Virus record (IMG/VR): IMGVR_UViG_3300043468_000908
Span: 1-32,066 of that record
Origin: a virus
Direction: 5' to 3' (one strand)
Length of the DNA stretch: 32,066 bases
Shown here piece after piece: positions 1 to 32,066 of this stretch (position 1 is its first letter; every line of letters begins with the position of its first letter). Below the pieces are notes generated by a model. It was not told the DNA's origin and did not search any database. It saw only the letters and a list, made by a program, of their open reading frames with translations. The position numbers and the translations under genes were made by a program.

Positions 1-2
1 GC

Positions 3-758
3 GCCTGGACGGGTGTGACCAAGGCCGCCGATACGCAGGCGGCGCTGGCCGGCGCTGGCGCCCAGAACCAGGCGCGCAAGCAGCTCCGCAACGAGGCGAT
101 GGGTTTACAGGGCGATGCGCTCAACATCGGCAGCAACTTGCCGTCGCAGGCCGGCAGCTTCATGAGCACGGGCATGCAATCCGGCAACAGCGCCGTCGGC
201 AACAACATCAGCAATCAGAATAGCTGGCGCGCCAACATGGGAATCATGAACACTGGCTTTGAGGGCGCGATGACCGGGTGGAACAACTCGGCGAACATCT
301 GGCGCAATATCGGAAAAGACCGAACCGATATGCTCAACTACAGCGACAAGATGCGCGCCGAGTCCATGCAGGGAATGATGGGCGGCGCTGGCCAGCTTTT
401 TGGCGCGGTGCTTGGCATGTCCAGCAAAGAAGCCAAAGAAGACAAGCGCGAGGTCAAAGGCGTTCTCGAAGCGGTCAAGGAAATGCCCGTCGAGGCTTGG
501 CGCTACAAAGAAGGCGTCGTCAATGACGGCGGCGAGCAGCACGTCGGCACTTACGCCGAAGACTTCCAGAAAGCCACCGGCCTTGGCAATGGCAAAAGCA
601 TCAATCTCATGGACGCCATCGGCGTCACCATGGGCGCGGTCAAGGAGCTGGCCGAGAAGGTCGAAACCATCAAGGGCGGCTCGGACGGCGACGAGAAGCC
701 GGCCCCGCGGCGGACCGCCGCGCGCCGCGGCAAGAGCATCATGAAGGAGGCCGCATAA
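3..758 (+). CDS. Virion/tail protein with C-terminal endosialidase-type (S74) chaperone domain, 5'-truncated
   Basis: The reading frame is open to the left edge, so the true start lies outside the window; the GTG at 15 is only the first internal start codon. The N-terminal part is Gln/Asn/Ala/Gly-rich (runs such as SNLPSQAGSF and NNISNQNSW), as in phage internal or tail proteins. From about nt 420 the sequence SSKEAKEDKREV, then VEAWRYKEGV, HVGTYAEDFQ and INLMDAIGVTMGAVKEL match the pattern of the peptidase S74 intramolecular chaperone domain. In that family the domain helps a trimeric fibre fold and may cleave itself off. A basic tail (RRTAARRGK) follows. The stop overlaps the next start (TAATG), so the two are translationally coupled. 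The position just before the lysozyme and giant genes suggests a gp14-like internal virion protein, which is inference. Confidence 0.75.
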   Translation, partial: AWTGVTKAADTQAALAGAGAQNQARKQLRNEAMGLQGDALNIGSNLPSQAGSFMSTGMQSGNSAVGNNISNQNSWRANMGIMNTGFEGAMTGWNNSANIWRNIGKDRTDMLNYSDKMRAESMQGMMGGAGQLFGAVLGMSSKEAKEDKREVKGVLEAVKEMPVEAWRYKEGVVNDGGEQHVGTYAEDFQKATGLGNGKSINLMDAIGVTMGAVKELAEKVETIKGGSDGDEKPAPRRTAARRGKSIMKEAA

Positions 759-2215
759 TGGCGATCGGTCAGGAAACGGAAGGCCGTGGCATTGGCAGCT
801 TTTTGCAGCGCTCCCAGCGGCAATGGGAACAGCAGCGCATGATCGAGGCGCAGGAAGAAATGCGCCGCCAGCGTGAAATGCAGGTCGAAGAAGCCAAAAA
901 GGAAAAGTCGCAGGACGGCGGCGGCGAGAAAAAGAAGGACACGTCCCCGGCGTCTAAGAGCGGGCTGAATACGCCGTCATCGTCGATCGCTTCGATCGGC
1001 TCGAACGCTGTAACCTTGCCGGCCGCAGCGCGCGCAGGCGCGGGAGCCGGCGGCGCAACGCCGGTCTCTTTCGGCTCAAACTCGATGGCGATGTATACAG
1101 CGCTCACTGACCTTGGCGTAAAGCCGCAGGTCGCGGCCGGAGCCGTCGGCTCGATGATGGGCGAGAGCGGCCGGCGCATAAACCCCGCCGCATACAACCC
1201 GAACGATCGCGGCAAGCCGTCAGGCGGCGCGCTGCAATGGCGCGCGGAGCGTCTTGACGGGCTCTACAAATTCGCTGGCACGCGCGACATCAACCAGATT
1301 CCGATCGATACGCAGGCGAGGTATATGCAGCAAGAGCTTCTTGGCAATGCGCCAAGCAATGAGAATAAAGCTCTCAATGCGCTGCTCAATGCTAACACCG
1401 TCGCAGATGGCGCGCGGATATGGACCTATAATTTCGAGCGGCCCTATGACAAGCCGGGCGAAACCGCGCGTCGCACGCCAATGGGCGAGCAATTCTGGTC
1501 GTCCATCCAGAATGGTTCGGTAGTTTCGACCACGCCGAGCAGGCAAAATCGCGACGCAGGCAACATTCGTAATCCCGTGCAGGTCGCCGCAAACACGACC
1601 ACGATGAATGACGCCTCGCCGACGCCGCGGCCCAGCGGCGAGGTCACGCCCGGCTCGGGAGCAACGCAGACGACGCCGCCACCGGCAACCACGCCAACAA
1701 CAACCGGAGCCGCGCCGAATCCCGGCGCAAGCGCTCCCCTTCCCCCGCGCCGGCCGAATGACTTGAATCCGGAGTTTCCGAACAATCGCGGTCAAGACCC
1801 TGGATTGCCCCCGCGCCGCCCGGAAATGGGTCCGCCCATGACAGCCGAGCAGCCTGCGCAACCTGCACAGACAAGCGCACAGCCGGCACAGCAAACCGAC
1901 ACCGATCCGGTCGGCGGCTTCTTGAAAGACATTGGTTCGTTCTTCTCCGGCGAGCCGATCAAGGACAAATACGGCCGCGAATGGGATGCGCTCTATGGCT
2001 TCGAGAAGCCGCCGGGCGAAACCGCGGCGGCTTTCCAGCGGTCGAATGAATCGGCCGCGGCCAGCAATACGCCGTCCATGCTCGACCGTTCGAGCGCGGC
2101 GACAGCCACAGCGACGTCGGCTGATGCGTCGTCGAAGTCTGTCTTTAGCGACATGCCAGACATCGGCTCCGGCTTCTCCGGCGCGCTCAATTTCTTCTCT
2201 TCGCTATTCGGTTAA
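758..2215 (+). CDS. Virion-associated protein with phage tail lysozyme domain
   Basis: 485 residues. The ATG overlaps the previous stop, with a strong AAGGAGG 8 bases upstream. Residues 20-60 form a charged coiled coil. Residues about 112-235 match the phage tail lysozyme pattern: a helix ending VAAGAVGSMMGESG, with E136 the likely catalytic acid, then NPAAYNPND, GGALQW and the helix containing QARYMQQEL. This fold cleaves peptidoglycan so the particle can cross the cell wall. Residues about 270-375 are a Pro/Thr/Ala/Gln linker with repeated PPRRP motifs, probably disordered. The last 100 residues hold short Gly/Phe-rich segments (GGFLKDIGSFFSG, GALNFFSSLFG) that may contact membrane. It lies inside the virion gene run and corresponds in position to T7 gp15 or gp16. 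The lysozyme assignment is fairly secure; its place in the particle is inference. Confidence 0.75.
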   Translation: MAIGQETEGRGIGSFLQRSQRQWEQQRMIEAQEEMRRQREMQVEEAKKEKSQDGGGEKKKDTSPASKSGLNTPSSSIASIGSNAVTLPAAARAGAGAGGATPVSFGSNSMAMYTALTDLGVKPQVAAGAVGSMMGESGRRINPAAYNPNDRGKPSGGALQWRAERLDGLYKFAGTRDINQIPIDTQARYMQQELLGNAPSNENKALNALLNANTVADGARIWTYNFERPYDKPGETARRTPMGEQFWSSIQNGSVVSTTPSRQNRDAGNIRNPVQVAANTTTMNDASPTPRPSGEVTPGSGATQTTPPPATTPTTTGAAPNPGASAPLPPRRPNDLNPEFPNNRGQDPGLPPRRPEMGPPMTAEQPAQPAQTSAQPAQQTDTDPVGGFLKDIGSFFSGEPIKDKYGREWDALYGFEKPPGETAAAFQRSNESAAASNTPSMLDRSSAATATATSADASSKSVFSDMPDIGSGFSGALNFFSSLFG

Positions 2216-2227
2216 GGAGCGGCAACA

Positions 2228-3505
2228 ATGTCCGGCTTTGGATATGGCATCGGCAGTTTCATGGAAGGCTTGGCTTCGGGAATCCGCAGCGGCCAGGCGA
2301 TTTCAGCAAGAAACCGATCGGAAGCGCTCGATGAACGACGCCTCCAAATGCAGGAAGAGGCGGCGCGCCGCGACGCGGAAAATGACGCCTATACCCGATC
2401 CGTCAACGAAAAGAAGATGAAGTGGGCGGAAGAAGATCGGGCGACCTCAAAATCCAATGAAGAGCGCTTGCTTAAAGAGCATGAAGCCGATCGCGCCTGG
2501 CAGGAAAAGCAGCACGGATGGTCCGAGCAGGATCGCACGCGACAGGAAGCCGATCGCGCGGCCAATGCGCCGCTTGTCGAATCAACGCGCAAGGCGGCGA
2601 TCCTTGAACAGGAAAACAAGCTCAAGGGCGCGCAGACCGAGGCGGACGTCCGCAAAATGGGCGACCAGGCAAAGACCGATTACGAGGGGACGAAATCAAA
2701 ATCGATCCTTGTCGGGAAGGACGAAGCTGGCAACACGACCTATTCCGTGGACGGCGAGAAGGCCGCCAGTAAGGAAGAGGCCGAAAAGATTTTCGAGCAG
2801 CGCCACGGCTCATTCATGGACAATTATTACACCAACATCGCGCCGAAGGTTATGGAGAGCTATATCCAGAACGGTCAGCCGGAAAAGGCTGAAATGTTCC
2901 GGAAATATCTCGACGCCGACCAAGGACGGAAGGCCGTTGAGATTGGCGGCCGGATCATGCAGTCGTATCTCTTGGGCGACATAGACGGCGTGAACAAGCA
3001 CCTTAATCAGCTCGTTCGCGGCGGAAAATACATGGTCACAGATGGCTATGACGTTAAAGGCGAGCTTTTGAAGGACGAAGGAGGCAAGTCCGTTGGTCTG
3101 CGCATCGTGTCCAAAAACAAGGCGACAGGCGAGGTTTTTAATAGAGACTACACTGGCGATCAGCTTGCAGAAGGCGTCGCAGGTATCGCAAATCCGACAG
3201 TCCTATTTGAGCATGGCCTACAGTCGGCGGCGCAGGCGCGCGCGCAGGCGGCCGAAGAGCGCAAAAAGGGTCTCGACACCGGCGCGGACATCATGAAAAA
3301 GCAGGCGGAGCTTGGTGATCCAAACGCTCTGAAAAAAGAGCTTTACGACAAGATGATCCAAAACGGACGCATCAAGGCGAACATGACCCCGCAGCAGGTC
3401 GGTGAGATCGTCAATCAGGAATATGACGCGATTTACGGCAAGGGCGCGGGAAAAACGGTCATGCCATCCGGGATTCCAACGGTCACTTGGGGACCAGGCC
3501 GATAA
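2228..3505 (+). CDS. Coiled-coil phage structural/ejection protein of unknown function
   Basis: 425 residues with AAGGAG 8 bases before the ATG. It starts with a short Gly-rich hydrophobic segment (FGYGIGSFMEGLASGI), similar in style to the end of the preceding protein. Residues 25-150 are then an uninterrupted, highly charged heptad-like helix rich in Glu, Arg, Lys and Ala. The rest is a mixed alpha/beta region, with another Ala/Gln/Arg helix near residue 335. No catalytic motif is visible. The position between a tail-lysozyme protein and the giant transglycosylase-headed protein fits an internal-core or ejection protein such as T7 gp15, but I do not recognise the family. A 67-base regulatory gap follows, so the gene probably closes this transcription segment. 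Confidence 0.65.
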   Translation: MSGFGYGIGSFMEGLASGIRSGQAISARNRSEALDERRLQMQEEAARRDAENDAYTRSVNEKKMKWAEEDRATSKSNEERLLKEHEADRAWQEKQHGWSEQDRTRQEADRAANAPLVESTRKAAILEQENKLKGAQTEADVRKMGDQAKTDYEGTKSKSILVGKDEAGNTTYSVDGEKAASKEEAEKIFEQRHGSFMDNYYTNIAPKVMESYIQNGQPEKAEMFRKYLDADQGRKAVEIGGRIMQSYLLGDIDGVNKHLNQLVRGGKYMVTDGYDVKGELLKDEGGKSVGLRIVSKNKATGEVFNRDYTGDQLAEGVAGIANPTVLFEHGLQSAAQARAQAAEERKKGLDTGADIMKKQAELGDPNALKKELYDKMIQNGRIKANMTPQQVGEIVNQEYDAIYGKGAGKTVMPSGIPTVTWGPGR

Positions 3506-3508
3506 GGC

Positions 3509-3572
3509 TTCAATATCGGATAGTTTCGGGGTATAAATCGGATGATTTCCGAATTTACTCCGGGGCTATCCG
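3509..3572 (+). promoter_or_regulatory. Candidate promoter and two operator dyads in front of the giant polyvalent gene
   Basis: This is the only sizeable gap in the virion gene run. A possible promoter has TTCAAT at 3509-3514, a 17-base spacer and TATAAA at 3532-3537. The -10 is good and the -35 is weak. Dyad TCGGA-TAGTT-TCGGG (3516-3530, two mismatches) fills the spacer. A perfect dyad TCGGA-TGATT-TCCGA (3538-3552) covers the expected transcription start. A third half-site, ATCCGAT (3568-3574), runs into the ATG at 3573. The giant gene has only a weak Shine-Dalgarno (CGGGG at 3561-3565), so protein bound here could affect both transcription and initiation. The sequence elements are seen directly; their function is inference. 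Confidence 0.6.
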
Positions 3573-6500
3573 ATGGTCGACTCAACGCTCTATCCCGCGT
3601 CCGAAGCATTTAACGCAGGCTTGGAGGCGACAGGGGTAGGCGATACGGCTGCCGGCCGGTCAATTTTCCAGTCCCGTGAAGCGCAAAAAGCGCCCGGCCC
3701 CGATCCGGAAACGATCGACGCTTTCAAAGCGGCCGCCGTGAAATACAACGTCCCGGCCGACGTCCTGCTTTCGATCGCCGAGAAGGACTCGAATTTCAAC
3801 GCCTTCAACCGCTCGCGCGGCCCCGGCGCTAAAGTGCGCGGGATCATCAATGTCTCTGATGAGGAAGTCTCGCGCGGCGAAAACGGCAATCCATACGACC
3901 CCAGCCAAAACGTAGACGCTGCCGCGCGCAAAATCCGCTCCTACATGGACGCGGGCATGTCGGTGCAGGACGCCATCAAAGCCCATGCCGGCGGCGTCGA
4001 TAAGAGCAAATGGGGACCAGACGTCGAAGCCTATGGGCAGGACGTCATGTCCCGCACGCAGCGCTTGGCCGAGCAATTCATTCCCGAGGCCGCGCCGCGC
4101 GTGGTCGAAACGGAAACGCATCGAGACGCCAAAGGTCAGGCGGTCCCGCCGACGGTCGAAGAACAGCGTCAAATGTTCGGCATCACCGATCCGGGTCGCC
4201 CCGGCATTGGTCAGCAGCTTGGCGAAGACGTGCAGCGCGGCACGGCCAATCTGGCAAACATCGGCCGCGGACTGAAAGGCATGGCGCAGGCGGCGGTGGG
4301 GGATGAAGCCGGCGCGAAAGCCACGCTCGATGAATACGTCAAACGCGAATATCTCAACGCTCGCGAAAACCCGGCGGTCATCGGCAGCTATAAAAACGTC
4401 AAGGATTTTGGCGACGCCGGCCGATATGCGGTTGAGGCGATCGGCGAAAACGCCGCCATGTTCCTGCCAGCGCTCGCCACCGGCGGCATCGGCGCAGTTG
4501 CAGGCCGCGGCATTGCGGAGCGCGCGGCGGTTCGCTTTATTGAGGATCAGGTCGCAAAAGGCATGAGCCGCGAGGCGGCTGAGACGCTGGCCGCAAAGAT
4601 GGTGGAGCGCGGGATCACGGTCGGCGCGGCCGCCGGCGCGGCTCCGTCAACCATGGGCATGGAAACCGGCTCGATTGGCGGCGACATTTACAAAGAGACG
4701 GGACAAATCCGCCCTGGCGTTGCGGCCGTTGGCGGCGCGGCCGCCGGCGCACTCGATCTTGTCGAGCCGGTCATGGCGATCAAAAAGGCTTTTGGGCCGT
4801 CCGTCGCTGAGCCGGTCAAGGACATGGTCATCAGCGCGATCGCCAAGCGCGTTGGCGTCGAGGGCTTGAAACAATTTGCGGTCGAAGCCGGCACCGAAGG
4901 CTTGCAGACGATCATCGAGCAGGCTTCGACGCGCAACGTAGACGGTAAGGCGCTTTTTACCCCTGAATTGCTCGACGAGGTGGTGGATTCTGCGCTCAAG
5001 GGCGGCATCGGCGGCGGCGTCATGGGCGTCGGATCGCAGGTCGCCAATGAGATTGCAGAGCCGCGCACCGTTCCTGAACCTGCGCCAGAGCGCAAAGAGC
5101 CGACGATCGAGGCAGGTTCTCCCCCGCCGCCGCCGGCCGCCGCCGGCGAAGCGGTCAAAGAAATTGCCGCAGAAGCGCCCGGCCGCCAAACCTCCGCAGA
5201 TTTGCAGGCCGTTGAACAGGCGGCTCCGAAGCCGGCGACCGCGCGTCCCGGCGGCCAAGGCCCACTGTCTCGCATCCTCGAAACGGGCGCGCCAGAAGTG
5301 GCCCCGCTGGCGACCGCCGCCGGCGAGCGCGTCACCCTTTCCGACGAAATGGGCAGCCTCACGGGCGCCGTCATTTCGCAGGACGCAGAAGGCGTGCTGT
5401 TCAAGTCGGATGACGGTCTCGAGCAGTTAATCAGCAATCAGGACATTGTTGACGGCAAGGTGAGGATCGCCAAGGGCGGCGAAGCGCCGGTTTCCCAGGC
5501 TCCCGCGCCAGTCGTGGAGCCGGCCCCAGCGCCCGTTGTCTCTCAAGAAGCGCCGGTCAGTGAGACGCAAGCCGCGTTGCCTTCAACGGAAGAGACGCAA
5601 GCCGCGCCGGCAAAAGAAGCGACCGACAGCGACATCGCCGAGCAGGCGATGGCCACGATCACCGAGCCGCCGGTCACGTTCAAGCGCACCTACGAGGATA
5701 TGTCCGAGCCGGAGTTGCGCGATCGGATGAAATACATCGCTGGTCAGGCAAAGGCCGCCGGCGGCTGGAACAAGATGCTCATTGAAGAGCGCAAGAAGAT
5801 TGAAAAGGCGATCAACGCGCTCAAAGCGCCCGCTCCTGCCCTGCCCGAGAATGAGAAGCCGGCGAGCGCGCCGTCGCCTTTGCCTACCGCGGAACAAGTC
5901 TCTGCCGATATGAAAGACGCCGGCGATCAGGCGAAGGCTACAGCAGGCTTTGACGCGGCGTCCGTTGCGCAGCGCCAGCAAGAGCGCGCTGATTTCGACA
6001 AGCGGTTTGCCGAAGCGCAGGCCAACTCCAAGGCGGCCATCGATGAAATGCGGGCCACCACGGAGCGCTTGCTTGGCCGGGACAAGCCCAAGGCGGAGGA
6101 ACCCGCGCCTACCATTGATCCAAACAAACTGCGGTGGATTCTCAACAACACCTGGGGCGCGCGTCCGGCCGCACAGGCGGCAGTCGAGAACAACGGCCTG
6201 ACGGCAACCCATGAGGTTACGGACAACGGCAAGGGCCGGTTCACAGTCGTTCCGAAGGCGGAAAAGGACGTGTCAACGCAATCGACACGTCCCGAAAACG
6301 TGTCGATGAATCAGGAAAAAATTGACACGTCGGCGCAAGCGCCGGCCGCGACTGAGGCTACAGAGCGCTGGGAATACCCACCGCAATCCGGTGAGCCAAA
6401 AGACCATTACGAAGGCAAAAAAGCCGTCGTCGATTATATGAACAAAGACATTGGCAAAGACGAGCTTATTAATCGTCTTTCCAGTCTCGACATGCCAGAA

Positions 6501-9500
6501 GGTGTGCTTCAGGCAATAACAAACCGTGTTTCCGATTTCGTCGAAAATGACATTCAGAAAGTTCTGACAAACCAAAAAGCGCGCGCGTCTGCGCCCGCGC
6601 CAGTCGAGACGAAGAAGCCGCGCCGTGACGCCGCGCGCCGCACACAGAAAAAGGCGAAGGCGGTCGAGCAGCCGGCACCGAAAAAGCCAGCGCCGCAGCA
6701 GAAGCTGATCGGCGAGAACCGCCGCGGCAACAAGGTATATGAAGACGAGAACGGCGTCCGGTCGTATGTCGAAAGCGGCATAAGGGTTTCAGAACCCGTT
6801 GAGATCGTCCCCGGCGGCCCCGCATCGTTCGACTCAAGCCGTCGCAGCTCTGATTTCAAAACTCGCGACGAGCTTGCGCCGCCGGCGGCCGAGAAAGCCG
6901 CCGAGCCCGCCGTCTCGCAAAACAGCGTCTTCACCGATGACGCCTACGCCGCAGCCGTCGCGCGCTTCAACAAGCGCCACAAGGGCTCAAAGTTCAATTC
7001 CGGCATTGATCCGGAGGACTTGGCCGACGGCATCATCATGGCCGGCTATCACATCGAGAAGGGCGCTCGCACCTTCTCCGCCTATGCCGAAGCCATGCTC
7101 GAGTCTTTGGGCGAGAAGGTTCGCCCGTTCCTGAAATCGTGGTATCTTGGCGTTAAATTCGATCCGCGCGGAGCCGGCTTTGATGGCATGGACAGCGCGG
7201 CCGCCGTCGAGGCGTTTGATCTTGCCTCGCTGAATGGAGAGCGGAATGAACCTGCAAAACTGGATCAACCAAGCGCGGGAGCACTGGAAGGAGTTCCAGC
7301 CAACGCGGTTCAAGGAGCTACAGAAGGCCGGGAAGCTGGAACCCGCGCTGAAAGAGGCGGCCGAGAAGACACATCAGGAAATGAGCGAGCTGGAAGCCCA
7401 GGGCTTTCAGGAATGGGAAGCGTGGGAAATGGTCAGGGAGAGCTACCTATTCCCGCCGGAAGAGCAGAGCCTCAAGGATCAAGAGGACAACGAGCCAGTG
7501 GCGAGCGAAGCGGCGAGACTGTTCAACGAGATCGCGCGTCTCAAGAGCGAAATCCTGCGCGGGGAGATCGGGGAAGACTAGACTCCGATCCGGCGTCCGG
7601 CCGTCCGGCTAAAGAAACGTCGGCTGATTTTGCGATCTCGGACGAGGACCGGATCGGCGAAGGCGGCCAGAAGACCAAATACAAAAACAACGTCGCTGCA
7701 ATCCGCATCCTCAAGCGCCTCGAAGAGACCGGCGAGCCGGCGTCGCGCGCCGATCAGGCGGCGCTCGCCAAATACGTCGGCTGGGGCGGCATCCCGCAGG
7801 CTTTCGAGCGCAGCGATGGCGCGGTCTCGAAGGGATGGGAGAAAGAGGCGGCCGAGCTTAAGGAGCTTCTGACGCCCGAAGAATACGCCGAAGCGGCGGC
7901 ATCCACGCAATATGCGCACTACACCGCGCCCGAGGTCGTTTCGGCCATGTGGGACGGCATGCGCCGCATGGGCTTCAACGGCGGCCGTGTGCTTGAGCCC
8001 GGCATGGGCGTCGGCAATTTCTTCGGTCTCATGCCAAAAGATTTGCGCGCGGCGTCTGCGCTGCACGGCGTCGAGAAGGACATCATCACCGGCGGCGTCG
8101 CCAAAGGTCTCTATCCGGCGGCCAAGATCGCAGCGCCCATGGATTTCCGCGACTACACGATTCCGGAAGGCTACTTCGACGCCGCAATCGGAAACCCGCC
8201 CTTCGCCTCGACCAAGATCAAAGACACGGTCAATCGAGACATCAGCGGCTTCTCCCTGCACAATTACTTCTTCGCCAAAGCGCTGAACGGCCTGAAACCG
8301 GGCGGCGTCATGTCGATGGTCGTGACCAGTCGCATGCTCGACAGCATCAGCGACGCCTCACGGCAATACATGGCGGCGCGCGCCGATCTGGTCGCGGCCA
8401 TTCGCCTGCCAAATAACGCATTCCTCAAGAACGCCGGCACGCAGGTCACGACCGACATCATCATCCTGCGCAAGCGCAAGGAGGGCGAAAAGCCGTCCGG
8501 AGAGACGTGGTCAAAGGTCGGTGAATACACCAATGAGAAGGGCCAGACGGTCCCGCTCAATGAATATTTCATCCGTCATCCGGAGAACATGCTGGGCGAG
8601 TTTGGCCCGTTTGGCTCCATGTATAATCCCGACGAGCCGGCGCTTGTTTCGCGCGAGGGCCAGGACACCCCCGCGCTCCTGCGCGAGGCCATGGCGCGAC
8701 TGCCGCAGAACATCACCAGCGGCTCCGCCATCGAGGTGAAGGACGAGTCGTCGATTGACCCCACGTCGATCGAGCATGTCCGTGTCGGTTCGGCCTTTAT
8801 GCGTGATGGCAAGGTCATGCTGCGCGAGCCGGATCGTCTTGGCGAGCCGCAGGCGTCAGAGGCGACATTCCCGAGCGAGAAGGCCAAAGAGCGCGTCGTC
8901 GGCATGGTCGGCGTCCGCGACGCCTTCGCCAAGCTGCGCGCCCTACAGCTCAACGCCAAAGCGACCGACAAGCAAATCGAGGCGGCGCGCGCCGAGCTGA
9001 ACGGAGTTTATGACAAATTCGTCCGGACGAACGGCTACATCAACGAAGAGGCCAATAAGCGCCTATTCCGCGACGACCCGTCATGGCCGCAGATTTCGGC
9101 GCTTGAAGACGGTTTCAGCAAAGGGATCACGCCGGCGGTCGCAAAATCGACCGGGCAGGCTCCGGCCAAGCCGTCAGCCAAGAAGGCTGCGATCTTCTCC
9201 AAGCGCACGCAGTCCCCATACGCCCCGCCGACCAAAGCGGCGACGGCGAAGGACGCGCTGCTGGCGTCGCTGTCAGAACGCGGTCGCATCGATCTCGACC
9301 TGATGCAAAAGCTTTACGGCAAGGATCAGGACGCCATCACCAAAGAGCTTGGCGATCTGGTCTATAACGACCCGATCAAAGGGCCGGTCACGCGCGAGGA
9401 ATATTTATCCGGAAACGTGAAGGCGAAGCTGGCGCAGGCCATCGAGGCGGCCCAGAATGACCCGGCCATGCAGCGCAATGTGGATGCGCTGCGCGAGGTT

Positions 9501-12500
9501 CAGCCCCCGAATGTCGAGGCGATCGACATCGACGTGAAGATCGGATCACACTGGATTCCGATCGGCGTCATGCGCGAGTTCGCCGCGCATCTTCTCGGCA
9601 ACAGCAACAAGCTGAAAGTCATCTATAACCCGGCGACGGCTGGCTGGACGGTCTCCGGAGATCCGGACACCGACGCCGCCACCCGCTGGGGAACCAGCCG
9701 CGCGCGCGTCTCTGAGGTCATCGAGGCGGCCGCCAATCAGCGCTCCATCGTTATCCGTGACAAACAGTCCGACGGCACCTACGTCCTCAATGAGGTCGAC
9801 ACCCAGGCGGCCAATGACAAAGTTCAGGCCGTCAAGGATGAATGGCGTCGCTGGGTATTCGACGAAGATAGCCGGCGCGAGACGCTGGCCGGTCTCTACA
9901 ATGAAATGTTCAACACCAACGTCCGGCGGTCGTTCGACGGGTCGCATCTGACGTTCCCCGGAAAGGTCGGCGACGACGTCGTGCGCTTGCGGCCGCATCA
10001 GGCGAACGCAGTATGGCGCGCCCTCCAATCCTCCACGACGCTATTCGACCATGTGGTCGGCGCCGGCAAAACCTTCACGATGATCGCGGCCGCCATGGAA
10101 ATGCGGCGCATGGGTCTCGCCAAGAAGCCGATGTTTACGGTCCCCAACCACCTAGTCGGCCAATGGGCGGCGGATTTCGTCAAGCTCTATCCCAACGCGC
10201 AAATCCTTGCGGCGACCAAAAAGGATTTCGAGAAAGAGAACCGTAAAAAGCTCTTTGCCCGCATCGCCACCGGCGATTGGGACGCCGTGATCGTCGCTCA
10301 TTCGTCCTTCGCCAAGGTCGAGGTCGATCCGGCTTCACAAAACGCCTTCATCGAAAAGCAGGTCGCCGATCTTCTGAAAACGGAAGAGGCCATGCGCGCC
10401 GCTGACGGCAAGGACAGCCGCAATGTCAAGCAGGTTCAGAACCGGATCGAGAAACTGCGCGAAAAGCAAAAGCGCCTTCTCGACACGGGAGCCAAGGACG
10501 ACTCGCTCTACTGGAAAGAGCTGGGCGTCGATGCGCTCTTCCTCGACGAGGCCCATGAGTTCAAGAACCTCGAGTTCTCGACGTCCATGCAGCGTGTCGC
10601 CGGTCTCGGCAACCAAGCGGGCAGCCAAAAAGCCTCTGACCTTTACTTAAAAGTCAATCAGGTGCTCGAGGCCACGGGCGGCAGAAACGTCGTGTTTGCG
10701 ACCGGCACGCCGATCTCAAACACCATGGCCGAAATGTTCACGATGCAGCGCTATCTCGATGGCAAAGCGCTTGAAGAGCAGGGCTTGAGCCATTTCGACG
10801 CTTGGGCGCGTCTCTATGGCGACGTGGTGACGGATTGGGAGCTTTCACCCTCTGGCGCTTACAAGATGAACAGCCGGTTCGCGAAATTCGTGAACATGCC
10901 TGAATTGATGCAGCGCTATACGTCGTTCGCCGACGTCATCAATCGCGACGACATCAACGCCCAGCTCGCGGAGCGCGGTGAAAAGCTGCCCGTCCCCAAG
11001 ATCAAGGGCGGCAAGCCGCAAAACATCGTCGTCGAACGCAGCCCGGATCAGGCCGATTTCATGGCTTCTCTGGTGAAGCGCGCCGAGAACCTTCCCAAGA
11101 AGGTGACGAAGGGCTCCGACAACATGCTCAAGATCATGTCGGACGCGCGCAAATCCGCGCTCGACATGCGCCTGATTGATCCGGCCTATCCGGATTATGC
11201 AGAGAGCAAGGTCAATAACGCCGCCAATCGGATCGTCGATCTTTACAAGAAATGGGCTGACGACAAAGGCACGCAGCTTGTCTTCATCGACCTTTCCACC
11301 CCGAAAGGCGCGGTTGCAAAAGAACAGGCGGCGCTGCGCGAGCTGATTGCGAAGGCGGAGTCTGGGGACGAGGTGGCGCAGGAAAAGCTCGACGCCATGA
11401 GCCCGGATGAATTGCTGGCGCTCGATGCTCGGTTCTCGGTCTATGACGACCTGAAACTGAAATTGATTGAGCGCGGCATCCCTGAAAACGAGATCGCCTT
11501 CATCCACGACGCCACCACCGAGCAGAAAAAGGAAGAGCTTTTCGGCAAGGTGAAATCCGGCCGCGTCCGCGTCCTGTTTGGCTCGACGGCCAAAATGGGC
11601 GCTGGCATGAACGTGCAGGAGCGGCTTGTCGCCCTGCATCACCTCGATGCGCCGTGGCGTCCGGCCGACCTCGAGCAGCGCGAGGGCCGGATCATTCGTC
11701 AGGGCAACATCCTCCGCGACCGCGACCCGGAAAACTTTGAGGTCGAGATCAATCGATACGCCGCCAAAGCGACGCTCGACAGCCGCATGTGGCAGACGAT
11801 CGAAGGCAAGGCGCGCTTTATTGAGCAGGTCCGCAAGGGAACCGAAGGCTCGCGCGAGATCGAGGACGTCGCCGGCGAGGCGGCGAACGCGGCCGAGATG
11901 AAGGCGGCAGCCAGCGGAAATCCGTTGATCCTCGAAGAAATGACCCTGCGCCAGCGCGTCAAAAAGCTCGAGAACGAAGAGCGCGCCCACCGTCAGGAAC
12001 AGTGGAGCATCAAAGACCGCATCAAGCAGAATGAAAAATCGATCGCGTTTAGTGAACAATCCCTCGAGACCATGCGCGAGGACGCCAAGGTTGAGATACC
12101 GGAAGAGTTCGCAATGTCGATCCGGGGCGAGACCTTCGATAAGCGCAAGGACGCCGGCGCAAAGATCATGGAGGAAGCTTTCAGCATGCGCGACGCCGGC
12201 GCGACGTCGGCGGCGATCGGCAGCTATGGCGGCTTCAAGATCACGCTTCACTATCGCCCGGAAGCCCTTGTCTTCCACATGACGCTCAAAGGTAAGGGCG
12301 AATACACCTCTTCGTCGTTCCAAATGTCCGCAGACCCGCAGGGCGTCGCCCAGCGTGTCGTCGTCCTTGCCCGCGAGACGCGCGATCTCGCTTCGGTCGA
12401 GAAAGCAATCGCCGAGCGCAAGACGATCATCGGCAAGCTCAATTCCCAGGTTAAAGACTGGCCGAAGAAGGACGAGCTTGCAGAGGCGAAAAAGCGCCAT

Positions 12501-15500
12501 AGCGATATTATCGCTGAGCTTAAACCCAAGCAGAAACCCGCCGAAGCGCCGGCCGAAGAGCCCAAGGCGTCGATTGGTCGTGGCGCGGGCATGTCGCCGG
12601 CCGATCTGGTCGATACGCTGACGAGCGGCAAGGATGGATCGATCATCCAAGCCATGCTCGACTCTGGAAAGGTCGTCGTCGAGGCAAACGGCGCAGGCAT
12701 GCCGACCGGCGCACAAGCCGTGACCATGCCTGACGGAACGATCCGACTGGTCGCCAGCAATGTTGATGCCTCGACCGCGCGCGGCGTGCTGCTGCATGAG
12801 GTCTTCCACGTCGGCGCACAGGCGCTCGTCGGTCAGGACAACTGGAAGGCGCTGCTGCGCCGCGTCCAGACGGCGGCCGATGGCGCAAAGCCCGGCAGTT
12901 GGATGGCGAAAGCCAAGGCGAGGGCCGAAGCGGCTGACACCTCTGCCGCCAGCATGGCGGAAGAAATCGCCGCCTACGCCGTCGAGAACAGCGAGAACGC
13001 TCCCGCCGGCATCCGTGAGATCGCCGATCGTCTGGTTGGCGCGGTCAAGGCATGGGCGCTGCGCAAGTTTGGCGTTCAGTTTGGCCAGGTGACGCCCGGC
13101 CAGCTTCGCGCGCTTGCGGTCTCGGCCCTGCGTTCTTGGAAGGCGGCCCCGGCGACAAAGACGGTCGATGGCGTGCGCTATTCGATCGCCGACAGGGCGA
13201 AGGCGGCTCTGGCGCCCAGCAAGAAATCGGTTTTCGAGCGCGCCAAGGACAAGGCGTCGAATTTCCTCACCGACATGATGGTCGGCAAGGGATCGAACCT
13301 CGGCGACTTTAGCCTGCTGGCCCTGGCTCCCGTGCGTCCGCTGTTCATGGAGCTGACGGAAGGCATGCCGTCGGCCCGCAACTATCTCGATGTGAAGCAG
13401 GCCATGGACGCAGATCGCAACGCGATGAACGTCGAGGCCGACAAGATTCTGCAAGAATGGACAAAATGGGCGTCCAAGAACAAAGACGCCAACAAAGAGC
13501 TTATGCGTCTCATGCACGAAACGACGCTTGAGCAATATGACCCGAGCCCGGAAGGCCGTAGCAGCAACGCGGGGCCAAACCCTGCCCTGCAACGCGCCTA
13601 TGACGCGCTTCCCGACGAGGCGAAGCGGCTCTATTCGGTGATCCGCGACACCTACTCGGAGCGCGCCGACGCTGTTGAGGCGCAAATCATTGAGAACGTG
13701 AAACAGGCGATGGGCCACACGATCCGCAACGCGGAGCGCAAATACAACGCCGAGATACAGCGCATCAAGGACGAAGGGCTCACCGGCGAGGAAAAGACCA
13801 AAGCCGAGAAAGCGGCCAAAGACGCGCTTGAAATGGTCCGCACCCGCGGCCGTCGCAACAAGGCGGCTCGCCTGAAACGCATGCGCGAATATTTCGAGAG
13901 CAACCGCCTTGCTGGCCCGTATTTCCCGCTGGCGCGCTTTGGCAATTACTTCGTCACGGTCCGCGACGAAGACGGCAAGATTATCTCCTTCTCCAAATTC
14001 GAGAAGGCGGCCCAGCAGAAAGCCTTCGCCGATGAAATGCGCGAGGCTTATGGCAAGGACGCTGTGCAGGAAAGCCTTGCATCGAGAAAGACCGACGAAG
14101 AGCGCAATCTTGATCCGCGTTTCATTGCGACGATCGACTCGATCTTGGACAACGCCGACATTGACGTGTCTGTCCGCGATCAGGTCTATCAGGCGTATCT
14201 CGAAACCCTGCCGGACCTGTCTGTCCGTAAATCGCGCATCCATCGTAAGGGAACGGCCGGCTTTAACGAGGACGCCGTGCGCGCCTTCGCAAGCCAAATG
14301 TTCCATGGCGCGCACCAGCTCGCCCGCTTGCGCTTTGGCATGCAGCTACAGGATCACCTCGCCGAGGCGGCGACTGAAATTCGCAACGCGCCCGATCCGG
14401 TCCGCGCCGAATCCGTGATGAATGAAATCAGGCAGGCGCATGATTTCATCATCAACCCGAGCACGTCGCCGCTCGCGCATCACATGACGTCGGCCGTGTT
14501 CCTCTGGACGATGGCTTTCAACCTGTCATCTGCGGTCGTGAACGCCTCGCAGACCGTGACCATGGGCATCCCGAACCTTGCGTTTGACCCGGACACGAAA
14601 GCCGGCATCAAAAACGCGACGCGCCAGCTTTCCAATGCGACGCGCGATTTCCTGATCGGCAAGGGCTTCGCCGGCAACGCCTCGACGCTTTCGACCGACG
14701 AGCGCGCCGCGATGAAGGTCGGTTATGACTCCGGCTTGATCGAGGACTCGCAATCGCACGACCTCGCGGGCGTGGCGGAAAGTGGCATCGACTACAATCC
14801 GGCCGCCCAGAAGGTCATGCGCATGGCCTCTTGGCCGATGCACCAGGTCGAGCGCTTCAACCGCGAGATCACCTATCTGGCGGCTTACCGGATCGCGCGC
14901 GCCGCTGGACTGGATCACCAGAAGGCCATCCGTAAGGCGTCTGATCTCACCTGGATGAGCCATTTCGACAACCAGTCGAACGCCAAACCGCGCTTCATGC
15001 GTCGCGATCTTGGCAAGGTGCTTTTCGCCCTGAAAGCCTATCAGGCGAACATCATCTTCCGGACCTTCCGTGATCTACACCAGGCTCTTAATGGCGTGGA
15101 CACGGAGACCAGGAACACCGCCTTGAAGCGCTTCGCTGCAACCTTCGGCCTGACGATGGGCGTTGCCGGCATCAAAGGATCGTTCGCCTACAGCACGGTC
15201 ATGATGATTGCTGGCGCGCTCATGGGCTTGCTCGGCGACGACGACGATCCGGATGAAAAACTCCGCAAGGCGATCGTCGAGAAGGCCGGCGATTCGATGG
15301 TTGGCCGGGCGGTTTCCGGCATGCTCATGGATGGCGTTCCCGGCTACTGGACCGGCACGTCGCTTTCCGGCCGCATGGGTATGGGCGATCTTTGGTTCCA
15401 CACCAATGACCGCGATTTCACACCAGAACAGCGCTGGCAAAATTATCTTGAGCAGTTCCTTGGCGCCGGCGTCTCGCGCGCTCACCAGGCGTATTCTGGC

Positions 15501-16004
15501 GCGGTCCTAATCATGCGCGGTGACGTCATGAAGGGGCTCGAAAAGCTGGCTCCGGCCGCTCTCGGCAACCCGTTAAAGGCCGCCCGCTACGCTAGAGAAG
15601 GCGTGCTGGATAAATACGGCAACCCGATCGTAGAGAACGTCCCGCCGCAAGACTTGCTCAAGCAGGTCATCGGCTTCACGCCGGCCGAGATCGCCGACCG
15701 TTACGCCCGAAATAACTACCAATATAACACCCAAAAACGGATAAAATCCGAGGCGACCGAGGCCCGGCAGGGCGTGGCGCGGGCGCGCATGACCGGCGAC
15801 CAGGCGGCGGAAGAAAAGGCTCAGAAGAAGGTGGACGCCTTCAATGAGCGCTATCCGGATTACACAATCAAACCGAAAAGCATAATCCAATCAATGCGAG
15901 CGATGGAGAACAGGTCAGATCGTATGGAGTTTGGCGTCGATCTCGATCCCAAGCTCGCCGAGCGCGTAAAAGCCGGCACATCGCCGTCTATCTACGCCAG
16001 ATAG
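3573..16004 (+). CDS. Giant 4143-residue polyvalent protein: transglycosylase-like, N6-methyltransferase, SNF2-like helicase, HExxH and PLxRFG segments
   Basis: One unbroken frame. Residues 50-165 are a lytic transglycosylase-like domain (YNVPADVLLSIAEKDS, E70 the candidate catalytic acid). About 290-400 is Ala/Gly-rich and hydrophobic, perhaps membrane-inserting. Pro/Ala linkers follow to about 1130. About 1130-1220 is a segment common in large polyvalent proteins (SGIDPEDLADG, KGARTFSAYAEAM, LKSWYLG). About 1350-1700 is an N6-adenine methyltransferase with LEPGMGVGNF near 1474 and NPPF at 1541-1544. About 2130-2800 is an SF2/SNF2-like helicase with GAGKT at 2163-2167, DEAH at 2325-2328 and QREGRIIRQGN at 2702-2712. 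A coiled coil follows, then HEVFH at 3075-3079 and PLARFG at 3452-3457. Hydrophobic helices lie near 3644-3674 and 3858-3888. Such proteins are thought to be injected with phage DNA and protect it, as P1 DarB does, while the head opens the wall as T7 gp16 does. Family assignments come from motifs; the ejection role is inference. Confidence 0.85.
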   Translation: MVDSTLYPASEAFNAGLEATGVGDTAAGRSIFQSREAQKAPGPDPETIDAFKAAAVKYNVPADVLLSIAEKDSNFNAFNRSRGPGAKVRGIINVSDEEVSRGENGNPYDPSQNVDAAARKIRSYMDAGMSVQDAIKAHAGGVDKSKWGPDVEAYGQDVMSRTQRLAEQFIPEAAPRVVETETHRDAKGQAVPPTVEEQRQMFGITDPGRPGIGQQLGEDVQRGTANLANIGRGLKGMAQAAVGDEAGAKATLDEYVKREYLNARENPAVIGSYKNVKDFGDAGRYAVEAIGENAAMFLPALATGGIGAVAGRGIAERAAVRFIEDQVAKGMSREAAETLAAKMVERGITVGAAAGAAPSTMGMETGSIGGDIYKETGQIRPGVAAVGGAAAGALDLVEPVMAIKKAFGPSVAEPVKDMVISAIAKRVGVEGLKQFAVEAGTEGLQTIIEQASTRNVDGKALFTPELLDEVVDSALKGGIGGGVMGVGSQVANEIAEPRTVPEPAPERKEPTIEAGSPPPPPAAAGEAVKEIAAEAPGRQTSADLQAVEQAAPKPATARPGGQGPLSRILETGAPEVAPLATAAGERVTLSDEMGSLTGAVISQDAEGVLFKSDDGLEQLISNQDIVDGKVRIAKGGEAPVSQAPAPVVEPAPAPVVSQEAPVSETQAALPSTEETQAAPAKEATDSDIAEQAMATITEPPVTFKRTYEDMSEPELRDRMKYIAGQAKAAGGWNKMLIEERKKIEKAINALKAPAPALPENEKPASAPSPLPTAEQVSADMKDAGDQAKATAGFDAASVAQRQQERADFDKRFAEAQANSKAAIDEMRATTERLLGRDKPKAEEPAPTIDPNKLRWILNNTWGARPAAQAAVENNGLTATHEVTDNGKGRFTVVPKAEKDVSTQSTRPENVSMNQEKIDTSAQAPAATEATERWEYPPQSGEPKDHYEGKKAVVDYMNKDIGKDELINRLSSLDMPEGVLQAITNRVSDFVENDIQKVLTNQKARASAPAPVETKKPRRDAARRTQKKAKAVEQPAPKKPAPQQKLIGENRRGNKVYEDENGVRSYVESGIRVSEPVEIVPGGPASFDSSRRSSDFKTRDELAPPAAEKAAEPAVSQNSVFTDDAYAAAVARFNKRHKGSKFNSGIDPEDLADGIIMAGYHIEKGARTFSAYAEAMLESLGEKVRPFLKSWYLGVKFDPRGAGFDGMDSAAAVEAFDLASLNGERNEPAKLDQPSAGALEGVPANAVQGATEGREAGTRAERGGREDTSGNERAGSPGLSGMGSVGNGQGELPIPAGRAEPQGSRGQRASGERSGETVQRDRASQERNPARGDRGRLDSDPASGRPAKETSADFAISDEDRIGEGGQKTKYKNNVAAIRILKRLEETGEPASRADQAALAKYVGWGGIPQAFERSDGAVSKGWEKEAAELKELLTPEEYAEAAASTQYAHYTAPEVVSAMWDGMRRMGFNGGRVLEPGMGVGNFFGLMPKDLRAASALHGVEKDIITGGVAKGLYPAAKIAAPMDFRDYTIPEGYFDAAIGNPPFASTKIKDTVNRDISGFSLHNYFFAKALNGLKPGGVMSMVVTSRMLDSISDASRQYMAARADLVAAIRLPNNAFLKNAGTQVTTDIIILRKRKEGEKPSGETWSKVGEYTNEKGQTVPLNEYFIRHPENMLGEFGPFGSMYNPDEPALVSREGQDTPALLREAMARLPQNITSGSAIEVKDESSIDPTSIEHVRVGSAFMRDGKVMLREPDRLGEPQASEATFPSEKAKERVVGMVGVRDAFAKLRALQLNAKATDKQIEAARAELNGVYDKFVRTNGYINEEANKRLFRDDPSWPQISALEDGFSKGITPAVAKSTGQAPAKPSAKKAAIFSKRTQSPYAPPTKAATAKDALLASLSERGRIDLDLMQKLYGKDQDAITKELGDLVYNDPIKGPVTREEYLSGNVKAKLAQAIEAAQNDPAMQRNVDALREVQPPNVEAIDIDVKIGSHWIPIGVMREFAAHLLGNSNKLKVIYNPATAGWTVSGDPDTDAATRWGTSRARVSEVIEAAANQRSIVIRDKQSDGTYVLNEVDTQAANDKVQAVKDEWRRWVFDEDSRRETLAGLYNEMFNTNVRRSFDGSHLTFPGKVGDDVVRLRPHQANAVWRALQSSTTLFDHVVGAGKTFTMIAAAMEMRRMGLAKKPMFTVPNHLVGQWAADFVKLYPNAQILAATKKDFEKENRKKLFARIATGDWDAVIVAHSSFAKVEVDPASQNAFIEKQVADLLKTEEAMRAADGKDSRNVKQVQNRIEKLREKQKRLLDTGAKDDSLYWKELGVDALFLDEAHEFKNLEFSTSMQRVAGLGNQAGSQKASDLYLKVNQVLEATGGRNVVFATGTPISNTMAEMFTMQRYLDGKALEEQGLSHFDAWARLYGDVVTDWELSPSGAYKMNSRFAKFVNMPELMQRYTSFADVINRDDINAQLAERGEKLPVPKIKGGKPQNIVVERSPDQADFMASLVKRAENLPKKVTKGSDNMLKIMSDARKSALDMRLIDPAYPDYAESKVNNAANRIVDLYKKWADDKGTQLVFIDLSTPKGAVAKEQAALRELIAKAESGDEVAQEKLDAMSPDELLALDARFSVYDDLKLKLIERGIPENEIAFIHDATTEQKKEELFGKVKSGRVRVLFGSTAKMGAGMNVQERLVALHHLDAPWRPADLEQREGRIIRQGNILRDRDPENFEVEINRYAAKATLDSRMWQTIEGKARFIEQVRKGTEGSREIEDVAGEAANAAEMKAAASGNPLILEEMTLRQRVKKLENEERAHRQEQWSIKDRIKQNEKSIAFSEQSLETMREDAKVEIPEEFAMSIRGETFDKRKDAGAKIMEEAFSMRDAGATSAAIGSYGGFKITLHYRPEALVFHMTLKGKGEYTSSSFQMSADPQGVAQRVVVLARETRDLASVEKAIAERKTIIGKLNSQVKDWPKKDELAEAKKRHSDIIAELKPKQKPAEAPAEEPKASIGRGAGMSPADLVDTLTSGKDGSIIQAMLDSGKVVVEANGAGMPTGAQAVTMPDGTIRLVASNVDASTARGVLLHEVFHVGAQALVGQDNWKALLRRVQTAADGAKPGSWMAKAKARAEAADTSAASMAEEIAAYAVENSENAPAGIREIADRLVGAVKAWALRKFGVQFGQVTPGQLRALAVSALRSWKAAPATKTVDGVRYSIADRAKAALAPSKKSVFERAKDKASNFLTDMMVGKGSNLGDFSLLALAPVRPLFMELTEGMPSARNYLDVKQAMDADRNAMNVEADKILQEWTKWASKNKDANKELMRLMHETTLEQYDPSPEGRSSNAGPNPALQRAYDALPDEAKRLYSVIRDTYSERADAVEAQIIENVKQAMGHTIRNAERKYNAEIQRIKDEGLTGEEKTKAEKAAKDALEMVRTRGRRNKAARLKRMREYFESNRLAGPYFPLARFGNYFVTVRDEDGKIISFSKFEKAAQQKAFADEMREAYGKDAVQESLASRKTDEERNLDPRFIATIDSILDNADIDVSVRDQVYQAYLETLPDLSVRKSRIHRKGTAGFNEDAVRAFASQMFHGAHQLARLRFGMQLQDHLAEAATEIRNAPDPVRAESVMNEIRQAHDFIINPSTSPLAHHMTSAVFLWTMAFNLSSAVVNASQTVTMGIPNLAFDPDTKAGIKNATRQLSNATRDFLIGKGFAGNASTLSTDERAAMKVGYDSGLIEDSQSHDLAGVAESGIDYNPAAQKVMRMASWPMHQVERFNREITYLAAYRIARAAGLDHQKAIRKASDLTWMSHFDNQSNAKPRFMRRDLGKVLFALKAYQANIIFRTFRDLHQALNGVDTETRNTALKRFAATFGLTMGVAGIKGSFAYSTVMMIAGALMGLLGDDDDPDEKLRKAIVEKAGDSMVGRAVSGMLMDGVPGYWTGTSLSGRMGMGDLWFHTNDRDFTPEQRWQNYLEQFLGAGVSRAHQAYSGAVLIMRGDVMKGLEKLAPAALGNPLKAARYAREGVLDKYGNPIVENVPPQDLLKQVIGFTPAEIADRYARNNYQYNTQKRIKSEATEARQGVARARMTGDQAAEEKAQKKVDAFNERYPDYTIKPKSIIQSMRAMENRSDRMEFGVDLDPKLAERVKAGTSPSIYAR
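7246..7581 (+). CDS. Nested overlapping gene inside the giant ORF; acidic helical protein of unknown function
   Basis: 111 residues in the +1 frame relative to the giant gene, starting MNLQNWINQAREHWKEF. The ATG has GGAGA (7236-7240) five bases upstream, a better ribosome site than that of the giant gene. An ATG at 7234 in the same frame is less well placed. The protein is charged and mostly helical, with a run AWEMVRESYLFPPEE that I recall, unverified, from a family of small stand-alone phage and mobile-element proteins. The giant frame opposite it (residues about 1225-1337) is a featureless Gly/Arg/Glu/Ser/Ala/Gln linker between two domains. That is what is expected if the nested frame carries the selective constraint. 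The function is unknown. The alternative is a chance open frame, but the start signal and the protein-like composition argue against it. Confidence 0.65.
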   Translation: MNLQNWINQAREHWKEFQPTRFKELQKAGKLEPALKEAAEKTHQEMSELEAQGFQEWEAWEMVRESYLFPPEEQSLKDQEDNEPVASEAARLFNEIARLKSEILRGEIGED

Positions 16005-16005
16005 G

Positions 16006-16034
16006 TTGAGAAATATCGGATATTATCCTATAGA
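16006..16034 (+). promoter_or_regulatory. Promoter of the lysis cassette with an operator in its spacer
   Basis: TTGAGA at 16006-16011, a 17-base spacer and TATAGA at 16029-16034 make a good sigma-70-type promoter immediately after the giant gene stop at 16004. The dyad TCGGA-TATTA-TCCTA (16016-16030, one mismatch to the consensus) occupies the spacer and overlaps the -10 by two bases. Bound protein would therefore block polymerase. The expected start is near 16041, leaving a short leader with GAGGA (16048-16052) six bases before the ATG at 16059. The elements are seen directly; repression is inference. Confidence 0.65.
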
Positions 16035-16058
16035 TGGTCGGAAATTCGAGGATGCAAT

Positions 16059-16514
16059 ATGCCCGTCTTTCCGACCAAGGCCATATTCGCGGGCATTTGC
16101 CTCGCCCTTTTGCCGCACGCTGCTGCGGCTGACCCTGTTTACGACCTGTTTGACGCTCTCTTCGGACCCCCGCTCGAAGATCGAGCCATCTCGCAGCGGC
16201 ACGGTCGTAAACATCGAGGCGGCCATGTTGTTTCGTTCTCCGGCAACATGGTCGCCTCTTTTTATGGCGGCGGCGAACGGCTGAACGCACACACGGCGAA
16301 TGGCGAGCGCTTTCACTCAGGCGCTTTCACCGCCGCGCATCGATCGCTTCCTTTCGGCACGCTGCTGCACGTCTGCTATCGCGGCTGCGCGACCGTGCGC
16401 ATTAATGACCGCGGCCCCGCCGCCTGGACCGGACGCTCTCTCGATCTTTCACGCGGCGCAGCGCACGCCATTGGCATGCCCGGCGTCGCGCGCGTCAGCG
16501 TATCGAGGCTGTGA
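16059..16514 (+). CDS. Secreted RlpA-like double-psi beta-barrel protein
   Basis: 151 residues with a clear Sec signal peptide (hydrophobic IFAGICLALL, Ala-rich cleavage region near residue 25, AAA before DP). The mature part has the RlpA/barwin-like double-psi beta-barrel pattern: SFYGGGERLNAHTANGERF, AAHRSLPFGTLL, VRINDRGP, then LDLSRGAAHAIGM and VARVSVSRL. In bacteria RlpA is a septal lytic transglycosylase acting on peptide-free glycan. The conserved DRGP loop with its Asp is present; a SPOR domain is absent. It is the first gene of the lysis cassette and has its own promoter, so a role in wall degradation at release is plausible. A role in entry, or as a host-derived cell-wall modifier, is an alternative. 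Confidence 0.75.
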   Translation: MPVFPTKAIFAGICLALLPHAAAADPVYDLFDALFGPPLEDRAISQRHGRKHRGGHVVSFSGNMVASFYGGGERLNAHTANGERFHSGAFTAAHRSLPFGTLLHVCYRGCATVRINDRGPAAWTGRSLDLSRGAAHAIGMPGVARVSVSRL

Positions 16515-16516
16515 CC

Positions 16517-16612
16517 ATGCGTGACGGCTCTCTTCTCTTCCGCGCCAAATTCACGATCGCCTGCGCCGTGTGGGCGATTTCCTTCGTGCGCAACGTCAGG
16601 AGAGTGAAATGA
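16517..16612 (+). CDS. 31-residue single-span membrane peptide
   Basis: A short frame starting two bases after the RlpA-like stop (TGA-CC-ATG). It ends in an ATGA overlap with the next start, so the spacing on both sides is typical of coupled phage lysis genes. The peptide has a basic start, a hydrophobic centre (FTIACAVWAISFV) and a basic end (RNVRRVK), which is a minimal transmembrane layout. No Shine-Dalgarno is obvious, and translation would depend on coupling to the upstream gene. It could be a holin-like or regulatory peptide, or simply a leader for the following gene. It is too short to prove coding by composition alone. Confidence 0.45.
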   Translation: MRDGSLLFRAKFTIACAVWAISFVRNVRRVK

Positions 16613-16848
16613 CGCTCACCTGGACGGAGACATGGGCCGCGATCATCGTTCTTTGCGCCGTTGGCATGATCTATTTCGGCGGCGAAGCGCTGCGCGACGA
16701 ACTCAATATCAAAGACAAAAAGCCATGGCGCTGGGGCGATCCGCAACGAAGCGGAGCCGAAGAAGCGACATGGGGAACGCATTTCGTCATCGGGCCAGTC
16801 TGTCTTTTTATCGCCGGGCTTTCTGTCCGGCTGATGCTGGGGTGGTAG
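16609..16848 (+). CDS. Small two-span membrane protein, holin candidate
   Basis: 79 residues from the ATG at 16609, chosen over an in-frame ATG at 16570 because CAGGAGAG lies just upstream and the start overlaps the preceding stop. There are two hydrophobic segments: residues 8-23 (WAAIIVLCAVGMIYFG) and about 57-76 (HFVIGPVCLFIAGLSVRLML). They are separated by a charged, Trp-containing loop (KDKKPWRWGDPQ). Two spans with a short polar loop is the class II holin layout, and the gene lies between the RlpA-like gene and the endolysin. No family is recognised. A membrane protein unrelated to lysis cannot be excluded, and the coiled-coil membrane protein at 19149 is a competing holin candidate. 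Confidence 0.6.
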   Translation: MTLTWTETWAAIIVLCAVGMIYFGGEALRDELNIKDKKPWRWGDPQRSGAEEATWGTHFVIGPVCLFIAGLSVRLMLGW

Positions 16849-16852
16849 CGCG

Positions 16853-16996
16853 ATGGTGCAAGAGACTCTTCGCTTTTTGATCTGCGCGACATTGTTCGCG
16901 CTTTGCCTTTTTGGAGCCGCCGCGCTGCTGACCGGCTGCGAGAGAGCCGGGCGCATAGCTGCTTACTGTCTCGAAAATCCGAGGAATTGCGACTGA
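16853..16996 (+). CDS. 47-residue small lipoprotein
   Basis: The frame runs from ATG 16853 to the TGA at 16994-16996, which overlaps the next ATG by one base. It has a lipoprotein signal: hydrophobic FLICATLFALCLFGAAALL followed by the lipobox LTGC (Cys at residue 29). A short Cys-containing tail (ERAGRIAAYCLENPRNCD) follows. After processing about 19 residues would remain anchored to a membrane. It resembles an o-spanin or entry-exclusion-type lipoprotein in size, but a better-formed spanin pair exists downstream, so its role is unclear. It starts four bases after the previous stop. Coding is supported by the lipobox and by gapless packing rather than by a known homologue. Confidence 0.6.
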   Translation: MVQETLRFLICATLFALCLFGAAALLTGCERAGRIAAYCLENPRNCD

Positions 16997-17349
16997 TGAT
17001 TCAAGAACTCGTCACCAAAGTTTTTGCCACGCGAAACGCTGTCCATACCGGACATTGGAAAACTAAGAGCTATGCCGAACACATGGCTCTTGGCGATTTC
17101 TATGACGGCCTTGTCGATAAGATCGACGCCATCGTTGAAATGTATCAGGGCGCTTTTGGATTGATTGACAGCATCGATAGCGAACCCGTCGTCGGCAAAG
17201 ACATTGTGCGTCACCTCACCGACGAAGCGAAATGGATCAACGACAATCGCGAGACCATTTCCGGCGACTGGTGTGCAATCGAAAACGCGCTCGATGATCT
17301 CGTAGGGCTGTATCTGACCACGCTTTACAAGCTTAAGAACCTTTCGTGA
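16996..17349 (+). CDS. Dps/ferritin-like small helical protein (DUF5856-like)
   Basis: 117 residues from the ATG at 16996, which overlaps the preceding stop. In-frame codons upstream belong to the lipoprotein region. The opening MIQELVTKVFATRNAVHTGHWKT resembles Dps and related four-helix proteins, whose first helix carries the HW signature. Helices with Asp/Glu follow (GDFYDGLVDKIDAIVEMYQG, LTDEAKWINDNRE, IENALDDLVGLYLTTLYKL). Ferritin-like proteins bind iron or DNA. Here the metal ligands cannot be confirmed by eye, and the protein is shorter than Dps (about 160). Related small proteins occur in phages with no known function. Its place between a lipoprotein and the endolysin does not explain it. 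Confidence 0.55.
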   Translation: MIQELVTKVFATRNAVHTGHWKTKSYAEHMALGDFYDGLVDKIDAIVEMYQGAFGLIDSIDSEPVVGKDIVRHLTDEAKWINDNRETISGDWCAIENALDDLVGLYLTTLYKLKNLS

Positions 17350-17357
17350 GGCACGCT

Positions 17358-18500
17358 ATGAATTGGCCCCTGCAACGCGATTGCGACAAGTTTTATGGCA
17401 ACCCCCGCGGCTCCGGCAGCACGGCGTCCCGGTCATGGGAGGTTGGTTGTCTCACGCGCGTAAAGCCGCCGTTTGCCATGTATTACGACCGCCGCCCGGT
17501 CTCCTACATTCTCATGAACCGCAAATGTGCGGACAGTTTCCGGCGCGTCCTCGATAAAATCTGGATCGCCGCCAACAAAGATCAGCAGACAGTCGATAAA
17601 TGGGGCGCGAGCACCTACGCCGGCTCTTACGTCTATCGCAAGAAGCGCGGCGGCTCGACGCTCTCCATGCACTCCTATGGTTGCGCGATCGATCTCGACC
17701 CGGCGCGCAACGGCTTCCGCAACACTCACCCGCACTTTGGTCGCGGCGACGCCTACAAGGTCGTCGAGGCGTTTGAATCAGAAGGCTGGGAATGGGGCGG
17801 GCGCTGGGCTGGGCGCTCCTGCGACGGCATGCACTTTCAAGCCGCATGGACACGGCCGGACGCGGTTACACCGCGCAGCGCGCCGACGCCTGTGACCCCA
17901 ATCTGGCCCGCGCCGCCAACACCCAAGGCCGCACCGACGCCGACAACCCCAGAAGAGCCTGACGTCGCCTGGGCGCAAGCGCGCCTTACCGCGCTCAATT
18001 ACGCCACCGGCGGCGCGGACGGCGTGATCGGTCCTCTGACACGATCGGCGATCCGGGATTTCCAGGACGACAACAATCTCGTCATCAATGGAAAGCTCGA
18101 TCAGGCGACGGTGGCTTTACTTGAAAGCGATGACGTTCGGCCGCGCCGCGTGCCACCGGAACGCGCTGCACTGACGGTGGAAGACCTGCGCGCCGGCGGC
18201 TCGAAAATCATCGAGGCGGCCGACGAGTCAAAATTTGGCGCGATCGGCGCCGGGCTCGCGACGACGGCCGCCGCGGCGACAAACGCCAGTAGCATTGTTG
18301 GCAGCGTCAAGGAAATGACCGCCGGCGCAGAAGCGGGCGTGAGTTGGACTGAACTCGCCCAGACCTATTGGCCGGTTTTCGTCACCATCGCCTCGATCGC
18401 CGCCGTCTCTTACTTCGCCTGGTGCGCCTATCGCGCATCCAAGAAGGTCGAGGCCGAGCGCGTCGAGACTGCCCGTAAGGGCCTTAACGTGAGGCTTTAA
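17358..18500 (+). CDS. M15-type peptidase endolysin with peptidoglycan-binding domain and C-terminal membrane span
   Basis: 380 residues from ATG 17358, preferred over the GTG at 17346 because GAGG (17348-17351) lies upstream. Residues 1-165 form an M15 (VanY/L-Ala-D-Glu peptidase-like) domain. The zinc ligands are H105 and D112 in HSYGCAIDLD and H159 in DGMHF, with GWEWGGRW before the last ligand. A Pro/Thr/Ala linker follows, then a PG_binding_1 domain at about 200-253 (AQARLTALNY, GADGVIGPLTRSAIRDFQ, GKLDQATVALL). The C-terminal region is unusual: an Ala-rich stretch, then one transmembrane helix (YWPVFVTIASIAAVSYFAW) and a basic tail. The enzyme would cleave peptide cross-bridges at lysis. 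The C-terminal anchor suggests membrane tethering, perhaps release-controlled; this is inference. Confidence 0.85.
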   Translation: MNWPLQRDCDKFYGNPRGSGSTASRSWEVGCLTRVKPPFAMYYDRRPVSYILMNRKCADSFRRVLDKIWIAANKDQQTVDKWGASTYAGSYVYRKKRGGSTLSMHSYGCAIDLDPARNGFRNTHPHFGRGDAYKVVEAFESEGWEWGGRWAGRSCDGMHFQAAWTRPDAVTPRSAPTPVTPIWPAPPTPKAAPTPTTPEEPDVAWAQARLTALNYATGGADGVIGPLTRSAIRDFQDDNNLVINGKLDQATVALLESDDVRPRRVPPERAALTVEDLRAGGSKIIEAADESKFGAIGAGLATTAAAATNASSIVGSVKEMTAGAEAGVSWTELAQTYWPVFVTIASIAAVSYFAWCAYRASKKVEAERVETARKGLNVRL

Positions 18501-18503
18501 CCC

Positions 18504-18983
18504 GTGCCGTTCGCGATCCTTCCCATCATTCAAGCGTTTGGTTCCGGCCTTTGGTCGTTCCTGTCCTCGCGCTTCGGCCAGATCGTGCTCGCCTTTGCTG
18601 TCGCATGGTTTTGGTCCGGCTGGCGCGCTGACGATCATTGGCGCGCGGTCATCGCCGCAGAGAAAGCAGCGGCCGAAGCCGCCTATCGCGCCGAGGTCGC
18701 GCGCCAGGAGCGCGCCGCACAAGAGATCGCCACCGCAGCCACCGCCCGCGCCGAGGAAGACGCCGCGCTTGAGCGCGAGCTGCGCGCTCAGATCGACGCT
18801 TTTAACGCCCAGGAGAGTCAGAATGTCCCGCCGCCCCGCACCGTTAAGCAAATCATCTTCCGGGAGCGCGCCGAACCGCCTTCCTCTCGCCCTTGCGTTA
18901 TCGACAACGATTTTTCTGGCGTCGTGCGCCGGCTCGACGCCGCCGGTTCTCGAAAGACCAAACCTTCCAGCCGCGCCCGCTAA
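18504..18983 (+). CDS. Inner-membrane spanin subunit (Rz-like)
   Basis: 159 residues from GTG 18504, with GAGG nine bases upstream. The N-terminus has one transmembrane helix (about 24-40, FGQIVLAFAVAWFWSGW). A long Ala/Glu/Arg coiled coil follows to about residue 105 and then a basic, Pro/Ser-rich tail. That is the i-spanin layout: an inner-membrane anchor with a periplasmic coiled coil that joins the o-spanin and fuses the membranes after endolysin action. The o-spanin gene starts inside this gene in another frame, as in lambda Rz/Rz1. The last third of the frame is constrained by that overlap, which explains its poor protein-like character. Assignment rests on architecture rather than sequence similarity. 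Confidence 0.75.
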   Translation: MPFAILPIIQAFGSGLWSFLSSRFGQIVLAFAVAWFWSGWRADDHWRAVIAAEKAAAEAAYRAEVARQERAAQEIATAATARAEEDAALERELRAQIDAFNAQESQNVPPPRTVKQIIFRERAEPPSSRPCVIDNDFSGVVRRLDAAGSRKTKPSSRAR

Positions 18984-19152
18984 TTTTGGCAAGCCGATCG
19001 GTTTGCCGGCTCCGGCAAAGGGAAAGAGCGTCCGGACGTTCGCGCTCGAAAACCGCGCCGCCGCCCACCAGGCGAACCGCCGTCTCGAAAACGATCGGGC
19101 CTTTTACGAAGACGTGCGCCGCGAGTTTGGCTCGCAGGAGGCGGGACAATGA
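18823..19152 (+). CDS. Outer-membrane spanin lipoprotein (Rz1-like), overlapping the i-spanin gene
   Basis: 109 residues in the +1 frame relative to the i-spanin, overlapping it by 161 bases. The ATG at 18823 has AGGAGAG at 18811-18817. The signal is of lipoprotein type: a basic start, hydrophobic PLALALSTTIF and lipobox LASC with Cys35. The mature protein is Pro-rich (STPPVLERPNLPAAP, IGLPAPAKGK), as expected for o-spanins, with a longer helical C-terminus (RAAAHQANRRLENDRAFYEDVRREF) than lambda Rz1. The final ATGA overlaps the next start. The partner gene, the overlap and the lipobox together make this a confident two-component spanin. Confidence 0.8.
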   Translation: MSRRPAPLSKSSSGSAPNRLPLALALSTTIFLASCAGSTPPVLERPNLPAAPANFGKPIGLPAPAKGKSVRTFALENRAAAHQANRRLENDRAFYEDVRREFGSQEAGQ

Positions 19153-19463
19153 TGTCTGAACCTGCAAGCGAATTTCTGACCATGCTTCGCGATCACATCG
19201 CCGAGGTTCTTTCAGCCGGCGGCGTCATCGGCGGCGGGATGCTCGGGTTTCTTGCTGGCCGCAAGAAGAATGAGGCCGAGGCGGCGAAGGCGGAAGCAGA
19301 GGCGATCATAGCGCCGTTCCGCGTGCTGATCGACGGATATGAGGCGCAGGCAAAAGCTGATGGCGCCCGGATCGAAGATTTAATGCGTGAGGTAATGGCG
19401 CTGCGCGAAGAAGTAAAAGCTTTGCGCCAAGCCCTCGATCAACGACCAAGGGCGGCCACATGA
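19149..19463 (+). CDS. Single-span membrane protein with coiled coil, possible holin
   Basis: 104 residues starting at ATG 19149 in an ATGA overlap; ATG 19152 is equally possible. A Gly-rich hydrophobic helix (residues about 23-40, AGGVIGGGMLGFLAG) is followed by a basic RKKN stop-transfer and a long Glu/Ala/Lys coiled coil to the end. The location immediately after the spanin pair makes a holin or holin-associated protein plausible (one transmembrane span, soluble C-terminal domain). No family is recognised and a scaffold-like membrane protein is possible. The stop overlaps the next ATG, so it is in the same coupled operon. Confidence 0.55.
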   Translation: MMSEPASEFLTMLRDHIAEVLSAGGVIGGGMLGFLAGRKKNEAEAAKAEAEAIIAPFRVLIDGYEAQAKADGARIEDLMREVMALREEVKALRQALDQRPRAAT

Positions 19464-20521
19464 ACTATGGCATGAGTGAAAAAGAGCGCGAGCGAACCCG
19501 CGCCGCAGTAGAATCGACAAAGAATAAAGACGGGAGCATCAATATTACAAGGGCCGCAGCCGCTCTTGGAATTACAAGAACGACGATGCAGTCCCGGATC
19601 AAACGGCTCGGGCGCGAAAGATTTACCGCGCCGCACCTTCCGCATCGATCGCGCCAGATCGACGAGCTGATCCGCGATCGTCTTGTCGAAAGCAGCCGCG
19701 TTATTGGCGCTGACGAAGCACGAGAGTTAATCCCGATCAAGATCAACATAGACGGTCCGTTCGCCATTCTTTGTATGGGCGATCCTCATATTGACGACCC
19801 TGGTTGCGCCTTCGCTCTTTTGAAAGAGCATTTAGAAATCGCGGCTAATCATCCGTATATCCTGCCGGCGAACATCGGCGACCTGGCGAATAATTGGGTA
19901 GGCCGTTTGGCACGCCTCTATGCCGATCAATCTGTCACCGCGCGCGAGTCTTGGACGCTGGTTGAATGGATGGTCAAATCCGTTCAGTGGCTTTTCATCA
20001 TCGCCGGCAATCACGACCTTTGGACAGGCGCGGGCGATCCCGTCGCCTGGTTCGCGAAGCAAGCCGGCTCGATGTATGAAGAGCATGGCGTGAGGCTTGA
20101 GCTTCGACACCCATGCGGCGCAAAGACCCGCATCCACGCCCGGCACGATTTCCCAGGCCATTCAATTTGGAACTCGATGCACGGTCCCAAGCGCGAGCTG
20201 GTGGCTGGCTTTCGTGACCACCTGCTGATCGCCGGCCACAAGCACATTGGCGGCGACGAAGGAACGATCAGCCCCGACGGCATCTGCGCCCAACTGGTCC
20301 GCGTCTCTGGCTACAAGCTCGCGGACACCTACGCCCGCGCTCTTGGCTTGAAGAAAATGCCGATCCATCCGGCGGCGCTCATCATCATCGACCCGCGCGA
20401 GCCGGATAACAGCCGCGGCCGCGTCTTCTGCGCGCCAACCGTTGAGAAGGGCGTCCTGATGCTCGACGCCATGCGCGCTGATTTTGAGAAAAACCAGAAG
20501 AAGAAAGGCCGCAAATGCTGA
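19460..20521 (+). CDS. HTH-containing calcineurin-like metallophosphoesterase
   Basis: 353 residues. The first 55 contain a Fis-type helix-turn-helix (GSINITRAAAALGITRTTMQSRIKRLG). After a linker comes a metallophosphoesterase with the standard metal motifs: GDPHID at 107-112, GD at 140-141, GNHD at 183-186, and a late GHKH at 259-262. This fold hydrolyses phosphodiesters or phosphomonoesters with two metal ions; substrates range from nucleotides and DNA to RNA caps. The HTH suggests action on, or positioning by, DNA. It starts in an ATGA overlap and overlaps the next gene by seven bases, so it is co-expressed with the dNMP kinase. A role in nucleotide recycling, DNA processing or gene regulation cannot be distinguished. 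Confidence 0.8.
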   Translation: MNYGMSEKERERTRAAVESTKNKDGSINITRAAAALGITRTTMQSRIKRLGRERFTAPHLPHRSRQIDELIRDRLVESSRVIGADEARELIPIKINIDGPFAILCMGDPHIDDPGCAFALLKEHLEIAANHPYILPANIGDLANNWVGRLARLYADQSVTARESWTLVEWMVKSVQWLFIIAGNHDLWTGAGDPVAWFAKQAGSMYEEHGVRLELRHPCGAKTRIHARHDFPGHSIWNSMHGPKRELVAGFRDHLLIAGHKHIGGDEGTISPDGICAQLVRVSGYKLADTYARALGLKKMPIHPAALIIIDPREPDNSRGRVFCAPTVEKGVLMLDAMRADFEKNQKKKGRKC

Positions 20522-21063
20522 TCGGAATTACAGGCCGCGCCGGCGTCGGTAAATCGACGGCCGCAAAATATCTCGTCCAGGAGAAGGGCTATATCTGTGT
20601 GCCGTTTGCAGCGCCTTTGAAGAAGATGCTGCGCGGTCTTGGCCTGACCGACCGGGAGACCGACGGCGATCTCAAAGAGCAGCCCAGCGACATCCTTATG
20701 GGCGTCACGCCCCGCTTCGCCATGCAGCGGCTTGGCACGGAATGGGGCCGCAACCTGATTCACCCCGATCTCTGGATCGAGCTATGGCGCCGGGAAGCGG
20801 AGCGATTGATCGCGGGCGGCCATGGCGTCGTGTCCGACGATTGCCGGTTCCCGAACGAAGCCGACGTCCTGCGCAAGCTTGGCGGCAAGATTATTGGTCT
20901 GCGAACCGACGAAGCGCTTGATCCGGCCGTCGTCTCGCACGCCAGCGAGACGCAATCGATCGAACCAGACGTCAAAATCCTAAACTCCAAGGTCTCGTTC
21001 GACGATTTTTATGCCCGGATCAATGGCGCGCTCGAACACCTGGGGGAGCCCCATGCAAGATGA
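20515..21063 (+). CDS. Phage deoxynucleoside monophosphate kinase-like protein
   Basis: 182 residues. The N-terminal P-loop is GRAGVGKST (residues 7-15). The body carries features seen in phage dNMP kinases and AAA-type small kinases: FAAPLKKMLRGLG, MQRLGTEWGRNLIHPDLW with a conserved Trp-Gly-Arg, and SDDCRFPNEADVLRKLGG, which holds the Asp-Arg-Phe-Asn motif. These enzymes phosphorylate dNMPs to dNDPs to raise nucleotide supply for phage DNA synthesis. The first seven bases overlap the phosphoesterase gene. Its presence in the late/lysis side of the genome, rather than the replication operon, is unusual. Its specificity cannot be read from sequence. Confidence 0.8.
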   Translation: MLIGITGRAGVGKSTAAKYLVQEKGYICVPFAAPLKKMLRGLGLTDRETDGDLKEQPSDILMGVTPRFAMQRLGTEWGRNLIHPDLWIELWRREAERLIAGGHGVVSDDCRFPNEADVLRKLGGKIIGLRTDEALDPAVVSHASETQSIEPDVKILNSKVSFDDFYARINGALEHLGEPHAR

Positions 21064-21277
21064 CGACGACATTGCCCCGCCCGAGCCTTCGATCGACGAT
21101 TATTACGATCCTGTCGCCCAGCGCATCGTCGCTTTCACGATCCTCTTGCGCGCCGGCCGAGATATTGCCGACGCCGAGGTGATCGAGGAATGGCGCAAGG
21201 CTGTAAAGACGGCGCGGCTCGCCATTGGGCGCATCCCAACAGCCGAGCTTTCGTCTTTTCCGGGAGGTCGGGCGTGA
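21053..21277 (+). CDS. Small acidic phage protein of unknown function
   Basis: 74 residues from ATG 21053, chosen over 21011 because GGGGGAG (21042-21048) lies five bases upstream and the upstream in-frame codons lie inside the kinase gene. The N-terminus is very acidic (QDDDDIAPPEPSIDDYYD). A helical part follows (AQRIVAFTILLRAGRDIADAEVIEEWRKAVKTARLAIG). No motif is recognised. It overlaps the kinase stop by 11 bases and ends in a GTGA overlap with the next gene, so it belongs to the same coupled operon. Confidence 0.6.
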   Translation: MQDDDDIAPPEPSIDDYYDPVAQRIVAFTILLRAGRDIADAEVIEEWRKAVKTARLAIGRIPTAELSSFPGGRA

Positions 21278-21474
21278 TCCTCTACGTCGTCCTCTATGTC
21301 TGCACCATGGGCCAACCCTGCGACGTGCGCCACGCGCGCGCCTATCAGGCGTTCACGGCGCCGCCCGGCAACATCATCTGCGGGACGCCGGCGACCATGA
21401 CTATTGTGCAGTCATCGATCGCCCCGGCCGAGCACGAATATATCAGGCAGAGGTGCGAGCTGCGGGCGCAGTAG
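21274..21474 (+). CDS. Small Cys-containing, possibly exported protein
   Basis: 66 residues from GTG 21274, with GGGAGG at 21262-21267 and a GTGA overlap with the previous stop. The start is hydrophobic (ILYVVLYVCTMGQ) and four Cys residues are spread along the chain, which could form disulphides after export. I do not recognise the family. It is the last plus-strand gene of the late block, and its final 32 bases overlap the end of the oppositely oriented integrase gene. Coding is supported by the ribosome site and coupling; function is unknown. Confidence 0.55.
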   Translation: MILYVVLYVCTMGQPCDVRHARAYQAFTAPPGNIICGTPATMTIVQSSIAPAEHEYIRQRCELRAQ

Positions 21475-22528
21475 CGGCTTGCAGCCAATCGACCCCGGCC
21501 CACCGATCGCCTGTATGACGCAAATGCGTGTAGCGTTTCAGGCTTGTCCACGACCGATGGCCGGAGACTGACGCCACCTGCGGAATGTTCAGACTTAGCT
21601 CGAACAGCCGCGAGACGCCTTCGTGGCGCAGGTCATGGAAATGCAAATCCTCGATGGCGAGCGTCTTGCAGGCGCGCGTAAAGGCCGCGCTGATGGCGTC
21701 CGCGCCATAGGGGAATATGCAGTCATCCTCGCGCGGCATGCTCTTGATGATTGCGACGGCCTCGGCGGGCAGGTCGCACCAGACGTTGTTTCCCATTTTG
21801 TCGCCTGGGTTCTTCATGTCCCGCACTAGGACGCGGTTTGAATCAAAATCCGCCCAGGCAATGCGGGTGATCTCTTCCAGCCGGCGCGTCGAGAAAAGCG
21901 CAAAGGCGATGATCTTGTGCATGGGCGCGGAGGATGGTCGGCGACGCTGGCGGTCGCCAAAATAGGCCATAAGCTTTGCTATTTCTTCTAGGCTCGGGCG
22001 CCGCTCGCGCTGGCGCGATTTCGAGGTCATGCCGAGCCGCTTTGTCACCGCCATGGCGTCTTTCATGGCCTGCTGGTCGAGTGGATAGCCCCAGGCCGGG
22101 CGCGCGATAGAGAAGACGGCTGCAAGGTGGGAGAGATAGTTCTGGACGGTTTGCGGCGTCCGGCCTTCGCCGAGGTCGGCGGTAAACTCGACGAGATCAT
22201 TGCTCCCGATCTTTGAGCAGCGCATTTCGGCGATCGGCATCGTCTTGATTGTCCGGAGCACCTGTTCCTTGGTCCGGCCCATGGCCTTTTTTGATTCGGC
22301 GATATAGCGGTCGATCGCCTCGGCGAGGGTGGGGTCCACCGTCTTGGCCCGCTCGAAGCCGCCCGGCTTGGAAAGCTCGGTTTCGCGCTTGTCGATCCAG
22401 ATCAGGGCCGCCTGCTTGCGGTCGAAGGTTTTGGTCTCGCGGTGCATTTCACCGTCGCGGCGAACGGCGATCTGGGCCATATAGCCCATTGAACCGTCTT
22501 TCCTTTTCCGCGGTATGATGGTTCCCAT
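21443..22528 (-). CDS. int: Phage tyrosine recombinase (integrase)
   Basis: 361 residues. The N-terminal arm-binding region (PRKRKDGSMGYMAQIAVRRDG) resembles AP2-like integrase domains. A SAM-like core-binding domain lies at about 65-170, followed by the catalytic domain. The catalytic residues are visible: R216 in RRLEEITRI, H298 and R301 in FHDLRHE, H324 in SGHRS and Y333 in KRYTHL. The enzyme integrates and excises the phage by site-specific recombination. The start ATG lies at the end of the sequence TGCTGTAAATG, with GGAGG about ten bases upstream. A hairpin terminator separates it from the upstream minus-strand operon and it has its own operator-bearing promoter region. The 3' end overlaps the late operon tail to tail. 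Confidence 0.93.
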   Translation of the reverse strand: MGTIIPRKRKDGSMGYMAQIAVRRDGEMHRETKTFDRKQAALIWIDKRETELSKPGGFERAKTVDPTLAEAIDRYIAESKKAMGRTKEQVLRTIKTMPIAEMRCSKIGSNDLVEFTADLGEGRTPQTVQNYLSHLAAVFSIARPAWGYPLDQQAMKDAMAVTKRLGMTSKSRQRERRPSLEEIAKLMAYFGDRQRRRPSSAPMHKIIAFALFSTRRLEEITRIAWADFDSNRVLVRDMKNPGDKMGNNVWCDLPAEAVAIIKSMPREDDCIFPYGADAISAAFTRACKTLAIEDLHFHDLRHEGVSRLFELSLNIPQVASVSGHRSWTSLKRYTHLRHTGDRWAGVDWLQAATAPAARTSA

Positions 22529-22567
22529 TTACAGCACGCCTCCGAAAGATACAGCATTGCTGTAAAT
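22527..22567. repeat. Inverted TGCTGTAAAT repeats at the integrase start
   Basis: The 10-mer TGCTGTAAAT occurs on the minus strand at 22536-22527, overlapping the integrase ATG, and on the plus strand at 22558-22567, giving a 10-bp inverted repeat. A second dyad overlaps it: ACAGCATT (22551-22558) with AATGCTGT (22565-22572) around a 6-base centre. A third copy of the 10-mer is at 22764-22773. Clustered copies next to an integrase gene fit arm-type integrase or excisionase sites, or a regulator binding site. Which protein binds is unknown. Confidence 0.5.
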
Positions 22568-22585
22568 GCTGTGAGGAAATAGTCA

Positions 22586-22614
22586 AATATAGGAGCTTAT
22601 CCGATCCAATCGGA
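22586..22614 (-). promoter_or_regulatory. Operator dyad and -10 element in front of the integrase gene
   Basis: Read on the minus strand, TCGGA-TAAGC-TCCTA (22604-22590) is followed directly by TATATT (22591-22586). The operator overlaps the -10 by two bases, exactly as at the lysis promoter near 16016. A good -35 is missing at 17 bases, so this promoter may be weak or need an activator. An additional perfect dyad in the opposite arrangement, TCCGAT-CCA-ATCGGA, spans 22600-22614. The sequences are seen; the promoter call is inference. Confidence 0.5.
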
Positions 22615-22717
22615 CGCAAATTGGACGCAGGAAATGGCTGATAGAACTGGTAAAATGCTGAAATCATCGGATATTCGCTTTAGTATTGCCCCGATGATGG
22701 ACACGACAAACAGTTTC

Positions 22718-22753
22718 AAAAAAAACCGCGCTATCAATTAGATATGCGCGGTT
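22718..22753 (-). terminator. Intrinsic terminator after the PrtN-like gene
   Basis: On the minus strand AACCGCGC pairs perfectly with GCGCGGTT (22753-22746 with 22731-22724). The stem can extend through GATA/TATC with one bulged base and an AATTA-type loop. The hairpin is followed by eight T residues (plus-strand A run 22718-22725). It lies about 30 bases beyond the stop of the PrtN-like gene and before the integrase, so it ends the minus-strand accessory operon. Confidence 0.8.
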
Positions 22754-22782
22754 CAAATTTTCGTGCTGTAAATTTTGCTGTC

Positions 22783-23043
22783 CTAGCTTGAAAGCTGCTT
22801 TAGCTCCTTCAATGCCGCTTCACGTCGCTCATCAAGCCACGCAGCAAGGTCGTGCAAGTGAACGCCCCTCGCAGCCTTCTGACTGGCTTCCATGCGCACC
22901 AATGGGAGCTTGACTTCACCGTGCATCATTTTGCGCGCAAGCTTGTCCGGCGTCAGGTGCGTAAAATAGTCTCGGCAGACCGTTTCGAGCGGGATCACGG
23001 CGGCGGCGCCATACTGCGCCATAAGCAAGAATCGCGTGTTCAT
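22783..23043 (-). CDS. Pyocin activator PrtN-family DNA-binding protein
   Basis: 86 residues with the characteristic pattern of the PrtN family: NTRFLLMAQYGAAAVIPLE, VCRDYFTHLTPDKLARKM, KLPLVRMEASQKAARGVHL and DLAAWLDERR. In Pseudomonas aeruginosa PrtN activates pyocin genes. Many small relatives sit beside phage integrases in proteobacterial prophages, where an excisionase-like or activator role is possible but not proven. The layout is compatible with a small winged-helix or excisionase-type fold (beta-rich IPLETVCRDYF, ending in a charged helix). It lies seven bases downstream of the dCMP deaminase stop and shares its operon. Its target could be the repeats between it and the integrase. 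Confidence 0.8.
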   Translation of the reverse strand: MNTRFLLMAQYGAAAVIPLETVCRDYFTHLTPDKLARKMMHGEVKLPLVRMEASQKAARGVHLHDLAAWLDERREAALKELKQLSS

Positions 23044-23050
23044 CTAATCC

Positions 23051-23488
23051 TCACACATCGACGTGTCGAACGGCGACGCCTGACTCGCGCAGGATCGTCG
23101 CGGCGATTTCCATGTCTTCTGACCACCGCTCCGGAATTGGCTTGTCCTGGATCGCGACACAGGTGATCCCTGACTGCGCGATCATCGAGGCGCACCGAGC
23201 GCATGGGTGGAACGTGCAATAGAGAGTGCAGCCGGCCAGCGCCTCGCGGGCGTTCAGGATGGCGTTCACCTCTGCATGCACGATCGCGGGATATTTCCAG
23301 CTTCGGTCAGCGTAGCGCTCTGGGTGGTGCTCTACGCCGCGGGCAAAATCATTGTAGCCAAAGCTGGCTTGGGTCTTGTCCGGTCGGACAATGACCGCAC
23401 CGACCTTGGTTGACGGATCGCGTGAGCGCTGGGCGACGAAAGCCGCAAGTTGGAGATACCATTGATCCCAATTTGGGCGGGCTATCAT
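23051..23488 (-). CDS. dCMP deaminase
   Basis: 145 residues with the zinc-dependent cytidine/deoxycytidylate deaminase signature: HAE at 71-73 (ligand H71, proton shuttle E73) and PCARC at 95-99 (ligands C96 and C99). The N-terminal part, RSRDPSTKVGAVIV with GYNDFARG, is typical of dCMP deaminases. The enzyme converts dCMP to dUMP, feeding dTTP synthesis. The length is normal for the family. The start shares an ATGA overlap with the stop of the upstream 60-residue gene. It is unusual that this nucleotide enzyme lies on the lysogeny-side strand and not in the replication operon. Confidence 0.9.
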   Translation of the reverse strand: MIARPNWDQWYLQLAAFVAQRSRDPSTKVGAVIVRPDKTQASFGYNDFARGVEHHPERYADRSWKYPAIVHAEVNAILNAREALAGCTLYCTFHPCARCASMIAQSGITCVAIQDKPIPERWSEDMEIAATILRESGVAVRHVDV

Positions 23489-23667
23489 TCGGCGATCTCT
23501 GGCTGAACTACGATTTCATCCTGGATAGGCTCAAGCCCGAGACAATCTCTCATGGGGATTGTCATAGACTGGTTGGAAAAATCATCCGATGGGCCAACCA
23601 GTATTCTGTCTAAGTCACCATCCAATTCGTGAATTTTTACGCGAACAATCGCCCAACGCTGCGCCAT
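23485..23667 (-). CDS. Small acidic protein, first gene of the minus-strand accessory operon
   Basis: 60 residues. GGAGAG lies five bases before the ATG (reading minus), and a four-base ATGA overlap with the dCMP deaminase start supports coding. The chain is acidic (ELDGDLDRILVGPSDDF, IQDEIVVQPEIAE) and has no recognised motif. An operator half-site, AATCGGATGATT on the plus strand at 23683-23694, lies just upstream near the expected transcription start. An overlapping plus-strand frame (23410-23613) lacks comparable signals. Confidence 0.6.
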   Translation of the reverse strand: MAQRWAIVRVKIHELDGDLDRILVGPSDDFSNQSMTIPMRDCLGLEPIQDEIVVQPEIAE

Positions 23668-23694
23668 CTTGGCTCTCCAAAAAATCGGATGATT

Positions 23695-23743
23695 CTAGGT
23701 AAATATCCTCAGATATTTTCCGGTGTCAACGGATGTTTTCCGA
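23695..23743 (-). promoter_or_regulatory. Promoter with two operators for the 60-residue/dCMP deaminase/PrtN operon
   Basis: Read on the minus strand, a perfect TTGACA (23729-23724) is followed after 16 bases by GATATT (23707-23702). The spacer is filled by the dyad that reads TCAGA-TATTT-TCCGG on the plus strand (23709-23723, two mismatches). A second dyad, ACGGA-TGTTT-TCCGA (23729-23743, one mismatch), abuts the -35. A half-site lies at the presumed start near 23690. The two adjacent dyads would allow cooperative binding. The sequence elements are direct observations; regulation is inferred. Confidence 0.6.
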
Positions 23744-23801
23744 TGCTAAAAATATTACACAGTCTGAATAAAAGAACAAATATAGAACATATTGGATGTG
23801 G

Positions 23802-23838
23802 AAAAACCTGTGGCGCTGTGGATAACGCTCACAGGTTT
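23802..23838 (-). terminator. Intrinsic terminator of the repressor gene
   Basis: On the minus strand AAACCTGTG (23838-23830) pairs perfectly with CACAGGTTT (23812-23804). The inner bases GCG/CGC extend the stem with one bulge, and the T run reaches five. It begins eight bases after the repressor stop. The loop contains TTATCCACA, a perfect match to the DnaA box, which may be coincidence. Confidence 0.65.
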
Positions 23839-23846
23839 AAGAAAAC

Positions 23847-24395
23847 TCAGGCTTTATCGTAGTTGAGAATAAACCAAACGTCTTCTTGATCTGATAGTTT
23901 AGCCTTTTTTAACCATACTAAAATATGTGAACGGCCAGCAAATGCGGCGAGGTATGGGTTATTCGCCTCAAACAATGACGGATCAACGATGAAACCTTTG
24001 GCTGTAATTCCATTATCGATAATGGAACACGACCCGTTCATGATGTCTAAGCCCGCAAACATTACGCGGCGCTTTTCTATCTCCCCGACGCTCTTCACCT
24101 TTGAGAAGTTAATGCCTGTCCGTTCGAGGATCGTGCGTTCTAATGACTGATCCGACATTCTGAAAACGTCATGACCATTGCCGTCATCGAGACCCAGCAA
24201 CCAGTCATCGGACACTTTGAATATGCTCGAAAGTTTCTCAATGTCCTGCATTTTTAAGGATTTTTGCTTCTTTGTAACGAGGAAAGCGTGCATAAATCCA
24301 TCGCTGTGACCCAGCTCTCTTGATAGAGCGGCCATGTTGGCGCCTGTCTCTTCAATCTTTTGCTGCACTCGCTCGCGAATGGTATCCCAACGCAT
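23847..24395 (-). CDS. XRE-family repressor-like regulator
   Basis: 182 residues from the ATG at 24395, preferred over the GTG at 24422 because GGAG lies seven bases upstream. Residues 1-60 form a Cro/CI-type helix-turn-helix domain (RVQQKIEETGANMAALSREL, then HSDGFMHAFL, IEKLSSIFKVSDDWLLGL). The C-terminal 110 residues do not show an obvious S24/LexA Ser-Lys protease pair. It may therefore be a non-cleavable or differently induced repressor. It is transcribed away from the early operon and its Cro-like first gene, the classic immunity arrangement. By eye it is more AT-rich than its neighbours, including AT-rich codons, suggesting a different origin. It is the best candidate to bind the TCGGA-N5-TCCGA sites. 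Confidence 0.75.
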   Translation of the reverse strand: MRWDTIRERVQQKIEETGANMAALSRELGHSDGFMHAFLVTKKQKSLKMQDIEKLSSIFKVSDDWLLGLDDGNGHDVFRMSDQSLERTILERTGINFSKVKSVGEIEKRRVMFAGLDIMNGSCSIIDNGITAKGFIVDPSLFEANNPYLAAFAGRSHILVWLKKAKLSDQEDVWFILNYDKA

Positions 24396-24491
24396 GATAC
24401 GCTCCGGCTTGTTGCAATGCACAATCGTTAATGTCTGCCCGCATCAAATAGGATCGCTCGGAAAATATCAACAAAAATTTCCGCAGGTGGC

Positions 24492-24527
24492 TTGACGGAA
24501 TAGGATGGATCGGAGATTATCCGATTC
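24492..24527 (+). promoter_or_regulatory. Early promoter with perfect operator over the -10; probably leaderless
   Basis: TTGACG (24492-24497), 17 bases, and GATTAT (24515-24520) make a strong sigma-70 match. The perfect dyad ATCGGA-GATTA-TCCGAT (24509-24525) is centred on the -10. Transcription should begin about seven bases beyond 24520, at or next to the ATG at 24528, so the first gene would be read from a leaderless or nearly leaderless mRNA. Weaker half-sites lie nearby (TCGGA at 24458, TTTCCG at 24478). Confidence 0.7.
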
Positions 24528-24785
24528 ATGGAAGCTCAACTCCGACACAATCTGACCAGGCTTGGCGAGCGCTACGCCGCTGCCGAGGATTGCAAACTTA
24601 GCCGCGTCGCCCGTCTTGCAACCGGCGATAGCGATTTCTTCGATCGCATCCAGCGCTCGACATTTACGGCCAGAACCTATGACCGAACCGTAAAATGGTT
24701 TGAGCGCAACTGGCCGGAAGGCACGCCCTGGCCGTCTGACGTCCCCCGCATCAATAAATCTGCCCGCCTCTCCGAGGTCGGCTAA
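24528..24785 (+). CDS. Small Cro-like regulator, first gene of the early operon
   Basis: 85 residues. The helical pattern (LTRLGERYAAAEDCKLSRVARLATGDSDFFDRIQRS, then FTARTYDRTVKWFERNWPEG) resembles small phage DNA-binding proteins of alphaproteobacteria. In these a helix-turn-helix is followed by a conserved WF-x-x-NWP ending. The family name is not certain to me. It is divergent from the repressor and directly under the operator-bearing promoter, so a Cro-type role is likely. There is no Shine-Dalgarno at normal spacing, in line with a leaderless start. The stop overlaps the next ATG (TAATG). Confidence 0.65.
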   Translation: MEAQLRHNLTRLGERYAAAEDCKLSRVARLATGDSDFFDRIQRSTFTARTYDRTVKWFERNWPEGTPWPSDVPRINKSARLSEVG

Positions 24786-25186
24786 TGCGCCAGACAACGA
24801 CGCGCTCGCGCGCCTCTTCTGCGGAAGACGCAATTCAGGCGGAGATCATCGGCCTGCTTAAGGTCGCGTCGATCCACGACCTTATCTATTTCCACCCCGC
24901 CAACGGGGGAAAGCGCCCGATCAGCACAGCGCGCCGTCTGAAAGACATCGGCGTCGTCGCCGGCGTTCCCGATCTCGTCATGATCCACCCCGAAACGGGC
25001 GTGACCTACTTTGTCGAGGTCAAGACTGACAAGGGCTCCCTTTCCAAAGAGCAGCGCGCCTTTCGCGACCGTTGCCTGTCACTCGGCCATCCGTGGGCGC
25101 TAGTCCGCTCGCGCGACCAGTTCCAGGACGTCGCGACCGAATGGGGCCTGCTGCGCATAACAAAGAAGATCGGGAGGGCGGCATGA
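24785..25186 (+). CDS. VRR-NUC domain nuclease
   Basis: 133 residues with the virus-type replication-repair nuclease core: HPANGGKR, GVVAGVPDL with D63, VEVKT with E78 and K80, then GSLSKEQ with Q90. This PD-(D/E)XK-type fold acts on branched or nicked DNA in phage recombination and replication. The domain fills the whole protein, as in stand-alone phage members. The ATG overlaps the previous stop and its own stop overlaps the next ATG, so it is translationally coupled within the early operon. Confidence 0.85.
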   Translation: MRQTTTRSRASSAEDAIQAEIIGLLKVASIHDLIYFHPANGGKRPISTARRLKDIGVVAGVPDLVMIHPETGVTYFVEVKTDKGSLSKEQRAFRDRCLSLGHPWALVRSRDQFQDVATEWGLLRITKKIGRAA

Positions 25187-25773
25187 AGATCGCCACCGGC
25201 TACGATCGAGCCAACCATGAATGGTATGTCGAGCCCGAGTATTGCACGGCCGCGCTTTTAAGCGTCGAATTTTTCGACGGCGTGACTCTCGATCCCGCTT
25301 GCGGTCAGGGCAACATCGTCAAGACGCTGCGCGCGGCCGGCGTCAATGCGTTTGGCTCTGACATCGTGCAGCGCGTTGATTCCGAGCCTTGGTTTATCGG
25401 TGAAAGCGATTTTCTGACCAACACGGTCACTATTCCAATCGCGAACATCGTCTGCAACCCGCCGTTCTATCGCGCCAAAGGCACGGAGCTTTTCATCCGT
25501 CGCGCCTTGTCGATCGCAGCGCGCAAGGTCGCCATCTTCACCGATGTCAAATTCTTGGCTGGTCAAAGGCGGGCTCGCGGGCTTTTCACCGACATGCCGC
25601 CGGATCGTGTCTGGATCATCAACCCGCGACCGTCATGTCCGCCGGGTGAATATCTTCTCAACGGGGGAGAAGCCAAAAACGGGCAAGCCGATTGGTGTTG
25701 GCTCGTTTGGGATTTGGCCGGGTCCGCATGGAAAGGCCCGACACAGTTAGGTTGGTTGAAAGGAGAACAGTAA
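25183..25773 (+). CDS. Phage class I DNA methyltransferase, probably N6-adenine
   Basis: 196 residues from ATG 25183, with GGGAGG just upstream. The S-adenosylmethionine-binding motif is LDPACGQGN (DPACGQG at 37-43) and the catalytic motif is NPPF at 92-95, typical of N6-adenine methyltransferases. The protein is short and has no visible separate target-recognition domain, so specificity cannot be predicted. It probably modifies phage DNA to resist host restriction or mark replicated DNA. It complements the methyltransferase domain in the giant virion protein. TAATG coupling links it to the next gene. Confidence 0.8.
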   Translation: MKIATGYDRANHEWYVEPEYCTAALLSVEFFDGVTLDPACGQGNIVKTLRAAGVNAFGSDIVQRVDSEPWFIGESDFLTNTVTIPIANIVCNPPFYRAKGTELFIRRALSIAARKVAIFTDVKFLAGQRRARGLFTDMPPDRVWIINPRPSCPPGEYLLNGGEAKNGQADWCWLVWDLAGSAWKGPTQLGWLKGEQ

Positions 25774-26585
25774 TGGCGATTTCACTTGATTCACTTCGGA
25801 TGGTGCGAGCCGACCAGGCGCCGCGCATCTTAGTCTACGGTCCGCCTGGCATCGGCAAGACGACGCTAGCGTCAGAGTTTCCTGATGCGGTTTTCTTGCA
25901 GGTCGAGGAAGGCACGCCGGGCGGTGTTGAGCTTGCCTCGTTTGGTCTGCTGAAAACCTATGGCGACGTCATGAAGGCCATTGGCCTGATTTACGACAAT
26001 CAGCTTAATTTCCGCACGGTCGTCATCGACTCGATCACGGCCATGCAGCGCCTTGTCTTTGCCGAAACCTGCGAGCGCGGCGACGAGAAGGGCAACCGCA
26101 AAACCAACATCGAGGATTTCGGCTACGGCAAGGGCTACGTCTATGCGCAGCGCATTTGGCAGGAGCTTTTGGACGCGCTGAACATGCTGCGCACCGACAA
26201 GGGAATGACGATTATCCTGATCGCCCATTCCAAGATCGAGCGCTTCGATGATCCGGAGAGCGTTTCCTATGACCGTTATGAGATCGACCTTCACGACAAG
26301 TCGAAGGGCGCGATCGAACGGGACATGGACGCCATTCTCCTGATGAAGAGCCCCGTCACCGTCCAGAAGGAGGAACAGGGCTTCAATAAGGAGCGCGCAC
26401 TTGCGACCGGCGGGGCGCAGCGCTGGGTGCATGCGGTCGCCCGCCCGGCCTTCACGGCGAAGAACCGCTACAAAATTCCGGACAAGTTTCTTTACACCGA
26501 GGGCAAGGGCTACGCCGAATTAGCCAAATACCTCCCGGCGCAAAAGGCGACCGACACGGAACAGACGCGCGACGAAGCCGCGTGA
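25773..26585 (+). CDS. Sak4-like RecA-fold ATPase (phage recombinase)
   Basis: 270 residues from the ATG at 25773, chosen because it overlaps the preceding stop and has AGGAGA upstream; a longer in-frame start at 25692 lies inside the methyltransferase gene. Walker A is GPPGIGKTT (23-31). Walker B is probably the hydrophobic strand VVIDSI, and IILIAHSK is a sensor-like strand. This matches the AAA_24/Sak4 group of phage single-strand annealing ATPases, which work with a phage SSB. The next gene encodes the DUF669 protein that commonly accompanies Sak4, supporting the assignment. Confidence 0.8.
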   Translation: MAISLDSLRMVRADQAPRILVYGPPGIGKTTLASEFPDAVFLQVEEGTPGGVELASFGLLKTYGDVMKAIGLIYDNQLNFRTVVIDSITAMQRLVFAETCERGDEKGNRKTNIEDFGYGKGYVYAQRIWQELLDALNMLRTDKGMTIILIAHSKIERFDDPESVSYDRYEIDLHDKSKGAIERDMDAILLMKSPVTVQKEEQGFNKERALATGGAQRWVHAVARPAFTAKNRYKIPDKFLYTEGKGYAELAKYLPAQKATDTEQTRDEAA

Positions 26586-26614
26586 TCCCTCATAATCTGA
26601 TTGGAGTTTGAACA

Positions 26615-27136
26615 ATGGCTAATCTCGGTGAAACCTTTGACACGGAACAGATGGACCTCGGCGACGACCTGCTGCCGCCTGGCGAGTATTTCGCCCAAGC
26701 GATCGAGGCCGAGCTAAAGGACACGCAAAGCGGCGGCACGATGCTGACCTTCACCTTTGAAATTCTCGACGGTGATTTTCAGGGACGGCGCATTTGGGAA
26801 CGTCTGAATTACATCAACAACAATGAAATGGCGCAGCGCATCGCCCGCCGGGAAATGGGCCGCTTCGCTATGGCGATTGGTCTCAACACCTTCTCGGACA
26901 CGGAAGATTTCCTGTTCAAGCCGGTTCGCATCGACGTCGCGATCCGCAAGGACAAGAACGGGCAATATCCTGACCAGAATGGCATCAAGAAATACTTGCC
27001 GGTCGATGGCGCTCCCGCGCCCCAGGTTGCGACTAACGCATCACCGTCTCGCCCGGCCAGCAACGCCAACAGCGCTGCCCCTTCCCAGCAGCGCGCTGCG
27101 GCTGGTGTCGGTTCCCGACCCTGGGACCGTCGCTGA
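26615..27136 (+). CDS. DUF669-family protein, likely single-strand DNA-binding partner
   Basis: 173 residues. The sequence has the DUF669 pattern: an N-terminal LPPGEYFAQAIEAELKDTQSGGTML, then EILDGDFQGRRIWERLNY, a helix with IARREMGRFAMAIG, and FKPVRIDVAIRKDKNGQYPDQNGIKKY. An Ala/Ser/Pro-rich flexible tail ends in RPWDRR. DUF669 proteins are placed beside Sak4/RecA-like recombinases in phage replication modules. A disordered tail with a short conserved tip is how SSB-type proteins recruit partners. The SSB role is inference from family context. Confidence 0.8.
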   Translation: MANLGETFDTEQMDLGDDLLPPGEYFAQAIEAELKDTQSGGTMLTFTFEILDGDFQGRRIWERLNYINNNEMAQRIARREMGRFAMAIGLNTFSDTEDFLFKPVRIDVAIRKDKNGQYPDQNGIKKYLPVDGAPAPQVATNASPSRPASNANSAAPSQQRAAAGVGSRPWDRR

Positions 27137-27148
27137 CGTAGCAAACTA

Positions 27149-27185
27149 GGCGTCCGGCTTATCCAGCACCCGTAGGTCGGACGCC
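27149..27185 (+). promoter_or_regulatory. Stem-loop between the DUF669 gene and the next early gene
   Basis: GGCGTCCG (27149-27156) and CGGACGCC (27178-27185) are a perfect 8-bp inverted repeat with a 21-base loop, just after the DUF669 stop. The T-poor sequence after it (ACTTTCTTC) makes a strong terminator unlikely. It may be an mRNA-processing or stability element, or a partial attenuator. The 94-base gap is the longest in the early operon, and no clear promoter was seen in it. Confidence 0.45.
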
Positions 27186-27230
27186 ACTTTCTTCATTCAA
27201 TGTCTTTGGACGTCGCAACAGGAGTTCGCG

Positions 27231-27719
27231 ATGAACGCTCTCACTACGCCTGAAACTGGCCATAACAACCCGCCTTCAAGCCTCATTATTGCAGCCGAAG
27301 AAGCGATCGACGGCATCAAAAGCTATCTCAAAAACAACGAGACGATCACGAACGTCCCCGAGGCGAACCGTTATCTCGACGCCGCCAAGGACATCATTGA
27401 CGAGCTGGAAGAAGCGCGAGACGCCCTGGTCCGCCCTCACAACACGATCGTTAAGAATATTAATTCCGAGTTTCGTTCGGTTCGCGATCCGCTTGAGAAG
27501 CTGCGCGACGAGCTGAAAGCGCGCCTGATAAAGGCCGGCGAGTCGATCCGGACAGGCGAGACTTTGCAGATCACGGACGCGCAAAAGCTTTTCACCGCGA
27601 TCCTCAAGGAACGCAACGGCATCCTGACAGAAAAGCTCGCCGACGCCCTGAAAATGGCGGCGCGCGATTATCGCAAGCTCAAGGGCGAATTGCCTCCCGG
27701 AATCGTCGTCGTTCAGTGA
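27231..27719 (+). CDS. Coiled-coil protein of the phage replication operon, unknown function
   Basis: 162 residues with AGGAG eight bases before the ATG. The start GHNNPPSSL is a short motif I have seen at the N-termini of several phage early proteins. The rest is almost entirely helical, with heptads (YLDAAKDIIDELEEARDAL, VRDPLEKLRDELKARLIKAG), and ends in a hydrophobic PPGIVVVQ tail. No enzymatic motif is visible. It sits between the DUF669 and PD-(D/E)XK genes, so it may belong to the recombination or replication complex, perhaps as a nuclease modulator. That is inference. Confidence 0.6.
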   Translation: MNALTTPETGHNNPPSSLIIAAEEAIDGIKSYLKNNETITNVPEANRYLDAAKDIIDELEEARDALVRPHNTIVKNINSEFRSVRDPLEKLRDELKARLIKAGESIRTGETLQITDAQKLFTAILKERNGILTEKLADALKMAARDYRKLKGELPPGIVVVQ

Positions 27720-27728
27720 GTTCGAGCC

Positions 27729-28682
27729 ATGGTCGCTCTCAAAATGGAATCCGATACGGTCCAAGCCATCTATACGGCTTACGCCTCCGCTCATGACGAG
27801 GACGAGCGCACCTATTTGGGCGCGTCAATCATCGGCGAAGAGTGCTGGCGCAAGCTCTGGTATGGCTTCCGCTGGGCGACCGTGCCCGAGCAATTCGACG
27901 GCCGCATGCTGCGCCTCTTTCAAACGGGCCACCGAGAAGAGGCGCGCATCATCGACGACCTGCGCCGTTCTAGCGTCGAGGTCTGGGAAACTGATCCGGA
28001 GACCGGCGGTCAATTCGCCGTCTCCGAGGTCGGAGGCCATTTCAAAGGCCACGCTGACGGCATTGCCATTGGCGTCAAGGAAGCGCCGAAAACGCCTCAC
28101 TTGCTGGAAGTGAAAACGCACAACGCCAAGAGCTTTAAGAAGCTCCTGGCCGAGGGCGTGCGCATGACCAAGCCGCTCCATTACGCGCAGATGCAGACAT
28201 ACATGCACCTGCTTTCCCTCACGCGGGCGCTTTATGTCGCGCATGGCAAGGACGACGACGCCCTCTATGCCGAGCGCGTCGAATACGATTCGGTTTACGC
28301 GGCCCAGATCGTCGCCAAGGCGCAATCGATCATCACGGCCGCCCGTCCGCCGCAAAAGCTACACGAAGACCCGACGCGGAAAATGGCGTTTGGCTGCGTC
28401 TACTGCCCTGCCCTGTCCGTTTGCCACCAGGGAGCATGGCCGAGGCGAAATTGCCGGACCTGCATCGAGGCGACGCCGAAGCTCGACGGCGATGGACGCT
28501 GGTTCTGCGAGCATCACAAGCAAGACCTGACCAAAGAAGATCAAAAGCAGGGGTGCAAGGCTCATCGCCTGATCCCTGAATTAGTGAACGGCGAACAGGT
28601 CGATTGCGATCCGGAAAAGCGAACGATCGTTTACGCCATGAATGACGGCTCAACATGGGTGGATGGTGAGAATCATGAGTGA
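27729..28682 (+). CDS. PD-(D/E)XK nuclease (RecB/Cas4-like)
   Basis: 317 residues. The nuclease core shows FQTGHREEARI with H68, GHADG with D110, and LLEVKTHN with E127 and K129, followed by a helix with YAQMQTYMH, the usual Q-x-x-x-Y motif of RecB-type nucleases. A Cys-rich C-terminal part (CVYCPALSVC, then CRTC and CEHH) could bind zinc or an iron-sulphur cluster, as in Cas4/AddB-like enzymes. It probably resects DNA ends for the Sak4/DUF669 recombination pathway. The next gene begins inside its last codons. Confidence 0.8.
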   Translation: MVALKMESDTVQAIYTAYASAHDEDERTYLGASIIGEECWRKLWYGFRWATVPEQFDGRMLRLFQTGHREEARIIDDLRRSSVEVWETDPETGGQFAVSEVGGHFKGHADGIAIGVKEAPKTPHLLEVKTHNAKSFKKLLAEGVRMTKPLHYAQMQTYMHLLSLTRALYVAHGKDDDALYAERVEYDSVYAAQIVAKAQSIITAARPPQKLHEDPTRKMAFGCVYCPALSVCHQGAWPRRNCRTCIEATPKLDGDGRWFCEHHKQDLTKEDQKQGCKAHRLIPELVNGEQVDCDPEKRTIVYAMNDGSTWVDGENHE

Positions 28683-28863
28683 TTGGGTAGAGCGCGCGCG
28701 CGAATTGAGAGAACGCGGAAACTCATGGCCAGTTGTGGCTCGCATCGTCGGTCGGTCTGAAATGCAAGTGCGCTATGCGCTAAACGCTGATTTGCGGGCC
28801 AGGATTAAGCTTTGGAGCAAGATCAAACGCGAGAACATGAAGGCGCAGAAATATGACTCTTGA
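28675..28863 (+). CDS. Small HTH-like basic protein
   Basis: 62 residues from the ATG at 28675, which overlaps the nuclease gene by eight bases and has GGTGAG just before it. The core WPVVARIVGRSEMQVRYALN has the spacing of a helix-turn-helix of the resolvase/sigma-like type, and the rest is basic (KLWSKIKRENMKAQK). It may bind DNA near the replication region or assist the helicase encoded next. No family is recognised. The stop lies inside the next gene, an 11-base overlap. Confidence 0.55.
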   Translation: MSDWVERARELRERGNSWPVVARIVGRSEMQVRYALNADLRARIKLWSKIKRENMKAQKYDS

Positions 28864-30529
28864 CCTCCGGCCCTATCAACGCGCGGCGCTCGACGGCCTG
28901 TATGATTTTTGGAAAACAGGCGGAGGCAATGGTCTGATCGTATTGCCGACGGGCGCCGGAAAGTCGCTCGTCATCGCAAAGCTTTGCCAAGAGGTTTTGG
29001 CGACCTATCCAGACATGCGCATCGGAATTGTCACGCACGTCAAGGAGCTGGTCAGCCAAAACGCCCAGGAGCTTTTGCGCGCCTGGCCTGGTTCGCCCGT
29101 CGGCATCTATTCCGCTGGTCTCGGACGCCGGGACACGCGCGCCAAGATCATGTTTATGGGCATCCAGTCCGTTTACAACAAAGGCGATCGTCTGGGCGAT
29201 TTCGATATGCTGCTGATCGACGAGTGCCACCTGATCCCGCGCTCGTCGGCGACCATGTATGGCAAGTTTCTTGATTCATGCAAAAGCCGCGTGCGCGACA
29301 TGCGGATTGTCGGTCTCACGGCTACGCCTTATCGCCTGGATAGCGGCCGTCTTGATAAGGGCGATGAAGCGCTTTTCGACGAGGTTGTCTTTGAAGCCAA
29401 TGTCAGAGACCTGATCGAGGCCGGCTATCTCTCGCCGTTAATCTCGAAAGCCACCCTTGCCCAGATCGACACGAGCGGCTTGCACCGCCGCGCCGGCGAA
29501 TTTGTTCAATCCGAGCTTGACGAGCGCGCGCGCATCCCGTCGATCGTCGAGGCGGCCGTCGAGGAAATCGTCGCCGCGGGCCAGGATCGCGCCGGCTGGC
29601 TTATCTTCTGCACGGGCGTCGAGCATGCGGGCCAGGTGCGCGACGCGATCCGCCGGCACGACATCACTTGCGAGAGCGTTACGGGCGACACGCCGGCCGG
29701 CGAGCGCGACAGCATTATTCGCCGCTACAAGGAAGGCAAAATTCGTTGCCTCACATCGGTAGGCGTTTTGACGACGGGCTTTAATGCCCCGCACGTTGAT
29801 CTTCTCGCCATGCTGCGCCCTACCCTATCGACCGGGCTTTACGTCCAGATGGTCGGCCGCGCCTTCCGTCTTGCGCCTGGCAAAGCCAACGCCCTCATTC
29901 TCGATTTCGCCGGCAATGTCGTCCGGCATGGTCCCGTTGACGCCATCAAGCCCAGGCGAACGGGCGCCGGCGCGTCCTCGGAAGACGAACGCGGCGATGG
30001 CCAAGAGCGCGTTATGGCGAAGGCTTGCCCGTCCTGCCATGTCTATGCGCCATTGAGCAAAATGGAGTGCGAGTGCGGCTATCGCTGGCCGGAGCCCCCG
30101 CCACGCCATGAGGCGCGCGCCGCTGATGACGCCCCGATCCTGACGACCGAGGCAGTCAAGCCAAAGCGCTTCGAGATCGAGAAGGTGACGTTTAACCGTC
30201 ACACCAAGCCTGGCTCGCCGGATTCAATGCGCGTCGAGTTCCATTCCCTTGCTACGTCCTTCGCGCAATGGGTCTGCTTCGAGCACCAGGGCTATGCGCG
30301 TCAGAAGGCGAGCCTTTGGTGGGGCAAGATGGGCGGCTCTCTACCTGCGCCAAAGACAGTCGAGGAAGCCCTAGATCGCGCCACGGACGAATTGAAAACC
30401 GTGGTCGGTGTCGAGGTACGCACGACCGGCAAATATCCGGAAATCATTTCGATGATCTTCGCCAAGAATGACGATCGCTCAACTCGATCGCGCGATTACG
30501 GCGTGCAGTCGTCGGAGGTTCCATTCTGA
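28853..30529 (+). CDS. DEAD/DEAH-box SF2 helicase with zinc ribbon
   Basis: 558 residues. The helicase motifs are clear: LRPYQRAAL (Q-like motif), PTGAGKS at 32-38, DECH at 123-126, TATP at 156-159, VGVLTTGFNAP, and QMVGRAFR at 332-339. The set is that of RecG/RadD-like and phage UvsW-like SF2 helicases. After the core, C392-X2-C395 and C406-X-C408 form a putative zinc ribbon, and a C-terminal domain of about 120 residues follows (VTFNRHTKPGSP, GYARQKASLWW) that resembles domains attached to phage helicases. It probably remodels recombination or replication forks. The stop overlaps the next ATG by one base. Confidence 0.88.
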   Translation: MTLDLRPYQRAALDGLYDFWKTGGGNGLIVLPTGAGKSLVIAKLCQEVLATYPDMRIGIVTHVKELVSQNAQELLRAWPGSPVGIYSAGLGRRDTRAKIMFMGIQSVYNKGDRLGDFDMLLIDECHLIPRSSATMYGKFLDSCKSRVRDMRIVGLTATPYRLDSGRLDKGDEALFDEVVFEANVRDLIEAGYLSPLISKATLAQIDTSGLHRRAGEFVQSELDERARIPSIVEAAVEEIVAAGQDRAGWLIFCTGVEHAGQVRDAIRRHDITCESVTGDTPAGERDSIIRRYKEGKIRCLTSVGVLTTGFNAPHVDLLAMLRPTLSTGLYVQMVGRAFRLAPGKANALILDFAGNVVRHGPVDAIKPRRTGAGASSEDERGDGQERVMAKACPSCHVYAPLSKMECECGYRWPEPPPRHEARAADDAPILTTEAVKPKRFEIEKVTFNRHTKPGSPDSMRVEFHSLATSFAQWVCFEHQGYARQKASLWWGKMGGSLPAPKTVEEALDRATDELKTVVGVEVRTTGKYPEIISMIFAKNDDRSTRSRDYGVQSSEVPF

Positions 30530-30903
30530 TGCGCAAGGTCATTTGCTCTACGGAAAAGGACAACTTTGGCGACGGTGGGATTTGCTGGTGCTGTAGGAAA
30601 CGCAGCGAAGGCATTGGCCACTATTACGGCGCGCGAAACAATCAGCGGATCGTCTGGTCCTGTTACGATCACATCAGGCTTGCAAAGAAGGCTACGACCA
30701 TGGCCCACAAAGAATATGACTTCTACGAGAACAAGTCGCTCGATGCAGCCGGCGAAGCCGCTGGCCAGTATCTCGACAAGATCGGCAAGACTGACATGGC
30801 TTCGCTCGATTTGCACGAATGGCGGAAATTCTGCCAGACGATGATCGACGCCTTTGGCGACGACCTCGCGAAACGTGTCTCTAGCCATGAGGCTCCATTC
30901 TAA
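30529..30903 (+). CDS. Small Cys-containing protein of the early operon, unknown function
   Basis: 124 residues. Near the N-terminus, GICWCCRKRSEGIGHYYG and later WSCYDH offer Cys/His ligands for one zinc site. The middle and C-terminus are acidic and helical (KEYDFYENKSLDAAGEAAGQYLDKIG, LHEWRKFCQTMIDAFGDDLAKRV). The ending SSHEAPF resembles the short acidic or aromatic tips through which phage proteins contact an SSB, and the helicase before it ends in a similar SSEVPF. The gene is coupled on both sides by one-base overlaps. I do not recognise the family with certainty. Confidence 0.6.
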   Translation: MRKVICSTEKDNFGDGGICWCCRKRSEGIGHYYGARNNQRIVWSCYDHIRLAKKATTMAHKEYDFYENKSLDAAGEAAGQYLDKIGKTDMASLDLHEWRKFCQTMIDAFGDDLAKRVSSHEAPF

Positions 30904-32066
30904 TGGCCGATCTTGGTGCAACATTCGACGCCGGCCTGGGCGACGATTTTATATCGGCCGTTGACGAGCTGCGGGCGCGCGATCAATGGGTCGCGTGGAA
31001 GCTGCTCACGCGCCCCGGCGCCAGCAAGCCGACAAAGCCCCCTGTCAATCCCAACACGGGCGGCCCAGCGTCCCATTCCGATCCTCGCACCTGGTCGAGC
31101 TACGCAAGAGCCGAAGCGCGCGCCAAGCGCGATAGCCTAGCCGGCGTCGGCTTCGTCCTAACCGATGACGACGACTACACCGGCATCGACCTGGATAAAT
31201 GCCGCGATCCGGCGACGGGCGAGATCGAGTCCTGGGCGCAAGCGATCCTCGACCTGGCCGAGACCTACGCCGAGGTCTCGCCGTCCGGCACCGGCATCCG
31301 GATGATTGCGCGCGGCAAGATCGAGAAAGCGGTCAAGTCTGACGTCGCCCATGTCGAGCTTTACGTCTCGCAGCGCTACCTCACGATCACCGAGCAGCAC
31401 ATCGAGGGGACGCCGAACGAGATCCATGAGGCTCCGAAGACGCTGGCGGCGCTGATCGCGCGCGCCGAGTCCATGCGGCCGAAGCGCGAAGAGCCTCAAC
31501 CCAGCCCCATCCCGCCGCGGCCATCGAGCGCCCCGCGCGGCAATGAAACGCGCGAGCGCGCCTGGGCGTCAAAAGCGCTGGAAGGCGTGACGTCGGAGCT
31601 GGCGGGCCAGGGTGAAGGCGGGCGCAACCATGCGCTCAATGCCGCCGCTTACCGGCTGGGGCGTCTCGTCGCGCGCGGGTGGCTCGCCCAGGCGGAGGCG
31701 ATCGCTGGTCTGGAAGACGCCTGCAGGCAGAACGGCCTATGGAAAGACGACGGCCCCAAGGGCGTGCGGGCGACGCTCATGTCTGGCTTGCGTTCAGGAT
31801 TGGCTCAACCGCACGAAGACCTGCCCGAGAGCGAATATGGGGATGACACGGAAGCCGAAGCGCTGGGCAACCAGATCGCCACCAAGCTCGTGCAGATGGA
31901 CGACGGGACGGTCATCAATGAAGAGACAGGCGAGATCGCCGAGTCACACAGCCCATCCAAGGACGGCGCTGGCAAGCGGATCGACACGGACGATTTCCCC
32001 GACCACCTCACCTATGTTCCGGGCTTCCTCGGCGATCGTGTCGAATATCTGAATGACACGGCGGTC
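30903..32066 (+). CDS. Phage primase-polymerase (NrS-1/D5-like), 3'-truncated by the window edge
   Basis: 388 codons are open to the right edge. ATG 30903 overlaps the preceding stop. The N-terminal domain matches prim-pol proteins of the NrS-1 type: DQWVAWKLL, KPPVNPNTGGPAS, WSSYARA, and GVGFVLT leading to the catalytic pair in GIDLDKC (D96 and D98), then YAEVSPSGTGIRMIARG. A Pro-rich linker near 195-215 leads to a small helical segment (GEGGRNHALNAAAYRLGRLV) typical of the region before the D5-type helicase. Such proteins start DNA synthesis and usually carry a C-terminal superfamily 3 helicase, here outside the window. This is the likely replication initiator of the phage. Confidence 0.82.
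   Translation, partial: MADLGATFDAGLGDDFISAVDELRARDQWVAWKLLTRPGASKPTKPPVNPNTGGPASHSDPRTWSSYARAEARAKRDSLAGVGFVLTDDDDYTGIDLDKCRDPATGEIESWAQAILDLAETYAEVSPSGTGIRMIARGKIEKAVKSDVAHVELYVSQRYLTITEQHIEGTPNEIHEAPKTLAALIARAESMRPKREEPQPSPIPPRPSSAPRGNETRERAWASKALEGVTSELAGQGEGGRNHALNAAAYRLGRLVARGWLAQAEAIAGLEDACRQNGLWKDDGPKGVRATLMSGLRSGLAQPHEDLPESEYGDDTEAEALGNQIATKLVQMDDGTVINEETGEIAESHSPSKDGAGKRIDTDDFPDHLTYVPGFLGDRVEYLNDTAV

Follow-up and report, generated by a model that had tools for sequence, protein, structure and literature searches.

A gene of 111 codons lies out of frame inside the giant gene of a virus record (IMG/VR IMGVR_UViG_3300043468_000908) whose 32,066 bases make up the window analyzed here, and it is almost certainly a real gene. 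Our preferred explanation, held with moderate confidence, is that the small gene is translated independently and that its product is most likely a dedicated partner of the DarB-like methylase-helicase encoded by the giant gene. To our knowledge, long out-of-frame nested genes have rarely been proven in prokaryotes and phages. Sequence evidence alone, drawn from a broad evolutionary range, is enough to demonstrate the present one; the gene it reveals is unannotated in every phage record examined, and the overlap is not described in the open-licence papers searched.

The Nested Gene and Its Start Signals

The nested open reading frame (7246–7581, plus strand) is in the +1 frame relative to the giant gene (3573–16004, plus strand, frame 0), and a Shine-Dalgarno sequence, GGAGA (7236–7240), is found 5 nt upstream of its ATG, with a duplex energy of −6.4. 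The coordinates and frames given in the original prediction were thus confirmed. The giant gene (12.4 kb) encodes a DarB-like polyvalent protein of 4143 amino acids in which an N6 methylase is fused to an SNF2-type helicase. Along the plus strand, it contains a transglycosylase (SLT) domain in the N-terminal half of the protein (3720–4001; PF01464, E 1.2e-6), the linker overprinted by the nested gene (7245–7583), rich in Gly, Ala, Arg and Glu as judged from codon score and composition, the beginning of the N6 DNA-methylase region (7677–8258), which was used as a landmark for finding relatives, an SNF2/ResIII-type helicase motor (9984–10568) and an LPD39 (large polyvalent protein associated) domain made of two adjoining pieces (13263–13796).

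A second in-frame ATG exists at 7234; no Shine-Dalgarno sequence was found for it, and its anti-SD energy is +0.6 compared with −6.4 for the ATG at 7246. Among 74 distinct relatives, the nested start codon is ATG in 70 and GTG in four, and a GGAG-type site precedes it in 70. Anti-SD energy is −6.6 at the nested starts versus −2.5 at 444 ATGs in the same frame (p ~1e-31). Conservation of both the Shine-Dalgarno sequence and the start codon indicates that the nested gene has a translation start of its own. No promoter-like site was found upstream of the nested gene, and no internal promoter or terminator either. Conserved start signals combined with the lack of an upstream promoter lead us to infer internal initiation on the mRNA of the giant gene: ribosomes would start at the ATG at 7246 by using the internal GGAGA.

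Constraint on the Two Overlapping Frames

The fact that a 111-codon +1 frame is open in this GC-rich linker is not unusual. If the amino acids of the giant protein are kept and synonymous codons are reshuffled, the +1 frame stays open in 77% of the reshuffles, and other stop-free +1 stretches within the same giant gene reach 180 codons. However, nested homologues with 45–70% identity are found in the same frame and at the same place, and they share start signals and codon-level constraint. Because conservation, start signals and codon constraint go beyond chance, the nested frame can be regarded as a real gene with start signals of its own, as originally predicted.

Codon-level constraint was examined in 74 distinct nested sequences, after removal of duplicate records and without stand-alone copies, locus L102 and the frameshifted records of phage PBC5. 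The third codon position of the nested frame is the most variable (0.486), while the second position, which is the third of the giant frame, is the least variable (0.383). In the upstream flank, the most variable position is the third of the giant frame (0.649). A selection test was performed on 21 non-overlapping close pairs with 337 differences. Synonymous changes in the nested frame were 203, compared with 87.6 expected; synonymous changes in the giant frame over the same bases were 52, compared with 110 expected. Rough omega values over the shared bases are ~0.23 for the nested frame and ~2.7 for the giant frame, the latter being a product of the constrained overlapping frame and no sign of positive selection. 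Judged from these substitution patterns, purifying selection acts on the nested frame but not on the giant frame across the overlap. This comparison of synonymous and non-synonymous change over 7246–7581 had been suggested in the original prediction.

Other measures agree with this picture. Pairwise identity is higher in the nested frame than in the giant frame in 2680 of 2701 pairs, and the codon-usage score in the window is +0.10 for the nested gene, −0.42 for the giant gene over the same bases, and 0.264 (sd 0.069) for the rest of the giant gene. Across the 74 relatives, the overprinted portion of the giant frame encodes Gly, Ala, Arg, Glu and Ser at 18, 13, 12, 10 and 8.5%, respectively, in agreement with its initial description as a low-complexity Gly/Arg/Glu/Ser linker.

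The giant frame is open in 74 of the 74 relatives, while only 3.2 would be expected when nested amino acids are kept and codons are reshuffled; such reshuffling leaves it open in 4.3% of cases on average, and in 0.6% for the window. Hence, both frames are coding, a statement that applies to nested copies only, and both are under selection. In stand-alone copies of the small gene, the giant frame has stops: seven in L086, five in L097 and two in L082.

Distribution of the Overlap

A tblastn search with the nested protein yielded matches in 21 phage records with 45–64% identity, including phages of Klebsiella, Vibrio, Pseudomonas, Erwinia, Sinorhizobium, Ochrobactrum, Agrobacterium and Microcystis. 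Where these matches fall, the records annotate giant-gene or hypothetical CDSs; none annotates the small gene. Alignment-based scans detected a homologue of the nested protein in 68 loci from viruses and 22 from bacteria. Of 102 loci, counting the window, 94 have the homologue +1 to a long frame that is stop-free across the overlap, with the homologue placed just upstream of the DNA-methylase domain in giant genes. The two genes therefore form a conserved out-of-frame nested pair, and the same containment is found in all 30 loci of a second family, described below.

When viral contigs were searched by the methylase domain alone, and the best 80 of 416 loci were examined, a +1 open reading frame was present at the nested site in 80 of 80, a figure that concerns the nearest of the 416 loci and does not extend to the whole methylase family. 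Among those best 80, 68 belong to the same family as the window protein, nine to the second family and three are unclassified; the 68 are all in the +1 frame, 60–650 bases upstream of the methylase.

The stand-alone homologues whose search had been proposed were also found. Copies away from any methylase-helicase are present in L083, L086 and L097, and TnpV genes of this kind are found in L107, L251 and L253–L260; the small protein can thus work without the giant protein. Conversely, methylase-helicases without a nested gene are found in chromosomal loci L207–L213, a Lactococcus plasmid (L195), a Streptococcus phage (L202) and P1 (DarB), so the enzyme can work without the small protein. A DNA search of E. 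coli genomes with the L083 copy found none. Homologues exist, their starts are kept and constraint is stronger on the nested frame, which is the reverse of the outcomes named beforehand as arguing against a nested gene. The stand-alone copy of Pseudidiomarina (L097:5974–6762) is 262 aa long and has a hydrophobic C-terminal extension that is probably membrane-spanning.

The second family, B, was detected at the same site in other phages (L168, L181–L191, L198 and L217–L246), and a scan for it yielded 30 loci, in each of which it is nested +1 ahead of the methylase. Synonymous changes in family B were 85 versus 38.3 expected in the nested frame and 27 versus 47.2 expected in the giant frame, with omega values of 0.28 and 2.06, respectively. 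Family B apparently replaces the TnpV-like family at that site, by divergence or swapping. The alignment between the profiles of family B and the family of the window protein (A) is weak (E 0.002), and a helix layout is common to both. A Foldseek search with the family B model gave no match, so that their relation rests on position, frame, profile alignment and matching helix layout. Common descent is likely, albeit not proven.

Relationship with TnpV

TnpV (PF14198) is a small protein (~110 aa) of Tn4451-type and other mobilizable elements, and a role as regulator of gene expression or excision is loosely assumed. The Pfam TnpV profile is matched by 45 of 58 members of the nested family, with a best E of 1e-8 and one member above the curated cut-off; L102 scores 38.8 bits and L080 26.7 bits. 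The window protein scores 16.2 bits (E 0.01), below the gathering cut-off of 27 bits, and for this reason we name it a TnpV relative and not TnpV. Profile comparison supports common ancestry: hhalign of the profile against four TnpV sequences gave an E of 7.8e-5 and a probability of 61%. Both proteins are about 110 aa long and the same region is matched, with PF14198 profile positions 23–77 of 111 covered by the window protein and 32–108 by L080. In contrast, the window protein is devoid of the N-terminal stretch of TnpV and of its conserved C-terminal segment (consensus W..NN..A.EIV..EI), and it sits in a phage. Altogether, profile evidence points to a remote relative of TnpV, not TnpV itself. 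A wider TnpV search in the class of genome G218 found only one.

The nested protein is predicted to be a polypeptide of about 12 kDa with a confident four-helix core; in the predicted structure, residues 1–70 are all helical, with pLDDT values of 92–97. No convincing counterpart of the model was detected among solved structures, and NCBIfam and PADLOC gave no convincing direct match to the window protein. A match to the PHROG family phrog_938 ('endolysin') was discarded, as it probably reflects the PBC5 frameshift discussed below.

Plasmid and Bacterial Cases and Age of the Overlap

A tblastn search of plasmids with the window protein gave no match because plasmid relatives are too divergent. 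Two plasmids of Bacillota have an annotated TnpV gene that is nested +1. That of the Selenomonas plasmid NZ_CP017043 (67 bits) sits within the open frame of an SNF2-related methylase-helicase, and the annotation places the start of the enzyme after TnpV. That of the Cohnella plasmid NZ_CP051681 occupies the same position inside a frame of >1700 codons with a methylase. L252 is a third case. Burkholderia and Methylovorus plasmids have a small +1 open reading frame in a short N-terminal linker. In two genomes of the phylum of a Fibrobacter MAG (L102 and L109), the nested gene is found just past the giant gene's start. Evidence for an overprinted pair is weaker in an actinomycete: the small gene annotated at that site in a Streptomyces plasmid shows weak similarity only.

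The original prediction envisaged that two ancestral virion genes had fused across a small gene. The same overlap in plasmid methylase-helicases, including those of Bacillota with TnpV, speaks against this scenario: the overlap is older than the N-terminal fusion of phages, or independent of it. Most simply, a methylase-helicase gene would have been extended long ago upstream over a TnpV-like gene, and phage giants would have inherited the overlap. The linker of the giant protein is a by-product of the nested gene, and this part of the early proposal stands, as the nested frame is the constrained one. The linker of giant anti-restriction-type proteins has been shaped by another protein, and TnpV, an orphan transposon protein, becomes linked to DarB-like methylase-helicases.

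Possible Functions of the Small Protein

The small gene is closely linked to methylase-helicase genes across mobile elements, and frequent pairing with one type of enzyme suggests a dedicated partner. A tentative model is that a small TnpV-related helical protein, made from the nested frame, acts as a partner of the DarB-like methylase-helicase in assembly, virion loading or activity control, presumably by physical contact with the giant protein. By analogy with P1, a role as small helical partner of the DarB-like protein seems to us an even prospect. A bolder version is that the TnpV-family protein and the DarB-like methylase-helicase are a cross-phylum overprinted pair, carried by phages and plasmids from Pseudomonadota, Bacillota and Fibrobacterota, that stays together because the small protein is an obligatory partner; we would neither bet for it nor against it. 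If true, TnpV would gain its first functional lead, and the odd Gly/Arg linkers of DarB-like polyvalent proteins would have an explanation.

Embedding of one phage gene in another has a classical precedent in the spanin genes Rz and Rz1, which act in lysis and of which Rz1 is read from a start site of its own, out of frame, within Rz. The case described here is alike in that a phage gene lies wholly inside another, in a different frame and with its own start site; it differs in having no sequence relation to the spanins, in being hosted by a giant polyvalent gene and in occurring in plasmids as well. An embedded gene of the Rz/Rz1 type has been mentioned for phage JC1 (PMC9144972). The same study detected a DarB-like protein in JC1 virions by mass spectrometry, and no homologue of Ulx, DdrA, DdrB or Hdf is known there (PMC9144972). 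The giant protein of the window shares N6 methylase, SNF2 motor and LPD39 with the DarB-like polyvalent proteins surveyed by Iyer et al. 2017 (LPD36-MTase-SNF2 dyad; PMC5512222), and the main text of that survey makes no mention of TnpV or of the overlap. DarB of P1 has no nested counterpart. P1 does have small Dar proteins that assist DarB, such as Ulx, which aids DarB localization and helps DarB into the head (PMC9024508). Like the nested gene, ulx is a small gene on the same strand that adjoins darB, and it provides the model for the function proposed; unlike it, ulx is downstream of darB, not nested, and no sequence relation has been shown.

Among the alternatives, the one that fares best, though we consider it rather unlikely, is that the small protein is an independent accessory of mobile elements, for instance a regulator of expression or excision, whose only tie to the giant gene is shared space and mRNA. 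Stand-alone relatives exist, and in L107 and L251 TnpV genes adjoin HTH and relaxase genes, as this alternative would have it. However, space sharing does not explain why phages and several plasmids have the small gene at one place in the methylase-helicase gene, and no DNA-binding fold was found. We find it more doubtful still that the small protein works as an anti-defence factor in its own right, for example against type I restriction beside DarB-like protection. P1 DarB protects against type I enzymes (PMC5512222, PMC9024508), and three bacterial copies are near hsdM genes (HsdM_N + N6_Mtase) of type I systems (L097:10943–12226, L098:3320–5911 and L102:2367–4832); yet three loci only show this neighborhood, such islands collect many genes, no PADLOC family scored above noise and no known anti-restriction fold was matched.

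A programmed frameshift into the nested frame, yielding a shortened giant protein that ends in a TnpV-like domain, is very improbable. The upstream giant frame does continue directly into the nested frame in Sinorhizobium phage PBC5, but this reflects a one-base shift in a single old record. The Shine-Dalgarno sequence and the start codon are conserved, ATG being swapped only for GTG; 14 of 74 loci have an in-frame stop within five codons before the nested start; and slippery-type strings are found in only six of 74. Lastly, a chance open frame in GC-rich sequence whose conservation is a shadow of the giant protein would account for openness, but it is ruled out by homologues, start signals and codon constraint, since the giant frame is not the conserved one and copies of the small gene persist where that frame is full of stops.

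Annotation and Other Observations

The overlap explains a number of annotation errors, in which pipelines overlook the small gene or deprive the giant protein of its N-terminus. In two plasmids, annotations call the small gene (TnpV or hypothetical; L249:3283–4408 and L192:5476–6031) and let the methylase-helicase start only behind it, even though the large frame extends upstream without stops. In the PBC5 record (L009, around 8733–9309), a one-base shift just ahead of the nested gene carries the annotated CDS into the nested frame, where it ends; this probably explains the nested sequence at the end of phrog_938. In Pseudomonas phage Itty13 (L005, NC_070969), three minus-strand CDSs are annotated over the plus-strand giant open frame (3987–16323), probably a wrong-strand annotation.

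In L098, the hsdM gene is directly divergent from the small gene. In several unfused or short giant N-termini, a QLxLF/ISLFDF-like string that resembles a sliding-clamp-binding motif was observed shortly before the overprinted linker or the methylase (L102:5916; L109 1756, minus strand; L193 ~5560; L195; L202; L249). Finally, an antisense open frame of 1156 codons is found inside the giant gene of the window (10845–14315, minus strand) and is probably a composition effect.
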